From Flavivirga jejuensis (lineage in GTDB: Bacteria > Bacteroidota > Bacteroidia > Flavobacteriales > Flavobacteriaceae), in assembly GCF_030540765.1 (NCBI RefSeq), contig NZ_JAUOEL010000002.1, positions 496,001-560,000 on the forward strand: DNA of 64,000 nt, given 5' to 3'. The notes under the pieces were generated by a model. It saw nothing but the letters and a program-made list of their open reading frames with translations. It was not told the DNA's origin and did no database searches. Position 1 is the stretch's first letter. Every line of letters starts with the position of its first letter. Made by a program: the position numbers and the translations under genes. Positions 1 through 64,000 of this stretch are shown one piece after another.

Positions 1-22
1 TGTTAATTTATTTGGTAATAGA

Positions 23-601
23 TTAAAACTCTAAATTTGACACTAAATCAAATTCATCATAAATAGCTTTATCTTTTAAGTTCTCGAAAAAATTAGCTGA
101 TTTATACTCAATACCAAATTTTGTTCTATCAATTTTTAAAGAAGCTGTCGCCTTATTACCTTCAATCGAAATAGAAAAAGTAACAGGGTTTGTTTTTCCT
201 TTTATTGTTAAATCTCCTGTAACAGTATAAGCGTTCTTACCATTAGCTTTAACACTAACAAGTACTAGTTTTGCTGTTGGGTGTGCAGCTACACCAAAGA
301 AATCATCAGATTTTAAATGACCATCCAATTTCCCTTTGTAATCGCCGTCTAAATCGGTAGTGTTTATAGTTGTCATGTCTATAACAAACTCTCCTCCTGT
401 TAATTTATCTGCTTCAAAATTTAAAAACCCCGATTGTATTGCAATGGTTCCTTCGTGAGATCCAGTTACTTTATAACCTTTCCAAGTCACTTTACTCTTA
501 TCTGCTTTTATTACTTTTTTATCTTTATCTATCGTCGTAAAAGAAAATGTAACCAATGCTATTATAGATAATGCTACTAAATTTTTAATTGTGTTTTTCA
601 T
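23..601 (-). CDS. YceI-family exported protein
   Basis: YceI proteins are exported lipocalin-like beta-barrels that bind long isoprenoid-type lipids; the role of this one is unknown. The 192-residue product has a signal peptide (about residues 1-22) and one complete YceI domain: the KVTWKGYKVTGSHEG, GHLKSDDFF, HPTAKL, TGDLTIKGK and DRTKFGIEY blocks are all present. It begins 30 bases after the stop of the SnoaL-like gene on the same strand, so the two are probably one transcript under the Crp/Fnr-type gene further upstream. Family assignment is secure; substrate and pathway are not visible. Confidence 0.93.
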   Translation of the reverse strand: MKNTIKNLVALSIIALVTFSFTTIDKDKKVIKADKSKVTWKGYKVTGSHEGTIAIQSGFLNFEADKLTGGEFVIDMTTINTTDLDGDYKGKLDGHLKSDDFFGVAAHPTAKLVLVSVKANGKNAYTVTGDLTIKGKTNPVTFSISIEGNKATASLKIDRTKFGIEYKSANFFENLKDKAIYDEFDLVSNLEF

Positions 602-631
602 CTTGTTATTTTTAATTGTTCTTGTTATAAT

Positions 632-985
632 TTATGATCCGTAATAAAATTTTTCTCTAATTATTTTCCCGTCTTTCCAATCTTGAACAGCTACCTGCGT
701 GTAGTTTTTAACACCCCAATCTTTATGTGTGTAATCAAAATGCCATTCTACCATCGTTGTACTTTCTCCAACAGTAACTTTTAAAGGTTTTGCGCCTCTA
801 AATTCGGTAATAGAAGCAAAAAAAGCTTCTTCTCGTTTTCTGTTTATTTCTTTACCTACAAATTCGGGATTATCATTTTCTTGCATAACCACCTCGTCAT
901 GATAAAATTCATCAAAAGCTTCTAATGCGTTACCTTGAAGAATCATATCATTTATTCTACTAATTTTTTCAATTAATGCATTCAT
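632..985 (-). CDS. SnoaL-like / NTF2-fold protein
   Basis: A small cytosolic protein of 117 residues with the NTF2/SnoaL alpha-beta barrel pattern: an N-terminal helix pair (DMILQGNALEAFDEFYHDEV), a short link, then strands carrying TMVEWHFDYTHKDWG and a C-terminal WKDGKIIREKFYY. Family members are cyclases, isomerases or ligand-binding proteins; no catalytic residue set identifies a reaction here. It lies 97 bases downstream of a Crp/Fnr-family gene and 30 bases before the YceI gene. An 8+8 inverted repeat at 1018-1036 lies 32 bases before its start codon and may be the operator for the pair. Confidence 0.85.
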   Translation of the reverse strand: MNALIEKISRINDMILQGNALEAFDEFYHDEVVMQENDNPEFVGKEINRKREEAFFASITEFRGAKPLKVTVGESTTMVEWHFDYTHKDWGVKNYTQVAVQDWKDGKIIREKFYYGS

Positions 986-1017
986 AATTCACTATTTTAA
1001 TTATTATGATACAAATG

Positions 1018-1036
1018 TCTAAAATACCATTTTAGA
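1018..1036. promoter_or_regulatory. Inverted repeat, candidate operator
   Basis: TCTAAAAT-ACC-ATTTTAGA is a perfect 8+8 inverted repeat with a 3-base spacer between the Crp/Fnr-type gene and the SnoaL-like gene, upstream of the latter. Crp/Fnr dimers bind two-fold symmetric sites of about this size, so it is a reasonable operator for the adjacent regulator. That link is inferred from position; in AT-rich DNA a chance palindrome of this length is possible. Confidence 0.4.
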
Positions 1037-1082
1037 TAAAAATAATGTAGATTATATAATAACGTTAATCTAGTTTAATATT

Positions 1083-1676
1083 TTATTGTTCGAATATAAG
1101 TTCACTCTTTATCTTACTTAAAAATTCTTTCGTAATTCCTAAATACGAAGCAATCATGTATTGCGGAATGCGTTGTTCTATTTTAGGATACTGATTTCTA
1201 AAATAAATAAATCTATCTTTTGCTGAAAGGCTAAAACTTCTAACAATACGCTTTTGAGAAGCAACAAATGCTTTTTCTATAATTTGTCTAAAAAAACGTT
1301 CTAATTTTGGAATCGCTTCATATAAATCTTCAATAATATCATAAGAAAACATAATGAGCTCTGTATTTTCCAAACATTGTACATTAAAATCGGCAGGAGT
1401 TTGGGTTATAAAACTTCCAATATCTGAAGTCCACCAATCTTCAATAGAAAACATAACGATATGTTCTTGTCCTTCTTCATCTATATAAAACGTTTTTGTG
1501 CAACCAGATAATACAAAGCATTCGTATTTACAAACATCGCCTTGCTGAACAATAAACTGACCTTTTAAATATTTTCTGTAAGTTACTTTAGATAAAAGTA
1601 TCTCCGCTTCAATTTCTGTTAAAGAAACATAGTTATTAATATAATTTAAAAGTGCTTGTCCTTTTTCTTTAATCAT
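1083..1676 (-). CDS. Crp/Fnr-family transcriptional regulator
   Basis: A 197-residue regulator with an N-terminal cyclic-nucleotide-binding-like beta-roll (about residues 15-125; note KGQFIVQQGDVCKYECFVLSG), a dimerisation helix and a C-terminal winged helix-turn-helix (IPQYMIASYLGITKEFLSKIKSEL, about residues 165-192). The cNMP-pocket residues of true CRP are not evident, so the ligand is unknown; many Bacteroidota homologues are of this short single-ligand-domain type. It heads a minus-strand group with SnoaL-like and YceI genes, the likely targets. Confidence 0.9.
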   Translation of the reverse strand: MIKEKGQALLNYINNYVSLTEIEAEILLSKVTYRKYLKGQFIVQQGDVCKYECFVLSGCTKTFYIDEEGQEHIVMFSIEDWWTSDIGSFITQTPADFNVQCLENTELIMFSYDIIEDLYEAIPKLERFFRQIIEKAFVASQKRIVRSFSLSAKDRFIYFRNQYPKIEQRIPQYMIASYLGITKEFLSKIKSELIFEQ

Positions 1677-1816
1677 ATTACACCTTTATTAAACGTCTAT
1701 GATAATTTATTTGCCTTAAATGATAAGACAAATGAGTTGTTTAATGAACCAGAAAATATTCAGTAGCCATAGGTTCTTAAAAAACATCTATTGGATATTT
1801 TTTGTAAACCTTCCAT

Positions 1817-1854
1817 AACATGATAACAACCAATTATTTGATTGTTATCATGTT
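1817..1854. repeat. 13-bp inverted repeat
   Basis: AACATGATAACAA and its exact complement TTGTTATCATGTT are separated by 12 bases, between the FKBP gene (ending at 1891 on the minus strand) and the Crp/Fnr gene. It could be a weak terminator for the FKBP gene, although no T-run follows, or an upstream operator for the regulator about 140 bases away. Confidence 0.5.
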
Positions 1855-1890
1855 CGAAAAAAAGAATCTATCTTATTTAATTTTTTCTTT

Positions 1891-2334
1891 CTAATTTACA
1901 GAAATAAGACTAATATCAAAAATAAGAACAGCTCCCCCAGGAATACCTCTTATGCCATCATTACCATAACCCAAGTGAGACGGTACTAAAAGCTTACCAC
2001 TCCCTCCTTCTTTAAAATAGGTAAAACCTTCTCTCCAACCTGCAATAAATCTATCTAAATCATATGTAAGAGAATCACTTTCGTCAAAAACACTTCCATT
2101 AGTAAAGTACCCTTTATATGCTACTGTAACATTAGAAGTTATAGTAGGCTGCTCTCCCGTTCCTTCTTCATCAATCACATAATAAAGTCCTGATACACTT
2201 TTCGTTGCATCCAAATTATTTTCAGCAATATAATCTGTGATTTCTTCATCATTTAAAGTAACATAATCTGGCACTTCATCTTTGCTACAAGAAACAAAAA
2301 GAGATAGTACTAAGGCAAGCATAACGCATTTCAT
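1891..2334 (-). CDS. FKBP-type peptidyl-prolyl isomerase, lipoprotein
   Basis: Catalyses cis-trans isomerisation of prolyl peptide bonds, probably helping envelope proteins fold. The 147-residue product starts with a lipoprotein signal and lipobox (LFVSC, Cys about 16), so it is membrane-anchored outside the cytoplasm. A full FKBP domain follows: VAYKGYFTNGSVFDES, W-REGF, LLVPSHLGYG and IPGGAVLIFDISL carry the hydrophobic pocket residues. It resembles the GldI-like FKBP lipoproteins of gliding flavobacteria, but the sequence alone does not show that it is GldI. Single gene, divergent from the MFS transporter. Confidence 0.94.
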   Translation of the reverse strand: MKCVMLALVLSLFVSCSKDEVPDYVTLNDEEITDYIAENNLDATKSVSGLYYVIDEEGTGEQPTITSNVTVAYKGYFTNGSVFDESDSLTYDLDRFIAGWREGFTYFKEGGSGKLLVPSHLGYGNDGIRGIPGGAVLIFDISLISVN

Positions 2335-2458
2335 AATTTATTTTTTTGTTGTAAATATATGAAACACATCTACGTTCTAAATAAAAAAAATCATAAAATT
2401 ATGAATATCCTAACACTAAAACTTAATCTTAATAATTTATATGAACTACTTTTGCTTA

Positions 2459-3667
2459 ATGCAAAAATCAAATAATAAATTCCAATTCGAATTTGTCGCA
2501 TTAATGGCATCACTGATGTCTATTGTTGCTTTATCTATAGACGCATTATTACCTGCACTTCCAAAAATTGGAAATTATTTAGGTACGACGCATCCAAATG
2601 ACAACCAATTACTAATTACCATGATTTTTTTAGGGTTGGGTGTTGGTCAACTTATCTTTGGTCCATTATCTGATAGCTTTGGTAGAAAACCTATTGTATA
2701 TATAGGATTTACAGTATTTATAATTGCTAGTATTATTTGTGTGACCACCGAAAGCTTTGAAATGATGATTATTGGAAGGACGCTTCAAGGCATTGGATTA
2801 TCGTCTCCAAGAACTTTAAGCATTGCTATTGTAAGAGATTCGTATAGTGGTGATTATATGGCCAAAATATTATCTATTGTAGTTATGGTTTTTATTTTAG
2901 TTCCTGTAATCGCTCCTACACTAGGGCTGTTCTTACTAAATTTTTATAATTGGGAATCTATATTTTACGTAAATTTAATATATGGCCTTTTAGTGATGAT
3001 TTGGTTTTGGAAGCGACAACCCGAAACGTTACAAAAGGAAAAGCGTATAAAATTCTCATCGCATCAATTTATTAATGGCGCTAAGGAGTTTATCAAATAT
3101 AAAGACGCTATTGCTTTTACACTTATTTCGGGGTTTATAACGGGGTCGTTTATGGTCTATTTAAGTACCTCGCAACAAATTTTTCAAGAGCAATATAACC
3201 TAGCAGACATGTTTCCTTATATTTTTGCAAGTTTGGCTATATCTATTGGATTGGCCACCTATTTAAATAGTGTGTTTGTTGTAAAATATGGTATGTGGCG
3301 TATTGCATACACGGCAACGGTAGCTTATGCTATTATATCTATTTTGTATATCGTTTTATTTTGGTCGGGAGAAAACCCAAGTATTGGAATCTTAATAAGC
3401 TTTTTTGCTTTACAATTCTTTGCTGTTGGTTTTGTTTTTGGAAACCTAAGAGCCTTGGCCATGCAACCACTGGGGCATATTGCTGGTATAGGGGCAGCTA
3501 TTAATGGTTTTGTTTCTACAGTTATGGCGGTTCCAATAGCTAATTATATTGGTAGTTTTGTTAATGAGTCTGTATTACCGCTGTTTATTGGTTTTTCGGT
3601 TTTTGGTGTATTGTCTGTTTTTACTTTTATTCTTTTAAAAAAGAAAAAGAGCGTGTTGGCCATTTAA
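2459..3667 (+). CDS. Bcr/CflA-family MFS drug efflux transporter
   Basis: A 402-residue inner-membrane proton antiporter of the DHA1 (Bcr/CflA) family, exporting drugs or metabolites. The sequence shows twelve hydrophobic segments, the MFS motif A in loop 2-3 (GPLSDSFGRKPIVYIGF) and the family opening SIDALLPALPKIG. The start at 2459 (MQKSNNK) fits family N-termini better than the in-frame ATG at 2441. It is transcribed alone, divergent from the FKBP gene. Substrate cannot be inferred. Confidence 0.92.
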   Translation: MQKSNNKFQFEFVALMASLMSIVALSIDALLPALPKIGNYLGTTHPNDNQLLITMIFLGLGVGQLIFGPLSDSFGRKPIVYIGFTVFIIASIICVTTESFEMMIIGRTLQGIGLSSPRTLSIAIVRDSYSGDYMAKILSIVVMVFILVPVIAPTLGLFLLNFYNWESIFYVNLIYGLLVMIWFWKRQPETLQKEKRIKFSSHQFINGAKEFIKYKDAIAFTLISGFITGSFMVYLSTSQQIFQEQYNLADMFPYIFASLAISIGLATYLNSVFVVKYGMWRIAYTATVAYAIISILYIVLFWSGENPSIGILISFFALQFFAVGFVFGNLRALAMQPLGHIAGIGAAINGFVSTVMAVPIANYIGSFVNESVLPLFIGFSVFGVLSVFTFILLKKKKSVLAI

Positions 3668-3749
3668 TTTATTGTAAACCTGTGTTCGATGTAAGTAATG
3701 ATCTTTTATAATGTTGATGTACCAAATAGAATGCCCTAAATAGTAGACT

Positions 3750-3914
3750 ACCCTCGGCATATCCTTATTTTGCTGGTTTCATACCCAATCAAGTCGCCCA
3801 CAAGGTTTTAACCTAAAAAGGTCAAAAAACAAAATTCTGTATTTAGACTCCTGTGAAAACGAATGACAATTTCAATGGAAATACCAAGGCAGATTCTAGG
3901 AGAATTCTTTTCAA
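3750..3914. repeat. Dispersed intergenic repeat, copy 1
   Basis: This stretch matches 26679-26890 in the same orientation. Shared blocks are TACCCAATCAAGT, the almost identical GGTCAAAAAACAAAATTC-GTATTT segment, ATGACAATTTCAA-GG and AGAATTCTTTTC. This copy is shorter by an internal block of about 45 bases and ends exactly at the stop codon of the ABC transporter gene. No ORF is present. It is most likely a non-autonomous repeat family or a transcribed untranslated element. Confidence 0.7.
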
Positions 3915-5699
3915 TTAAATCTTAGCTTGATACGTGTATAAATCATAATATCTACCATTTAAAGCAATCAACTCATCATGTGTACCGCGTTCTACTATAT
4001 GACCTGCTTCAATAACTAGAATTTGATCTGCTTTTCTAATGGTACTTAATCGGTGTGCTATAACAATAGTCGTTCTGTTTTTAATTAATTCACCTAAACT
4101 TTTTTGTATTAAAGCTTCACTTTCGGTATCTAAACTAGAAGTAGCTTCATCTAAAATAATAATTTTTGGATCTGCTAAAATAGCACGTGCAATGGCCAAC
4201 CGTTGTCGCTGTCCTCCAGATAACTTCACGCCTCGTTCCCCTATTAAAGTATCCAACCCTGCTTCAAAACGATCTGTAAATTCATTTACATAAGCAGCTT
4301 TAACAGCCTCTTGTAATTCCGTCGCTGTGGCATCTGGTCTTGGAAACATGATATTTTCTTTAATAGTGCCTTCAAATAAAAATTCATCTTGTAAAACAAC
4401 TCCCAAATATTGACGATAGGTATTTAGTTTTACTTTTGATAAATCTTGATTATCTATAGTTACTTTACCTGATTTCGGGCTTAAAAACGTAGCAGATAAA
4501 CCTGCAATAGTAGATTTACCCGAACCTGAACTACCAACTAATGCGGTAGTTGATCCTGCTGAAGCTTTAAAATTAATATGATGCAATACCTCTTTACCTG
4601 CTTCATAAGAAAATGATACATCATCAAAAGCAATGGCCCCTTTAATAGTATTTAATTCAATGGTTCTTTCTTTATCGTCTTCTTCCGCAGTCATATTCAT
4701 GAGTTCCTCAGTTCTATCTAAACCTGCCAAAGCTTCTGTTAACTGACTTCCAATATTACTCATCTGTATTATAGGTGCAATCATAAACCCTAAAATAAGT
4801 GTGAAGAATAAAAACTCTCCTGTAGTCATATCCCCTTGTATCATATAATACCCGCCAATTCCCATAATACCTGTTGTTGCAACCCCAATTAAAAAGGTTG
4901 AAGAACTCGTCATAAAAGCAGTAGCAGTTAAACTCTTTTTTACATTCTGAAATAGTTTATCAACCCCTTTTTCAAAAATTTTATTTTCCTGTGCTTCGGC
5001 ATTAAAGGCTTTAATAACACGAACACCTGCTAAAGTTTCGGTTAAGCGTCCTTTTACTTCTGCACTTATTTCCCCTCGATTTCTAAAAATTGGACGAATA
5101 TATTTAAAAGCTCTAAGTGCAATGTATCCGAATATGGAAAGTGGGACAAACACAAAAAGCGTCATCCATGGGTTTAGTTTTATTAAAATGATCATAGACA
5201 CAATCGCTGTAAAGGTACCTCCTACTAATTGTACTAATCCTGTGCCAATAAGGTTTCTCACACCTTCAACATCATTCATAATACGAGATACTAAAGCACC
5301 CGATTTAGTATTATCAAAAAAACTAATGGGTAATGAAAGCACTTTTTTCTGTACTTGAGCTCGTAACTCACTAATTAAATATTGCGCCTGTACACTTAGT
5401 ATACGTGCGAGTAAAAACGATGTAACCGATTGTATTAAAATAGCACCTAAAACAATACCTATTAAATTATATAACAACCCTACATCTTTACTAGGTACTA
5501 CATCATCTAACAACACTTTACTTTGCCAGGGCAAAATTAAACCAGACAAACTCCTAATAACTATTAAAATTAAACCAATAAATACTAGATTACGCCGTGG
5601 CCATATAATCGTTTTAAAAGCTTGCGTTATGGTTACTTTACTTTTCGTCTTTGCTTTTGGATTATTTTTGAAATGTTGCATTGCAATAATTTTAACCAA
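3915..5699 (-). CDS. ABC exporter, fused permease and ATPase (MsbA/MDR-like)
   Basis: A homodimeric ABC exporter half-transporter of 594 residues. Residues about 35-320 form six membrane helices (type I exporter fold); residues about 350-594 form the nucleotide-binding domain with Walker A GSSGSGKS, Q-loop VLQDEFLFEGT, signature LSGGQRQRLAIARA, Walker B IIILDEATSSLD and H-loop IVIAHRLSTI. All ATPase motifs are intact. Candidate cargo is a lipid (MsbA-like) or drug. A second in-frame ATG six codons in (5681) is an equally possible start. Single gene, with a long AT-rich region upstream. Confidence 0.95.
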   Translation of the reverse strand: MVKIIAMQHFKNNPKAKTKSKVTITQAFKTIIWPRRNLVFIGLILIVIRSLSGLILPWQSKVLLDDVVPSKDVGLLYNLIGIVLGAILIQSVTSFLLARILSVQAQYLISELRAQVQKKVLSLPISFFDNTKSGALVSRIMNDVEGVRNLIGTGLVQLVGGTFTAIVSMIILIKLNPWMTLFVFVPLSIFGYIALRAFKYIRPIFRNRGEISAEVKGRLTETLAGVRVIKAFNAEAQENKIFEKGVDKLFQNVKKSLTATAFMTSSSTFLIGVATTGIMGIGGYYMIQGDMTTGEFLFFTLILGFMIAPIIQMSNIGSQLTEALAGLDRTEELMNMTAEEDDKERTIELNTIKGAIAFDDVSFSYEAGKEVLHHINFKASAGSTTALVGSSGSGKSTIAGLSATFLSPKSGKVTIDNQDLSKVKLNTYRQYLGVVLQDEFLFEGTIKENIMFPRPDATATELQEAVKAAYVNEFTDRFEAGLDTLIGERGVKLSGGQRQRLAIARAILADPKIIILDEATSSLDTESEALIQKSLGELIKNRTTIVIAHRLSTIRKADQILVIEAGHIVERGTHDELIALNGRYYDLYTYQAKI

Positions 5700-6289
5700 T
5701 AGGATTGATTGCTAAATTAATCTTTGTCGCGATTAAAAACATCTGATCCAAAAAAATTAAATGTGTTTTTTAATAAAAAATACTCAATAAACTAATAATC
5801 AACACTTTACAAATAACAGCCTTTATTTTTTTATTTATACACACAAATTACTCATTATCAATATTTAACACATATAAGTAACGTTAAATAGTAAAAAAAC
5901 GAAACCTAATTAAGATAAATTTGTTATCTTAACAGTCTCTCAAAACCTTCAAAGATCAAAACTAGAAAACTATTTATAAACACTTTCTGTTTAGCTAAAA
6001 AATTAGCATACAAAGTAATCATTTTACGGTCTAAATATGGTACACAAATGCTGCTCCAAACTCTATTGGTAGTGCACTATTCTTGTATCGTTTCTTCTAA
6101 TAGAGACAATGATTGTGTTGAGTTTATTCTTAAAAGTAATCATGATAGGTACGGATAAGGCTAGAAAACAAGTATGAATACTCCAGGAGAATTCTAAAAA
6201 TAACACCTCTCAGGTTGAACAAAAACTAAATAAAGTTCAAGTGTTATTACAAATATTTAATTGCTATTAAAAACATTAAAACTAAAATT
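5700..6289. other. 590-base intergenic region
   Basis: No convincing gene was found. It holds the upstream region of the ABC exporter on one side and of the TPR gene on the other. A palindrome containing a perfect -7 box lies at 5910-5932. The end (about 6150-6200, AGGAGAATTCT) has a short resemblance to the dispersed repeat at 3750-3914, too weak to call a copy. Confidence 0.5.
5910..5932 (+). promoter_or_regulatory. Palindrome with embedded -7 box
   Basis: TTAAGATAA and TTATCTTAA form a perfect 9+9 inverted repeat with a 5-base spacer. The sequence TAAATTTG inside it (5916-5923) is an exact match to the Bacteroidota -7 consensus TAnnTTTG on the plus strand. No clear TTTG -33 element is seen. 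If active, transcription would start about 360 bases before the TPR gene, implying a long leader or a separate RNA. Confidence 0.35.
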
Positions 6290-6790
6290 ATGGGACTATT
6301 TAACTTTTTATTTGGAAAAAAGAAAATAACCTTAGACGAGCTTAAAGTAAAGAACCAAGATTATATTTCTAAAAACCCTAAACCTAAAAATGAAGAAAAT
6401 GCACTTATGAGACAAGCTTCAAGGATGCTTACTAGTGAAAATTTTAACGAATCTATTGAGCTTTATAAAAAACTTGCTGAAAATTATCCCCAAAAAAAGG
6501 GCTTGTATTTAAGTCAAATTGGAGCAGCATTTTACTTCCTGAACGATTTTGATAAAGCGATTGAATATTATTTAAAAGCAAAAAATGAAGGTGTCGATTC
6601 ATATATGATAGATAATAATATTTGGGAAACTTGTAAAGCTATTTATTATAGTACTAATGATGACAAAACGATTGAAAGATATCTTGAATATTACCCTCAT
6701 GGTAATTATGCAAAAAAAGCAAAAAAGATACTATCTAAAAAGCAAAAAAAGTGGGGTGTGTTTTTCAACCACAAAATGCAAAGAGTTTGA
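6290..6790 (+). CDS. TPR-containing cytosolic protein
   Basis: A 166-residue protein without a signal peptide. Residues about 45-115 hold two or more TPR-type helix pairs (FNESIELYKKLAENYPQ; AAFYFLNDFDKAIEYYLKAK), which mediate protein contacts. The C-terminus is lysine-rich. It stands alone between long non-coding stretches, and nothing in the neighbourhood indicates its partner. Function unknown. Confidence 0.75.
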   Translation: MGLFNFLFGKKKITLDELKVKNQDYISKNPKPKNEENALMRQASRMLTSENFNESIELYKKLAENYPQKKGLYLSQIGAAFYFLNDFDKAIEYYLKAKNEGVDSYMIDNNIWETCKAIYYSTNDDKTIERYLEYYPHGNYAKKAKKILSKKQKKWGVFFNHKMQRV

Positions 6791-7009
6791 GCATCCAGAA
6801 ATTCAATTTACTATAAACCTATCATATAACTAACTATTTGAAGAAACTGAAATCCTATTTCATAAATCATTCCAAAAATTGAAAGAAATTCAATACACTG
6901 TTTTATGTGCTAAAAAATACTTAAAATTCACTTTCAAAACGATGCAGTAGTCTGCTTAATTTATTACTTTTATTGGCTTAAATAAATCATTAAAAAGATA
7001 ATATAAAAG

Positions 7010-7624
7010 ATGAAAATTATAGGCATTGGTAAAAATTACGTAAGTGATAAAGCAGAAATTGAAACACTTAAAAACGGTGCTCAATTAATATTCACAAAAC
7101 CAGAAAGCACATTAGTTACTAACAATAAAGATGTTGTATTCCCATCAATTACTAACGAATTAGTTTACGAAGTCGAATTAGTTGCTAAAATTGGTAAAAC
7201 TGGGAAAGATATTACTATAGCAGATGCTGCTTCTTATATCTCTGAAATTGCTGTTGGAATAGACTATACTGCTAAAGATGTACTTAATGCCAGTAGGGCA
7301 AATAAAGGACCATGGGCCTTGGCTAAAGGTTTCGACGGTGCATCACCAATATCTAGTTTTAAGCCTATTTCTAATTTTCCAGAACTTAATAATATTAATT
7401 TTGATTTAGTTATAAATGGCGAACAAAAACAAGTTGGTAATACCGATTTTATGATTTATAATTTTAGTGAGATTATTAGCTTTGTTTCTAGCTTTATGAC
7501 CTTAGTTCCAGGAGACTTAATTTTTACAGGAACACCTGCTTTAGGTGCTGGTCAAACTTTTAAAGGGGATCATTTGCAAGCATCTATCGAAGGTGAATTA
7601 TTGCTAGATTTTAAAATGATCTAA
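7010..7624 (+). CDS. Fumarylacetoacetate hydrolase-family enzyme
   Basis: A 204-residue protein of the compact FAH fold, whose members include acylpyruvases, oxaloacetate decarboxylases and isomerases acting on 2-oxo acids with a divalent metal. The metal-binding pattern is visible: E-x-E in YEVELVAKIGK (about residues 57-63), a further acidic residue in GIDYTAKD, and the conserved GDLIFTGTPALGAG near the C-terminus. Length matches the FAHD1-like single-domain group. It is monocistronic; the exact substrate cannot be told from sequence. Confidence 0.93.
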   Translation: MKIIGIGKNYVSDKAEIETLKNGAQLIFTKPESTLVTNNKDVVFPSITNELVYEVELVAKIGKTGKDITIADAASYISEIAVGIDYTAKDVLNASRANKGPWALAKGFDGASPISSFKPISNFPELNNINFDLVINGEQKQVGNTDFMIYNFSEIISFVSSFMTLVPGDLIFTGTPALGAGQTFKGDHLQASIEGELLLDFKMI

Positions 7625-7746
7625 TAAAAGATATTAAATCTAGCCCCCACTAAATACAAAACAAGTTCAACAGAGGAAGTTGGATTAGCCTACCACGCCA
7701 TAAGTGTGGACTAATAAACTATAAATACAAAAAATAGAGATGTTTC

Positions 7747-9663
7747 ATGAAAAATTCTATAGCAGAACGTGTTGGTGATTTTTTAAAAGGCTATCCGCCT
7801 TTTAATATGCTCTCCTATAAAACCCTGTTACGAATTGCTACAGAGGTTACCATAACCTATTTAGAAAAAGGGGACACTCTATTTAAAAAGAACGACGCCT
7901 GTCATGACAATTTTTATATTGTACGAGACGGCGCCATAAATTTGTATTACAGTCATGACGATGTTAAGAACATTATGAATATTCATGATACTGGTGATGT
8001 TTTTGGGTTGCGTCCACTCATAACTAAAGAACCTTATAAGCTTACCGCTACTGCCAACGAAGAATCTATTGTTTACGCGATACCCATTACCGTTTTTCAA
8101 TCGGCAACAGATAAAAGTAACAAAATTCAGAAATATTTAATTACTGCATTTGCGTCCAATGCTTTCGATTCTTATACAGCAGAAGAAACGGGTCGGATTT
8201 TTGTTGATTATTTACCTAACACTTCTCAAGAGATCGTAAATTTTCAAACGGCTAATTATACAAAGTCTCCTATTACTTGCTCTGTGGAATCGTCTTTAAA
8301 AGAGGCTGCAAAAAAAATGAGCGATCATAAAATTGGTTGTATAGTGGTAATTGATGATGCAAAAAAACCAGTAGGTATTATTACCAATAGTGATATTAAA
8401 AATAAGATAGCCACCGGTTTATTCCCTATTGAAACCTCAGTAACTAATATTATGACTTCGCCTGTAATGACGAGTAAAAAGGGATTAACTATAGCAGATG
8501 GCCAATTGCAAATGATTAAACACAGTATTGGACATTTATGTATAACTAAAGATGGCACAGTTAATTCTAAACTTATTGGAGTTTTAACCCATCATGATGT
8601 TTTGGTTACTTTAGGTAACAATCCTACAGTGATACTTAAAGAGATAAAACGAGCAAAACGGACTAAAAAATTACGGGCAGCCAGACTTAAAGGAAGCGTT
8701 TTATTAAGAAGTTATATAGAACAAAACATACCTATATCTCACATTACAAATGTGATTTCTCAAATTAATGATGCTGTTACGATTCGTGCTATCGAATTGG
8801 CTCTTAAAAAAATGCCTACAGCACCTCCAGTACCTTTTTCTTGGTTGGCATTGGGGAGTCAAGGACGTAATGAGCAGTTACTTTTTACCGATCAGGATAA
8901 TGCTTTAGTATTTGAAGATGTCCCAGAAAATCAATATGCAGAAACTCAATCCTATTTTTTAGGACTCTCAAAATTAGTTACCATCACTTTAAATAAAATT
9001 GGGTTTGAACATTGTAAAGCCGACATGATGGCAAACAATCCCGAATGGTGTAAATCTTTAACAGAATGGAAAACTCAATTCAAAAATTGGATTTTAAAAC
9101 CCGATGAAAAAGCTGTTTTATTGTCTTCTATATTTTTTGATTATAACCACGTTTACGGAAATAAAGAATTAGTTAAAGATCTTACAGATACTATTTATAC
9201 CACTTTAGAAAAAACAGATTTATTTTATAAATTTTTAGGTCGTGATGCTATTAAAAGCCCTTCGCCTCTTGGTTTTTTCAGACAATTTTTAGTAGAACAA
9301 AACGGTGATAAAAAGGAGCTTTTTAATATTAAAAGCAGAGCATTAATGCCGCTTATTGACGCAGCCAGGATTCTTATTTTAATCAAGCGAATAAGAGATG
9401 TTAATAATACTTCTGAACGTTTTGAAAAATTAGCAGAACTAGAGCCTAACAATAAAGAGTTATACCAGTCGTGCTCTTATGCTTTTAAAGCGCTATCTAA
9501 ATTTAAAACCAAACAAGGTTTATTACATGATAATTCTGGTAAACTTATCGATCTGGAAACCTTAACTAAAGAAGAAAAGTTAAAACTAAGACGTTGCTTT
9601 AAGCCTATCCAAGCGATTCAAGAAATTCTAAAAATTAGATTTGATTTAAAAAACTTTATCTAA
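7747..9663 (+). CDS. cNMP-binding / CBS / DUF294 nucleotidyltransferase-like protein
   Basis: A 638-residue cytosolic signalling protein with four parts: cyclic-nucleotide-binding-like domain (about 20-140), two CBS domains (about 165-300) that bind adenine nucleotides, a DUF294 nucleotidyltransferase fold (about 335-475) with G-S at 370-371 and the metal-binding D-x-D at 382/384 (FTDQDN), and a helical C-terminal domain. The arrangement resembles GlnD-type uridylyltransferases, so it may modify a partner. Its stop is directly followed by the exonuclease ATG, and both converge on acs and a VC_2705-type acetate symporter, a grouping also known in Vibrio and Shewanella. A role in controlling acetate use is inferred from that context. 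Confidence 0.93.
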   Translation: MKNSIAERVGDFLKGYPPFNMLSYKTLLRIATEVTITYLEKGDTLFKKNDACHDNFYIVRDGAINLYYSHDDVKNIMNIHDTGDVFGLRPLITKEPYKLTATANEESIVYAIPITVFQSATDKSNKIQKYLITAFASNAFDSYTAEETGRIFVDYLPNTSQEIVNFQTANYTKSPITCSVESSLKEAAKKMSDHKIGCIVVIDDAKKPVGIITNSDIKNKIATGLFPIETSVTNIMTSPVMTSKKGLTIADGQLQMIKHSIGHLCITKDGTVNSKLIGVLTHHDVLVTLGNNPTVILKEIKRAKRTKKLRAARLKGSVLLRSYIEQNIPISHITNVISQINDAVTIRAIELALKKMPTAPPVPFSWLALGSQGRNEQLLFTDQDNALVFEDVPENQYAETQSYFLGLSKLVTITLNKIGFEHCKADMMANNPEWCKSLTEWKTQFKNWILKPDEKAVLLSSIFFDYNHVYGNKELVKDLTDTIYTTLEKTDLFYKFLGRDAIKSPSPLGFFRQFLVEQNGDKKELFNIKSRALMPLIDAARILILIKRIRDVNNTSERFEKLAELEPNNKELYQSCSYAFKALSKFKTKQGLLHDNSGKLIDLETLTKEEKLKLRRCFKPIQAIQEILKIRFDLKNFI

Positions 9664-10338
9664 ATGATTCTTAAATGGTTCCATAAAAAGAAAAAAGAAT
9701 ATCCAGACTTTTGGGTTGATTATATTGATCATTTTAAAACTCCCAATAAGAATCCCATTGAAGCCACTCGCTTTATTGCTTTTGATACCGAAACTACTGG
9801 TTTCGACAAAAAAAAAGATAGAATCCTATCTATTGGTGCAGTCTCTTTTATTGGTAAATCTATTCAAGTTAATCATAGTTTAGAACTTTATTTAGAGCAA
9901 GAGGTTTTCAATCCTGAAACCGTTAAGATTCATGGATTAATGCGAAAGGGGTCTTTAGAAAAAGTAACCGAACTTGAAGCCATTAAACTATTTTTAGCCT
10001 ACATAAAAAATGCTATTTTAATAGCCCATCATGCTAATTTTGATAAAGTTATGGTGAATGAAATGCTATTAAGACATGGACTTGGTAAACTAAAAAACAA
10101 ATTTATTGATACGGGTCATTTGTTTAATAAATCGAAACATATTATTTATCGTGAGAGTTTAAAAACACATTACACATTAGACGATTTATGTAAAGAACTT
10201 AATGTACCTAAGGTAGATAGACATACTGCCAATGGCGATGCTCTAATAACGGCTATTATATTTCTAAAAATTCTATCACGATTAGATATACAAAAAAAAC
10301 TGCAATGGAAATATTTACTTAATGAAGAAATAATTTAA
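9664..10338 (+). CDS. DnaQ-like DEDDh 3'-5' exonuclease
   Basis: A 224-residue exonuclease of the DnaQ/PolC-proofreading superfamily. All three motifs are present: ExoI D-x-E in FIAFDTETTGFD (about residues 38-49), ExoII in IAHHANFDKVMVNE, and ExoIII in HTANGDALIT with the His and Asp of the DEDDh type. The substrate is probably DNA or RNA 3' ends, but stand-alone members have varied roles. The gene begins with no gap after the DUF294 gene, so the two are translated from one message; this pairing near acs is conserved in other phyla, and its biochemical basis is unclear. Confidence 0.93.
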   Translation: MILKWFHKKKKEYPDFWVDYIDHFKTPNKNPIEATRFIAFDTETTGFDKKKDRILSIGAVSFIGKSIQVNHSLELYLEQEVFNPETVKIHGLMRKGSLEKVTELEAIKLFLAYIKNAILIAHHANFDKVMVNEMLLRHGLGKLKNKFIDTGHLFNKSKHIIYRESLKTHYTLDDLCKELNVPKVDRHTANGDALITAIIFLKILSRLDIQKKLQWKYLLNEEII

Positions 10339-10356
10339 GCTTCTTCATTAAGTAAA
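10314..10356. terminator. Bidirectional terminator-like hairpin
   Basis: A perfect 16+16 inverted repeat (10314-10329 with 10341-10356) and an 11-base loop lie between the convergent exonuclease and acs genes. The last sense codons of the exonuclease form the left arm and its stop codon (10336-10338) is in the loop. The flanks are AT-rich. It can serve transcripts from both sides. Confidence 0.7.
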
Positions 10357-10370
10357 CACTTCAAACTATA

Positions 10371-12278
10371 CTATAATACGTTATCCATAATATCTTGAAC
10401 AACTTCTGGATTTAAAAGTGTACTGGTATCTCCTAAATTGCTAGTATCTTTACAGGCTATCTTTCTTAATATACGTCGCATAATCTTCCCAGATCGTGTC
10501 TTTGGTAAACCTTGTGTGAACTGTATTTTATCTAACTTAGCTATCGGACCTATATGCTCAGTAATAATTTGATTGATCTCTTTACGTAAATTGCTTTGGT
10601 CTCTACTTTCACCAGTATCTTTTAATATTACATAACCATACAAAGCATTTCCTTTCACATCATGCGGAAAACCTACTATGGCAGATTCTACTACTGCAGG
10701 GTGCTCATTTATAGCATCTTCTATAGGTGCTGTACCTAAATTATGTCCTGAAACTATAATCACATCATCTACCCTTCCTGTGATTCTATAATACCCAACT
10801 TCGTCTCTTAACGCGCCATCTCCAGTAAAGTATTTGTTTTCATAAGCAGAAAAATAGGTGTCTTTATAACGCTGATGATTCCCCCAAATGGTTCTAGCCA
10901 TAGAAGGCCATGGGAATTTAACACACAGTCTTCCATCTACTTGATTTCCTTTTAACTCTTGCCCATTTTCATCCATTAAAGCAGGTTGAATTCCTATAAA
11001 AGGTAATGTGGCATAAGTTGGTTTAGTAGGAGTAACAAACGGAATAGGGCTTATCATTATTCCACCAGTTTCAGTTTGCCACCAAGTATCCACTATCGGA
11101 CTATTCTTTTTCCCTATATTATCATTGTACCAATGCCATGCCTCTTCATTTATGGGTTCCCCTACAGAACCTAAAACTTTTAATGATGATAAATCGTATT
11201 TCTCTATTAGATCTACCCCTTGCTTAGCAAGTGCACGTATAGCTGTTGGTGCTGTATAAAACTGATTTACTTTATGTTTTTCTACAATCTCCCAAAAACG
11301 ACCAAAGTCTGGATAGCTTGGTACGCCTTCAAATAGTACTGTTGTAGCACCGTTTGCTAATGGACCATAAACGATATAACTGTGTCCTGTAATCCAACCA
11401 ATATCTGCAGTACACCAATATACATCATTTTCTCTGTATTGAAATACATTCTTAAAGGTATAGGCAGTATACACCATATAACCTCCTGTGGTGTGTACCA
11501 TTCCTTTGGGTTGCCCTGTAGATCCAGAGGTATATAATATAAATAACGGATCTTCAGCGTCCATAATTTCAGCGTCACAGGCTGTTGAAGCTTCGTCTAA
11601 AAGAGGTTGCAACCATTTGTCACGCCCTGCCTTCATTTCTATTTCTGAATGAATACGTTTAGCGACTAATACAGTTTCAATTCCTGGGCTACTTAATAAG
11701 GCTTCATCTACGATACTTTTTAAGTCTATAGTTTTAGCGCCTCTATAAGAACCATCGCTGGTTATTACTATTTTACAATCGCTATCATTAATTCTTTTAG
11801 ATAAGGCTGTGGATGAAAACCCTGCGAATACTACAGAATGTATCGCTCCTATTCTAGCACATGCTAATACAGCTATAGCTAATTCAGGAATCATCGGTAA
11901 ATACACACATACACGATCTCCTTTTTTAATTCCCTGACCTTTTAATACGTTCGCAAATTTATTGACACGTTCGTATAATTGGTTATAGGTTATATGTTCT
12001 GCTGGATCTTTTGGATCATTAGGTTCAAATAATATAGCGGTTTTATCACCACGAGTCGCTAAATGCCTATCAATACAGTTTTCCGTAATGTTTAATTGGG
12101 CACCTTCAAACCATTTAATTTCAGGTTTATTAAAATCCCAACTCAATACATTATCCCATTTTTTTTGCCACTGAAAATGCTCTTCTGCAACTTCTTCCCA
12201 AAAATTTTCAGGTTCTCTTATAGATTTTCTATAAACTTGATAGTACTCTTCTAAATGTTTTATGTGATAATTACTCAT
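10371..12278 (-). CDS. acs: Acetate--CoA ligase (acetyl-CoA synthetase)
   Basis: Converts acetate, ATP and CoA to acetyl-CoA through acetyl-AMP. At 635 residues it is full length for AMP-forming Acs. Visible motifs are the P-loop YTSGSTGQPKGMVHT, WWQTETGG with the Trp that limits the acyl pocket to acetate, the hinge region TGDGALRDEVGYYRITGRVDD, and the C-terminal catalytic lysine K598 in PKTRSGKIMRR, the residue inactivated by acetylation in other bacteria. The putative acetate symporter and DUF4212 genes lie directly upstream on the same strand, so uptake and activation are linked. Confidence 0.98.
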   Translation of the reverse strand: MSNYHIKHLEEYYQVYRKSIREPENFWEEVAEEHFQWQKKWDNVLSWDFNKPEIKWFEGAQLNITENCIDRHLATRGDKTAILFEPNDPKDPAEHITYNQLYERVNKFANVLKGQGIKKGDRVCVYLPMIPELAIAVLACARIGAIHSVVFAGFSSTALSKRINDSDCKIVITSDGSYRGAKTIDLKSIVDEALLSSPGIETVLVAKRIHSEIEMKAGRDKWLQPLLDEASTACDAEIMDAEDPLFILYTSGSTGQPKGMVHTTGGYMVYTAYTFKNVFQYRENDVYWCTADIGWITGHSYIVYGPLANGATTVLFEGVPSYPDFGRFWEIVEKHKVNQFYTAPTAIRALAKQGVDLIEKYDLSSLKVLGSVGEPINEEAWHWYNDNIGKKNSPIVDTWWQTETGGIMISPIPFVTPTKPTYATLPFIGIQPALMDENGQELKGNQVDGRLCVKFPWPSMARTIWGNHQRYKDTYFSAYENKYFTGDGALRDEVGYYRITGRVDDVIIVSGHNLGTAPIEDAINEHPAVVESAIVGFPHDVKGNALYGYVILKDTGESRDQSNLRKEINQIITEHIGPIAKLDKIQFTQGLPKTRSGKIMRRILRKIACKDTSNLGDTSTLLNPEVVQDIMDNVL

Positions 12279-12345
12279 TTAATTTTAGTGTTTTTTTTGT
12301 AAAAGTAGAAAAAATAAGTAATAATTAGTTAATTACTCTTAAAAT

Positions 12346-12357
12346 GTGCTCGAGCAC
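12346..12357. repeat. 12-bp perfect palindrome upstream of acs
   Basis: GTGCTCGAGCAC is a perfect palindrome, unusually GC-rich for this DNA, 68 bases before the acs start and 44 bases after the symporter stop. It may be a dimeric regulator site or part of a weak attenuator. There is no T-run. Confidence 0.4.
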
Positions 12358-12400
12358 TATTATTTTTATTTTAATGTAATAAGCTGAAATTTTCTACAAA

Positions 12401-14119
12401 TTAATGTGTTGCCGCCCCTGCTCCGCTCGGTATTCTAATCTTCTCAACAATCTCTTGTACATCTTTGGGAGTTTCAGGTGTAAATTTCATAATCACAATA
12501 GAGACAACAAAATTTATAATCATGGCTACGGTGCCAAATCCTTCGGGTGAAATTCCAAACCACCAATCGGCTTTTGTGCCGCCGCCAAACCAACCAAACT
12601 TAAATTTGGTCATATAGAAAAGCATTAATAAAATTCCGATTACCATACCAGCAATGGCGCCTTCTTTATTCATTTTCTTATAAAAAATCCCTAAAATAAT
12701 AGCTGGAAAAAACGAGGCTGCCGCTAAACCAAAAGCTAAAGCTACTGTTGCAGCAACAAAGCCTGGTGGATTAATACCAAAATAACCTGCAATGCAAACT
12801 GCTACAACTGCAGATAAACGTGCTGCAATTAATTCTCCCTTTTCAGAAATTTTTGGGTTTATCATTTTTTTTATTAAATCGTGAGAAACCGAAGCAGAAA
12901 TCACTAATAATAATCCTGCTGCTGTTGAAAGAGCTGCTGCTAATGCTCCTGCAGCTACTAAAGCAATAATCCAGTCTGGTAATTTAGCTATTTCTGGGTT
13001 TGCTAAAACCATAATATCTTTGTCTACAAACAATTCATTTTTAGACTCATCTGCAACATATTGAATGAGCCCATCATTATTTTTATCTGTAAACTTAATT
13101 AATTCTGTAGTTTCCCATTTTTTAAACCATTCGGGGACATTAGCGTAAGGTTTATTTGAAACGGTTTCAATCATATTTGTTCTTGCAAACACCGCCACTG
13201 CTGGCGCTGTGGTATACAAGATAACGATTAAGAGCAAAGCTATACCTGCAGATTTTCTGGCATCTCTAACCCGTTTTACTGTAAAAAACCGAACAATAAC
13301 ATGTGGTAATCCTGCTGTTCCAACCATTAAAGCTAATGTTATTGCAAAAATATCAATTGTAGATTTTGAGCCTTCGGTATATTCATTAAAACCTAAATCG
13401 GTGCTTAATCCATCTAATTTATCTAATAAATAGGTTCCAGAACCATCGGCTAATTGACTACCAAAACCTAATTGTGGTATTGGATTCCCTGTCATTTGAA
13501 TGGATATAAAAATTGCAGGTACCATAAACGCAAAAATAAGGACACAATACTGAGCAACTTGGGTATAGGTAATACCTTTCATACCTCCTAAAACGGCATA
13601 AAATAATACAATTATCATCCCTATAATAACACCTGTGTTAATGTCTACTTCTAAAAAACGAGAAAACACTAATCCTACACCTCTCATTTGACCAGCTACA
13701 TATGTAAACGATACTATAAGTGCACAAATAACACCTACTAAACGTGCTGTGTTAGAATAGTAACGGTCTCCAATAAAATCGGGAACCGTAAATTTTCCAA
13801 ATTTTCTTAAATAGGGCGCTAGTAATAATGCTAAAAGCACGTAACCTCCTGTCCACCCCATTAAATATACGGCTCCATCATAGCCATCAAAAGAAATGAT
13901 CCCTGCCATGGAAATAAATGACGCAGCACTCATCCAATCGGCTGCGGTAGCCATGCCATTTGCTAATGGAGAAACACCGCCTCCTGCAACATAAAACTCT
14001 TTTGTAGACCCAGCTCGAGCCCAAATAGCAATACCTATATATAATGTAAATGTAATACCTACTAAAACGTATGTCCAATTTTGAACTCCAAACCCTTCAA
14101 CCAACAAACTATGCATCAT
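12401..14119 (-). CDS. Sodium:solute symporter, VC_2705 type (probable acetate/monocarboxylate uptake)
   Basis: A member of the SSS family with about 13 membrane helices and 572 residues from the chosen start. The conserved segments TAADWMSAASFISMAG and PHVIVRFFTVKR are present, and a soluble insertion (about residues 330-385) sits between helices as in the VC_2705 subgroup. The small DUF4212 partner overlaps its start and acs follows, which together indicate acetate or a similar monocarboxylate as substrate. An in-frame ATG at 14137 exists, but the ATG pair at 14119/14116 fits the junction with the DUF4212 stop (14109-14111) better. Confidence 0.94.
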   Translation of the reverse strand: MMHSLLVEGFGVQNWTYVLVGITFTLYIGIAIWARAGSTKEFYVAGGGVSPLANGMATAADWMSAASFISMAGIISFDGYDGAVYLMGWTGGYVLLALLLAPYLRKFGKFTVPDFIGDRYYSNTARLVGVICALIVSFTYVAGQMRGVGLVFSRFLEVDINTGVIIGMIIVLFYAVLGGMKGITYTQVAQYCVLIFAFMVPAIFISIQMTGNPIPQLGFGSQLADGSGTYLLDKLDGLSTDLGFNEYTEGSKSTIDIFAITLALMVGTAGLPHVIVRFFTVKRVRDARKSAGIALLLIVILYTTAPAVAVFARTNMIETVSNKPYANVPEWFKKWETTELIKFTDKNNDGLIQYVADESKNELFVDKDIMVLANPEIAKLPDWIIALVAAGALAAALSTAAGLLLVISASVSHDLIKKMINPKISEKGELIAARLSAVVAVCIAGYFGINPPGFVAATVALAFGLAAASFFPAIILGIFYKKMNKEGAIAGMVIGILLMLFYMTKFKFGWFGGGTKADWWFGISPEGFGTVAMIINFVVSIVIMKFTPETPKDVQEIVEKIRIPSGAGAATH

Positions 14120-14366
14120 AACCGTATTTCTTATCAAGTTTATTCATTAAACGAACGTACACAAATATTAAAATAACAAACACATACATAGAACCTTGTT
14201 GTGCAAACCAGAAGCCTAGTTTAAAACCTCCTATTCTAATGGTATTTAACTCGTCTTTAAACAGAATTCCTGCGGCAAATGAAACCATAAACCATATAGC
14301 TAATAGAATTAAAACATATCTAATGTTTTCTTTCCAATATGCTTTTGCATTCGATTTTTCTGACAT
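14109..14366 (-). CDS. DUF4212 small membrane subunit of the symporter
   Basis: An 85-residue protein with two membrane helices (about 15-35 and 50-72) and the family core YWKENIRYVLILLAIWFMVSF. DUF4212 proteins are almost always encoded immediately before VC_2705-type SSS symporters and are thought to be accessory subunits. Its stop codon overlaps the symporter start region by a few bases, indicating coupled translation. Confidence 0.93.
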   Translation of the reverse strand: MSEKSNAKAYWKENIRYVLILLAIWFMVSFAAGILFKDELNTIRIGGFKLGFWFAQQGSMYVFVILIFVYVRLMNKLDKKYGYDA

Positions 14367-14680
14367 ATATTTGAAATTTAAAAAATTTAACGCGTGAAGA
14401 TATAAATTGATAATTTAAAAACTTATTGTTTTCAAAAATACTTTTTCTTTAATTTTTTAACATAAATAATATGGATATGTATTTTTCTACAAAATCAATC
14501 ACAATCAAAATATTTAAATCAACTTGGTGGATAACATAATAATATTTTTGATTTTATTTTCGATTTAAATGTAACTTCCTCAATCGCTGCCGATAAGAAA
14601 ATTTCATTTCCTTATTTATAGTCATATTCTTTTCCTTTGCAAATAATAACGCCTTCTCCAAAATAAATAACTGCGCATAT
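14367..14680. other. 314-base intergenic region
   Basis: AT-rich sequence between the DUF4212 gene (its promoter side) and the end of the AGCS transporter gene. No gene, strong hairpin or exact -7 box was found. Confidence 0.4.
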
Positions 14681-16039
14681 TTATTTTTTAAATTTTATAT
14701 AAATTTTAAATGCTTTAATAACCTTAGGCGCCAAAATAAGCGTCGCTATCATTGTGGGAATAGCCATTAAAGCAAAAACACCATCAATTAAGTTCAACAT
14801 CATACTAAATGGTGTTGTAGCTGCTAAAATGATACTCAAAATATAGATATAATTATAATAGTGCTTGTTATCTGCACCTATTAAAAACGACATACATTTT
14901 GTACCATAGTAAGCGTATGAAAACAATGAGGATATGCTAAAAACTAATACACAAATCATTAGTAAATAGGAACCATAAACTGGCATAGTACTACTAAAAG
15001 CAGATGCCGTTAAACTCACGCCATTATCCGTTGTTGTTTCCCAAACACCTGTTACCAAAATAGCTAAAGCAGTTAGTGTACAAACTATTAGCGTATCTAT
15101 TGCAGGGCCCAACATAGCTACCAAACCTTCTCGTACGGGTTCGTTTGTTTTTGCAGCACCATGTGCCATAGGAGCTGTACCAATACCTGCTTCATTTGAA
15201 AATGCACCTCGACGGATCCCTAATAAAATCAATGCGCCCAGAACACCTCCCAAAAACGGATCGCCACTATAATTTTTTGCCGCAAATGCATCAGTGAAAA
15301 TCATATAGAAGTATTTAGGGACTAACTCATAATTCGAAATTAAAATAATAAGTATCAAAACAAAATACAATAATACCATAGATGGTACCATTTTAGAAGC
15401 CGCATTACTAATACGTTTTAACCCTCCCAGAATAATTACCGAGGTTAATGACACTAAAACAAAAGCAATAATTAAATTAGAACTTAAACCAACGGCAACA
15501 CCATTGGGGATTAATATAATATCGTTTATTGCTTGTGTTAATTGATTAACATTAACGACTGGTAAAGCCCCAATCATCCCGAAAAAACTAAACATAATAG
15601 CCAAAGGTTTCCACGACTTCCCCAAACCTTCCATAATAAAATACATAGGACCACCTTGTAATTCACCATGACTATCTTTTCCGCGGTACATCACTGCTAA
15701 AGTGGATGTAAAAAACTTGGTAGACATCCCCACAACAGCACTTACCCACATCCAAAACATAGCGCCAGGACCGCCAACAGAAATAGCAACAGCCACACCA
15801 GCTATATTCCCCATGCCTATGGTAGATGATAAAGCGGTTGTTAAGGCTTTAAAATGACTTATTTGCCCAGGATCGTTAGGATCATCATACTTACCACGTA
15901 ATACCTGAATAGCATGACCTAAATATCGAAATGGCAAAAATTTTGATAAAATTAAAAGATATAATCCGCCACCAATAAGCAAAATAACCAATGGTAGCCC
16001 CCAGGCATAATTCGAAAAAGCCTTAATTAATTCATCCAT
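14681..16039 (-). CDS. Alanine/glycine:cation symporter (AGCS family)
   Basis: A sodium-coupled amino-acid importer of 452 residues with 10-11 membrane helices. AGCS signatures are clear: STIGMGNIAGVAVAISVGGPGAMFWMW near residue 75, and GIRRGAFSNEAGIGTAPMAHGAAKT near residue 285. It is full length and monocistronic, preceded by the divergent DUF1624 gene. The likely substrate is alanine, glycine or a related small amino acid, inferred from the family. Confidence 0.95.
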   Translation of the reverse strand: MDELIKAFSNYAWGLPLVILLIGGGLYLLILSKFLPFRYLGHAIQVLRGKYDDPNDPGQISHFKALTTALSSTIGMGNIAGVAVAISVGGPGAMFWMWVSAVVGMSTKFFTSTLAVMYRGKDSHGELQGGPMYFIMEGLGKSWKPLAIMFSFFGMIGALPVVNVNQLTQAINDIILIPNGVAVGLSSNLIIAFVLVSLTSVIILGGLKRISNAASKMVPSMVLLYFVLILIILISNYELVPKYFYMIFTDAFAAKNYSGDPFLGGVLGALILLGIRRGAFSNEAGIGTAPMAHGAAKTNEPVREGLVAMLGPAIDTLIVCTLTALAILVTGVWETTTDNGVSLTASAFSSTMPVYGSYLLMICVLVFSISSLFSYAYYGTKCMSFLIGADNKHYYNYIYILSIILAATTPFSMMLNLIDGVFALMAIPTMIATLILAPKVIKAFKIYIKFKK

Positions 16040-16141
16040 TTAGAAGTTTTCGTTGTAATTATTTTATAAATATATCGATTTCAATTTATCCCCGTTTAAA
16101 TAATTAAAAGTATATTTAGGCACAACCAATTTCAACCACTC

Positions 16142-17230
16142 TTGCAACCAAACCGTTTGTATTTTATCGATGCTGTTAGAGCATTTGCCATCTTAATGAT
16201 GCTCCAAGGGCATTTTATCGACACGTTAATAGACCCCATTTTTAGAGACCCCAACAATATAATTTATAATATATGGTCTTATTTTAGGGGTATTACTGCC
16301 CCTGTTTTTTTTACCATTTCTGGGTTGGTTTTCGCCTACCTCCTATTACGTGCGCATGCCAAAGGTGATGATCAACCACGAATAAAAAAAGGATTTTTCA
16401 GAGGTCTATTACTTATTGGCATTGGCTACAGTTTACGTATTAATTTAGTGAGTTGGTTTTGTGGCTATTTTAGTTCTTATTTTTTTGTGATTGATGTATT
16501 ACAATGCATCGGCTTTTCACTTATTATTTTGGTTAGTTTACACATTTTATTTAAACATTTTAGCTATCTATTTTCTATTATTCTATTTTCAATAGGATGT
16601 TTATGTTTTGTTGCCGAACCTTTATATAGAGATTTAATTATAGATAATTTACCGCTTCCCATTGCTAATTATATGACCAAGGCTAATGGTTCTATCTTTA
16701 CAATTTTACCTTGGTTTGGGTATTCTGCTTTCGGCGCTTTTATCTCTACAGTATTTTTTAGGCATGCCCACCGCAATCGTTTTAAACCATATACCATTAT
16801 GACTTTTTTCGTAACTGGATATTTACTTATATACCATTCCACATGGACATTGTTAGAACTACACTATATTACAGATATTGAGCTATTAAAACAAAGTGCC
16901 AATTATAATTATCTGTTTATACGTCTGGGTAATGTGCTAATACTTTTTGGTCTCTTTTATGCTTTGGAACGTTTTTTAAAACAATCCATAATTGCAAGAA
17001 TAGGAGAAAAAACCTTATCTATTTATGTAATCCATTTTATAATACTTTTTGGAAGTTATACAAGTTACGGATTGAAACGATTTTTAAAGCTATCTTTAAA
17101 TCCTACTGAAGCTATTTTTGGTGCCATACTATTTGTTTTAGTAGTTTGCTTTATATCATTTCATTATGCAAAAACCAATACATTTGTATATAATATGGTC
17201 CGTAGATTAATAAACCGATTTAAAAATTAA
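16142..17230 (+). CDS. DUF1624-type membrane acyltransferase (HGSNAT-like)
   Basis: An integral membrane protein of 362 residues with about ten helices, beginning RLYFIDAVRAFAILMMLQGHFIDTL, the pattern of the heparan-alpha-glucosaminide N-acetyltransferase-like family that moves acyl groups onto envelope glycans. The frame opens with TTG at 16142; the next in-frame ATG falls inside helix 1, so TTG is the likely start. A TfoX-like gene follows after 5 bases. The alternative is the acyltransferase-3 superfamily, which shares this topology. The acceptor is unknown. Confidence 0.8.
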   Translation: MQPNRLYFIDAVRAFAILMMLQGHFIDTLIDPIFRDPNNIIYNIWSYFRGITAPVFFTISGLVFAYLLLRAHAKGDDQPRIKKGFFRGLLLIGIGYSLRINLVSWFCGYFSSYFFVIDVLQCIGFSLIILVSLHILFKHFSYLFSIILFSIGCLCFVAEPLYRDLIIDNLPLPIANYMTKANGSIFTILPWFGYSAFGAFISTVFFRHAHRNRFKPYTIMTFFVTGYLLIYHSTWTLLELHYITDIELLKQSANYNYLFIRLGNVLILFGLFYALERFLKQSIIARIGEKTLSIYVIHFIILFGSYTSYGLKRFLKLSLNPTEAIFGAILFVLVVCFISFHYAKTNTFVYNMVRRLINRFKN

Positions 17231-17235
17231 TATTT

Positions 17236-17610
17236 ATGGCTTATGACGAATATTTAGCCGATAGAATTCGGCGGCAATTAAAAGAAAAAAAAACGCATTT
17301 TACCGAACTAAAAATGATGGGTGGTTTATGTTTTAAAGTAGACAACAAAATGCTTTGTGGCATCCATATTGATAAAAAATATGGCGATAGCTTATTAATG
17401 GCGCGCATAGGCGAATCTGTTTATAAAACAGAACTCGAAAAATCACAGTGTTTACCCATGGATTTCACTGGACGCCCCATGAGAGGTTATATTTTTGTAA
17501 CACCAGAAGGGTTTGATACCGAAGATGATTTATCGTATTGGTTAGACCTATGTATTAATTTTAACCCATTAGCTAAAGCCAGCAAACCCAAAAAAAAGAA
17601 AGCTAAATAG
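17236..17610 (+). CDS. TfoX N-terminal domain protein
   Basis: A 124-residue cytosolic protein matching the N-terminal half of TfoX/Sxy (ELKMMGGLCFKVDNKMLCGI; PMRGYIFVTPEGF; LDLCINFNP) with a lysine-rich tail. The C-terminal domain of the competence regulator is absent, and stand-alone N-domains in Bacteroidota have no established role. The gene starts 5 bases after the DUF1624 gene and is probably cotranscribed with it. Competence control should not be assumed. Confidence 0.87.
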   Translation: MAYDEYLADRIRRQLKEKKTHFTELKMMGGLCFKVDNKMLCGIHIDKKYGDSLLMARIGESVYKTELEKSQCLPMDFTGRPMRGYIFVTPEGFDTEDDLSYWLDLCINFNPLAKASKPKKKKAK

Positions 17611-17657
17611 TTCTTTTTCGACAAAAGCACTTTTAATACTATGTTATAAAATAATTT

Positions 17658-18755
17658 ATGCGATCTTATTTTAATATTTTAATTATTGCCTTATTCCTCG
17701 CCATTGGAACAAAAAGCACGAGTCAGAATATAAAACATCCTAAATATGAAGCTGCTATATTTGAAGCACACCGTATTATAGATTCTCTACAACAAAAACA
17801 ACATATTCCAGGAATAGATATAGCAATTTCCATTAACGGAACTATGATATGGTCTGAAGGCTTCGGGTTTGCAGATTTAGAACACCTGACTCCTGTAAAA
17901 TCTGGAACAACCCTTTTTAGAATTGGTAGTGTATCAAAACCATTAACAGCCTTAGCTTTAGGGAAGCTAATGGAAGCTGACAAATTAAATTTAGATGCAA
18001 CCATTCAAACCTATGTGCCTTATTTTCCAGAAAAGAAACACCCTATAACTGTTAGGCAAATTGCTGGACATATAGCTGGTATTAGACATTATAGAAATAA
18101 AGAATACCTTTTGGCTAAAAAATATAATACGGTTAAATCTGGTTTAACCATTTTTGAAAATGATTCTTTACTGTTTGCTCCTGGAGACCGTTTCTCCTAT
18201 TCATCGTATGGCTTTAATTTGTTAAGTGCTGCTGTAGAAGGAGCTAGTGGTAATTCTTTTTTAGATTTTATGCAGCAAGAGGTGTATTCAAAATTAGATA
18301 TGACCGCTACTTTTGCTGATAAGAATGAAAGCATAATATTGAACCGAAGCTCCTTTTATCAAATTGATTCTTTAAATAAAATCCAAAATGCCACTTATGT
18401 AGACAACAGCTATAAATGGGCTGGTGGCGGTTTTATCTCCACCACACACGATCTTATAAAATTTGGAAATGCTATGATTGAAGCGCAATTCCTTTCTAAA
18501 AAAACGATTAAAGAACTAACGACTTCACAAAAATTAACAAACGGAAAAAAGACAGGATATGGTATAGGTTGGGGTATTATTAAAAAGAAAAAACTAAAAG
18601 GTTTCGGACATAATGGTGGCTCTGTAGGTGGTATCACAAAATTTGATATTTACCCAAAAGAACAGCTTGTTGTTGTCGCCTTATCTAATTCTTCTAATGT
18701 TGATTATGGGGATGTTATTGATAGAATTGTAACTCTTTTTATAAAAACCAACTAA
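17658..18755 (+). CDS. Secreted serine hydrolase, class C beta-lactamase/LACTB-like
   Basis: A 365-residue protein with a signal peptide (about 1-22) and a penicillin-binding-protein/beta-lactamase fold. The catalytic S-x-x-K is in RIGSVSKPLTALA, the second motif Y-x-N appears as YSSYGFN, and the third as HNGGSVGG in place of KTG. This triplet is typical of peptidases and esterases of the S12 group (LACTB-like) rather than resistance enzymes. It lies 47 bases after the TfoX-like gene. The substrate, a peptide, ester or D-amino acid, is unknown. Confidence 0.92.
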   Translation: MRSYFNILIIALFLAIGTKSTSQNIKHPKYEAAIFEAHRIIDSLQQKQHIPGIDIAISINGTMIWSEGFGFADLEHLTPVKSGTTLFRIGSVSKPLTALALGKLMEADKLNLDATIQTYVPYFPEKKHPITVRQIAGHIAGIRHYRNKEYLLAKKYNTVKSGLTIFENDSLLFAPGDRFSYSSYGFNLLSAAVEGASGNSFLDFMQQEVYSKLDMTATFADKNESIILNRSSFYQIDSLNKIQNATYVDNSYKWAGGGFISTTHDLIKFGNAMIEAQFLSKKTIKELTTSQKLTNGKKTGYGIGWGIIKKKKLKGFGHNGGSVGGITKFDIYPKEQLVVVALSNSSNVDYGDVIDRIVTLFIKTN

Positions 18756-18984
18756 GTTTTTATTGCCTCCTTTTCCTCTTGTATTATTGTTCATATTTTT
18801 TAGTCTCAACTATATTTAAAAGGATATTATTTAGCGCATGTCATTTTTCTGTTTTTAAAAAATTTTAACACGAACCAGTCTGTTGGCTGGCAGGTTTCAC
18901 GAATTCAGAATACGCCAATAGCTTAAAAATTATACTTCAAATCCCGAAAACGAAATAGTTAATAACTTTAAAATCAATATGACC

Positions 18985-19008
18985 AAAACCTAACTTTTGT
19001 TAGGTTTT
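18985..19008 (+). terminator. Hairpin after the serine hydrolase gene
   Basis: AAAACCTAAC and GTTAGGTTTT form a perfect 10+10 stem with a 4-base loop, ending in a short T-run. It is well placed to end the upstream transcript or, less likely, to act as an operator for the carbonic anhydrase promoter. Confidence 0.55.
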
Positions 19009-19024
19009 AAAATGATACGATATA

Positions 19025-19032
19025 TAATTTTG
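19025..19032 (+). promoter_or_regulatory. -7 box of the carbonic anhydrase promoter
   Basis: TAATTTTG matches the Bacteroidota consensus TAnnTTTG and lies 28 bases before the ATG. A TTTG at 18996-18999 could be the -33 element, though the 25-base spacing is longer than usual and it falls in the hairpin. Confidence 0.5.
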
Positions 19033-19060
19033 TATTACATAATGACCAAACACTTATATT

Positions 19061-19846
19061 ATGAATACGAAAATCACCTTACTATTGAGTATGGTTTTAA
19101 TAGTTAGCTTATCTTGTAATAATTCTAAAAAGAATGCACACGAAAATTCTAAAGAGCACGAACATCACTGGAGTTATTCTGGGGAAACATCACCAGAACA
19201 TTGGATAGAAATTGAGAAGAATTCTAATTGTGATGGTAAACACCAATCACCAATTAATATTATTCATAAAAATGTAGACTCTGTAAAAATTCAGGAAGAC
19301 CTAAAAATACAATACACGCCAGTAACGCTTATAAGTGAAGTTAAAAATAACGGACACTCCATACAATTTGATTTTGAAGCAGGCGATTCTATAAACTACA
19401 AAAACGAAACATATTATTTAAAACAAATACATTTTCATGAACCCTCAGAGCATAAAATAAATGGGGTTATCTACCCTATTGAAATGCATTTGGTACATGT
19501 TAGCAAAGCTGGAAAAGTTACCGTTTTAGGGCTTTTAGGTGAAGAGGGCGATGACAGTCAATTATTCGAGTTCTTTGAAAGCTTTTTACCAATTGAGGAA
19601 GGTGCAGTAAAAGACATTCATCAAAAAATTGATCTCTCAAGTTTGTTTTTAGAAGCCAAGCACTATTACTCTTATGGAGGCTCGTTAACTACACCTCCTT
19701 GTACTGAACAGGTGAATTGGATTGTATTTAAAGAACCTATTATTTTATCGGTTGAAGAAGTTTTGAAACTTAAAAATAATATGCCGATTAATAATTATCG
19801 TAATGAGCAACCTTTAAACGAACGGGTTGTTACGTATCATTTTTAG
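19061..19846 (+). CDS. Alpha-carbonic anhydrase, lipoprotein
   Basis: Interconverts CO2 and bicarbonate outside the inner membrane. The 261-residue product has a lipoprotein signal with Cys about 19 (VSLSCNNS) and a complete alpha-CA domain: WSYSGETSPEHW, the zinc histidines in IHFHEPSEH and EMHLVHV, and the substrate-pocket SLTTPPCTE with WIVF. It is monocistronic with its own promoter. Family and activity are secure; the physiological role, CO2 supply or pH balance, is inferred. Confidence 0.97.
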   Translation: MNTKITLLLSMVLIVSLSCNNSKKNAHENSKEHEHHWSYSGETSPEHWIEIEKNSNCDGKHQSPINIIHKNVDSVKIQEDLKIQYTPVTLISEVKNNGHSIQFDFEAGDSINYKNETYYLKQIHFHEPSEHKINGVIYPIEMHLVHVSKAGKVTVLGLLGEEGDDSQLFEFFESFLPIEEGAVKDIHQKIDLSSLFLEAKHYYSYGGSLTTPPCTEQVNWIVFKEPIILSVEEVLKLKNNMPINNYRNEQPLNERVVTYHF

Positions 19847-19958
19847 TATAAATAATTAAAAACTTCTAATATTTATAGATTAAATTTATAAATTGTAAAC
19901 TCAATTCTTTACACCGCCCATATCCCAAAATATAAGCAATAGAAGTTTTTAAATAACT

Positions 19959-22400
19959 ATGAACAAACCACTACTAAAACTAATTACAGTATTATTTCTA
20001 GGAGCTTTCACCCACAACCTTTACTCTCAAGAAAGAACTAGTATCAATTTAAAACAAGGATGGGAATTTCGTCATGCAGATGAGAAATTAGCCTATCAAA
20101 TCGATTTTGATGATTCAAAATGGGAATCTGTCACAATTCCTCACGATTGGGCTATTTATGGTCCTTTTGACCAAGAAATTGATAAACAAATCGTCCAAAT
20201 AAAACAAAATAATGAAAAAGTAGCTACCGAAAAAACGGGGCGAACAGGCGCATTACCCTTTACAGGTGTAGGCTGGTACCGAAATACATTTACATTACCT
20301 AAGCACACCCCGAACAAACAAGTATTACTCACCTTTGATGGTGCCATGAGCAACGCCAAAGTATATATTAATGGTCAGCTGGTTGGAACGAGAAATTACG
20401 GATACAGCTATTTTTATTTCGATATTTCAAGTTTTATTAATCACGAAAAAGAAAATGTGCTTGCCGTTCGCTTAGAAAACAAACCATTTTCTTCGCGGTG
20501 GTATCCTGGTGCAGGTTTATACCGTAAAGTGCAACTTATTATAAAAGAAAAAATCAGCTTTCAACACTGGGGACATTATGTTACAACGCCCTTTATTACA
20601 GACTCACTAACAAGAGTTAACATCAAATCTAAAGTAAAAGGAAAAAACCTTCGTATCGAAACTCAAATTATGGATGCCGAAGACCAACTAGTAGGTTCCA
20701 ATACAGAAACTACTTTATATGGTGACGCATTTATTCAAAATATAGCTGTTCAAAATCCTAATTTATGGAGTCCCGAAACACCCTATCTATATACTGCTAA
20801 ACTCAAGCTTTATGAGGGGGATACTTTAAAAGATGTAGAAACCATTCGATTTGGTATACGAAACATTGAATATTCCAGAGAAAAGGGCTTTGTTATCAAC
20901 GGAAATACAACCAAATTTAAAGGCGTTTGTCTACACCACGATTTAGGTCCTTTAGGAACAGCCGTTAATAAATCTGCATTAAAACGGCAACTTACTATTT
21001 TAAAAGATATGGGTTGCAATGCCATTCGCTCGGCACATAACATGCCTTCTTTAGAACAATTAGAACTCTGTGATGAAATGGGGTTTTTCTTTGTAGCCGA
21101 AAGTTTTGATGAGTGGAAAAAACCCAAAGTAAAAAATGGGTACAACCTCCTTTTTGATGAATGGGCAGAAAAAGATGTTGTTAATTTGGTGCAAGCTACC
21201 CAAAATCACCCCTGTATCGTTATGTGGAGTGCTGGTAATGAAGTTCCTGACCAATGGGGAACAGCAGGTGTTAAAAGAGCAAAATGGCTGCAAGATATTT
21301 TTCATCGTGAAGACCCAACAAGACCCGTTACAGTAGGTATGAATCAAGTAAAAGCGGTTATGAAGTCTGGTTTTGGAGCTGTTTTAGATATCCCAGGACT
21401 GAATTATAAGGTTCACCTTTACGAAGAAGCCTATGAAAAATTTCCACAAGGGCTTATTCTCGGTTCAGAAACAGCCTCTACCGTAAGCTCAAGAGGCGTC
21501 TATAAATTCCCTGTAAAACCTGCGACTATGAAGCATTATGACGATCTGCAGTCTTCTTCGTATGATTTAGAGTATTGTAGTTGGTCTAACTTACCCGAAG
21601 ATGATTTTGTACTGCAAGATGATAAACCATGGGTTATCGGTGAATTTGTTTGGACAGGTTTTGATTATCTAGGAGAACCCACGCCATACGATACATTCTG
21701 GCCCTCTCGAAGCTCATACTTTGGGATATCAGATTTAGCAGGATTACCAAAAGACAGATATTATTTGTATCGCAGTAAATGGAATAAAAAAGATGAGACC
21801 CTGCATATCCTACCTCATTGGAACTGGGAAGGTCGCGAAGGAGAAACAACCCCTGTTTTCGTTTATACCAATTATAATAGTGCTGAATTATTTATTAATG
21901 GAAAAAGTCAGGGTGTACGCACTAAAAACACCACCACAAAACAAGATCGATACCGCCTACGGTGGATGGACGTAAAGTACGAACCCGGAAAAGTAAAAGT
22001 AATTGCCTTTGATGATAACGGAAAGTCCGTCGCTGAAAAAGTATTGTTTACAGCTGGAAAACCACATCATATTGAATTAAAAGCCGATAGAACTGTTTTA
22101 AAAGCAAATGGTGAGGATATCAGCTTTGTTACCGCAACTATAGTAGACAAAAACGGAAATCCAGCTCCTCTAGCCGATAATCGTTTAAATTTTAAAGTAA
22201 CTGGAAAAGGTACTTTTAGAGCGGTATGTAATGGCGATGCCACATCTTTAGAAATGTTTCATCACCCTACAATGAAAGCTTTTAATGGGAAATTGGTGGT
22301 ATTGGTACAATCAGGATTTAAAGCTGGTGAGATTGAATTGAAGGTTAGTGGTAGTGGTTTGAAAAGTTCTGAGTATGTTTTGAAGGTTGTGAATCCATAA
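19959..22400 (+). CDS. Glycoside hydrolase family 2 (beta-galactosidase-like), exported
   Basis: An exported glycosidase of 813 residues. Signal peptide about 1-24; sugar-binding jelly roll about 35-200 (SVTIPHDWAIYGPF; RWYPGAGLYRKV); Ig-like domain about 205-310; TIM barrel about 315-600 with acid/base E428 (MWSAGNEVPD) and nucleophile E504 (LGSETAS); then GEFVWTGFDYLGEPTPY, a DUF4982-like domain and a C-terminal Ig-like domain. This layout is that of Bacteroidota exo-acting GH2 enzymes on galactose or other beta-linked sugars of algal or plant polymers. No SusC/D pair is adjacent. A short second copy of its C-terminal coding region lies beyond the next gene. Confidence 0.96.
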   Translation: MNKPLLKLITVLFLGAFTHNLYSQERTSINLKQGWEFRHADEKLAYQIDFDDSKWESVTIPHDWAIYGPFDQEIDKQIVQIKQNNEKVATEKTGRTGALPFTGVGWYRNTFTLPKHTPNKQVLLTFDGAMSNAKVYINGQLVGTRNYGYSYFYFDISSFINHEKENVLAVRLENKPFSSRWYPGAGLYRKVQLIIKEKISFQHWGHYVTTPFITDSLTRVNIKSKVKGKNLRIETQIMDAEDQLVGSNTETTLYGDAFIQNIAVQNPNLWSPETPYLYTAKLKLYEGDTLKDVETIRFGIRNIEYSREKGFVINGNTTKFKGVCLHHDLGPLGTAVNKSALKRQLTILKDMGCNAIRSAHNMPSLEQLELCDEMGFFFVAESFDEWKKPKVKNGYNLLFDEWAEKDVVNLVQATQNHPCIVMWSAGNEVPDQWGTAGVKRAKWLQDIFHREDPTRPVTVGMNQVKAVMKSGFGAVLDIPGLNYKVHLYEEAYEKFPQGLILGSETASTVSSRGVYKFPVKPATMKHYDDLQSSSYDLEYCSWSNLPEDDFVLQDDKPWVIGEFVWTGFDYLGEPTPYDTFWPSRSSYFGISDLAGLPKDRYYLYRSKWNKKDETLHILPHWNWEGREGETTPVFVYTNYNSAELFINGKSQGVRTKNTTTKQDRYRLRWMDVKYEPGKVKVIAFDDNGKSVAEKVLFTAGKPHHIELKADRTVLKANGEDISFVTATIVDKNGNPAPLADNRLNFKVTGKGTFRAVCNGDATSLEMFHHPTMKAFNGKLVVLVQSGFKAGEIELKVSGSGLKSSEYVLKVVNP

Positions 22401-22470
22401 CTATTTGAATATTTAAAAATTTATGTATTACTACAAGACGTTTAAATAATAAAGTAAAAGGTATTAAATC

Positions 22471-22486
22471 TCAGGGCTAGCCCTGA
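22471..22486. repeat. 16-bp perfect palindrome
   Basis: TCAGGGCTAGCCCTGA lies between the GH2 and GT61 genes, 21 bases before the GT61 start. There is no T-run after it, so it is either a weak terminator or an insertion scar. Confidence 0.4.
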
Positions 22487-22507
22487 ATCCAATAATAAGA
22501 ATCAATA

Positions 22508-23635
22508 ATGTACCTAAGAGTAAAAAACAAAATTAAAAAGGAAGTTAATACTTTATTATCATACATTTTTAAGAATAAAATATCTATTTCAACGAATGAA
22601 AATAATATTAGAAACCTTTCAACAAATGACTCTTACTCTTTTTCAAAGAAAAACTTCACCTATATCGGAGCGCAGCCATATTGGATGGCATTTAAAAATA
22701 TTAAATTAAGAAATCTGTTTGTCAAAGAATTAAAAGATGTTGAAGTTATTGACCACGGTGTTATAGTAAATAGTGAAGGTTATATTGAACTTGAATCTAC
22801 AATATTTCAGAAAGAATATCTAAATAAACTTAATTGCAATCATTGGGTATATCTACGCAAACTATTTTATTTTAATCACATTGAAAAGGCTATTGTATTA
22901 TCAAATTATTTAGAACAAAATTATTATCATTGGATCTTAGAATGTGTTAGTAGGTTAGTGATAATAAAAACAGAAGAGCTAAATAAATACAAAATAGTTA
23001 TTGATTCAAAATCTCCAAAATTTGTTATTGATTCATTAATAAACCTGCTCGATATAAATCAAGAAAATATTTTTCTTAAGAAAAACAAACGATTAAAGGT
23101 TTCTAATGTTTTGATTCCCTCATTTCCACATACAAGGGATGAATCTACTTCATGGACAAATGTTTATAACCCCTCTGTAATTCGAAAAATAAACTCTTTA
23201 TCAAAAAGAAAGACAATTATAGCTCCAAGAAAACGTAATTTTATAATATCAAGAAAAAAAGCAACACAAAGAAGAATTCTAAATTCTGATATTATTTTAA
23301 AGAAATATACTGAGTTATGCTTTGAAATTGTTTTTTTGGAAGATTTATTGTTTACTGAACAGATGCAATTATTCAGGAATGCAGGGATTATTATTTCTAC
23401 TCATGGTGCAGGCCTAACGAATTTGATATTTAGCGAGCAACCTGTTATTGTAGAGTTTTTCCCTTCAAACAGGTATAATCGAGATGCATTCTATTTTTAT
23501 CAAATATCAAGTGAATTAGATTTTTCTCATTATATCATTGAATTTGAAGCAAAAAATGCTAAACAAGATTTATTTTTAGATGAAAACACCTTATCTGAAT
23601 TAGATAAGGTAATTACTGAATACAAAAATGTATAA
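22508..23635 (+). CDS. Glycosyltransferase family 61 protein
   Basis: A 375-residue cytosolic-type protein without a signal peptide, matching the GT61 (DUF563) family: NYYHWILECVSRL near residue 138 and the hallmark ISTHGAGLTNLIFSEQPVIVEFFP near residue 296. Members add xylose, arabinose or GlcNAc to glycans; the donor and acceptor here are unknown. It is more AT-rich than the GH2 gene before it, has no other glycan-assembly genes around it, and lies between the complete GH2 gene and a GH2 remnant, which suggests it arrived by insertion or recombination. Confidence 0.88.
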   Translation: MYLRVKNKIKKEVNTLLSYIFKNKISISTNENNIRNLSTNDSYSFSKKNFTYIGAQPYWMAFKNIKLRNLFVKELKDVEVIDHGVIVNSEGYIELESTIFQKEYLNKLNCNHWVYLRKLFYFNHIEKAIVLSNYLEQNYYHWILECVSRLVIIKTEELNKYKIVIDSKSPKFVIDSLINLLDINQENIFLKKNKRLKVSNVLIPSFPHTRDESTSWTNVYNPSVIRKINSLSKRKTIIAPRKRNFIISRKKATQRRILNSDIILKKYTELCFEIVFLEDLLFTEQMQLFRNAGIIISTHGAGLTNLIFSEQPVIVEFFPSNRYNRDAFYFYQISSELDFSHYIIEFEAKNAKQDLFLDENTLSELDKVITEYKNV

Positions 23636-23763
23636 AATAATTGCCGACAAGCATCAATTGATGCAGTAACTATCGGGCAAATCGTACTAGATCCTATTTT
23701 ATCTACAGTAATATTTATTGGTTTTGATAAATTGTTTAAAATTTTTATCAGACATATTATATA

Positions 23764-23800
23764 GTGACTTTTAGGGTGGTATGTAATGGAGATGCTACAC
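23764..23800 (+). pseudogene. Remnant of a GH2 gene 3' region
   Basis: This piece translates as VTFRVVCNGDATP, matching GTFRAVCNGDATS encoded at 22208-22244 in the intact GH2 gene, with only a few base differences, several silent. The frame is closed shortly on both sides, so no product is made. It is a leftover of a duplicated or second GH2 gene. Confidence 0.75.
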
Positions 23801-23804
23801 CAGC

Positions 23805-23829
23805 TCTGCGAAGTCCGTAACTTCGCAGA
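23805..23829. repeat. 10-bp hairpin next to the GH2 remnant
   Basis: TCTGCGAAGT and ACTTCGCAGA are perfect complements separated by CCGTA. The arm is more GC-rich than its surroundings and directly adjoins the GH2 remnant, as expected for a small intergenic repeat or a recombination hot spot. There is no strong T-run. Confidence 0.5.
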
Positions 23830-24014
23830 AATAATTGTTTTTGTATTAAAAAAACGAAACAGGGCTTTTTCATTATAGGAAATACAGTCTTTAAATACCT
23901 CCTGCCTTTGGCATAATATTTGTTTACTTTTCTCTCAAGTACTCTAGTAAATATTATCTTTTTAATTCAACTTTATTTACTAAACAATCAATCTAGATAA
24001 TAAGCCCAAATAGA

Positions 24015-24605
24015 ATGAAAAAAAACTTACTCGTATTAGTTTTAACAATAACTTTTGGATGCAATTCCAACGATGAATCAATACCTCCTCAACAAGTAGT
24101 AAATACTTTTACTATGACCGTTAATGATTCACAATGGACACCTACATTAATAGACAATGACGAATGCTACTCAAAGTTTAATTGTTTTTTCTCTGAAGTA
24201 GATTTTATACCATTATACACCATTACTGCGATAAAAGAAAATGAGACTGAAACAGATCAAAAAAATAGTGAAAAGTTATGGTTTCGAATAATGAATCTAA
24301 AAGATGTAGACACTTATTATTTGAACGATGAGTATGGCGATTTTAAGTCCTTTGCTCGTTTTATTATCAACGAAAATGGTATAGTTAAGATTTACGAAAA
24401 TAGTACCTCTGAAAACTCTTCTAAAGTGATTATAGAAGACATAATACCTCCCACTAAAAACTCTCATCTAGGTGGTGTAAGAGGCATATTTTCTGGAGTT
24501 TTGTATAATAAAAATGATACGAGTGATTTTATAATTATACGTGACTGCAATTTTGAGTTTGAAAAAACGAATAGAACAGATTATTATCAATGCCTGGACT
24601 ATTAG
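24015..24605 (+). CDS. Hypothetical lipoprotein
   Basis: A 196-residue product with a lipoprotein signal (lipobox TFGC, Cys about 16) followed by an acidic stretch, NSNDESIPP, often seen in surface lipoproteins of flavobacteria. The mature part (FTMTVNDSQWTP...) resembles the DUF6252-like beta-rich lipoproteins in general pattern, but I do not recognise a family with confidence. Two cysteine pairs (CYSKFNC and the C-terminal RDCNF/YQC) could form disulfides. Single gene with its own terminator. Confidence 0.75.
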   Translation: MKKNLLVLVLTITFGCNSNDESIPPQQVVNTFTMTVNDSQWTPTLIDNDECYSKFNCFFSEVDFIPLYTITAIKENETETDQKNSEKLWFRIMNLKDVDTYYLNDEYGDFKSFARFIINENGIVKIYENSTSENSSKVIIEDIIPPTKNSHLGGVRGIFSGVLYNKNDTSDFIIIRDCNFEFEKTNRTDYYQCLDY

Positions 24606-24684
24606 GTAAACCTTGTCCTTCTAAATCTATGACTTCGTAGAATTCATCAATAAACATATAAGTCTAACTCTAGTTAATTCACAG

Positions 24685-24711
24685 AAACCTTAGAAAAACT
24701 AAGGTTTTTTT
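24685..24711 (+). terminator. Rho-independent terminator
   Basis: AAACCTTAG-AAAAA-CTAAGGTTT followed by a T-run, 80 bases after the hypothetical lipoprotein gene. Confidence 0.85.
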
Positions 24712-24775
24712 AGGGAAGAAGTTCCGTTTTATTTAATTTGTTAACATGTACCTCTAACACTTACATTAATTAGGT

Positions 24776-26545
24776 TTAATTCTTAACCATTTTTAAGGTT
24801 TTGGTTGTTTGATCACCTCTTAACGAAATCATATAAATTCCTTTTGAAATACTGCTCACATCAACATCCTGTTCTTTTGCCCCAAAAGGAATAGTACCCA
24901 TTATATTTACTCTACCGCTTATATCAAAAATGGTATATTCATTAAACCTTCCGATTGGCAAGTTAATTGTAATTTTATTTGAAACTGGATTGGGATACCC
25001 TGTAACTTTATCTAAATTCACAGATTTTTTTTCACCAAAAAGAGAGGCTCTTGGTAAAGCATACACAGCTGGCTCATTCTGGAAGTTGGTAGACGTATCA
25101 TCGGTCACTTTGAGCCAATACCAATATTGGGTTCCATTAACTACTGAGTTATCTGTATAGGTTGACCCACTTAAATAATTAGCTACTAACTTACGACCAC
25201 TCGCAGTATCATCAGTATCTCTAAAAAGACCTACAATCTGTGCATTAATATTCTGAATATTCCAGTTTAAAGTAACAAATCCATTACCTGATGTCGCACT
25301 AAGTATAACACTTGGGTTTAAAACAGAGTTAGGCGTCGCACTCACAGCATTGGAATTGAAAGTTGTATTAGAAACATCAGTTGCTTTAATCCAATACCAA
25401 TAGGTAGTTCCGTTAATAACATTATTATCTGTATAATTTGTGCCACTTACTCTGCCAGCAATCAGAGTACGTCCACTTGGATTTGAATCTGTATCTCTAA
25501 AAACATCTTGTCTTGTGACATCAATATTTTTTATTGTCCAATTTAATGCCACAAAACTTTCTCCTGGAACTACAGTAAGACCAATAGTTGGCGTGTTGCT
25601 ATAAGTGCAAATAGTATTAGGATTTGATGTATTTCCAGATTGGGTAACAGTACCTGGCAAACTATAATTTGTAGCATTACCATAAGAATTATTATCGTAA
25701 GCCACTCCTGTTACGCCATTTACCCCTCTAATACCTTCTAATGTGTTTCCAGATACACAGTTTCGTCTAATATCAATATTAGTTGTGGGCACTCCTTCAG
25801 AATTGGCAAGAATACCAACATTCCCATTATTTTTAACAATACAATCATGTACCAAATATCCATCCGTATTCGCTGCTCTTACCCCTCTAAAATAATTGCC
25901 TGACATCTCACAATTGTAAATCTCAATATCCTCACTATATGAGATATTTATACCATTGGCAGAAGTAGAATTCAAAAATTTACTATCTCTAATCTCAGCA
26001 CCATAGACTCTTCTCAAATACATATTATGAGCATAACCTTCCTTACCTGCTGTTCCGTTCTCCTCAAACAAACAATCTTTAACCAATACATTTTTAACGC
26101 CCTTAATATGAACACCCCAACCAGTTTTATAACAGTGAACATTTAACACTTGGACATTTTCATGATCAACACCTAAAGAAATTATTTGTATCCCCCCACC
26201 ATTCAATGCATTTGTCCCTTCTATAGCAAGGTTCCGAATGATTAAGTTTACTAAACCTTCAGCATCTGCTATAATCATATTCATGTTTACTGTTGTTTTA
26301 AGCAAACTTGCCCAATCCCCTTCCCCCTGAAGCGTCACATTACTTTTCATTCTAACAGGCGTTACAATATGATGTATTCCTGCAGCAAGTGTCACAGTGC
26401 CACCTCCACTGGTAGCTACATTGTCTATAGCACTTTGAATATCTCCTCCTGGTGCCACGGTTTGATCAGCAGCCCAAAGTGAGGCTGACAAAATGCAAAA
26501 AAAAGTAATTATAATGGCGCGTTTAAAAAAATAATAGTGTTTCAT
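24776..26545 (-). CDS. T9SS-exported right-handed beta-helix protein with two Fn3-like domains
   Basis: A secreted 589-residue protein. Signal peptide about 1-25; a parallel beta-helix about 26-310 of the pectate-lyase superfamily, starting VAPGGDIQSAIDNVATSGGGTVTLAAG and running through PbH1 rungs such as NGINISYSEDIEIYNCEMSGN; two repeats of about 85 residues (about 322-405 and 412-495, each with LNW-IQN/KN and GT-YWYW) of fibronectin III type; and a C-terminal T9SS sorting domain (GYPNPVSNKITINLP ... GIYMISLRGD). It may bind or cleave a uronic-acid polysaccharide, but no catalytic set is assignable. Confidence 0.9.
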   Translation of the reverse strand: MKHYYFFKRAIIITFFCILSASLWAADQTVAPGGDIQSAIDNVATSGGGTVTLAAGIHHIVTPVRMKSNVTLQGEGDWASLLKTTVNMNMIIADAEGLVNLIIRNLAIEGTNALNGGGIQIISLGVDHENVQVLNVHCYKTGWGVHIKGVKNVLVKDCLFEENGTAGKEGYAHNMYLRRVYGAEIRDSKFLNSTSANGINISYSEDIEIYNCEMSGNYFRGVRAANTDGYLVHDCIVKNNGNVGILANSEGVPTTNIDIRRNCVSGNTLEGIRGVNGVTGVAYDNNSYGNATNYSLPGTVTQSGNTSNPNTICTYSNTPTIGLTVVPGESFVALNWTIKNIDVTRQDVFRDTDSNPSGRTLIAGRVSGTNYTDNNVINGTTYWYWIKATDVSNTTFNSNAVSATPNSVLNPSVILSATSGNGFVTLNWNIQNINAQIVGLFRDTDDTASGRKLVANYLSGSTYTDNSVVNGTQYWYWLKVTDDTSTNFQNEPAVYALPRASLFGEKKSVNLDKVTGYPNPVSNKITINLPIGRFNEYTIFDISGRVNIMGTIPFGAKEQDVDVSSISKGIYMISLRGDQTTKTLKMVKN

Positions 26546-26678
26546 GATAAATCGGGGTTTTAGTAAAAGTTAATACCTAATTCTGATTTTTTTATAATCA
26601 AGGTCTTAGAAACTGTTTAAGTTTTTGTTAAAAAGTTCTACTAGAGTTTTAATAATAAAGAATTACTTGAAACTAACT

Positions 26679-26890
26679 ATCCTCGCGGAAAAGCCATAGC
26701 CATATTTAGTTGGTTTTATACCCAATCAAGTTGAGCACAGATTTTGGTCTAAAAAAGGTCAAAAAACAAAATTCCGTATTTGAATTTCCGTTTTATTCAT
26801 TGCGTAATAATAAATTCATGAATCTTGCATTTTCACGAAAATGACAATTTCAACGGATGCTCCTAGGTATGTAGTCTAAAGAATTCTTTT
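26679..26890. repeat. Dispersed intergenic repeat, copy 2
   Basis: Second copy of the element at 3750-3914, same orientation, with an extra internal block of about 45 bases around 26785-26835. The most conserved part is TACCCAATCAAGT through GGTCAAAAAACAAAATTC, then AATGACAATTTCAACGG and AGAATTCTTTTC. No coding potential is seen. Confidence 0.7.
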
Positions 26891-27087
26891 CGATAAAAAA
26901 CATTGATTATATTTTATAATATTATCGCTTCAAGAATTTATTTAAAGATATAACTTCAAAATAATTAAGTATATAAATTATGATTCTTTCTCTTTAAACT
27001 ATAACTCATATTAGAAAAAATGTAGATTTAGATTGTTCTTGTAAACAAAGATTTTACAAAACAATACCGTAATTAGAAGTGAAAAAA

Positions 27088-27125
27088 CACAAAAAAACCT
27101 TTAGTTTATTTAAGGTTCTTTTGTG
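27088..27125 (-). terminator. purC terminator
   Basis: CACAAAAGAACCTTAAATA and its near-complement form a long stem ending, on the minus strand, in a run of seven T. It is 40 bases beyond the purC stop. Confidence 0.85.
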
Positions 27126-27165
27126 TTTTTTTGCTCCGATAACGAATCATCGAAAATAAAGAGTA

Positions 27166-28113
27166 TTACCCCAAATACCCCAAAACATTAGTACCAATGC
27201 GCTCCTGAATATTAGAAACATCAGCCTTCACGAAAGTTTCACCAGTAATATTCTCATAAAGTTCAATATAACGTTCGCTAACAGATTCAATATAATCATC
27301 ACTCATAAAAGGCACGGTTTGTCCTTCTAAGCCTTGAAAGTTATTTGCTATAAGCCATTGGCGTACAAACTCTTTAGAAAGTTGTTTTTGATCTTCACCT
27401 TTATCTTGACGTTCCTGATAGCCATCAGCATAAAAATAGCGTGAAGAATCTGGCGTGTGTATTTCGTCAATCAATACAATTTGTCCATCCTTAGTTTTAC
27501 CAAACTCATATTTAGTATCTACTAAAATAAGTCCACGAGACGCTGCAATGTCACTTCCCCGTTGGAATAATTTACGGGTATAATCTTCTAATACCACATA
27601 ATCTTCTTCAGAAACAATACCACGTTTTAAAATGTCTTCACGAGAAATATCCTCGTCATGATCACCCATTTCTGCTTTCGTAGCTGGTGTAATAATCGGC
27701 TCTGGAAACTTATCATTTTCCTTCATACCTTCTGGCATGGGTACGCCACAAAGTACGCGCTTACCAGCCTTATACTCGCGTGCTGCATGACCAGACATAT
27801 ACCCACGAATCACCATTTCTACTTTAAAAGGATCACATAAATATCCCACAGCGACGTTAGGATCTGGTGTAGCAGTTAACCAATTGGGAACTAAATCTTC
27901 GGTAGCTGCCATCATTTTAGTAGCAATCTGATTTAAGATTTGTCCTTTATAAGGAATCCCTTTTGGCATCACAACATCAAACGCAGAAAGTCTGTCCGTT
28001 GCGATCATGACCAATTCATCATCATTGATGTTATATACTTCTCTTACTTTTCCTTTATAAACACTTTTTTGGTTAGGAAAATTGAAATTGGTGTCTATTA
28101 TTGTATGACTCAT
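27166..28113 (-). CDS. purC: Phosphoribosylaminoimidazole-succinocarboxamide synthase
   Basis: SAICAR synthetase: joins CAIR and aspartate using ATP in purine synthesis. At 315 residues it is the longer form common in Bacteroidota and yeast rather than the roughly 240-residue form. Visible blocks are [11 protein letters not shown] (ATP-binding), [46 protein letters not shown] and [13 protein letters not shown]. It is preceded by phoH on the same strand, 133 bases apart, and has its own terminator. Confidence 0.98.
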
Positions 28114-28246
28114 ATCCCTCTCTGTCTTTCCTTTCAGACATCTCTCCCAAAGAGAGAGAAACTCAAATTAAACATTTGAATTATAGAAAAACTTTTTTTT
28201 AATTAATATTTATGTTATTATAATCCGTGATTTTTTCCCTTTGGGG

Positions 28247-29200
28247 TTAATCCACATTCTCTATACTTTTATACGCTTCTATAACCTTTTTAACCAGTTT
28301 ATGACGAATCACATCCTTATCATCTAAAAATATCATCCCTACACCTTCCACATTTTTTAAAATTAAAAGTGCTTCTTTTAAACCCGAAATCGTACGACGT
28401 GGTAAATCTATTTGTCCAGGATCGCCTGTTAATAAAAACTTAGCATGCTTACCCATACGCGTTAAAAACATTTTCATTTGGGCATGCGTTGTATTTTGTC
28501 CTTCATCTAAAATCACAAAAGCATTATCTAGCGTACGCCCACGCATAAATGCCAATGGTGCTATTTGAATCGTACCATTTTCTATATAATGAGCCAATTT
28601 TTCTGGTGCAATCATATCCCGTAACGCATCGTATAATGGCTGCATATACGGGTCTAATTTTTCTTTTAAATCACCTGGTAAAAACCCTAAATTTTCTCCT
28701 GCCTCTACCGCTGGACGTGTTAAGATAATACGCTTGACCTCCTTATTTTTTAAAGCTTGAACCGCTAAAGCAACGCCCGTATACGTTTTTCCCGTACCAG
28801 CAGGACCAATAGCAAAAACCATATCGTTTTTACGCATAAGCTCTACCATCTTACGTTGGTTTGCTGTTTGCGCTTTAATAAGTTTACCTCCAACACCGTG
28901 TACTATAACTTCGCCACTTTGCTTAGACGTTGTATAGTCATCGCTGCTTTGACTCGTTAAAACACGTTCAATAACATTTTCATCTAACTTATTATACTTA
29001 GCAAAATGTTTTAAAAGCATCGTGATTCTACGATCAAATTCTTCTAACAACTCTTCGTCACCAAAGGCTTTAATCTTATTACCTCTTGCAACTATTTTTA
29101 GTTTAGGAAAGTACTTTTTTAGAAGTGCAATGTTGGTGTTTTGAGGACCAAAAAATTCTTTTGGGGTAATTTCTTCAAGTTCGATTACAATTTCGTTCAA
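28247..29200 (-). CDS. PhoH-family ATPase
   Basis: A cytosolic NTPase of 317 residues belonging to the PhoH/YbeZ family, linked in other bacteria to RNA processing and ribosome maturation. Walker A is AIGPAGTGKTYTG (about residues 131-143) and Walker B is AFVILDEGQNTT (about 228-239), with the N-terminal KH-like region conserved. It lies next to purC on the same strand, a frequent pairing in this group. The gene symbol is left open because PhoH paralogues differ in role. Confidence 0.95.
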   Translation of the reverse strand: MNEIVIELEEITPKEFFGPQNTNIALLKKYFPKLKIVARGNKIKAFGDEELLEEFDRRITMLLKHFAKYNKLDENVIERVLTSQSSDDYTTSKQSGEVIVHGVGGKLIKAQTANQRKMVELMRKNDMVFAIGPAGTGKTYTGVALAVQALKNKEVKRIILTRPAVEAGENLGFLPGDLKEKLDPYMQPLYDALRDMIAPEKLAHYIENGTIQIAPLAFMRGRTLDNAFVILDEGQNTTHAQMKMFLTRMGKHAKFLLTGDPGQIDLPRRTISGLKEALLILKNVEGVGMIFLDDKDVIRHKLVKKVIEAYKSIENVD

Positions 29201-29276
29201 AGGCGTAAATTTAATTTTAGCATTTCGTCGATTTAAATGAAAATAATATTTAGTTCGATGAAATGATTTTATTAGT

Positions 29277-29306
29277 TTTGTTAAAACTCAAAAATACATA
29301 AATTTG
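29277..29306 (+). promoter_or_regulatory. Promoter of the SAM hydroxide adenosyltransferase operon
   Basis: TTTG at 29277-29280, an 18-base spacer and TAAATTTG at 29299-29306 match the Bacteroidota -33/-7 promoter. The ATG at 29345 follows 38 bases later. Confidence 0.75.
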
Positions 29307-29344
29307 AGTGACATAACCCTAAAAACATATCAACATTTTTGCCA

Positions 29345-30181
29345 ATGGCGATAATAACATTAACTACCGATTTTGGTGAAAAAGATCACTTTGCTGGTGC
29401 TACGAAAGGAGCAATTTATAGTGAACTCCATGATGTTAGAATTGTTGATATCTCTCACTCTATCTCACCTTTTAGTATTCCAGAAGCGGCATACGTTATA
29501 CAAAACGCATACAAGAGTTTTCCTAAAGGCACCATACACATTATTGGTATTGATTCTGAAATAAACCCAGAAAACAAACACATTGCTATAAAACTAGACG
29601 ATCATTTTTTTATCTGCGCTAATAATGGCATTATGAGTATGATTTGTTCTGAAATTGCGCCCGAAAAAATAGTAGAAATCAATATTCACGACAAAATACA
29701 AACCAGCTTTCCCGTTTTAGATGTTTTTGTGAAAGCGGCATGCCATATTGCACGTGGTGGCACTTTAGAGGTAATAGGAAAAACTATTAGTGAAATAAAA
29801 CCTATTAAAAATATAGTGCCTTATGTGAATGACGACAAAACTCAAATTATTGGTAGCGTTATATACATTGACAATTATGGTAATGTAATTACTAACATTA
29901 AAAGAAGCTTTTTTGAGACCATTCAAAAAGGACGTGCTTTTGAGATTTCGGCAAGAAACAATAAATTTAAAACCATATATAAAAAATACAGTGATTTTGT
30001 AAACTTCAACATAGAAGAAAACAAACGAAATGATGAAGGCAGAGGTTTGGTGGTTTTTAATTCTGGTGATTTTTTAGAAATTGCCGTTTACAAAAGTAAT
30101 AGCAGTACGGTAGGTAGTGCATCAACCCTTATGGGGCTTAGTTTAATGGACGCTATTAGTGTTAACTTTATAAAAGATTAA
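29345..30181 (+). CDS. SAM hydroxide adenosyltransferase (DUF62)
   Basis: Members of this family hydrolyse S-adenosylmethionine to adenosine and methionine. The 278-residue protein opens with ITLTTDFGEKDHFAGATKGAIY and carries the C-terminal IYIDNYGNVITNI block. At the position of the usual D-P-G-V-G motif it reads GIDSEIN, so the Arg of the described Asp-Arg-His triad is not evident; HIARGG keeps the His. A TTG lies two codons upstream (29339), but the ATG at 29345 gives the usual N-terminus. First gene of a tight operon (gaps of 4 and 1 bases). Confidence 0.9.
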   Translation: MAIITLTTDFGEKDHFAGATKGAIYSELHDVRIVDISHSISPFSIPEAAYVIQNAYKSFPKGTIHIIGIDSEINPENKHIAIKLDDHFFICANNGIMSMICSEIAPEKIVEINIHDKIQTSFPVLDVFVKAACHIARGGTLEVIGKTISEIKPIKNIVPYVNDDKTQIIGSVIYIDNYGNVITNIKRSFFETIQKGRAFEISARNNKFKTIYKKYSDFVNFNIEENKRNDEGRGLVVFNSGDFLEIAVYKSNSSTVGSASTLMGLSLMDAISVNFIKD

Positions 30182-30185
30182 ATTT

Positions 30186-30482
30186 ATGTTTGTGAGAATT
30201 GTAAAAATGGGATTTTACGAACAAAACATCGAAACGTTCCTTGCTAATTTTGATTGTAATAAAGAAAAAATTAGACAGTTTAAAGGCTGCACGTTTTTAG
30301 AACTCTACAGAGATAAAAATGATCCAACCATATTTTTTACCTACAGTTATTGGGAAGCCGAAAGCGATTTAGAAAATTACAGACATTCTGAGGTCTTTAA
30401 AAATGTTTGGGCAAAAACCAAACCCTTATTTAATATCCCGCCCATGGCATGGAGTGTTGATAAATTAGAAACTTTGAACTAA
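30186..30482 (+). CDS. Antibiotic biosynthesis monooxygenase-like protein
   Basis: A 98-residue ferredoxin-like-fold protein of the ABM/quinol-monooxygenase family: FVRIVKMGFYEQNIETFLANF at the start, GCTFLELYRDKNDPTIFFTYSYWE in the middle and YRHSEVFKNVW near the end. Such small dimers act on aromatic or haem-type substrates or degrade signals, but many are uncharacterised. Located between the SAM hydrolase-like and isochorismatase-like genes with gaps of 4 and 1 bases. Confidence 0.87.
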   Translation: MFVRIVKMGFYEQNIETFLANFDCNKEKIRQFKGCTFLELYRDKNDPTIFFTYSYWEAESDLENYRHSEVFKNVWAKTKPLFNIPPMAWSVDKLETLN

Positions 30483-30483
30483 T

Positions 30484-31029
30484 ATGGGGCATAAAGCACT
30501 TCTGGTAATCGATATGCAAAAAGGCTCTTTTACTCCAGAAACTCCCAGACACGATACCCATGGCGTTATAAACAGAATTAATTTATTAGCCGACAGATTT
30601 AGAACTTCAGGGAATCATGTTTTTTATATTCAACATGATGGTACCAAACATAATGAATTTATTCCTAATACAGAACCTTGGGACATAGTGTCTGAATTAC
30701 AGGTATCTCAAGAAGATATTTTAATTAATAAATATGCGAATGATGTTTTTTACCATTCAAATCTTAAATCCGAATTAGAAACACATCATATCAATAAATT
30801 ATATATTACAGGCTGTGCTACAGATTTTTGTGTAGAAGCAACTATTCAATCTGCTTTAGCAAAAGATTATAATATTACAGTTGTAAAAGATGGACACACA
30901 ACAGGAAACAGACCACATCTTAACGCTGAAAAAATAATTGAACATTACAATTGGGTTTGGCAAAATATGATCCCAACAAAAGGTATTATTAAAGTTGAGA
31001 GTTTTGAAGCCATAATAAACACTCTATAA
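30484..31029 (+). CDS. Isochorismatase-family cysteine hydrolase
   Basis: A 181-residue hydrolase with the catalytic triad pattern of the family: Asp in LLVIDMQKGSF, a lysine in the central region, and Cys in YITGCATDFCVEATIQSAL. The family includes nicotinamidases, ureidoacrylate and N-carbamoyl hydrolases; the C-terminal GCATDFCV form suggests an amide or vinyl-ether substrate but does not decide. Last gene of the three-gene operon. Confidence 0.92.
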   Translation: MGHKALLVIDMQKGSFTPETPRHDTHGVINRINLLADRFRTSGNHVFYIQHDGTKHNEFIPNTEPWDIVSELQVSQEDILINKYANDVFYHSNLKSELETHHINKLYITGCATDFCVEATIQSALAKDYNITVVKDGHTTGNRPHLNAEKIIEHYNWVWQNMIPTKGIIKVESFEAIINTL

Positions 31030-31070
31030 AATTTTAATCAATAATGAAACGTTATTCTGAGACAAATTGA

Positions 31071-31078
31071 TAAATTTG
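31071..31078 (+). promoter_or_regulatory. -7 box upstream of gldF
   Basis: TAAATTTG matches the TAnnTTTG consensus and lies inside the inverted repeat ACAAATT-GATA-AATTTGT (31062-31079), about 110 bases before gldF. No good -33 TTTG is seen. Confidence 0.35.
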
Positions 31079-31187
31079 TTGTGGTAATTTTTTAAATTAA
31101 AAATAAAATTAAATAGATTGCCCCATCATTAGCTTATCCAAAGTAAAATAGAATGGATAACTCGTAATGATGTACAAAATAGAATAC

Positions 31188-31907
31188 ATGTTAGCTATAC
31201 TTAAAAAGGAAATAAACTCATTTTTTGCATCACCCATTGGTTATTTAGTTATTGCTATTTTTTTAGTTTTAAATGGTTTATTCTTATGGCTGTTTAAAGG
31301 TGAATTTAATATACTTGATTATGGTTTCGCAGATTTGTCCCCTTTCTTTTTATTAGCCCCTTGGATTTTAATATTCTTAATTCCAGCAGTTACTATGCGT
31401 AGTTTTTCTGATGAAAAAAAACAAGGTACCCTGGAACTCTTACTCACAAAACCAATAACACATATAAACATCATTTTAGGAAAATATTTTGGTGCCTTTA
31501 TTTTAATTTTAATAGCCCTTTTACCAACCCTGCTTTATGTTTACACCATTCACCAATTAGGGAGCCCAATTGGTAATTTAGATATAGGTAGCACACTGGG
31601 TTCTTATTTTGGATTGTTATTTTTAATTGCAGCTTACACCGCTATTGGCGTATATGCTTCTTCCCTTTCAGATAATCAAATTGTATCATTCATCATCGCT
31701 GTCTTTATTTGCTTTCTATTTTATATAGGTTTTGAAGGTATCGCAGAATTCGCTTCCAGTAATTTTATAGAACAACTAGGGATGAGCGTCCATTACAAAA
31801 GTATGAGTCGTGGTGTGCTAGATACACGCGACATTTTATACTTTTTAAGTGTTACAATTTTCTTTTTAATGTTAACCAAAGTAAATATAAACAAAGAGAA
31901 TAAATGA
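31188..31907 (+). CDS. gldF: Gliding-motility ABC transporter permease GldF
   Basis: Membrane subunit of the GldAFG ABC transporter needed for gliding in many flavobacteria. From the chosen ATG it is 239 residues with six helices, beginning MLAILKKEINSFFASPIGYL as other GldF proteins do; ATGs at 31167 and 31170 would add seven or six residues. MRSFSDEKKQGTLELLLTKPI is the coupling loop typical of ABC-2 permeases. It overlaps the next gene by 4 bases (ATGA). No gldA ATPase gene is in the window, as is common. Confidence 0.95.
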   Translation: MLAILKKEINSFFASPIGYLVIAIFLVLNGLFLWLFKGEFNILDYGFADLSPFFLLAPWILIFLIPAVTMRSFSDEKKQGTLELLLTKPITHINIILGKYFGAFILILIALLPTLLYVYTIHQLGSPIGNLDIGSTLGSYFGLLFLIAAYTAIGVYASSLSDNQIVSFIIAVFICFLFYIGFEGIAEFASSNFIEQLGMSVHYKSMSRGVLDTRDILYFLSVTIFFLMLTKVNINKENK

Positions 31908-32389
31908 TCTTAACACCTTTATTTATTATTTTTTTTCTGCTTGTTTTTGTTCTGGTTTGGCTATTTACTAATACGATAGACAAACGCAAATGGGTAAGCC
32001 TATTAATAAGTTTAGTATTAACACCTATTGTTTATTTTTATGTATTTTACCCCGTAATAAACATTTTTTGTAGTTACCACCATCAAAAACATTTTGAAAC
32101 AGAAGCTTGGAAAGAAAAACCAGCATTACGTTATGAAATGAGTCAGGAAATACTTGATGAAAATCTGTTTCTTAGCAAAAACAAAAAAGAAATAGAAGCC
32201 CTTTTAGGAAAAAGCGAATGGTTTAGTTGGGACGATAGTATAAAAGCAGAATCATCTGATAAATGGAATTATAATTTGGGCTTTAAGCCTGGTGCTTTTA
32301 ATAAGATGCAAGAATGTATAGAACTTAGATTCAAGAACAATGCTGTTGAAAGTATAAAACAATATCAATTAGAAAAAACCTTTGAATAA
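31904..32389 (+). CDS. Hypothetical membrane protein between gldF and gldG
   Basis: A 161-residue protein with two N-terminal membrane helices (about 3-20 and 32-52) and a soluble remainder containing KKEIEALLGKSEWFSWDD and LGFKPGAFNKMQECIELRF, which resembles the small lipoprotein/SmpA-like pattern of other Bacteroidota proteins in general terms only. I do not recognise the family. It overlaps gldF by 4 bases and gldG by 8, so it is translated with both and could be an extra part or modulator of the transporter; gldF and gldG are usually adjacent in flavobacteria. Confidence 0.75.
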   Translation: MILTPLFIIFFLLVFVLVWLFTNTIDKRKWVSLLISLVLTPIVYFYVFYPVINIFCSYHHQKHFETEAWKEKPALRYEMSQEILDENLFLSKNKKEIEALLGKSEWFSWDDSIKAESSDKWNYNLGFKPGAFNKMQECIELRFKNNAVESIKQYQLEKTFE

Positions 32390-34049
32390 AAACATTAAAC
32401 ATATAGCCATATTCCTATTTGCAATAATTGCAATTAATTTTTTAAGTAGTAAAGTCTTTAAACGTTTTGATTTAACAGCAGATAACCGTTATACACTAAG
32501 CGAATCTGCTATACATATTATAAAAGATATTGAATCTCCTATTATAGTAGATGTCTTTTTAAGTGGTGACGATTTCCCTTCGGAATTTAGACGTCTACAA
32601 AAAGAAACCAAACAATTACTCGAAGAATTCTCAGCAGAAAACAGCCAAATTATTTTCAATTTTATTAACCCGTTAGAAAACGAATCTACGCGAGAAAAAA
32701 ACATACAAGAACTTACACAACGTGGATTAACGCCGATGCAATTAAGCGTGCAAGAAAGCGGAAAAGCCACTCAAGCTGTTATTTTCCCTTGGGCTTTAGC
32801 AAGTTATAATAACCAAACCGTTATTATCCCTTTAATTAAAAATAAAATAGGCGCCTCACAACAAGAATTAGTTACTAACTCGGTGCAACACTTAGAATAT
32901 GCTTTCGCAGATGGATTTAACAAATTAACCAAGCCAAAACGCAGAAAAGTTGCTATTTTAAAAGGGAATAATCAATTAGAAGATAAATATATAGCCGATT
33001 TTGTTAAAAAAATTGGAGAATATTATTTTATTGCACCATTTACTTTGGATAGCGTTGCAAACAATCCACAAAAAACACTTGAAGACCTAAAAAGGTTTGA
33101 TTTAATAATTTCTGCTAAACCCACCGAAGCCTTTACAGAAAAAGAAAAATTGGTTTTAGATCAATTTACAATGCATGGTGGCAAAAGCTTATGGCTCGTT
33201 GATGCTGTAGCTATAGAAAAAGATAGTTTATATAACGATACAGGAAAGAATATTGCTGTAACCAGAGATTTAAATTTAACCGATTTCTTTTTTAAATATG
33301 GAGTTCGTATCAACCCTGTGATTGTGAGCTCCCTCTACTCTGCCCCTATTACACTAGCTATGGGACAAGGTAGTGAATCTCAATTCCAACATTTAAAATG
33401 GCCATACTCACCATTAGCATCTTCTAACAGTAAGCATGCCATAGTTCATAATTTAAACTTAGTAAAGTTCGATTTTGCAAACCAAATCGATACCCTTAAA
33501 AACAATATTAGTAAAACAATTCTTTTAGAAACAGCCCCTTTAGCTAAACTAGAAGGTACCCCTAAAGAAATAAGCTTAGAATTGGTTACTCAAGAACTAG
33601 ATCCAACACGTTTCAATAAAGGCAGTCAAACACTTGCTGTATTATTAGAAGGTTCATTTACTTCAATTTATAACAATCGTGTCAAACCCTTTCAACTTTC
33701 AAAAGAAAAAAATAAAGGCACCCCTAGCAAGATAATTGTTATTGCTGATGGGAACATTATTAAAAATGACGTTATTAAAAATAGACCACAAGAATTAGGT
33801 TTCGATCATTGGACAGGCAAAACTTACGGAAATAAAGAATTTTTGCTCAATGCCGTTAATTATTTATTAGATGACGATGGACTTATAAACATTCGGTCTA
33901 AAGAAATTGCCGTAGCATTTCTCGATCATCAAAAAGTAGCCACCGAAAAAAGTAAATGGCAGCTTACAAATATCTTACTACCACTGGGTTTACTAATCTT
34001 TTTTGGATTAGGATTTAATTACATTAGGAAGAAAAAATACACTTCGTAA
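32382..34049 (+). CDS. gldG: Gliding-motility ABC transporter auxiliary protein GldG
   Basis: Extracytoplasmic-domain subunit of the GldAFG transporter, 555 residues. N-terminal helix about 5-22 (HIAIFLFAIIAINFL), then the large domain with RFDLTADNRYTLSESA and a C-terminal membrane helix (about 528-547, LTNILLPLGLLIFFGLGF). The start is a TTG at 32382 that overlaps the stop of the preceding gene; no in-frame ATG occurs for over 100 codons, so TTG is required. dnaN follows after 86 bases, a frequent flavobacterial neighbour. Confidence 0.94.
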   Translation: MNKNIKHIAIFLFAIIAINFLSSKVFKRFDLTADNRYTLSESAIHIIKDIESPIIVDVFLSGDDFPSEFRRLQKETKQLLEEFSAENSQIIFNFINPLENESTREKNIQELTQRGLTPMQLSVQESGKATQAVIFPWALASYNNQTVIIPLIKNKIGASQQELVTNSVQHLEYAFADGFNKLTKPKRRKVAILKGNNQLEDKYIADFVKKIGEYYFIAPFTLDSVANNPQKTLEDLKRFDLIISAKPTEAFTEKEKLVLDQFTMHGGKSLWLVDAVAIEKDSLYNDTGKNIAVTRDLNLTDFFFKYGVRINPVIVSSLYSAPITLAMGQGSESQFQHLKWPYSPLASSNSKHAIVHNLNLVKFDFANQIDTLKNNISKTILLETAPLAKLEGTPKEISLELVTQELDPTRFNKGSQTLAVLLEGSFTSIYNNRVKPFQLSKEKNKGTPSKIIVIADGNIIKNDVIKNRPQELGFDHWTGKTYGNKEFLLNAVNYLLDDDGLINIRSKEIAVAFLDHQKVATEKSKWQLTNILLPLGLLIFFGLGFNYIRKKKYTS

Positions 34050-34088
34050 ATGTTAATAAGTTTGTTTCCAATTTTAGTCCATATCGAA

Positions 34089-34096
34089 TATATTTG
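34089..34096 (+). promoter_or_regulatory. -7 box upstream of dnaN
   Basis: TATATTTG matches TAnnTTTG and lies 39 bases before the dnaN ATG. A TTTG at 34061-34064 is a possible -33 element with a long spacer of 24 bases. Confidence 0.5.
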
Positions 34097-34135
34097 TAAG
34101 TAAGCTTTATTAAAATTTAAACTCATTATAAATAC

Positions 34136-35254
34136 ATGAAATTTATAGTATCCAGTACCTATTTATTAAAACAATTACAAGTTTTAGGGGGTGTTATTAA
34201 TAATTCAAATACCTTACCTATTTTAGATAATTTTTTATTTGAATTAGACCATACTAAACTAACTGTTTCGGCAAGTGATTTGGAGACTACTATGGCTTCG
34301 TCACTTGATGTGGAAAGCGAGAGTAAAGGGAGTGTTGCTATTCCTGCTCGTTTATTATTAGATACTTTAAAAACATTTCCTGAGCAACCGCTTACGTTTG
34401 TTGTTGAAGAGAATAATATTGTTGAAATTAGCTCTAACCATGGTAAATACGCTTTAGCTTATGCCGATGGTAACGAATTTCCTAAGGCAGTGTCTCTCGA
34501 AGATCCAAGCAAAACCGTTGTTACTGGTGATGTATTAGCTACAGCTATTAGCAAAACTATTTTTGCTGCTGGAAACGACGATTTACGCCCTGTAATGAGT
34601 GGTGTATTTTTTCAATTCTCAACAGATGGTTTAACCTTTGTTGCTACAGATGCTCATAAATTAGTAAAATATACTAGAGAAGATATTAAAGCGAACCAAG
34701 TTGCAGAATTTATTATGCCTAAAAAACCTTTGAATCTTTTAAAAGGTATTTTAGCTGCTAGTGATGAGGATGTGACTATTGAGTATAACGAATCGAACGC
34801 AAAATTCACATTTGAGAATTCTGAACTGATTTGCCGCCTGATTGATGGAAAATACCCTAATTACGAAGCGGTCATACCAAAAGAAAATCCTAATAAATTA
34901 GCAATTGACAGAACACAGTTTTTAAATTCTGTGAGACGTGTGAGTATCTTTTCAAATAAAACAACACACCAAATACGTTTAAAAATTGCTGGAGCAGAAC
35001 TTAACATTTCTGCCGAAGATATAGATTACAGTAACAAGGCCGAAGAACGGTTAACGTGTGATTATCAGGGAGACGATATGCAAATTGGTTTTAACTCACG
35101 TTTTTTAACCGAAATGCTTAACAATCTTGGTGCAGACGAAGTACAATTAGAAATGAGCATGCCTAATAGAGCTGGAATATTAACTCCTATTGATGGACTT
35201 GATGAAGGCGAATATATCACCATGCTTGTAATGCCTGTAATGCTTAATAGTTAA
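34136..35254 (+). CDS. dnaN: DNA polymerase III beta sliding clamp
   Basis: The ring-shaped processivity clamp of the replicative polymerase. At 372 residues it is full length, with three clamp domains. Visible marks are LPILDNFLFELDHTKLTVSASDLE in domain 1, ATDAHKLVKYTRE in domain 2, RLIDGKYPNYEAVIP near the interdomain link and the C-terminal VMPVMLNS. No dnaA is nearby, so the window does not show an origin; in flavobacteria dnaN commonly follows gldG. Confidence 0.98.
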   Translation: MKFIVSSTYLLKQLQVLGGVINNSNTLPILDNFLFELDHTKLTVSASDLETTMASSLDVESESKGSVAIPARLLLDTLKTFPEQPLTFVVEENNIVEISSNHGKYALAYADGNEFPKAVSLEDPSKTVVTGDVLATAISKTIFAAGNDDLRPVMSGVFFQFSTDGLTFVATDAHKLVKYTREDIKANQVAEFIMPKKPLNLLKGILAASDEDVTIEYNESNAKFTFENSELICRLIDGKYPNYEAVIPKENPNKLAIDRTQFLNSVRRVSIFSNKTTHQIRLKIAGAELNISAEDIDYSNKAEERLTCDYQGDDMQIGFNSRFLTEMLNNLGADEVQLEMSMPNRAGILTPIDGLDEGEYITMLVMPVMLNS

Positions 35255-35257
35255 TAA

Positions 35258-35392
35258 TTCCTGCAAAGGCAGGAACCTTATCAATAGAAGTTTAAAATAC
35301 TATTCATTATAAATAAAAATGAGGGATATCAAATATATTTGATATCCCTCATTTACTTTAACTCAAAAGAGATTCCTGCCTTTGCAAGAATA
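35258..35392. repeat. Long-range inverted repeat around the dnaN terminator
   Basis: ATTCCTGCAAAGGCAGGAA (35258-35276) and GATTCCTGCCTTTGCAAGAA (35371-35390) are close complements that bracket the hairpin at 35317-35355. Repeats of the TTCCTGC-AAGGCAGGAA kind occur between genes in many flavobacteria. The whole forms a nested fold after dnaN. Confidence 0.55.
35317..35355 (+). terminator. dnaN terminator hairpin
   Basis: AAATGAGGGATATCAAATA pairs with TATTTGATATCCCTCATTT, a stem of 19 bp with virtually no loop bases apart from the centre, followed by TTACTTT. Confidence 0.75.
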
Positions 35393-35398
35393 TAAAAA

Positions 35399-35427
35399 AC
35401 GCCCACCAATCTGGTGAGCGTTTTTGT
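35399..35427 (+). terminator. Second terminator after dnaN
   Basis: ACGCCCACC-AATCT-GGTGAGCGT followed by a run of T. A classic GC-rich terminator backing up the hairpin just upstream. Confidence 0.85.
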
Positions 35428-35528
35428 TTATCTCATACTAATTTTAACTAATAAATGATCTAGAGATAAAGCGTCTGTTACATGAGTTATAATTAACTAT
35501 AATTTATTGTTTTTATTTCATCAACCCC

Positions 35529-35867
35529 TTAATTTATAAAATTAAAAGACAAAGGGTATATTGGAGTTTCACCTCTACTTACTTTTAGTGCATTTATAAT
35601 AGGAAATACAATAGAAACAATGCCTAAAATTATAAAACCTAATATACCTAAACCAAATAATAATATTAATGGAATACACATTAAGCAGTAAACTATTAAA
35701 CTCAACTGGAAGTTTATAATGTTTTTACCATGTTCGTCCATTTGATATATTTTTTCTTTTTGTGTAAGCCATAGTATTAATGGTACTAATAAACTACCAA
35801 AACCTGTAAATAAAATAATTAACTGACTTAAGTGGGTGATGACTAAAAGTTGATTGTCTTGCCGCAT
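35529..35867 (-). CDS. DUF4870 membrane protein
   Basis: A small membrane protein (112 residues from the chosen start) with DUF4870 features: MRQDNQLLVITHLSQLIILFTGFGSLLVPLILWL, a short hydrophilic turn MDEHGKNIINFQLS, then two more helices. The family is often called Tic20-like; its role is not established. An upstream ATG at 35909 would add 14 residues not seen in homologues. Monocistronic. Confidence 0.88.
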   Translation of the reverse strand: MRQDNQLLVITHLSQLIILFTGFGSLLVPLILWLTQKEKIYQMDEHGKNIINFQLSLIVYCLMCIPLILLFGLGILGFIILGIVSIVFPIINALKVSRGETPIYPLSFNFIN

Positions 35868-36026
35868 CATGATTGTGATTTTTTGATTGATACTTATTTG
35901 ACGAGGCATTTCAAAAAATGTTACAAGACGTCAAGAAATTATTTGATAAAAACCAATTTATACCTATGAGTAAACATATTTAAAAAGATAAAATAACTTT
36001 TATAATAACAATAACTATCATAACCC

Positions 36027-36133
36027 GTTGTGCATTTTGAATAAAATTTGTCAATTCGAGTGAATTTCATTCAAAAAAATCGAAATCACTCAAACTGACA
36101 GTTAATTTAGCCCAAAAAATCAAAATGCACAAC
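36027..36133. mobile_element. MITE-like element with nested hairpin
   Basis: Outer arms GTTGTGCATTTTGA (36027-36040) and TCAAAATGCACAAC (36120-36133) are exact complements. Inside, TGTCAATTCGAGTGA and TCACTCAAACTGACA (36049-36100) form a second stem of the TGTCA-TTCGAG type that recurs between genes in Bacteroidota. At 107 bases with no ORF, it looks like a non-autonomous element or a composite intergenic repeat. Confidence 0.65.
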
Positions 36134-36169
36134 AAGCTCATTTTAAGCTATGAAATTAATCCTATAAAA

Positions 36170-36200
36170 AAGGACTTAACACCTTTTATGTTAAGTCCTT
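36170..36200 (-). terminator. Terminator of the cytochrome c gene
   Basis: AAGGACTTAAC and GTTAAGTCCTT form an 11-bp perfect stem with a 9-base loop; on the minus strand it is followed by a T-run. Confidence 0.85.
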
Positions 36201-36233
36201 GTACAATATCGAAATTAATTATTCTATGAATAC

Positions 36234-36701
36234 TTATTGATACCTTTTCATATTTCCTCTCATTTGCTTATAATGTGCATCGAACCATTCTGGCTCCTCA
36301 ATGGCATTGTCAAACATATAATCTGCTATTTGCTCAATGACATCTTCTGGATAAAGTAGTTTTTGCATCACTCCAAACCGTTTTACAGCACCAAACATTT
36401 TTGCATCTTTCTCATTCGGGTTTTTAAGCCACCTTTGCATATCATTAATAAACGTTTTTTTTGATGTTCCTGTAGATATATAACGCCTTTTAATGGCTAT
36501 CATTGGAGGAGCAATCCTGTTATCCTCAGTTTTAGTAACATCATGGCATGCATAACAGTAGGCCTCCATGAGTTTTTTTCCAGGATGTTCCTGAGATATA
36601 TCGTTATAAGATTCACTTAACTTATTGTTGTTTTCATCTTTAGAATTTTTACAGCCTATAAAGACAAAAATGAGTACTATTAATAATGTTAACACTTTCA
36701 T
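36234..36701 (-). CDS. Lipoprotein c-type cytochrome
   Basis: A monohaem cytochrome c of 155 residues. Lipoprotein signal with Cys about 17 (FVFIGCKNS); haem site C-Y-A-C-H (YCYACHDV) about residue 50; distal ligand region around MFGAVKRFGVMQKLLYPEDV. It probably shuttles electrons at the outer face of the inner membrane. It starts within a few bases of the stop of the universal stress protein gene, so the two are cotranscribed, which suggests a stress or low-oxygen setting. Confidence 0.88.
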   Translation of the reverse strand: MKVLTLLIVLIFVFIGCKNSKDENNNKLSESYNDISQEHPGKKLMEAYCYACHDVTKTEDNRIAPPMIAIKRRYISTGTSKKTFINDMQRWLKNPNEKDAKMFGAVKRFGVMQKLLYPEDVIEQIADYMFDNAIEEPEWFDAHYKQMRGNMKRYQ

Positions 36702-36713
36702 TAGATACATTAG

Positions 36714-37550
36714 TTAATTATTTTTCATTACCAGAAATGGAACATCGATACTAAATGCAAAAGTTTCAACAGAGTGTTTGTTAAATAAACGCTCCAAAAA
36801 AGAATGTTTTTTATTAGACATAGCAAGCATTTTTACTTCGTTTTTCACTACATATTCATGAATAATACTATAAATATCTTTATCATTAGCATCAATATAC
36901 TCTTTGATTACATCATTAAAATTAGCATCAAAAAAACCAACTCCCTTATCTAATTCTCTTGATGAATTATGACTCTCTTTAATATGTAAAAGGCATAGTT
37001 CAGAATGATGCAGAGACATAATATCGACCAATGGTTTTAAAGAAGCTAAATCATATAAAGATCGAAAACTTGTAGTAAATGCCACTTTACTTAAATCTGA
37101 AAATTTGCATCCATCTGGGATAGCAAGAACAGGCGTTTCACAACGCTGTATAACCCGAACTGTATTGCTTCCAAAGACTACTTTTTGTAATCCAGAAGCA
37201 CCTTTAGTCCCCATAACTATCAAATCAACTTGATTCTTATCTGAAACCTGATTAATAGAATCAATAAAATTATCATAGTCAACCATGGTATGAAAACGGT
37301 GTTTTTCATTTTTATGACTTGTCTTCGCCTTAGAAACTATATTAGATAGGGATTTTTTAGCTGTATCAATTATGGTGCTATAAATGGTTGACGATACACC
37401 CGCCATCATATCATCACAAATAAACGAGGATGCCTTCTGTACATTAAGTAAATAAAAATCACATGTAACATCTTTGAATAATTCTAAAGCAAAATCAATA
37501 GAATTCATAGAGTTTTTAGAAAAATCAGTTGGTAACAATATAGTTTTCAT
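36714..37550 (-). CDS. Two-domain universal stress protein
   Basis: A cytosolic protein of 278 residues made of two UspA-type domains (about 1-145 and 150-278). The first is complete, with MKTILLPTDFS at the start and the nucleotide-binding run VMGTKGASGLQKVVFGSNT; the second lacks a clear glycine-rich loop, as usual in tandem Usps. The ATG at 37550 was chosen; the frame extends to 37628 but that part encodes a hydrophobic stretch foreign to the family. It shares a transcript with the cytochrome c gene. Confidence 0.92.
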   Translation of the reverse strand: MKTILLPTDFSKNSMNSIDFALELFKDVTCDFYLLNVQKASSFICDDMMAGVSSTIYSTIIDTAKKSLSNIVSKAKTSHKNEKHRFHTMVDYDNFIDSINQVSDKNQVDLIVMGTKGASGLQKVVFGSNTVRVIQRCETPVLAIPDGCKFSDLSKVAFTTSFRSLYDLASLKPLVDIMSLHHSELCLLHIKESHNSSRELDKGVGFFDANFNDVIKEYIDANDKDIYSIIHEYVVKNEVKMLAMSNKKHSFLERLFNKHSVETFAFSIDVPFLVMKNN

Positions 37551-37837
37551 AGAAGCACAGAATAGGATTCCAAGTAAATATATTATCAAACCTAAAAAAA
37601 AACTATGACAAATGTCAGGCGTAACCAATTACCTACATTTAAAAAAAATTAACATAAAAATATAAAGCAATATGTTTTCGGCACAATAAATGCTAACAAA
37701 TACACATCAAGTCATGCGTAGATACTCTCCCTCATTGTTTTTCGCAATAACAGTTAACCGCAATACACAAAATAACATTATTGATCCTAGTTAAAATTAA
37801 ATTGCCAACCGATTTAAAGAATTAAAATATATTACAA

Positions 37838-38182
37838 ATGAAAAAAACATTTATTTTTTTGGCAATAACAGCTTCGGTTTTAGCAATAATATTATTAGCT
37901 CTTTTTATTTATTATTTAGGTATCATACCTAGTTTTACAGGGTTAGCAGTTGGATTATTAGCTTTTATTTTGTTAAAAAAACGCAGTAAAGTAAAAAAAA
38001 TAATCCAATTTTCGATTTCATTAACCGTTATGGCTTTAACAATATCTACTTGTAAATCAATTTTCAATAAAACTGAAATAACAAATACTAATACAAAACT
38101 TGAAGAGGAGAAAGATCGAGATGAAGATGAAGAATCAAAAAATGTAAAAATTGAAAACATAGATTTAACCGACAAACAGTAA
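37838..38182 (+). CDS. Small membrane protein with acidic tail
   Basis: A 114-residue protein with three hydrophobic segments (about 5-25, 28-46, 58-75), a basic loop KKRSKVKKI, then a very charged tail (EEEKDRDEDEESKN). I do not recognise it. It stands alone between the stress-protein gene and the M28 peptidase pair. Confidence 0.6.
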   Translation: MKKTFIFLAITASVLAIILLALFIYYLGIIPSFTGLAVGLLAFILLKKRSKVKKIIQFSISLTVMALTISTCKSIFNKTEITNTNTKLEEEKDRDEDEESKNVKIENIDLTDKQ

Positions 38183-38310
38183 GTAATTTCCTCTTTTTTA
38201 TTATATTTACTTTCTAAACCAAAATTTCAGACTAACATACCAAAATTTTTTACGCCCTAAAAAATAATTTGACAGTAAGTTTTGCACGTAAAATCTGACT
38301 AATTATACGC

Positions 38311-39357
38311 ATGAAAACCTTATACATTCTATTTGCATTAGTAGGCACTTGCGCTACGCCCAAGTACACTACAAGAATTCAAAACCTTAAAGATAGCATT
38401 CAACTAGTAGATAGCACACATATAACAAATTACGCTAACACAATTACTATTAAAGAGTTAAAAACACATTTATACAAATTTTCTTCGGATGAATTTGAAG
38501 GTAGAAAAGTTGGAGAAAAAGGACAAAAATTAGCTGCTGAATTCTTAAAATCATATTATATAAGCGAAAATATTGCGTCTCCTTTTGGGAATGACAATTA
38601 CTATCAAACCATTCCTAAAGACTTCTTTTCACAAGAAATTAAAAGTTCAGAAAATGTTTTAGCATATATAGAAGGTAGTGAAAAACCAGAAGAAATTATT
38701 ATTATTTCTGCCCATCTGGATCACCTTGGTATTTCTGATAACGGACAAATAAATCATGGTGCAGATGATGATGGCTCTGGTACCGTTGCCATTATGGAAA
38801 TGGCGCAAGCTTTTAACTTAGCTAAAAAAGAAGGTCATGGTCCAAAACGAAGTATTCTATTTTTGCATTTAACCGCAGAAGAAATAGGAAAACAAGGTTC
38901 GCAATTCTATACAGAACACCCTGTGTTTCCTCTAAAAAATACGATTACCAATCTAAATATCGATATGATAGGAAGAGTTGATGATATTCATGAAAACAAT
39001 GAAGACTACATATACCTAATAGGGTCTGATAGATTGAGTAAAGAACTCCATTATTTATCTGAAAAAGTAAATAACTCTTATTACAATATAAATATAGATT
39101 ACAGATATAACGTAGAAGGTGAAGTACATCAATACTACTCTCGCTCAGATCACTATAATTTTGCATTAAAGGGAATTCCTGTTATTTTTTATTTTAACGG
39201 AGAACATAGGGATTACCATAAACCATCAGATACTCCAGATAAAATTAATTACGGTCTATTACAAAGACGTACAAAACTCATATTTTCCACGGCATGGCAA
39301 ATTGCAAATCAAGAACACCGTATAGTTGTTGATAAGGATAATGAACTGTTAAAATAG
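38311..39357 (+). CDS. M28-family metallopeptidase (first of tandem pair)
   Basis: An exported zinc aminopeptidase-type enzyme of 348 residues. The N-terminus is a signal sequence, LFALVGTCATP, possibly lipidated. Zinc ligands are all visible: H in SAHLDHLG, D in GADDDGSGT, the EE pair in HLTAEEIGKQG, D in NLNIDMIGR and H in RSDHYNFALKGIPVIFYF. It probably releases N-terminal amino acids from peptides in the periplasm. The next gene is a close paralogue, 63 bases on. Confidence 0.93.
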   Translation: MKTLYILFALVGTCATPKYTTRIQNLKDSIQLVDSTHITNYANTITIKELKTHLYKFSSDEFEGRKVGEKGQKLAAEFLKSYYISENIASPFGNDNYYQTIPKDFFSQEIKSSENVLAYIEGSEKPEEIIIISAHLDHLGISDNGQINHGADDDGSGTVAIMEMAQAFNLAKKEGHGPKRSILFLHLTAEEIGKQGSQFYTEHPVFPLKNTITNLNIDMIGRVDDIHENNEDYIYLIGSDRLSKELHYLSEKVNNSYYNINIDYRYNVEGEVHQYYSRSDHYNFALKGIPVIFYFNGEHRDYHKPSDTPDKINYGLLQRRTKLIFSTAWQIANQEHRIVVDKDNELLK

Positions 39358-39420
39358 ATTGAAAATGATTCTTCTATTAATTCATTTTTGTAATATCGTA
39401 AAAAATATATTTTCGCAAAA

Positions 39421-40431
39421 ATGAAAAAACTAACAATTCTCTTATATATTACACTATCTGTAGTTTCATGTAGTTCTTCACAAAACAAAAAAACTACAAA
39501 GAATGCTAATGTTGTAAAAGATTATGCAAAAACGATTACCGCAGATGAATTAAAAGAAGCCCTTTATATTTATGCTTCAGATGAATATGAAGGCAGAGAA
39601 ACGGGTGAACCTGGTCAAAAAAAAGCCGTCGAGTTTATTAAAAATCATTATGTATCTGTAGGCATCCCTTCTCCTATTGCTGAAGGTGATTATTTTCAAG
39701 AAATCCCTGCCTCTTATTTTTCTAATAATATAAAAGACTCAGAAAATGTTTTAGCATATATAAAAGGAACTGAGAAGCCAGATGAAGTAATCGTAATTTC
39801 GGCACATTTAGATCATATTGGTATTTCTAGAAATGATGAAATCAATAATGGTGCAGATGATGATGGGTCTGGAACAGTTGCAATCTTAGAAATTGCTGAA
39901 GCTTTTAAAGCTGCTTCAGACAAAGGTCATGGGTCTATGCGTTCTATATTATTTTTACATGTTACAGCAGAAGAAATAGGACTTCATGGTTCTCGGTACT
40001 ATACAGACGTAGATCCTGTATTACCTTTAGCTAATACAGTAGCTAATTTGAATATAGATATGATAGGTCGTGTAGATCCTAAACATGAGAATGATAGAAA
40101 TTACGTATATTTAATTGGGTCGGATAAATTAAGTAAAGAGTTACACAACATTTCTGAAGCTGTAAACAAGAAATACTTTAATATGAAGCTTGATTACACG
40201 TTTAATGATGATGATGATCCGAATCGTTTTTATTACCGCTCAGATCATTACAATTTTGCAAAAAACAACATCCCTGTTATTTTCTATTTTAATGGGACAC
40301 ATGCCGATTATCATAAACCTTCGGATACTCCAGATAAAATTCAATACGATTTATTAGAAACACGAACACGTCTTATCTTTCATACCGCTTGGGAACTTGC
40401 TAATCGAAGTGAACGTATAAAAGTGGATTGA
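39421..40431 (+). CDS. M28-family metallopeptidase lipoprotein (second of tandem pair)
   Basis: 336 residues, lipoprotein signal with Cys about 17 (SVVSCSSSQ), then an M28 domain with the same ligands as its neighbour (SAHLDHIG, GADDDGSGT, HVTAEEIGLHG, NLNIDMIGR, RSDHYNF). The two are alike along most of their length, including YDL/YGLL-TRTRLIF near the end, so they come from a tandem duplication. Differences are concentrated in the N-terminal and central loops, perhaps altering substrate choice. Confidence 0.94.
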   Translation: MKKLTILLYITLSVVSCSSSQNKKTTKNANVVKDYAKTITADELKEALYIYASDEYEGRETGEPGQKKAVEFIKNHYVSVGIPSPIAEGDYFQEIPASYFSNNIKDSENVLAYIKGTEKPDEVIVISAHLDHIGISRNDEINNGADDDGSGTVAILEIAEAFKAASDKGHGSMRSILFLHVTAEEIGLHGSRYYTDVDPVLPLANTVANLNIDMIGRVDPKHENDRNYVYLIGSDKLSKELHNISEAVNKKYFNMKLDYTFNDDDDPNRFYYRSDHYNFAKNNIPVIFYFNGTHADYHKPSDTPDKIQYDLLETRTRLIFHTAWELANRSERIKVD

Positions 40432-40518
40432 TTAAATTTTAGCCGTACTAACTAAGTGTGGTATTGATAAAAATAATAGAAATTAAAAACCAGAATAAAA
40501 ATAGCTTAAGCTAATAAC

Positions 40519-40908
40519 TCATTCTAAAATATAATCTGCACTCACAAACTCTATCGGTTCTGAGGGAAATAATTGTGGGTTATCGTCAACGACATTATAA
40601 GTTAATAAACAAAAACTATTAGCTTCAATAGATAGACATTGTCCTTTAGGACTATATGTAGCAGTTGCCCCTCCACCTATAGTTGTTGTTACTTGAGGAA
40701 AACCTGAAACACTAAAATTATTAGAATTAAAAAACTTAATTTCATAAGACAAAGCATCCTCACTGCTGCTCGTTTGTTGTGTAAATGTAAAACTTACGAG
40801 TTCATAAGTTATAGGCTCAATAGCTATATCCTCTTCAACTGAATCATCACTCGGACAGCTAAAAAATAATAATGAAAATAAAAAGAATATTGATTTAAAC
40901 TGTTTCAT
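40519..40908 (-). CDS. Hypothetical lipoprotein
   Basis: 129 residues with a lipoprotein signal (LFFSCPSDDS, Cys about 18). The mature part is beta-rich (YELVSFTFTQQTSSSEDALSYEIKFFN; CLSIEANSFCLLTYNV). No family is recognised. Located downstream of the tRNA-His terminator on the same strand. Confidence 0.7.
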   Translation of the reverse strand: MKQFKSIFFLFSLLFFSCPSDDSVEEDIAIEPITYELVSFTFTQQTSSSEDALSYEIKFFNSNNFSVSGFPQVTTTIGGGATATYSPKGQCLSIEANSFCLLTYNVVDDNPQLFPSEPIEFVSADYILE

Positions 40909-40931
40909 ACTCGAATTTAATAAATTTCTAC

Positions 40932-40964
40932 AAAAAAAGCCTTTTAATTTCTTAAAAGGCTTTT
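40932..40964 (-). terminator. tRNA-His terminator
   Basis: AAAAGCCTTTTAA and TTAAAAGGCTTTT form a strong stem followed on the minus strand by a T-run, directly after the tRNA 3' end. Confidence 0.85.
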
Positions 40965-40972
40965 ACTTTTTG

Positions 40973-41046
40973 GGTGGAAGACCGGATTCGAACCGGCGAC
41001 CCTTGGTACCACAAACCAATGCTCTAACCAACTGAGCTACAACCAC
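40973..41046 (-). tRNA. tRNA-His(GTG)
   Basis: The minus strand folds as a complete tRNA: D arm GCTC..GAGC, anticodon stem TTGGT/ACCAA with loop TTGTGGT giving anticodon GTG, T arm GCCGG-TTCGAAT-CCGGT, acceptor GTGGTTG/CTTCCAC with discriminator C73. The base before it (41047) is G, matching the extra G-1 that identifies tRNA-His. The acceptor stem has two T-T mismatches (positions 5-68 and 6-67). CCA is not fully encoded. Confidence 0.96.
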
Positions 41047-41162
41047 CATGTAACTTGCATTTTGTAATGCGTGTGCAAATGTAATTGATTTAAACCTTTT
41101 CTACAAAGACTTTTTTTAATATTTTGCATAGATATTAAAAATAAAATGGCTTAAATTTCTAA

Positions 41163-41882
41163 CTATTTAATATCGAATAGACTATCAACCGCAATATAAC
41201 GCTCAACGGTGAAACCTTCTGCATGTTCAACACCTACTAGCCTTCCTAAATCTCTAGCCCTATAAATAATACTATCTGTAAAGTTCTTACTAGATATAGG
41301 TGTTTCTGGTTCTTTACTATTGCTATCATAAAACTGTGTTTTATAAGCCAATACAGAGGCCATTTTTTTATCCATAAAACCAGAGACATCAACAGTTACA
41401 TCTGGTTCCAAATTTTTCCATTGTATATAATGATACACCTGCTTAGGTCGCCATGCATTTTGTAACTCATTATTATCATCTTTAGTCTCTATCTTAACTA
41501 AACCACTTAAAAAACAAGCATCACTAACCAGTTTACTTCCTTTTCCATGATCTATATGCCTATCATCAATAGCATTACAAAGCACAATATCTGGTTGATA
41601 TTTACGAATCATTTTAATGATTTCTAATTGATGTTTTTTATCATTTATAAAAAAACCATCTGCAAACCCCATATTAACTCGTGCAGCAGCCCCTAATATT
41701 TTAGCAGCATTATACGCTTCAACATCTCTAGTTTCTGCAGTACCACGAGTTCCTAACTCGCCCCTTGTTAAATCTATAATGCCAACTTTTTTTCCTCTGG
41801 CAACTTCTTTTGCTATAGTACCTCCACATCCTAATTCTACATCATCAGGGTGTGCTCCAATAGCTAGAATATCTAATTTCAT
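41163..41882 (-). CDS. bshB1: Bacillithiol biosynthesis deacetylase BshB1
   Basis: Removes the acetyl group from GlcNAc-malate in bacillithiol synthesis. At 239 residues it shows the PIG-L zinc-deacetylase marks AIGAHPDDVELGCGGT (zinc His, catalytic Asp), LTRGELGTRGT and DDRHIDHGKGS. Bacillithiol is the low-molecular-weight thiol of most Flavobacteriaceae. It is a single gene upstream of tRNA-His, divergent from the SLC13 gene. Confidence 0.96.
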   Translation of the reverse strand: MKLDILAIGAHPDDVELGCGGTIAKEVARGKKVGIIDLTRGELGTRGTAETRDVEAYNAAKILGAAARVNMGFADGFFINDKKHQLEIIKMIRKYQPDIVLCNAIDDRHIDHGKGSKLVSDACFLSGLVKIETKDDNNELQNAWRPKQVYHYIQWKNLEPDVTVDVSGFMDKKMASVLAYKTQFYDSNSKEPETPISSKNFTDSIIYRARDLGRLVGVEHAEGFTVERYIAVDSLFDIK

Positions 41883-42268
41883 ATATTAATTCTTATTATT
41901 TTTTTAATTAGTATAAATGTAATTCACTAGAAATTATTTTCTTCAAAATTTATCAAAAATGGATACTAATTTATAAGCTGATTTTCTACTGTAGAACTCA
42001 TTAGGCCCCCTTTTCACACATTCTTTTAACGCTTTATCGTCTAAAAATATTAAATAAATAAGGAATCGTTAAAAACTTAATATTACTCTCACGTTTTCGT
42101 ATTCATTTTTAGCACCAAATAATTAGAAATACTCACAATTTCCCAAAAATAGCACCCGCACTAATAATCATGATATTCCATGACATTCGTCATGATTATT
42201 AGCGCTAATCAACTGTAACTTTACTTTATAATTTATTACACACTAAAACTAATAAACAATTTTAATAT
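41883..42268. other. 386-base divergent promoter region
   Basis: Between bshB1 and the SLC13 gene. It contains the inverted repeat at 42161-42202. No gene or exact -7 box is seen. Confidence 0.5.
42161..42202. promoter_or_regulatory. 13-bp inverted repeat, candidate operator
   Basis: CTAATAATCATGA and TCATGATTATTAG are exact complements 16 bases apart, and the match extends to 15 of 16 when GC ends are counted. No T-run follows. The site is 66 bases before the SLC13 start, suitable for a regulator or an mRNA leader hairpin. Confidence 0.45.
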
Positions 42269-44110
42269 ATGATCTATTTAATGCTCCTCATTTTAATTAT
42301 AACCATTGGCTTTTTTGTTTGGGGAAAGTTTACCCCAGATATTGTTGCCCTCATGTCTATGATAAGTTTATTCTTAACGGGGATTTTAAATACTAAAGAA
42401 ACTCTAAGTGGTTTTAGCAATCCAACCGTTATTATGATCGCTGCACTCTTCATTATAGGAGAAGGTATTGCTCAAACTGGCTGGACAGCTCTAGCTGGTA
42501 AGAAATTTGTAGAATGGGCAGGAAAAAGTATTCCTAAATTATTAGTTATAGTAACATTAGGTGCAGGGATTTTATCGGGGTTTGTAAGCAACACAGGTAC
42601 AGTAGCAACCTTAATGCCTCTTACTATATCATCGGCCTGGAGTATTGGAACATTACCATCAAAAATGCTAATGCCAGTTGCTTTTGGATCTAATACAGGT
42701 GGTTTATTAACCTTAACTGGTACACCTCCAAACATTATTGCCAGTAACGCTTTAGTAGAAGCTGGTTTTGAAGGTTTTTCTTTTTTCGAATTTGCATTAA
42801 TAGGTATTCCTTTATTAATAGTCGCATTAATTTATTTCAGATATGTAGGATACAGGTTATTACCAAAAAATAAAACAAATAATAAACCCATAAATATTGA
42901 ATCCACTTTACATAATTGGATAGAAGCCTATAAAATTGATAGTGGCTATTATAGATTACGTATAAGATCGTTGTCGCCACTAATTAATACAAAAATTGAA
43001 GATTGGCAATTTGAAAAAAATTATAATGTTTCCATTATTCGTATGAAAAGAAGACATCCAAGCGTTTTAAAGGGCATAAATACTTTTGAAGAATTTCCAA
43101 ACCCCAAAACAGAATTATATTATCATGATATTTTAACCGTAAAAGGAGATACAGAAGCCATAAACAAACTAATGATTTCATTTAGATTAGGGCTATTACC
43201 TCTTGAACCTATTACTGATGAGTTAAAACACAACCTAATTAATCAGGAGGTTGGTATGACCGAAATTATAGTAAACCCAAATTCTATTTTAGTTGGTAGA
43301 AGATATAAATTAGGAGATTACTTTAAACGATATGGCATCCAACTTTTAGCTGCTTCAAGAAATAACAAAGCTTTACAAGAAAAGGAAGTTATAGTAAAAG
43401 CTGGTGATGCCTTTTTAATACGAGGTACTTGGGAACATATAGATAGTTTAAAACAACAACACGAAAACTTAGTAATTATTGGAAGCCCTGAAGGCATGGC
43501 TAAAAATGTAGAAAGCCTTAACTCAAAATCTTATATCGCTTTAGGAGCTCTAGTACTCATGATCATATTTATGGTCTTTAAAATAGTACCAGGCTCAATC
43601 GCAGCATTAATTTCTGCTGGGATTGTATTATTAACAGGTTGTGTCCCTATTTCGAAAGCATATAAAGGTATTAGTTGGACGAGTGTGGTTATGATTGCTG
43701 CTATGATACCCATGGGTATTGCGTTACAAAAAACAGGAACCGCACAAGTTATAGCTAATGGTTTGGTAAGCTATTTAGGATCCATTCATCCCATATTATT
43801 ATTAGGTGGTGTATTTCTACTAACAACAACATTTAGTCAAGTAATCAATAATTCTGCAACAGCTGTTTTAATGGCTCCTATTGCTATACTTGCTGCAAAC
43901 TCGTTAAATCTATCACCTGCTCCATTTATGATAGTGGTTGCCATAAGTGCATCAACAGCATTTTTAACACCAATAGGAACTACAACCAATGCGATGGTGA
44001 TGACGGCAGGCGGATACAAATTCATGAATTACCTAAAAGTAGGTGCCCCATTACTACTCTTATTTTTCATAATAACGCTTATACTAGTACCTATGATATG
44101 GCCTTTTTAA
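42269..44110 (+). CDS. SLC13-family anion permease with TrkA-C domains
   Basis: An inner-membrane transporter of 613 residues: N-terminal helices 1-195, two cytosolic TrkA-C (RCK-C) domains about 215-300 and 325-400 (YRLRIRSLSPLINTKIEDW; TEIIVNPNSILVGRRYKLG), then a second helix bundle 420-613. GFVSNTGTVATLMPLTI and the paired INNSATAVLMAPIAI are the sodium-binding SNT/NSAT motifs of DASS transporters. Substrates in the family are sulfate, dicarboxylates or phosphate. pckA follows after 45 bases and may share the transcript, which would favour a C4-dicarboxylate, but that is only contextual. Confidence 0.93.
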   Translation: MIYLMLLILIITIGFFVWGKFTPDIVALMSMISLFLTGILNTKETLSGFSNPTVIMIAALFIIGEGIAQTGWTALAGKKFVEWAGKSIPKLLVIVTLGAGILSGFVSNTGTVATLMPLTISSAWSIGTLPSKMLMPVAFGSNTGGLLTLTGTPPNIIASNALVEAGFEGFSFFEFALIGIPLLIVALIYFRYVGYRLLPKNKTNNKPINIESTLHNWIEAYKIDSGYYRLRIRSLSPLINTKIEDWQFEKNYNVSIIRMKRRHPSVLKGINTFEEFPNPKTELYYHDILTVKGDTEAINKLMISFRLGLLPLEPITDELKHNLINQEVGMTEIIVNPNSILVGRRYKLGDYFKRYGIQLLAASRNNKALQEKEVIVKAGDAFLIRGTWEHIDSLKQQHENLVIIGSPEGMAKNVESLNSKSYIALGALVLMIIFMVFKIVPGSIAALISAGIVLLTGCVPISKAYKGISWTSVVMIAAMIPMGIALQKTGTAQVIANGLVSYLGSIHPILLLGGVFLLTTTFSQVINNSATAVLMAPIAILAANSLNLSPAPFMIVVAISASTAFLTPIGTTTNAMVMTAGGYKFMNYLKVGAPLLLLFFIITLILVPMIWPF

Positions 44111-44155
44111 ACAAATTGAACAAATTATTAATAGGAACCTTTAAAATGAAATAAA

Positions 44156-45784
44156 ATGAAAGATTTAACAGAAGTTAAGCATACAGGTTTAGAACAGTAT
44201 GGTTTAAAAAAAGTGAACGTAAATTGGAATTTATCACCAAAGGAACTACAAAAAATTACCGTTGAGAAAGGCATGGGGAAAGAAACTAGCAATGGGACAC
44301 TTTCTATTAATACAGGTAAATTTACTGGACGCTCTCCTAAAGATCGTTTTCTGGTAAAAGATGATTATACAGCAGACAAAGTTTGGTGGGGAAAAACAAA
44401 TAAACCAGTATCCCCTGAGAATTTTGATAAACTTAAAAATGAAATAACAAACTATCTTTCTGGAAAAGAAATTTACGCAAGAGATGGCTATGTATGTGCA
44501 GATCCAGGGTATAGAACAAACATTAGAACTGTAACAGAATTACCGTGGTCTAACTTATTTGTTTACAATATGTTTTTAAGGCCTGGCGAAAAAGAATTAA
44601 AAAACTTTAAAGAAGATTGGCTGGTTCTCTGTGCGCCAGGATATGTTTGTCCAGATCCAAAAGCTTATGGCATTCGTCAAGGTAATTTCTCAATTATCAA
44701 TTTTACTCAAAAAATAGCTTTAGTTGGAGGATCTGCTTATACAGGCGAAATAAAAAAAGGTATTTTCTCTGCATTAAACATGATTTTACCTGTTGAGAAA
44801 AATGTATTACCAATGCACTGTTCTGCAAATGTTGGAAAATATGGAGATACTGCTATTTTCTTCGGTCTTTCTGGAACAGGAAAAACAACATTATCTGCAG
44901 ACCCTAATAGAAAATTAATTGGTGACGATGAGCATGGTTGGACAGCCGATAACACCATTTTTAACTTTGAAGGTGGTTGTTATGCTAAAGTTATTGACCT
45001 AAGCGAAGAAAAGGAACCAGACATTTTTAGAGCTGTTAAACCAGGAGCATTGTTAGAGAATATTGTATTTAAAGACAATGGAGAAGTAGATTATAAAGAC
45101 GGTAGTATTACTCAAAACACACGTGTAAGCTATCCTATTTATCACATTGATAATATTCAAGAAACACTTTATGCAGACAATCCTAAAAACATATTCTTTT
45201 TAACATGTGATGCTTTTGGTGTATTACCTCCAGTATCAAAATTAACACCGGGACAAGCTGCTTACCATTTTATCTCTGGCTATACGGCTAAAGTTGCTGG
45301 TACAGAAGCTGGTATTACAGAACCAGTGCCATCTTTCTCTGCATGTTTTGGAGAACCATTTATGCCATTGCACCCAACCGTTTATGGTGAAATGTTAAGC
45401 AAAAAAATGCAAGAAGCTGGTGTCAATGTTTGGCTAATTAATACAGGATGGAGTGCAGGACCTTATGGAGTTGGTTCTCGTATAAAATTAAAATACACAA
45501 GAGCTATGATTACAGCAATCCTTAACGGTGAACTGGATAATGTAGATTACGAGCAAAACGCTATTTTCGGTTTGTACATGCCTAAATATTGTCCAGGTGT
45601 ACCATCAGAAATTTTAGACCCTATGAACACGTGGTTACAAAAAGGAGCTTATATAGGTAAAGCAATTCATTTGGCACACTCTTTTCACTTAAACTTTGAA
45701 AAATTTGCTGGTCAGGCATCCGAACAAATTATTGAAGGTGGTCCATTAATTGATGAGCATCATCACTTACACGAACACTTTTAA
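44156..45784 (+). CDS. pckA: Phosphoenolpyruvate carboxykinase (ATP)
   Basis: Converts oxaloacetate and ATP to PEP and CO2, the first step of gluconeogenesis from acetate or C4 acids. 542 residues, full length. Visible are the kinase-1a P-loop GLSGTGKTTLS (about 237-247), kinase-2 metal site LIGDDEHGW, substrate-site FTGRSPKDRF near residue 60 and GPYGVGSRIKLKYTRAM. It works downstream of acs when the cell grows on acetate, although the two loci are 32 kb apart. Confidence 0.98.
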   Translation: MKDLTEVKHTGLEQYGLKKVNVNWNLSPKELQKITVEKGMGKETSNGTLSINTGKFTGRSPKDRFLVKDDYTADKVWWGKTNKPVSPENFDKLKNEITNYLSGKEIYARDGYVCADPGYRTNIRTVTELPWSNLFVYNMFLRPGEKELKNFKEDWLVLCAPGYVCPDPKAYGIRQGNFSIINFTQKIALVGGSAYTGEIKKGIFSALNMILPVEKNVLPMHCSANVGKYGDTAIFFGLSGTGKTTLSADPNRKLIGDDEHGWTADNTIFNFEGGCYAKVIDLSEEKEPDIFRAVKPGALLENIVFKDNGEVDYKDGSITQNTRVSYPIYHIDNIQETLYADNPKNIFFLTCDAFGVLPPVSKLTPGQAAYHFISGYTAKVAGTEAGITEPVPSFSACFGEPFMPLHPTVYGEMLSKKMQEAGVNVWLINTGWSAGPYGVGSRIKLKYTRAMITAILNGELDNVDYEQNAIFGLYMPKYCPGVPSEILDPMNTWLQKGAYIGKAIHLAHSFHLNFEKFAGQASEQIIEGGPLIDEHHHLHEHF

Positions 45785-45799
45785 TAGGTTCATTTAACC

Positions 45800-45979
45800 A
45801 TAAAGAGGTTGTCTAAAAAGTGTCATTCTTAAAATTACCAAGCAACAAAATATATTTTGTTTCAAAGGTAGCAGTGAAGCTATAAAGTATCTCTAAAAAT
45901 GTCAATATTTTTAGATAAATATAACGCTTCACTTTGCTCTGGATAACAAAGTTCATCACTTTTTAAACAGCCTCTTTAT
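45800..45979. mobile_element. MITE-like element, copy A
   Basis: The 180-base element ends in inverted arms: ATAAAGAGG-TTGTCTAAAAAGTG at the left, and at the right a complement reading ATAAAGAGG-CTGTTTAAAAAGTG. It has no ORF. Inside are a near-palindrome around CAAAATATATTTTG (45836-45870) and a GTGAAGC/GCTTCAC hairpin. Copy B at 51961-52191 carries the same ends and core in the opposite direction. The position after pckA means it may also end that transcript. Confidence 0.75.
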
Positions 45980-46062
45980 CTTAATTTATTTTACACCCAT
46001 TATTAAGTTTTACGGAATACTAAACTAAAAATTTTATTCCCGAAACTTAAAATTCATATAAC

Positions 46063-46740
46063 ATGAAATATTACATATCTACCTTTATTTTTATACTAAT
46101 TATATCTTTAAGCCACTCACAAACATCTCCCGAAGACAAATTGGGTTCGTGGTATACATATTTTGGAAATCACAGAATATCAGACAAGTTGAGTATCGTT
46201 GCTGGTGGACAAATTTGGGCTTTTGAGCCCGCAACCAACCTAAACTTACTACTTATTAAAGGAGGTTTAAACTATCATATAAATAATAAAATAAAGGTCG
46301 AACTAGGATATAGTTTTTTAGATATTGATAAAAGTATACAGGGTGAAGAAGGGAGTCATATATTTGAAAATAGAATATCAGAACAAATTTCTTTTAAGCA
46401 CAAATTAAATAATTTGCCTGTAGATCATCGATTTAGAATTGAGCATCGTTTATTTAATCTTAGAGTTGGGAACTCGACAAAACATCGATTACGATATCGA
46501 CTGGGTACAAAAATCAAGTTAAATAAAACACTTTTTATACGCGCAAACAACGAAGTTCTTGCTCACATTGAAAAAGATTTTTTTTCGGAAAACAGACTCT
46601 ATGGCGCTCTTGGTATAAACCTTAATAAATCTTGTAATTTACAATTAGGCTATATGCACCGTTTTATAAACGATTTAAACTTACACAGATTACAAATAAG
46701 TTTATTTATTAAAACAGATCATAGAAAGAAAAAAGTTTAA
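46063..46740 (+). CDS. DUF2490 outer-membrane-like protein
   Basis: A 225-residue exported protein: signal peptide about 1-19, then alternating amphipathic strands of a small beta-barrel (GSWYTYFGNHRISDKLSIVAGGQIWAFEP; HRFRIEHRLFNLR; LRYRLGTKIKLN), the pattern of DUF2490. Probably located in the outer membrane; its function is unknown. Single gene. Confidence 0.88.
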   Translation: MKYYISTFIFILIISLSHSQTSPEDKLGSWYTYFGNHRISDKLSIVAGGQIWAFEPATNLNLLLIKGGLNYHINNKIKVELGYSFLDIDKSIQGEEGSHIFENRISEQISFKHKLNNLPVDHRFRIEHRLFNLRVGNSTKHRLRYRLGTKIKLNKTLFIRANNEVLAHIEKDFFSENRLYGALGINLNKSCNLQLGYMHRFINDLNLHRLQISLFIKTDHRKKKV

Positions 46741-46746
46741 TAGTTG

Positions 46747-46828
46747 TGGCATTACGAAGCTTATTATTATTCGATGTGATAATCTTTCTAATTTAGAGGG
46801 ATGACTTCGTCGTATTTCCTCGTAATGA
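46747..46828. repeat. Degenerate ATTGCGAG-type intergenic repeat
   Basis: GGCATTACGAAGC at one end and CTTCGTCGTATTTCCTCGTAATGA at the other form imperfect complementary arms in the pattern of the common bacterial repeat CATTGCGAG...CTTCGTC..CTCGCAATG. It lies between the convergent DUF2490 and rlmF genes and may act as a terminator. Confidence 0.6.
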
Positions 46829-46837
46829 TATATTTGT

Positions 46838-47734
46838 TTAAGTTATAAAAGTCCAAGCAACAATACGCGATATTTTATTGCCTTGTCCCATATTAATAAC
46901 TTTAACTTCTGTAGCTCCCATTTTTTTTAAAGACACCTGTATGCCTCTTACTAAATCTTTTTTAGAAACCAATGTTGTATACCAAATACATTGGTCTTTA
47001 AACAAAGAACTCTCATATAAATAGTTATGAATAAAAGCTTTTTCACCTCCTTTATACCAAAGCTCGTTATGTGTTCCTGAAAAATTTCGGACAACATCAA
47101 TCACTTTCTTATTTAAACCTTTTAGTTTTCGAGTAGTTGCCTCTATAGCTTCTGTTTCCGATTTATAAAAAGGGGGATTGCAAATTGCTGCAGCAAATGT
47201 ATCCGATTCTTTTAAAACACCCTTTAAAATGTTTGAACTATTAATTTGGTGCCTTAATTTAATCGAGTGATCCAATTTGTTTTTTGAAATAATTTTCTGT
47301 GCATTATGTAACGACCTTTCATCAATATCTGTACCTACAAAATTCCAATTGTATTCAGCATTACCAAGAATTGGATAGATACAACTAGCACCTGTTCCTA
47401 TATCTAAAACATGCGTGTTTTTATCAATATTCGATTGTTTTAGTAAATCTGCCAAATGATGTATGTAATCGACACGTCCAGGAATTGGAGGGCATAAATT
47501 GGTATCGGGAAATTCCCAGAATTCAATGTTATAATGAGTAACCAACAGCGCTGTGTTTAATGCCTTTACTGCCTTTGGATTTGCAAAATCAATTGTTTGA
47601 GTTTGATATTTATTTTCGAACACAAACAATTTTAAATCTGGATACGCATAGCATAAAACATCTAAGTCATATCCAGATTTATGTTTGTTATTTGGGTGAA
47701 AATCGGTGTTTGTTTTGATAATGTTTGTTTTAAT
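46838..47734 (-). CDS. rlmF: 23S rRNA (adenine(1618)-N6)-methyltransferase RlmF
   Basis: Methylates A1618 of 23S rRNA with S-adenosylmethionine. Motifs: SAM site VLDIGTGASCIYPILG, catalytic CNPPFY, and IDFANPKAVKALN with LCPPIPGRVDYIHHLADLL typical of RlmF. The conventional start codon at 47629 (TTG) would cut off the conserved N-terminus; upstream codons in frame encode HPNNKHKSGYDLDVL...YPDLKLF, matching the family. The frame is open back to an ATT at 47734, just after an in-frame stop and 7 bases past the VOC gene stop, giving MKTNIIKTNTDFHPNNKHK if ATT initiates (298 residues). Last gene of a four-gene operon. Confidence 0.88.
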   Translation of the reverse strand: MKTNIIKTNTDFHPNNKHKSGYDLDVLCYAYPDLKLFVFENKYQTQTIDFANPKAVKALNTALLVTHYNIEFWEFPDTNLCPPIPGRVDYIHHLADLLKQSNIDKNTHVLDIGTGASCIYPILGNAEYNWNFVGTDIDERSLHNAQKIISKNKLDHSIKLRHQINSSNILKGVLKESDTFAAAICNPPFYKSETEAIEATTRKLKGLNKKVIDVVRNFSGTHNELWYKGGEKAFIHNYLYESSLFKDQCIWYTTLVSKKDLVRGIQVSLKKMGATEVKVINMGQGNKISRIVAWTFIT

Positions 47735-47741
47735 TTAAAGC

Positions 47742-48170
47742 CTAGTCTTCTTCAACTGTATTTCCTTTTTCATCTAATACTAAATCGGGATTAAAAGCTA
47801 TTTCCCATAGGTTTCCATCTGGATCTGAAATATAGCTACTATAGCCTCCCCAAAAAACACTTTCTGGTTTTTTAACAATATGGACTCCTTTTGCCTCTAA
47901 TGAAGCAATCAATTCATCAACCTCCTCTTTTGTTCTAGTATTAAAAGCCAAAGAAAATGCTTTAAATCCAGTTCCTTCAGGACTAACCCCTGCATCTTCT
48001 GCTAATTTCTCTCTTGGATAAAGCGACAATAAAAGGCCATTTAATTGAAAAAAAGAAATGCCGTCATTACTAGATTTCATCTTTTTCCAACCAAACTTGT
48101 TTTCATAAAAATCATTTGACACTTTTAAATCATTCACTCCCAATCCAACTATAGTTAACCTTTGTTCCAT
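47742..48170 (-). CDS. VOC (glyoxalase-fold) family protein
   Basis: A 142-residue vicinal-oxygen-chelate protein: VGLGVNDLKVSNDFYENKFGWK at the start, then GFKAFSLAFNTRTKEEVDEL and ISDPDGNLWEIAFNPDL near the end, where the metal-binding Glu lies. Family members bind metals for lyases, dioxygenases or drug resistance; the substrate here is unknown. Within the tight MATE-unknown-VOC-rlmF operon, 35 bases after the preceding gene. Confidence 0.92.
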   Translation of the reverse strand: MEQRLTIVGLGVNDLKVSNDFYENKFGWKKMKSSNDGISFFQLNGLLLSLYPREKLAEDAGVSPEGTGFKAFSLAFNTRTKEEVDELIASLEAKGVHIVKKPESVFWGGYSSYISDPDGNLWEIAFNPDLVLDEKGNTVEED

Positions 48171-48205
48171 ATTATTTATTCTAAGTCTTTATCACTAAAA
48201 CCCAT

Positions 48206-48748
48206 TTAATCATCAAGTTCTTCCCTTATTATTTTTGAAATATTTTTTCGTTGTTTTTTAATTCTTTCAGATTTATTTTTTGCTTCATAGTTTCCCTTAT
48301 CAGAATCAAAATGTATAAAACTTTGTGCCAATACAGAGCCTTCTCTTATCATCAACCCATTGTATTTACAATCTTTATATCCACAATTGTGTTTTGAATA
48401 CTCACCAAAATTCCTATGATTTATTTTCTTTTCAGATAATATTCTTTCTTGATTCTTTTTAATAGCATCCCAAATCTTCGCCTCATCAGCAATAGTTAGA
48501 TCAGCTCCCAAAGTAATTAAATTGAAATAGGTTGAAGGATCTTTTAATTGATAAAAATTAAATGTTTTTTCAAAAACTGTATTGGCATAATCTCTAATTT
48601 CAATTTTCATTGAAAGATTAAGTTTTTTATTTTCACAAATGGACCTGTATAAACCCAAAGTATTAAAGTCTGTATATTTTTTATAATTATCTATATAATG
48701 TATATACTCACTTTTACTACATGTATTAAATTGTTTGCCTATTTTCAT
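48206..48748 (-). CDS. Hypothetical protein
   Basis: A 180-residue cytosolic protein rich in lysine, with no family that I recognise. The middle carries a Cys/His group, HNCGYKDCKYNGL, that could bind metal, and the C-terminus is highly charged (KNKSERIKKQRKNISK). It sits in an operon, 9 bases after the MATE gene. Confidence 0.7.
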   Translation of the reverse strand: MKIGKQFNTCSKSEYIHYIDNYKKYTDFNTLGLYRSICENKKLNLSMKIEIRDYANTVFEKTFNFYQLKDPSTYFNLITLGADLTIADEAKIWDAIKKNQERILSEKKINHRNFGEYSKHNCGYKDCKYNGLMIREGSVLAQSFIHFDSDKGNYEAKNKSERIKKQRKNISKIIREELDD

Positions 48749-48757
48749 TTTATAAAA

Positions 48758-50164
48758 TTAGACTTTTACGGTTTTCCAATGTCCTTTTTTAAACCAAACA
48801 ATAGCAACAATAGCGATTAATACTTCTGCAAAAGTAATAGCCCAAAATACACCACTAGGTCCAAAATCTAAGGTAATTGCCATAACATATGCAAAAGGCA
48901 ATTGTAATAACCAAAAACATACAAAGTTAATATATGTAGGTGTTTTGGTATCTCCTGCCCCATTAAAAGCATTTATAACAACCATACCATATCCATAAAA
49001 AATATAACCTGCTGCTATAACTCGTAAACATAAGCTTCCATATTTAACAACATCTGGAGTATTATTAAACAACACTATTATTTGTGGCGCAAACACTAAA
49101 TAAATAATAGAAACTACTCCCATAAAATAAGCACTATATTTTCCTGTTTTCCAAACAGATTGCTCGGCACGCTCAGGCTCATTTGCTCCCAAATTTTGTC
49201 CAACTAAAGTTGCAGCAGCATTACTCATTCCCCATGCTGGCATTATAGTAAACATCATCACACGTATCGCTATGGTATAACCTGCTAATACTTCACTACC
49301 AAACTCGCTCATAATACGCATTAAAAATACCCAAGAGGAGGTTCCTATTAAAAACTGACCAATACCTCCAAGCGATACTTTAATTAAATTAAACATAACC
49401 CCCACACGAAGCACTAAGTCCTTTACACCTACTTTTATTTTACTATAACCGAAAAACAAAATAGCTAATTGAAATACGACTGCTGTACCACGACCAATAG
49501 TAGTCGCTATGGCGGCACCTTCAACTCCAAAAGCAGGGATCGGTCCGAAACCAAAAATAAACATGGGATCTAAAATAATATTGAGTCCATTTGATAAAAT
49601 TAATGTCCACATGGCTGCCGAGGCATTTCCCGCACCTCGAAAAATCGCATTGATTAAAAATAGTAACATAATAGTTATGTTACCACCTAAAAGCACTTTT
49701 GTATATCCATAACCCTCTGCTATAAGATCTGGCTCCCCTCCCATAAGTCCTAAGATTTCTTTAGGATATAGTATCCCTATCACACTAATAGCGGCAGCAA
49801 CTAAGACTCCAAGAAAAATAACTTGAACCGCTGCATTCGAGGCTCCTTTTAAATCTTTTTCGCCCACACGCCTTGCAACGATAGCAGTTGCTGCCATACT
49901 TAAGCCAATGGCAACAGCATATACCAAAGTAATAACAGATTCTGTTAAACCAATAGTTGCCACTGCATTTACACTAACCTGAGACACATACAAGATATCC
50001 ACAAGTGCAAAAATGGACTCCATGAGCATTTCTAAAATCATAGGAATAGATAGCATAAATACCGCACGACGAATACTGCCTGAAGTAAAGTTTTGCTCTT
50101 TACCTGTCACAGCTATTTTTAAATATTGTATAAATTGTTTTAAAGATATTTTATTTGATTGCAT
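48758..50164 (-). CDS. MATE-family multidrug efflux transporter
   Basis: An inner-membrane cation antiporter of 468 residues with twelve helices, typical of the NorM/DinF-type MATE fold: SIRRAVFMLSIPMILEMLMESIFALVDILYVS at helix 1, IVARRVGEKD in loop 2-3, and the matching second half GTSSWVFLMRIMSEFG and TLVGQNLGANEPERAEQSVWKTG. It probably exports drugs or metabolic by-products. It leads the four-gene operon. Confidence 0.95.
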   Translation of the reverse strand: MQSNKISLKQFIQYLKIAVTGKEQNFTSGSIRRAVFMLSIPMILEMLMESIFALVDILYVSQVSVNAVATIGLTESVITLVYAVAIGLSMAATAIVARRVGEKDLKGASNAAVQVIFLGVLVAAAISVIGILYPKEILGLMGGEPDLIAEGYGYTKVLLGGNITIMLLFLINAIFRGAGNASAAMWTLILSNGLNIILDPMFIFGFGPIPAFGVEGAAIATTIGRGTAVVFQLAILFFGYSKIKVGVKDLVLRVGVMFNLIKVSLGGIGQFLIGTSSWVFLMRIMSEFGSEVLAGYTIAIRVMMFTIMPAWGMSNAAATLVGQNLGANEPERAEQSVWKTGKYSAYFMGVVSIIYLVFAPQIIVLFNNTPDVVKYGSLCLRVIAAGYIFYGYGMVVINAFNGAGDTKTPTYINFVCFWLLQLPFAYVMAITLDFGPSGVFWAITFAEVLIAIVAIVWFKKGHWKTVKV

Positions 50165-50468
50165 TTTGATTGTATTATATATAAATAGTTACCAAACACA
50201 TAAAGTGGCTTGGTGTTTTTTTACTCGAGAGAACCTCGACACGGTTACGGAAGTGAAATTAAACAATCATATTACAAAGATATAAAATTAATTTTAAGGC
50301 AATGATATATTTATGTAACCTACACATCTTTTAGTTTATAAAAAAAATCCTTCTCATACATGTCTTTATCCTTTATAAATAAGTTTTGTACTGTAACTTA
50401 TAACAATTTCAGTCAGAAATAAGACCAAAAACAATAAAGAAGGTCTTTAATTTTAAATATTTAATATC
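50165..50468. other. 304-base intergenic region
   Basis: Promoter region for the MATE operon and the divergent lyase-lectin gene. TAAGTTTTG at 50380-50388 resembles a -7 box with one extra spacer base. No gene or strong hairpin is found. Confidence 0.4.
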
Positions 50469-51953
50469 ATGAAAAAAAAATACTTATTAATCGTTATTTC
50501 CTTTCTAACAGGAACAATCCAATTATTGGATGCACAAACATTGTCTCATAATTTTAATAATGGAAGCCTTGGGCCTTTTTATGAGTGCTCTACACAAAGC
50601 CCAAATTACTCACAAGTTGTGAATAGCAGAGTTAAAACCCATTGGCAAGAGTCTTCTTACAATGGATCAAGATCAACAAAAGGCGCTGAATTCTGTGCTA
50701 ATAATTGGGATACAACCAAAGAAGGCTGGATGGGATTTACTATGAATTTAGGTCCCGATTATCCAACAAACAAAACTGCTGGAATCGCTCAAATTTTTCA
50801 GTTTTACAGCTCTACATTCTGGTCATGGGCAGCATTGATAAATATCATGAATGGCGATCTGCAGATTACTCATAGATCTAATGGTGGAACAAGTGGTAAC
50901 ACCAACGCTGTTATATATTCCAATTTTCCAAAAAACACAAATATGGATATCATAATACATTTTGTACTATCTGCTTCAAATGCTGGATTAATTCAAATTT
51001 GGGTTAATGGAGTAAGCAGGTACTATGCCAATAATATCAATTTTGGTTATGCCGAAAGTTGGAGTAATGATGTACAGTCTAGCCAATATTCATATGTCGA
51101 TTTAAAATTGGGACAGTATAATTACGATGATGCCAACTATACAAACAACGAGACAAGAACGGTATATTATGATAATGTGACTTGGTACGATGGTTCGAAT
51201 GGTTATTCTATAGTAGATCCATCTGGTGGTGGTAGCAGTGCAAACTTCCGATTGGTAAAACGAAATGCAACAGGATTTGCCATGGATGGCGGTAGTGGGG
51301 GATCTAATGGACAGAGTATAGAATTGTATAACAACATAAATCATGCAAACCTTACCTGGACAGAAATTAACAGAGGTGGAGGCTATTATTCTTATCAAAA
51401 ATTAAACACCAATTATTGCATTGATGGAGGAAATGGTGGAGCTAATGGCCAGGATGTGTACCTATGGACTTGTAGTGATAACAATCAAAACCAACATTGG
51501 TTGAAAATAAACGCTGGTAATGGTCATTATAGATTGCAAAAACGAAACGCCTCTGGTTATTCTATTGATGGCGGCAACGGAGGAACATCCAACCAAAATG
51601 TATATTTGTGGTCTTCTAGCAGTACCACTCAAAACCAGCAGTGGCGGTTTGATGGTGTAAGTACAGCAAAATCTGCAGAACAAAAAACTGAAGCAGAAGA
51701 GCTAACAGAAAACTCAAACGCATTTAATGTATATCCAAATCCTGTAAATAATGAGCTTAATATTAAGCTTAATGACTACTACGATGAAGAGACATTTATA
51801 GCACTATACTCTATTCATGGACAAAAAATAACTCAAGTTAAACCTAGTAATCATGAAGTTAAGCTTGATTTATCAAGATTACATAGTGGAGTTTATATTT
51901 TAATGGTAAATAATAAATCTGAAAGTTTAACCAAAAAGATTGTAAAACTATAA
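50469..51953 (+). CDS. T9SS-exported polysaccharide-lyase-like protein with ricin-type lectin domain
   Basis: A secreted 494-residue protein. Signal peptide about 1-22; a beta-jelly-roll about 25-255 of the heparin-lyase-I/PL20 type (GWMGFTMNLGPDYP; YVDLKLGQYNYDD; VYYDNVTWYDG); a ricin B-like carbohydrate-binding domain about 264-396 with repeated IDGG-GG-NGQ-VYLW and QNQ-W segments; and a C-terminal T9SS sorting domain (VYPNPVNNELNIKLN ... SGVYILMVNNK). It likely binds and cleaves an acidic glycan, but the exact lyase family is uncertain. The locus ends in a mobile element. Confidence 0.88.
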   Translation: MKKKYLLIVISFLTGTIQLLDAQTLSHNFNNGSLGPFYECSTQSPNYSQVVNSRVKTHWQESSYNGSRSTKGAEFCANNWDTTKEGWMGFTMNLGPDYPTNKTAGIAQIFQFYSSTFWSWAALINIMNGDLQITHRSNGGTSGNTNAVIYSNFPKNTNMDIIIHFVLSASNAGLIQIWVNGVSRYYANNINFGYAESWSNDVQSSQYSYVDLKLGQYNYDDANYTNNETRTVYYDNVTWYDGSNGYSIVDPSGGGSSANFRLVKRNATGFAMDGGSGGSNGQSIELYNNINHANLTWTEINRGGGYYSYQKLNTNYCIDGGNGGANGQDVYLWTCSDNNQNQHWLKINAGNGHYRLQKRNASGYSIDGGNGGTSNQNVYLWSSSSTTQNQQWRFDGVSTAKSAEQKTEAEELTENSNAFNVYPNPVNNELNIKLNDYYDEETFIALYSIHGQKITQVKPSNHEVKLDLSRLHSGVYILMVNNKSESLTKKIVKL

Positions 51954-51960
51954 GAAAGTA

Positions 51961-52191
51961 AAAAAGGTACTGTCTAAAAAGTGATGAACTTTGTTATCCA
52001 GAGCAAAGCATTTGTTATGCTATGTTTGCGAAAAGTTAGTATCATCAGAAGGAGGCACGACTGAACAGCCTTATTTATCTAAAAATTAAAACATTAAGAG
52101 ATGCTCCACGGCTTTGCTTCTACCTTCGAAACAAAATATATTTTGTTTCGAAGGTAATATTCAGAAATGACACTTTTTAGACGACCTCTTT
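51961..52191. mobile_element. MITE-like element, copy B (inverted)
   Basis: About 230 bases, in the opposite direction to copy A. Ends read TGTCTAAAAAGTGATGAAC on the left and a complement of TCGTCTAAAAAGTG with CCTCTTTAT on the right. The run TTTGTTATCCAGAGCAAAG near the left end is the exact complement of CTTTGCTCTGGATAACAAA in copy A. A perfect palindrome of 36 bases lies at 52121-52156. Copy B also has a block of about 70 bases missing from A. No ORF. Confidence 0.75.
52121..52156. repeat. 36-bp perfect palindrome in MITE copy B
   Basis: Left half TACCTTCGAAACAAAATA and right half TATTTTGTTTCGAAGGTA are exact complements with no spacer. The equivalent place in copy A is imperfect. It may be a cruciform or transposase contact site. 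Confidence 0.7.
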
Positions 52192-52470
52192 ATTTTATAA
52201 ATTTCTCCATGTCTTATTTTAAATACCATTCTATTTTTCATAAAATGACTCCATAAACTTTTTTAATCTGGTAGTATTTGAGCACTTTTCTCTTTTATTA
52301 CTTTTATTTTTATGGTTATAAAATTCTATTCAAATAAACAATTCATACTATTTTTTTGTTTTTTGTCGATTATTTCGTCTTTTTAACGTAATCTTTTTCA
52401 TTCATTTGTGCAATCAAGCTAATATTTATAGTTATGCATAATTTTTACAAACTAATTTATAATCAATCTT

Positions 52471-53550
52471 ATGAAAATTTTAAAAATTGCGTTATTACTA
52501 ACCATTATTTCTTGCTTAACTTATTCATGTAGTAAGGACGATGATTCTACCAATGAAAATTTAGCCAATCAACAAAATGAACTTGAAGAAGCTAACATTC
52601 CTTTAGAAGATTTAAATTCAGGTATCTCTATTGAAGGAGCTACAAAAAACACAGGTACACCGCCGCAACCTACTGGTGATGTAAATATTGAAATAAGTTC
52701 TGATAAAGTTGAAGCTTTTCAAAAAGCTGGGTTTAACCTAAAGTTTTCTACAACAGAAACCGACATTGCTGGGGCTTACTTATTATTTAAAGATTCTGAT
52801 AATAATACTGCTTCTGATTATTTTGATATTCCAGTTTCAGAGTTAACCACATATAATAAATCTGGTGATACTAAGGGTAATAAATCTTCAAAAAGGAATC
52901 TATTATTTAAGTCTAATAACAAACTGGAAGATGGTGAGTATGAAATCGATGTAAATTTTGGGGATTCTTTTCCTCCAGGAAAATTTTGTGCCGATTTGTG
53001 TATTTATGATCAAGAAAATAACATTAGTCAAATCGTTACTGTTTGTGTAGAAGTAGAAGCATGGGGTGGTAATGCATCTATTGTTGGAGAATGGCTTCTA
53101 GAAGAAAATAGTTTTGATAATAAACTTACGCTTGATTGTGAAAATGAAGAAACTATTGAAGTTGATCATAGTCAGATTATTAAAGAAGAGTTCATATTTA
53201 ATGTTGACAGTAATGGTGACTTTTATATAACTAGTTATGAAGAATATAAATTTTTAGATTACGAAGCTTCATCAAATAATTGTAGTGCTACTTATTCTGA
53301 TGATATTGAAAAATATAGTGACAAAGAAACTGGTAAATGGGCTTATAATGAAACTAATAACACTTTAACATTAGTATCATTTAAATATGAAGACTTTATC
53401 GAACCTCAATATAGTGGAGATTATCCTAATGGGTATTTATTATATGAAGGAGACAAAGTAGAAGTTATTGGTGGAAAACTAGTAATTACTGAAACCTACA
53501 CAGATGGGGATGAAACTTACACTTACATATATACTTTCGTAAGAAAATAA
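52471..53550 (+). CDS. Hypothetical lipoprotein with lipocalin-like C-terminal domain
   Basis: A 359-residue surface or periplasmic lipoprotein: signal with lipobox TYSC (Cys about 20), an acidic linker SKDDDSTNENL, a middle beta domain about 65-200, and a C-terminal domain starting IVGEWLLEENSFDN that resembles lipocalin-like domains of Bacteroidota lipoproteins. Function unknown. It has a good terminator after it, so it is separate from the protease cluster. Confidence 0.8.
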   Translation: MKILKIALLLTIISCLTYSCSKDDDSTNENLANQQNELEEANIPLEDLNSGISIEGATKNTGTPPQPTGDVNIEISSDKVEAFQKAGFNLKFSTTETDIAGAYLLFKDSDNNTASDYFDIPVSELTTYNKSGDTKGNKSSKRNLLFKSNNKLEDGEYEIDVNFGDSFPPGKFCADLCIYDQENNISQIVTVCVEVEAWGGNASIVGEWLLEENSFDNKLTLDCENEETIEVDHSQIIKEEFIFNVDSNGDFYITSYEEYKFLDYEASSNNCSATYSDDIEKYSDKETGKWAYNETNNTLTLVSFKYEDFIEPQYSGDYPNGYLLYEGDKVEVIGGKLVITETYTDGDETYTYIYTFVRK

Positions 53551-53612
53551 ATAGTTAGTTATTGTATAATAAGTTGTCTTTATAGTAATTTGTTATACCA
53601 TCCATATTTTAT

Positions 53613-53640
53613 AAAAGAGAAGTTAATAGCTTCTCTTTTT
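53613..53640 (+). terminator. Rho-independent terminator
   Basis: AAAAGAGAAG pairs with CTTCTCTTTT and a T-run follows, 62 bases after the lipoprotein gene. Confidence 0.8.
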
Positions 53641-53987
53641 TATTTATATAAATTCAGTGCTAAGTTTAAGGTAAATAAACCTCTTAATTATACTATCTTT
53701 TTTATAAGTTCTGCATCCTATTTATTCTATTACTATACTTATCTCTATCAAACATGTTTTTGAGTTTATACTATATATTTTACTCTACAGTAGAGTCTCA
53801 TAAAAAACAGCTCATAATATTTTTATATTATCCTTTATTTGCTCTTTTTTAAATATCCTTTTGTAACTTTTGATTTCTTATAGTAGTTATAAAATTCTTT
53901 TAAAAGAAGATTTTATTCCGAATTTACCACACACATATACGAAATTTCTTCTTTAAAAATATATTTTATTATATTAACAAACTGATA

Positions 53988-54003
53988 TACCCATAATTGG
54001 GTA
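53988..54003. promoter_or_regulatory. Candidate NarL-type operator, site 1
   Basis: TACCCAT-AA-TTGGGTA is an inverted pair of heptamers in the 7-2-7 spacing used by NarL/FixJ regulators; the left arm fits the heptamer consensus TACYYMT. The next base string ATTGGGTATGTTTT recurs exactly at site 2. It is 58 bases before the first gene of the protease/kinase cluster, so the cluster's own response regulator is the natural ligand. Confidence 0.6.
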
Positions 54004-54061
54004 TGTTTTTACGTGAAATTATATGGCACATTTGCAGTATTAATTAACTAATCCAACTTTT

Positions 54062-54397
54062 ATGAAAAAACTAGTCTCTCCTTTTACGATGTTTTTATTT
54101 GGTATTATAGTTTTTGCTACTATCATGATAATAACACGTAAATTGAATCTCAATTTTGAAAATGATCTTCTCTTTTGGTTTTATTGTGTTTTAATAGCTC
54201 TCGTTATTACTACCATGAGTATATCTGTTTACAGTATGATAAGCCAAAACCGTAAATCTGGTAAAAATCCTTTTACTCAAATTAATACCCAAGGTATTGC
54301 TATTGCTGGCACTATGCCTCTTTTGGAAAAAGTATCTACCATTAATACTTCTGGTGCTATTGCTGTGTTTGTTTTAGTTTATTTTTTAATCCATTAG
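54062..54397 (+). CDS. Small three-helix membrane protein
   Basis: A 111-residue protein with hydrophobic segments at about 10-28, 36-62 and 95-110 and a hydrophilic region between (SQNRKSGKNPFTQINTQGIAIAG). No known family. It is the first gene of the cluster leading to a trypsin-like protease (8-base gap), and could be its membrane anchor, regulator or target. Confidence 0.7.
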   Translation: MKKLVSPFTMFLFGIIVFATIMIITRKLNLNFENDLLFWFYCVLIALVITTMSISVYSMISQNRKSGKNPFTQINTQGIAIAGTMPLLEKVSTINTSGAIAVFVLVYFLIH

Positions 54398-54405
54398 TAT
54401 AAAAT

Positions 54406-55380
54406 ATGTTAGAAAATGAAGCCAACATTCAATTAGAAAAACTTGGTCAAGCCATAGTTTCAATCAAAGGAGTTAATTATGCTGCCGTTGTAAACCAAGA
54501 TAATAACATAAATAACTTTCACATTGAAATTGGATATGATTCAGGGACATTTCCATCTAGCCTTTTATTACAATATTCTGAGAGAAAATTTGAACATAGA
54601 CCGATAGATATTAAAATTCCTAAAGGTCTCCCCATTGATTATATACCAAAAGCAATCTCATATGAAAATTTAAATAATTATTTGGATTTTCCTATTAGTC
54701 TAAGAGAAATGAAAAGCCCTTTTTCTTTTGATAAAAACCCTTATCGTGGTATAGCTTCTGAAGGTTCTGGTTCAAACTTTGGGACACTAGGGGCAATTGT
54801 AAAGTTAAAAAATGATAATAACTTTTATATTTTATCAAATTGCCATGTATTAATGAATGAATCTAGTAAAATTGGTCATCCAATTAAAAATGAAAGGAAA
54901 GAAACTATAGCAACATTACATTGGGCTGTTAGTAACGAATATTATGACATTGCTTTAGCAAAAGTAACGGACATGAGTCTACTTCAGAAAAAATTTAAAT
55001 GCTATGACTTCAACAAAAAAATTGCTAAACCAATAAAAATAGGTCAAATGGTCACTAAATGTGGTTATACCTCAGGGTCTATCAATGACGGAACTATTGT
55101 GTCTAAAAATGCATTTGTAAAGATTGGAGAAAATAATAAGATTTTTAAAAATCAAATTTTAGTCTCTAAAATTTCTAGAGGAGGTGATTCTGGTTCGACA
55201 TTGGTAGACAAAACTGGAAGAAATTCTTCAAAAGATGTAATAGGTCTTGTTTTTGCTTCAGATAAGTATGACTTTACTATTTGTAATCATCTACATTATC
55301 TCTTTTCTAATGAAATAGATTGCTATAATTATAGTGATGATATTATTATGCCTAAAATAAATTTCGAATCTTTTTATTAA
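54406..55380 (+). CDS. Non-secreted trypsin-like serine protease
   Basis: A 324-residue protein without a signal peptide. Residues 1-115 are an unassigned N-terminal domain; residues about 125-324 have a chymotrypsin fold opened by GTLGAIVKLKNDNNFYILSNCHVLM. The triad is complete: H147 (NCHVL), D181 (YYDIALAKV), S262 in GGDSGST (260-264). The preceding segment SGSNFGTLG is characteristic of cytosolic NAL1-like proteases. In bacteria, such cytosolic trypsins are often found in conflict or signalling loci. Neighbours are the small membrane protein, an unknown protein and a two-component system. Confidence 0.88.
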   Translation: MLENEANIQLEKLGQAIVSIKGVNYAAVVNQDNNINNFHIEIGYDSGTFPSSLLLQYSERKFEHRPIDIKIPKGLPIDYIPKAISYENLNNYLDFPISLREMKSPFSFDKNPYRGIASEGSGSNFGTLGAIVKLKNDNNFYILSNCHVLMNESSKIGHPIKNERKETIATLHWAVSNEYYDIALAKVTDMSLLQKKFKCYDFNKKIAKPIKIGQMVTKCGYTSGSINDGTIVSKNAFVKIGENNKIFKNQILVSKISRGGDSGSTLVDKTGRNSSKDVIGLVFASDKYDFTICNHLHYLFSNEIDCYNYSDDIIMPKINFESFY

Positions 55381-55398
55381 TCTTAAAAACACATAACT

Positions 55399-55869
55399 AT
55401 GGGTATTCTAAATTACCAAAAATTAGCTTTACAAGAACCAAAATTTCCATCTACTAATGCATATTCATATATAGATGGAGATTTTGGATTCAAAATTACT
55501 TTTAATTGGAAAAATTCCTCAGAATTTGTAAATGAAATACAATACGAAATTATAAATTCTGCTCCTCAATATCATCTTTACGAATTTGATAATGCTAGAG
55601 TTTGCTGTCAAACCCTAAATGGAACTAAAAATTTATATTTTTTGATGATGAATTTTAAAAACGTCGAAACTGTAAATGAAGTTTCTGGGTATAAAATAGG
55701 TACATTTACTCCTCAATGTAATCTTAAAATGGAAATAGGGAGTGTAATTTTTATAAAGTTTAATACTTACACACCAAATGAAATTCCTTACGACAGTTGT
55801 AGCATACCTATTTTTGATGAAAACCCAAAAACAAAAGACGGAAGCATAATAGTAAGTGTAGGTCCTTGA
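55399..55869 (+). CDS. Hypothetical protein linked to the protease
   Basis: A 156-residue cytosolic-type protein, beta-rich (FKITFNWKNSSEFVNEIQYEI; MEIGSVIFIKFN), with no recognised family. It begins 18 bases after the protease and its stop overlaps the histidine kinase start (TTGA). It may be a substrate, inhibitor or sensor of the protease. Confidence 0.72.
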   Translation: MGILNYQKLALQEPKFPSTNAYSYIDGDFGFKITFNWKNSSEFVNEIQYEIINSAPQYHLYEFDNARVCCQTLNGTKNLYFLMMNFKNVETVNEVSGYKIGTFTPQCNLKMEIGSVIFIKFNTYTPNEIPYDSCSIPIFDENPKTKDGSIIVSVGP

Positions 55870-57638
55870 ATAAAAAAAAACGCCATATAAGCACATATCT
55901 TCTACCAGTAATATTTTGTATTACTGGTTTTTGCGTTTCTCAAAACACCAATTTTGAAAATGTATTAGATGCCTATAATTCATCTAACAAGCAAGATATA
56001 CTAATAGAATTAAAAAAAATTGATACTACTAAAATCAATAAATATGACAAAGCTACTTGGCTATATTATTTCGCAGATTATAATTCAATTATAGATAATC
56101 ATCATCTAGCCTATGTCTATATTTTAAAATCAAAAAAACTATTTAAAGAGTTAAAACAATATAGTGATGTAAAAGATTGCAACGTTTTATTATTAGGCAT
56201 TCTAAACCATCAAAATAATTTAGAAATTGACAAAAAAGCAATTATTTCAGAGTTAAAAAGTTACGCTTTAAAAAAGAAGGACACTTTGGCATTAGCTAAG
56301 GTCTATCAACAAATAGCTATTCAATATTTAGACAATAATGATGGAAATGAAACTTTAAAATATTTTAACCTCATTACTAATTTATATAAGTTACGTAAAG
56401 ATACTTTAGAGATAGCAAAATGCAATATGAATATTGGAACTGTTTATAATACTGTTTTTAATAACCAAGATTCAGCATTATACTATACAAAAAAAGCTGT
56501 ACCCTATTTAAAAAAATATAAGGATTATCAAAATTTAGCTTATAACTATAACAACCAAGCTCAACAATATAAATTATTAAAAAACTGTATAGAAGCTGAA
56601 AAATATTTTTTAAAAGCAGATTCGATACCACTCAAAGGTAATATCTCAAAAAGTAAAGTTATATTTTATGAAAACATGTCAAGTTTGTACTTAGAATGTA
56701 AAGAATATAAAAAGGCAGCACTTCATTTTGACAAGTTAATTAAACTAAAAGACAGCATCAACGACACAAAACAAAACATAGCCATATCAAAAATAAAAGA
56801 ACAATACGACAACGAAAAAGTCCGTGCAAATAGCCTAGAAATTGAATCAAAACGAAAACAAAATTTCAATTTATTAATTGGGGCATTTGCTTTTATACTC
56901 TTTGGAGGCACCACTGCCTTTCTCATCCAAAAAAACACCAAACGTAAACAAAAACTAGCCGAACAAGAAAAAGAAATTGAAAAACAAAAAGTAGAAACAT
57001 TATTAAAAGACCAAGAGCTAATAAGTATTGATGCCATGATTGAAGGCCAAGAAAAAGAACGCCAACGCATTGCCAACGACTTACATGATGATTTAGGCGG
57101 ACTTATGGCAACCGTCAAACTTCATTTTAATGTTCTTAAAGACAAGAAAACTCCCGAATTATTTGATAAAACGAATACTTTACTAGATGAAGCCTACCAA
57201 AAAGTACGCTCGATAGCACATGCCAAAAACTCAGGTGTTATAGCAAAACAAGGGCTCTTAAAAGCCATACAAAACATGGCTGATAAAGTATCTGTTTCAA
57301 ATAAAATTATAATTAATGTAATTGATCATGATTTAGAAGACCGTTTAGAAAACAGTTTAGAGCTTACTATTTTTAGAGTCATTCAGGAATTAGTCACTAA
57401 TATTATTAAACATGCTGAGGCTACAGAAGCTATCATTCATTTAACCAACCATGAAGACAGCTTAAATATTATGATAGAAGATAATGGTAAAGGGTTTAAT
57501 CCGAGTCAGGTAACAACCAAAAATAAAGGCATGGGAATTAGCAGTATTGATAAACGAGTTGAACATTTAAATGGTACTATGACTATAGAATCAGAAATTA
57601 ATAAAGGAACCACCATAATAATAGATATTCCAATATGA
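55866..57638 (+). CDS. TPR sensor histidine kinase (HisKA_3, NarL-system type)
   Basis: A 590-residue membrane sensor. Signal segment about 1-22; an extracytoplasmic TPR array about 25-320; a membrane helix about 334-353 (FNLLIGAFAFILFGGTTAFLI); a coiled coil; the phosphoacceptor H407 in ERQRIANDLHDDLGG; and an HATPase domain with N-box ELVTNIIKHAEA, MIEDNGKGF and GMGISSIDKRV. The TTG start overlaps the stop of the previous gene by four bases (TTGA) and the response regulator overlaps its own end in the same way (ATGA), so the whole cluster is translationally linked. Confidence 0.94.
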   Translation: MNKKKRHISTYLLPVIFCITGFCVSQNTNFENVLDAYNSSNKQDILIELKKIDTTKINKYDKATWLYYFADYNSIIDNHHLAYVYILKSKKLFKELKQYSDVKDCNVLLLGILNHQNNLEIDKKAIISELKSYALKKKDTLALAKVYQQIAIQYLDNNDGNETLKYFNLITNLYKLRKDTLEIAKCNMNIGTVYNTVFNNQDSALYYTKKAVPYLKKYKDYQNLAYNYNNQAQQYKLLKNCIEAEKYFLKADSIPLKGNISKSKVIFYENMSSLYLECKEYKKAALHFDKLIKLKDSINDTKQNIAISKIKEQYDNEKVRANSLEIESKRKQNFNLLIGAFAFILFGGTTAFLIQKNTKRKQKLAEQEKEIEKQKVETLLKDQELISIDAMIEGQEKERQRIANDLHDDLGGLMATVKLHFNVLKDKKTPELFDKTNTLLDEAYQKVRSIAHAKNSGVIAKQGLLKAIQNMADKVSVSNKIIINVIDHDLEDRLENSLELTIFRVIQELVTNIIKHAEATEAIIHLTNHEDSLNIMIEDNGKGFNPSQVTTKNKGMGISSIDKRVEHLNGTMTIESEINKGTTIIIDIPI

Positions 57639-58261
57639 TACGACTTGCTATAGCAGAAGACCACCAATCGTTAATAGATGGTATTAAATTACTACTAGAA
57701 TATGAAGACGATATTACCATTATAGGAACAGCAAATGACGGCGTTGCATTACTAGAAATAGTAGAGCGCAAACAACCAAACGTTATATTAACAGATATTA
57801 GAATGCCAAAAATGGATGGTATTGAACTCACAAAACAAATCAAAAAAAAGTATCCTAGTATAAATATATTGGCATTTACTATGTTCGAGCAAATCGAAGC
57901 CATCCAACGAATGATAGATGCTGGTGCATCTGGCTATATTTTAAAAAACTCCTCCTTAAAAGAGGTACATAATGCTATTATAGCTGTTTCAAAAGGAGAA
58001 ACGTATTTTGATGCCAATATTAATACTAATGTTTTAAACTCAAAATCAGATATTAAAACAAAAGGGGTTTTAACAAAACGTCAAATAGAAATTCTTGGAC
58101 TTATTGCCCAAGGAAAAACGTCTCGAGAAATTGCCGATTTACTTTTTATTGGGGTTCATACTGTAGATACACACCGCAAAAACATGGTGCGTATTCTAGG
58201 CCTTAAGGGTAAAGGCGAATTGATGCGCTATGCACTAGATAAAAAGTATACGTTTACCTAG
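57635..58261 (+). CDS. NarL/FixJ-family response regulator
   Basis: A 208-residue regulator. The receiver has D54 as phosphoacceptor (VILTDIRMPKMDG), conserved acids in AIAEDHQ and the K in ILKNSS; the LuxR-type HTH is about 145-205 (LTKRQIEILGLIAQGKTSREIADLLFIGVHTVDTHRKNM). Cognate to the kinase before it (4-base overlap). The end of its own coding region overlaps a NarL-type inverted site that could drive the next gene, and a matching site lies before the cluster, so autoregulation is likely. Confidence 0.95.
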   Translation: MIRLAIAEDHQSLIDGIKLLLEYEDDITIIGTANDGVALLEIVERKQPNVILTDIRMPKMDGIELTKQIKKKYPSINILAFTMFEQIEAIQRMIDAGASGYILKNSSLKEVHNAIIAVSKGETYFDANINTNVLNSKSDIKTKGVLTKRQIEILGLIAQGKTSREIADLLFIGVHTVDTHRKNMVRILGLKGKGELMRYALDKKYTFT

Positions 58262-58270
58262 CATTGGGTA
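58255..58270. promoter_or_regulatory. Candidate NarL-type operator, site 2
   Basis: TACCTAG-CA-TTGGGTA, 7-2-7 spaced. It overlaps the stop codon of the response regulator and is 53 bases before the next gene, almost the same distance as site 1. ATTGGGTATGTTTT is identical at both sites. Confidence 0.6.
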
Positions 58271-58323
58271 TGTTTTCATAAAACTATGATTTATAGATTT
58301 AAAAACTATAAATTAAGAACATT

Positions 58324-59652
58324 ATGAAACCATTAAAAATTATTTTCACCTGTATCCTTTTCGGTTACATTACACACAACATTGAAGCTCAAAACACTAA
58401 AAATCAAAACATTGAATCTAAAAATATTAAAAAAACTACAATAACTCTAGGTTTTGAAAAAAAATCTGAAATAATCACTTATAAAGAAAGTGATACTCTA
58501 ACAATTCCATTTTCTATAAACATTGAAGGAAGTTACTTCCCAAGTGAAACTGACGATATAGAAATCGAAATTATTTCTAATAGTGACGAATTAAATTTAT
58601 TTTTATCTAATAATACTTTTAAAATTTCAAGTTCTAAAACAAAAGGTGAATTAAATTTTATAAATAATTCGAATAAACTTATCAATGATTTTAAAAGTTT
58701 AGTAAATTCTTTTCTGGAGCAAAAGGGTATCTTTACTTTACAAATAAAACTGTCTTCTAAAAGTGATTTTATTGTAAATGATAACAAAATTTCAATAGAC
58801 TTAAACTCACAAGAAAAGTACATACAATTAAGACCCGAAAAACAAACTTCAAATAATATATATAATTTCTATTTAGGAACTAATTTCGATCTAGAGAATA
58901 AAGTAAAAGCTAATAGTTTCTATTCTGAGATTGATGTGTATTTACCTGATTTATTTTTCAAAAATAAAAAAGAAAACTTTTGGGGAGGGATTAGAGCAGG
59001 AATGTATAAAAACAGATCCTTAAGTACAAAAAAAGAAAGAACTTCGGATGCTCAATATATTGAAATTATCGAAAACCTACCTGAGAATGATTCTATTACT
59101 ATTGAAAATAAAAGAATTATTAGAACACCCAAGGTTTCGTATGATAATCTTGGTTTTTACGCAGAGCTATTATTGAAAATTTATAATTCTAAATATCAAG
59201 ACTTCAAAGTTTTTTTAGCTCCAAGGGCTGAGGTTATACAGCGCGTAGAAACTACAAGTTATGATTTTGAAGATTTTGTTTCTTTAGGATACGAAAAGAT
59301 TCAAAGGGATAGTCTTAATAGTCGCAATATAAGATCTCTTTTATCATTAAATAGAGAGCGAACCGCAAAATATTATAACTCTTATTTTGGGCTGGGTATG
59401 CCTATGTTTTATAATAGTAAAGGCATAGAAATTTTTCTTAACCCTGTATTTGGTATGGGAGATTCTGCTCCATTCGGTAGAAATAATAAATCTAATAAGA
59501 CATTCGGACTATTTCAATTTCATTTAATAGAAAAAAAGAGTAAAATAAAATTAAATGGAGAGATAAGAAAGTTTTTTAATGCAAATCAAGATCCTTTTAT
59601 TGTAATCAACCTTTCTAAACGAATAGACATAGAATCTTTATTTAGCGAATAA
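58324..59652 (+). CDS. Hypothetical exported protein
   Basis: A 442-residue protein with a signal peptide (about 1-22). Residues about 30-170 are polar, beta-rich and serine/asparagine-rich; residues about 185-442 show alternating strands (FYLGTNFDLENKVKANSFYSEIDVY; WGGIRAGMYKNRS; GFYAELLLKIYNS) like an outer-membrane beta-barrel. No recognised family. It sits beneath a predicted NarL-type site and above a small LuxR gene, so it is a probable target of the two-component system. Confidence 0.75.
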   Translation: MKPLKIIFTCILFGYITHNIEAQNTKNQNIESKNIKKTTITLGFEKKSEIITYKESDTLTIPFSINIEGSYFPSETDDIEIEIISNSDELNLFLSNNTFKISSSKTKGELNFINNSNKLINDFKSLVNSFLEQKGIFTLQIKLSSKSDFIVNDNKISIDLNSQEKYIQLRPEKQTSNNIYNFYLGTNFDLENKVKANSFYSEIDVYLPDLFFKNKKENFWGGIRAGMYKNRSLSTKKERTSDAQYIEIIENLPENDSITIENKRIIRTPKVSYDNLGFYAELLLKIYNSKYQDFKVFLAPRAEVIQRVETTSYDFEDFVSLGYEKIQRDSLNSRNIRSLLSLNRERTAKYYNSYFGLGMPMFYNSKGIEIFLNPVFGMGDSAPFGRNNKSNKTFGLFQFHLIEKKSKIKLNGEIRKFFNANQDPFIVINLSKRIDIESLFSE

Positions 59653-59695
59653 ACAACGAATTACAAAACTATGAACTTAACCAATAACATTATAA

Positions 59696-60085
59696 ATGAC
59701 AGCATTTCAAGAAATAATAAAAACGATTAACAATGTAAAAAGAAAAGGCAACCTACTATCCAAAAAAGACATTCTTTCTGTATTAAAAGCAACCAAACAA
59801 ATAACAAAACATAAAGAGTTAATAAATTCTCTAATTTTCTTTTTTACGACATTAGATTCCAAAGCTTTAAATAAGATCGATATATTGTCTAAAAGAGAAT
59901 TAGAAGTTTTACAATACATAGGTCATGGAAAAAGTTCTATAAATATTGCAAAAAAGCTGGGCTTAAGCATTTCTACTATAGAAACACACCGAAAAAATAT
60001 TAGAAAAAAATTAGAACTTGTTGGAAAAGGAACACTTATCCAATATGCAATTTTAAATAATTTAAGAATGTTAAACTCTGAATAA
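59696..60085 (+). CDS. Receiver-less LuxR-type DNA-binding protein
   Basis: A 129-residue protein with a C-terminal LuxR/GerE HTH (about 62-125: LSKRELEVLQYIGHGKSSINIAKKLGLSISTIETHRKNI) closely similar to that of the response regulator 57635-58261. The N-terminal 55 residues are a short helical region and not a receiver domain. It may share or compete for the same operators, possibly as a modulator. Located 43 bases after the exported protein gene, so probably cotranscribed. Confidence 0.9.
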   Translation: MTAFQEIIKTINNVKRKGNLLSKKDILSVLKATKQITKHKELINSLIFFFTTLDSKALNKIDILSKRELEVLQYIGHGKSSINIAKKLGLSISTIETHRKNIRKKLELVGKGTLIQYAILNNLRMLNSE

Positions 60086-60353
60086 AATCATACAATATAA
60101 ACAAAACACGACTTAACAAAACGCCTCCAAAAACTGTCTTCCATTGTAAGTGATTTACTGTTTTTCAGTGGTTTATTATTATTTCAACCACCCAATATTG
60201 CTTTTTAGGTGTATTTATAGAGTACCGAGGTAGGAAAAACAACCTCTAACTTGTTATATAGATAGTTGCAATGTTTTTCACGCAACCTTTTTATTTTTTT
60301 TGCATCTAGTGTATATAAACAAACTCAAAACAACTTAAAACAAACTCAAAACA
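60086..60353. other. 268-base intergenic region
   Basis: Contains a direct repeat AAACAAACTCAAAACAA present twice just before the microprotein start. No exact -7 box was recognised. Confidence 0.4.
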
Positions 60354-60440
60354 ATGAAAATACTAATAATAATTAGCGTACTTATTGTCGTTAATTTGAT
60401 TCTTTTGACTTTTAGTGTTAACAAAAGAACAGACCCTTAA
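60354..60440 (+). CDS. Membrane microprotein, 28 residues
   Basis: A short reading frame: MKILIIISVLIVVNLILLTF is a single membrane helix followed by a short charged tail (SVNKRTDP). The stop codon falls within a strong terminator, and the frame is well spaced from its neighbours, which supports translation. Too short for homology claims; it could also be a leader peptide or an untranslated small RNA. Confidence 0.5.
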   Translation: MKILIIISVLIVVNLILLTFSVNKRTDP

Positions 60441-60460
60441 TTATAAGGGTCTGTTCTTTT
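60425..60460. terminator. Bidirectional terminator
   Basis: AAGAACAGACCCTTA and TAAGGGTCTGTTCTT form a 15-bp stem with a T-run on the plus side; on the minus side it lies 26 bases beyond the DPP III stop and can end that transcript too. Confidence 0.85.
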
Positions 60461-60485
60461 TATTACTTACATTTTAAGAACCTGT

Positions 60486-62504
60486 TTAGTTTACTTCTGG
60501 TAAGAAATTATATTTTTTACTATAATCTAACATCTGATCAACAAAAGCATCAGGTTGAGTCACCTTCACCCCTATTATTTTTCCTTCTTCATTTTTCTCT
60601 GCTACTAATACTGGATTCACAAAGCCATTATATGGTGCTGATAAAAATTGCTTATTACGGTCTAAAACTTCTGCATGAATAGCTTGATCTACTTTTACAC
60701 CATAGCCTTCTACTAAAGCTTCTACTGCAGCATAATCTCCTTCAGATTTTATACGTTGCGTTTCACGTAATAATTGTCCGAAAAGATCATGCAATTTTTC
60801 ATAATCATTAATATTAAAATACGTTTTCCCATCACGCTTTACTTTTTCAATAACACGGTCTGCCTTACCTTTTTCATATACCCAAGCACTCACCCATTGT
60901 CTATTTCGCATGTGTGCTTCTTCAACATCATCACCTAAATTTAAACGAATTAATTGCGTTACAAGACCATTTCTTATATAACCATCATAAGCAGTTTTTC
61001 CAACACGTTTCCAATCGTCGACCAAACCTAGCTCTTGTAACTTCTCATGATACAAATAATATAATCCAACTAAATCTGCACGCCCTTCCTCTAAAGTTGA
61101 AGCATAATTTTTCAAGGTTTCCTTAGTCTCTCCCACTCCAGGGTTTAATTGTCCTGATGCATGCCCTATTACCTCGTGCAATGCTGTATGTAACTTATCT
61201 GCTAATTGTCCATACGTTTCTTCTAATTTAAGTTCTTCATCATCATGAACAAACTCCTTTAAACGCCCAGTACTTCCTGCGTTATTATAAGCATGTATAA
61301 TATTTCCTAAAGACACAGATTTACTGCCTACTTCTGTTCTAATCCAATTAGCATTAGGTAAATTGACTCCAATTGGAGTACTTGGAGAGGCATCACCAGC
61401 TTCACCAGCTACGTTAACCACTTTATAAGTAACCCCAACAACATTATCTTTTTTATGAGCTTCCATTAATGGAGAATTATCTTCAAACCACTGGGCATTA
61501 TCTGATAATACTTTCATTTTTTGAGACATATCAAAATCATTAATTTGAATAATCGACTCATAAGACCCTCTATATCCTAAAGGATCATTATAAACTTCAA
61601 TAAAACTATTTATATAATCAATATTTCCTTTTGTAGCAGAAGTCCAAGCCACATTATAATCATCCCAAGTTTGTAAATCACCCGTTTTATAATAATCAAT
61701 TAACAAACCTAGAGCATGACTTTGAGCATCGTTTTCAGCAACCCCTTTCGCTAATTCTAACCACTTGATAATTTCATCAATAGCCGAACCATATAAACCA
61801 CCAGATTTATAAATACGTTCTTTTAATTCTCCATTTTCTTTTACTAATTGCGAATTTAATCCAAACGATAATGGTTTTTCAGAATTTGGAGATTGCTTTG
61901 CAGCATAAAAGCGTTCCACATCACTATTAGTAACATTAGGACCATAAAAATTTACCGCAGAAAGCCCAACATTATCAACCCCTTTTGCCTGATTTACTTT
62001 TTTCGCATCTACATCATTAAAAATAACATCGAAAGCTTCACCTTCTAAAGTGGTATTTGTATCTGCTAATAATTGTTTTAAATAGTCTGAAGAAAACTCT
62101 GGTTTTAATTTATCGTTTGAATAATGATGGTGAATCCCGTTACTAAACCAAACACGTTTTAAATATGTTATAAAAGCGTTCCAATCTTGAGAAGATTTAT
62201 CTCCTTCATAGTTTGAATACACATTCTCAAGTGCTTTTCTTATTTTTAAGTTATGTCTATAATTTTGATCCCACATAATATCTCTCCCCGCTAAACCTGC
62301 TTGGGTAAGATAATATACTAATGTTTGTTCTTTTAAGGTTAAATTTTCCCATCCTGGGATCTGATAACGAAGTATTTTTATATCAGCAAACTGTTCTACA
62401 TTATAATCAAAAGTAACACGCTCTTTTACCGCTTTCTTTTCTGTACCACATGATAAAAACAGGCTAGCGATTAATACCAAATTAAATATTGATCTTAGTT
62501 TCAT
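60486..62504 (-). CDS. Dipeptidyl peptidase III (M49), lipoprotein
   Basis: A zinc peptidase removing dipeptides from peptide N-termini. At 672 residues it is full length for M49. Lipoprotein signal with Cys about 20 (LFLSCGTEK); zinc motif H443-E-V-I-G-H448 (the bacterial H-E-x-x-G-H form); second motif E472-E-G-R-A-D477. Being lipidated it works in the envelope, probably in peptide scavenging with the M28 enzymes in this window. Monocistronic, with a terminator shared with the microprotein. Confidence 0.95.
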   Translation of the reverse strand: MKLRSIFNLVLIASLFLSCGTEKKAVKERVTFDYNVEQFADIKILRYQIPGWENLTLKEQTLVYYLTQAGLAGRDIMWDQNYRHNLKIRKALENVYSNYEGDKSSQDWNAFITYLKRVWFSNGIHHHYSNDKLKPEFSSDYLKQLLADTNTTLEGEAFDVIFNDVDAKKVNQAKGVDNVGLSAVNFYGPNVTNSDVERFYAAKQSPNSEKPLSFGLNSQLVKENGELKERIYKSGGLYGSAIDEIIKWLELAKGVAENDAQSHALGLLIDYYKTGDLQTWDDYNVAWTSATKGNIDYINSFIEVYNDPLGYRGSYESIIQINDFDMSQKMKVLSDNAQWFEDNSPLMEAHKKDNVVGVTYKVVNVAGEAGDASPSTPIGVNLPNANWIRTEVGSKSVSLGNIIHAYNNAGSTGRLKEFVHDDEELKLEETYGQLADKLHTALHEVIGHASGQLNPGVGETKETLKNYASTLEEGRADLVGLYYLYHEKLQELGLVDDWKRVGKTAYDGYIRNGLVTQLIRLNLGDDVEEAHMRNRQWVSAWVYEKGKADRVIEKVKRDGKTYFNINDYEKLHDLFGQLLRETQRIKSEGDYAAVEALVEGYGVKVDQAIHAEVLDRNKQFLSAPYNGFVNPVLVAEKNEEGKIIGVKVTQPDAFVDQMLDYSKKYNFLPEVN

Positions 62505-62655
62505 TTTTTATAAAATATTTTTAATTAATATGCAAAAAATTGATTATTAAGTGTTTATAAATTATTGATTAATTAAAGAAACAATCTTTTAGTTAAAATA
62601 AATTTATTTATAGCTTAACAAATATAATAATTTATTAAACGAGAATTAAAATGAT

Positions 62656-62663
62656 TATATTTG
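62656..62663 (+). promoter_or_regulatory. -7 box within an inverted repeat
   Basis: TATATTTG is an exact TAnnTTTG match, 26 bases before the SRPBCC-GyrI gene. It lies inside the inverted repeat GAGAATTA (62641-62648) ... TAATTCTC (62669-62676), a possible operator. Confidence 0.5.
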
Positions 62664-62689
62664 ATTTGTAATTCTCCAAAAAAGTAAAA

Positions 62690-63709
62690 ATGAAAGCCTT
62701 CAAGTACATTCTATTCTTATTACTTATTGCAATTATAGGAACCTCTATTTATATTGCTGTACAACCTAATTCATTTGAAGTCACCAGAACTAGAACAATA
62801 AAAGCCCCCACTGCTGTTATTTACAATAATGTTATTGATTTTAAAAATTGGGAGGCTTGGTCTTCTTGGGCTGAAGCAGACCCAGACATGAAAATCACGC
62901 TTGCAGAACAAACCAATGGTGTAAATGGATCGTATTCTTGGGAAGACAAGGATGGCATTGGAACTATGAAAAATGTAGACGCTGAAGAAAACAAATCAAT
63001 CACTCAGGAAATGCAATTTGCAGAGTTTCCAAAATCTGATATCTCCTGGGATTTTAAACCAAATGATGATGGTACAACAGATGTAACCTGGAAAATTTCT
63101 GGAAAAAACCTACCATTCGGTTTTAAAGCTTATGCCACTTTTATTGGAGGTATGGAAAATGAAATAGCGCCTCATTATGAACGAAGTCTAGAAAAATTAG
63201 ATAGTATTGTTGTTGCTAGTATGAAAACATATAGTATTATAATAAATGGTGTTACCCAACATAGTGGAGGTTATTATTTATACAATACCACATCTTGTAA
63301 AATAGATGAATTAGCTAACAAAATGCAAGAGATGCTTCCAAAAGTTGGTGATTATACCATAAAGAATAAGATAACAATGGCTGGCGCTCCTTTTACAAGC
63401 TATCATAAATGGGATGTAGAAAATAATGCCGTTATGTTTTCATGTTGCGTTCCTACAACTGAAAAAATAATTTCTTCAGATAGCGATATTCTTACTGGAC
63501 AGTTAAAACCATTTAAAGCTATTAAAACAACGCTTAAGGGTAATTATGATAATTTAAAAGAAGCATGGGAAACCGCCTCTAAACACATAAAAGATAATGG
63601 TTTAGAAGAACTACATAATCAACCTGCTCTTGAAGTATATAAAACAGATCCTATGAGTTACCCTAACCCTGCAGATTGGATTACTGAAATATATATTCCT
63701 ATAAAATAA
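62690..63709 (+). CDS. SRPBCC and GyrI-like two-domain protein
   Basis: A 339-residue protein with an N-terminal membrane helix (about 5-24), an SRPBCC (START-like) ligand pocket about 28-170 (VIDFKNWEAWSSWAEADPDMKI; GSYSWEDKDGIGTM) and a C-terminal GyrI-like small-molecule-binding domain about 180-339 ending DWITEIYIPIK. Both are ligand-binding folds, so it may sense or carry a hydrophobic compound. Similar fusions are widespread in Bacteroidota; function unknown. Confidence 0.88.
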   Translation: MKAFKYILFLLLIAIIGTSIYIAVQPNSFEVTRTRTIKAPTAVIYNNVIDFKNWEAWSSWAEADPDMKITLAEQTNGVNGSYSWEDKDGIGTMKNVDAEENKSITQEMQFAEFPKSDISWDFKPNDDGTTDVTWKISGKNLPFGFKAYATFIGGMENEIAPHYERSLEKLDSIVVASMKTYSIIINGVTQHSGGYYLYNTTSCKIDELANKMQEMLPKVGDYTIKNKITMAGAPFTSYHKWDVENNAVMFSCCVPTTEKIISSDSDILTGQLKPFKAIKTTLKGNYDNLKEAWETASKHIKDNGLEELHNQPALEVYKTDPMSYPNPADWITEIYIPIK

Positions 63710-63806
63710 ATGCATGAAGCAATTTGTACCTAAGAGTTCACTTTACTATTAAAAACATAAAACAAATGCACCATCAAACCATTAAAGAACAAATTAAATC
63801 TAACTG

Positions 63807-64000
63807 ATGAAAAGTCTTTTATTCGTTTTTTTAGGCGGTGGTTTTGGTAGTGTGCTACGCTATATTATTGGTAAATATCTAAATAATGCAGAAACAGGTA
63901 TTCCTTATGGTACATTTGCTGCGAATATTTTAGGGAGTTTACTTATTGGTATAATACTTGGTTTAGCAGCCAAGAATGATTCGCTAACACAAAACCAGAC
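63807..64000 (+). CDS. crcB: Fluoride exporter CrcB/Fluc (partial)
   Basis: The window ends within the gene. The first 64 residues show GGGFGSVLRYIIGKYL at the start and GTFAANILGSLLIGIILG, both typical of the Fluc fluoride channel (small four-helix protein, dual-topology dimer). No fluoride riboswitch was recognised upstream. Start ATG at 63807. Confidence 0.93.
   Translation, partial: MKSLLFVFLGGGFGSVLRYIIGKYLNNAETGIPYGTFAANILGSLLIGIILGLAAKNDSLTQNQ

Follow-up and report, generated by a model that had tools for sequence, protein, structure and literature searches.

Conserved 16-bp inverted repeats as putative operators of a NarL/FixJ-type response regulator at a protease/two-component cluster of Flavivirga jejuensis

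The closest described counterparts of the sites analyzed here are the operators of Escherichia coli NarL, which activates ogt from a 7-2-7 site at −44.5 and has at yeaR-yoaG a single 7-2-7 site just upstream of the −35 element (PMC7419079). The nearest reference for the promoters is the start-site map of Flavobacterium psychrophilum, where sigma-A promoters carry a −7 box TAnnTTTG; the term LuxR does not occur in its main text (PMC9723704). Trypsin-like and caspase proteases, with Trypco and caspase pairings and a small companion gene beside the protease, are known from conflict systems, and the vWA systems among them are reported without a histidine kinase among their effectors (PMC7159879). 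Operators of NarL-type regulators seem little charted in Bacteroidota; titles and abstract openings of the open-access literature yielded no paper describing one.

The locus studied here lies within a 64,000-nucleotide stretch of the F. jejuensis genome, which we call the window, and comprises two 16-bp dyads flanking a protease, a histidine kinase (HK) and a response regulator (RR), followed by a gene for a small receiver-less LuxR-type protein (small LuxR; Table 1). It resembles the E. coli NarL system in the inverted design of its sites, their TACC-type half-sites and their position just upstream of a promoter, as well as in having a GerE-HTH response regulator as the presumed activator. 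In contrast to the E. coli sites, however, the innermost base of the heptamer is unconstrained and a central TA is preferred in the dyads, the promoters are of the TAnnTTTG type and the observed targets comprise proteases and exported proteins. While this −7 box is shared with F. psychrophilum, the promoters described here additionally carry a palindromic putative activator site at a fixed distance and a T-rich stretch at −33. With the conflict systems it has in common trypsin-like and caspase proteases as well as a small companion gene beside the protease, but a histidine kinase and an HTH response regulator form the core here, and no NTPase hub stood out in the loci viewed. Taken from sequence comparison, the arrangement is quite probably a NarL-like regulon that activates itself and whose proteases are swappable; the RR would bind both dyads near −43 and activate its own operon, the next unit and distal genes. 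A short composite pattern predicts targets genome-wide together with their start positions, and connects caspase-like, subtilisin-like and trypsin-like genes with a two-component system.

Table 1 Features of the cluster in window coordinates.
Feature	Position	Strand	Remarks
Operator 1, TACCCATAATTGGGTA	53988..54003	+	16-bp dyad; kept in orthologues
T-rich box TGTTTT adjoining operator 1	54004..54009	+	putatively placed at the −33 region
−7 box of promoter 1, CACATTTG	54027..54034	+	consensus TAnnTTTG; TTTG 27 nt past dyad
Predicted transcription start 1	54039	+	from the −12/−5 placement of the F. psychrophilum −7 box (PMC9723704)
Small membrane protein, 111 aa	54062..54397	+	first gene of operon
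Trypsin-like protease, 324 aa	54406..55380	+	Trypsin_2 5.7e-07, 30.8 bits (cut-off 27.6)
Companion protein, 156 aa	55399..55869	+	
Histidine kinase (HK)	55866..57638	+	HisKA_3, HATPase_c; TPR below cut-off; ERQRIANDLHDDLGG at residue 398
NarL/FixJ-type response regulator (RR)	57635..58261	+	Response_reg + GerE; candidate reader of both operators
Operator 2, TACCTAGCATTGGGTA	58255..58270	+	16-bp dyad, overlapping RR stop codon
T-rich box TGTTTT adjoining operator 2	58271..58276	+	
−7 box of promoter 2, TAGATTTA	58294..58301	+	TTTA 27 nt past dyad
Predicted transcription start 2	58306	+	same F. psychrophilum −7 box placement (PMC9723704)
Exported protein, 442 aa	58324..59652	+	signal peptide by reading
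Receiver-less LuxR HTH protein (small LuxR), 129 aa	59696..60085	+	GerE 7.8e-17

The RR belongs to the NarL/FixJ type, with matches to PF00072 (Response_reg, 4.8e-28) and PF00196 (GerE, 1.3e-14), and is not NarL itself, as it scores 101.3 bits against the NarL equivalog model NF007935 with its cut-off of 250. None of the NCBIfam families listed for the proteins reached its cut-off, the list comprising the best 25 of 116 for the RR and the best 25 of 35 for the small LuxR. The positions of both regulator genes agree with those in the preliminary description, which had also placed a protease-HK-RR unit behind operator 1; this unit exists, but its first gene encodes the 111-aa membrane protein and the protease comes second. 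Four of seven congeners (L124, L128, L129, L130) have a relative of the membrane protein following the operator. No signal peptide was evident by reading in the 324-aa protease, and a Pfam search of the 156-aa companion returned no family. Papain-like proteases, judged from weak matches, take the place of the trypsin-like protease at three loci (L008, L022, L170), and in one congener (L127) a 66% identical protein is found in that of the 442-aa exported protein.

The two dyads were confirmed along with their identical shared string, ATTGGGTATGTTTT, which occurs exactly twice in the window, and the ATGs, which begin at 54062 and 58324, are indeed 58 and 53 bases away. Operator 1 is a perfect 6-4-6 dyad, whereas operator 2 has five of seven complementary heptamer positions (by reading) and covers the end of the RR gene with its stop codon (58255–58261); TGTTTT follows directly 3′ of both. 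The shared 14-mer was dropped as a separate element, as it consists of the right half-site and the conserved T-rich box. The pattern TACC-N5-TTGGGTA with at most one mismatch, picked post hoc once the sites were known, gave six matches in the window (one dyad counts twice, once per strand), where 1.1 were expected; no shuffle came up to six. One further exact match, at 16707, lacks an in-phase −7 box and was not taken as an operator. The strong evidence is comparative. The post hoc choice of the pattern and the unphased third match would suit chance look-alikes in an AT-rich genome, yet the chance of this is next to nil given the conservation of the sites in orthologues.

Of 30 loci around RR orthologues, 25 contained TACC-N8-GGTA, with 54 occurrences in all, compared with two to nine occurrences for other spacers and 15 for the best of 95 other half-sites. 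Across spacers 0–20, N8 alone was enriched, which defines two inverted TACC-type half-sites spanning 16 bp. Lack of conservation upstream of orthologues had been preset as a refutation test; a −7-phased copy lies in the 5 kb preceding the RR and/or directly behind it in 24 of the 30 loci (of which L017, L019, L027 and L035 are short at one end), and none near the RR in the remaining six (L016, L023, L024, L029, L030, L035), so that the proposal withstood the test. The site stands upstream of the RR's own operon in 22 of the 30 loci; in L028 it precedes another kinase gene. Within the genus, the RR is present in eight of 12 genomes, all eight with a site at the operon head, and together with the 24 orthologue loci this supports the self-controlled regulon proposed earlier. 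At the position of operator 2, a −7-phased exact copy is found in four of the eight RR-bearing genomes, the source included, and a one-base or symmetric variant in the other four. In two of these four congeners (L124, L129) both arms changed together, to TCCC...GGGA.

We read the promoters as the TAnnTTTG type used by the organism's relatives rather than as E. coli-type. The TTTG of the flavobacterial sigma-A −7 box was located 26 or 27 nt past the dyad end in 32 of 56 sites, and when TTTA was admitted as well, 45 of 108 oriented copies were phased, compared with 20 of 662 for the 95 other half-sites pooled. This fixed spacing puts the dyad near −43, the place of an activator site adjoining a sigma-A promoter, and the predicted starts, with the dyad centre at about −43, are compatible with activation. 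T occupies offset 16 in 80 and offset 18 in 75 of the 85 phased sites, some of these having been selected with a pattern that requires Ts at both offsets. It is improbable that the RR instead represses, with the dyad blocking polymerase and the HK relieving the block: the site is close to the promoter and autoregulation by a repressor is common, but the fixed place upstream of, not over, the −33 and −7 boxes fits an activator better. The same holds for the −33 region, T-rich and without a clear TTG, and for the paralogous systems L131 and L149, in which a single dyad between divergent genes is flanked on both sides by TTTG or TTTA at a distance of 26/27 nt.

In the activation model, the NarL/FixJ-type RR, whose gene lies between the dyads, would use both as its operators. 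It would be phosphorylated by the HK, whose N-terminal part perhaps does the sensing jointly with the companion and the protease, and an RR dimer would bind TACC(Y)A-N4-T(R)GGTA immediately before the −33 region in the sigma-A promoter and recruit RNA polymerase. The predicted targets are the operon of membrane protein, protease, companion, HK and RR itself, the next unit with the exported protein and the small LuxR, and distal genes, in the genus often peptidases.

The 7-2-7 design described earlier stands as a spacing, while the seventh base lies outside the symmetry, since the innermost heptamer pair is complementary in 18 of the 85 phased sites (null mean 21.8), not above chance. Pair 4/11, in contrast, is complementary in 55 of 85, against a null mean of 38.6 (sd 4.0). 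Some of the 85 sites were fetched with a pattern fixing several positions, with position 11 there limited to A/G, and therefore only pair 4/11 and the free pair 6/9 serve as evidence. The full NarL heptamer, which we take to be TACYYMT, is matched by the left arm of operator 1, whereas each of the remaining three arms departs from it at base seven. TACCT...AGGTA accompanies helix class AKT(T) in five of six loci, compared with three of 33 for other helix classes; operator bases vary with the recognition helix of the RR, a link confounded by ancestry.

The small LuxR also merits consideration as the main reader of the sites or as a competitor of the RR: its helix STIETHRKN is close to the HTVDTHRKN of the RR, its gene sits in the unit behind operator 2, and it is present in five of the eight RR-bearing genomes of the genus as well as in L158 and L170 among the matches listed. 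We nevertheless give this reading little chance. Three congeners (L125, L126, L127) retain both sites, yet the protein was not found in them, leaving the RR as the better reader and any need for the small LuxR unsupported; furthermore, it is the best match of no open reading frame in the listed parts (1.5–9.5 kb) of 31 orthologue loci, whereas the dyad is present in 25 of 30 of these.

Across 149 family genomes, the strict composite pattern gave 45 matches compared with four in a reversed control, and co-occurred with the RR, the two having 21 genomes in common (Fisher p 9e-11); the 30 orthologue loci overlap these genomes, as with L011 and G095, which have the same sites. Eighteen of the 45 matches, counted by eye, lie within 6 kb of an RR, a nearness partly built in because the pattern was derived from RR loci, some of them also among the genomes searched. 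The pattern had no match in 13 of 34 RR-bearing genomes, and no RR orthologue was found in eight of 29 genomes with a match; in one of these eight (G122), a short contig carries fragments of RR and HK. Two of four RR-less congeners carry strict matches, namely three in G003, one of them by reading inside an ftsA-like gene, and one in G006; other LuxR-type proteins must therefore read similar DNA. The loose composite was not enriched, with 43 matches against 57 in the reversed control over 12 genomes of the genus and ten against 12 in the source genome; single distal matches are consequently untrustworthy on sequence alone, and distal claims rest on the strict pattern. Look-alikes within genes (L093/L094, L103, L120) were treated as chance. 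The missing genome-wide enrichment, the matches in RR-less genomes, some beside other LuxR-type genes (L142, L167, L178), and a THRKN helix common to the small LuxR, the RR and paralogues would all suit a promoter type that is general among flavobacteria and recognized by several LuxR-HTH regulators, the RR being one of many with no discrete regulon. We regard this as rather unlikely, considering how strongly the strict form co-occurs with the RR orthologue and the matches close to it.

For the RR regulon, an extension past the cluster seems indicated, to peptidase genes elsewhere in the genome. Seven of 17 distal strict matches in congeners precede peptidase genes, an enrichment noticed first and counted after, with a partly assumed base rate and seen in the genus only; part of the 17 may be chance. 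A domain scan of ten genes identified a catalytic peptidase domain in the congener's gene (L155) and none in the other nine, from other family members. It is conceivable, though doubtful, that Flavobacteriaceae have an inducible protease network, largely cytoplasmic, with the RR as its master switch, in which one operator code would serve exported proteins and interchangeable peptidases of the trypsin, papain, subtilisin, caspase and M12B types in a possibly immune-like or envelope-stress proteolytic response, the operon's own protease taking part in its sensing. PADLOC indicated no clear defence system among ten proteins scanned, seven being without a match; the single-protein matches of the other three were the window protease to RT-Protease_XI (2.6e-05), a caspase (5.1e-09) and a subtilase (1.1e-15).

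The two dyads, site 1 (53988–54003) before the operon and site 2 (58255–58270) behind the gene of the NarL/FixJ-type response regulator (RR, 57635–58261), were described earlier together with their common 14-mer, their 58- and 53-base gaps to the following genes and the gene calls, all of which were borne out in the sequence. The genes encode, in order, a 111-residue membrane protein, a trypsin-like protease, a 156-residue companion, a histidine kinase (HK), the RR, an exported 442-residue protein and a 129-residue LuxR HTH protein (small LuxR), and site 2 overlaps the RR stop codon. At both sites a -7 box follows at a spacing of 27 nt. Near the cluster lie genes for a secreted protein of the ricin-B lectin type that carries a type IX sorting tail (50469–51953) and for a predicted 359-residue lipoprotein (52471–53550, by reading) without Pfam match; relatives of the latter occur upstream of the operon in six of the seven other RR-bearing genomes of the genus fetched, the exception being L127.

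Within the window alone the dyad pattern is post hoc. We searched the RR against genome contigs, took the best 80 loci and analyzed the 30 at 53–80% identity (L007–L035, L037), leaving out L036 (39%) and more distant loci. TACC-N8-GGTA was present in 25 of these 30 loci, with 54 copies in total located mainly ahead of the operon and downstream of the RR, whereas spacers of 0–7 and 9–20 yielded 2–9 copies each and the runner-up among 95 other half-sites of equal G+C reached 15. With the two window sites added, 32 of the 56 sites have a -7 box whose TTTG starts 26 nt (7 sites) or 27 nt (25 sites) downstream of the dyad; each other distance accounts for at most five. Counting both orientations and also TTTA, 45 of 108 oriented copies were phased in this way, compared to 20 of 662 copies of the 95 alternative half-sites. 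On this count a phased copy was found in 24 of the 30 loci, upstream of the RR in 22 and right behind it in 11, and neither there nor upstream in the remaining six.

A study on F. psychrophilum places the sigma-A -7 box TAnnTTTG at -12 to -5 (PMC9723704), and thus the dyad centre would fall at -43.5 (spacing 27) or -42.5 (spacing 26). NarL uses a 7-2-7 site centred at -44.5 at ogt and a lone one directly upstream of -35 at yeaR-yoaG (PMC7419079). In all likelihood the two sites are real operators, and the RR, acting as an activator, is the best candidate for their reader. This kind of site, the NarL/FixJ operator, is already known; what appears to be new, as judged against the open-access literature searched, is its promoter setting together with the regulon of peptidases outlined below.

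Within the genus the RR orthologue is present in 8 of 12 genomes, including that of the window, and all eight carry a phased dyad at the operon head. Behind the RR, four (window, L125–L127) have an exact dyad copy and four a variant at unchanged phase, with both arms altered together in L124 and L129 (TCCC...GGGA) and a single arm in L128 and L130. Five of the eight also have the small LuxR gene. No such gene was found in L125–L127, where both dyad sites are present. Of 85 phased sites, 55 have complementary bases at positions 4/11, for a null expectation of 38.6 (sd 4.0); at the inner pair 6/9 the figures are 18 and 21.8. For RRs with the helix AKTTVDTHRKN (from records labelled Tenacibaculum and Polaribacter), the most upstream phased site reads TACCT...AGGTA in 5 of 6 loci, compared to 3 of 33 others (p = 5 × 10−4), an association that shared ancestry alone could cause. 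Two of these three exceptions, L131 and L149, are paralogous two-component systems having a perfect dyad, TACCTA-N4-TAGGTA, between divergent genes, flanked on each side, 26/27 nt away, by TTTG or TTTA.

Genome-wide, the loose composite TACC-N8-GGTA-N26/27-TTTG was not enriched across the genus (43 matches in 12 genomes, 57 for the reversed control), nor was its TTTR form in the window's genome (10 against 12); for a separate dyad pattern the counts were 6 and 4. More striking are the position of the matches, at the RR locus, and the results of a fuller pattern. This strict 47-base pattern, derived from sites at RR loci, gave 45 matches at up to one mismatch in 29 of 149 family genomes, compared to four for its reversed control. 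By hand count, 18 matches are no more than 6 kb from the RR, another 18 are elsewhere in RR-bearing genomes, and 9 belong to genomes lacking a full RR match. The RR orthologue was detected in 34 of the 149 genomes, all at E = 4.9 × 10−60 or better with nothing further down to 10−50. Site and RR occur together in 21 genomes, the RR alone in 13 and the site alone in 8 (Fisher p = 9 × 10−11, which overstates the evidence because related species are not independent).

Allowing two mismatches, the genus yielded 36 strict matches, compared to 7 for the reversed control, 32 of them in RR-bearing genomes: 15 sit at the RR locus itself and 17 elsewhere, some of the latter being chance matches given the control count. 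Seven of the 17 have a peptidase within the first two genes behind the site (see table). With 53 subtilase and 45 Trypsin_2 matches in the 12 genomes, the base rate was assumed to be 0.8% or 2% of two-gene stretches, at which the probability of this by chance would be 4 × 10−11 or 2 × 10−8. The other ten had none in the genes scanned, which exclude those at the G005, G008 and G010 C8 matches and the two L131 sites. An additional subtilisin (L204) lies behind a looser site. By the listed coordinates such a site accompanies 5 of the 40 subtilase matches found in genomes with the RR and none of the 13 in the four without it. For the L196 protein, the N-terminal piece (scanned as L194) matched a caspase domain at 3.4 × 10−10; the PADLOC caspase model fits the whole protein, for which the Pfam scan gave subtilase only.

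Genes at operator-like sites away from the RR locus in the genus
Feature	Locus	Coordinates	Remark
Subtilisin	L139		behind distal site
Subtilisin	L143		behind distal site
Subtilisin	L155		behind distal site
Caspase-subtilisin protein	L196 (G010 C4)	2401–4998	behind operator of same type; N-terminal caspase, C-terminal subtilase domain
M12B metallopeptidase	L199 (scanned as L193)		behind distal site
Trypsin-like gene	L140		23.1 bits, under Pfam's 27.6
Trypsin-like gene	L198		285 bp behind site
ParE/RelE-like toxin gene (by reading)	L196	5418–5729	upstream of operator
ParE/RelE-like toxin gene (by reading)	L200	5616–5927	upstream of operator

The genes downstream of the operator differ between the two loci with the ParE/RelE-like gene, as in a gene-swapping site. 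In G003, a congener without RR orthologue, a composite site (C7:441217; L180, L200) that closely resembles one in G010 precedes a DUF4231 protein.

Within the operon itself, a papain-like protease takes the position of the trypsin-like one in three loci: L008 (21.7 bits) and L022 (20.7 bits), both over the cut-off of 19 with no single stretch passing, and L170 (17.3 bits, under the cut-off). In further operons no protease was seen. In L008, L022, L170, L011, L020 and others, the gene just before that of the HK encodes a member of a rapidly evolving companion family (SQ-YGTF...NYKG). The companion members scanned gave no Pfam match; that of the window represents a second type with a GSI(L)VG-like tail.
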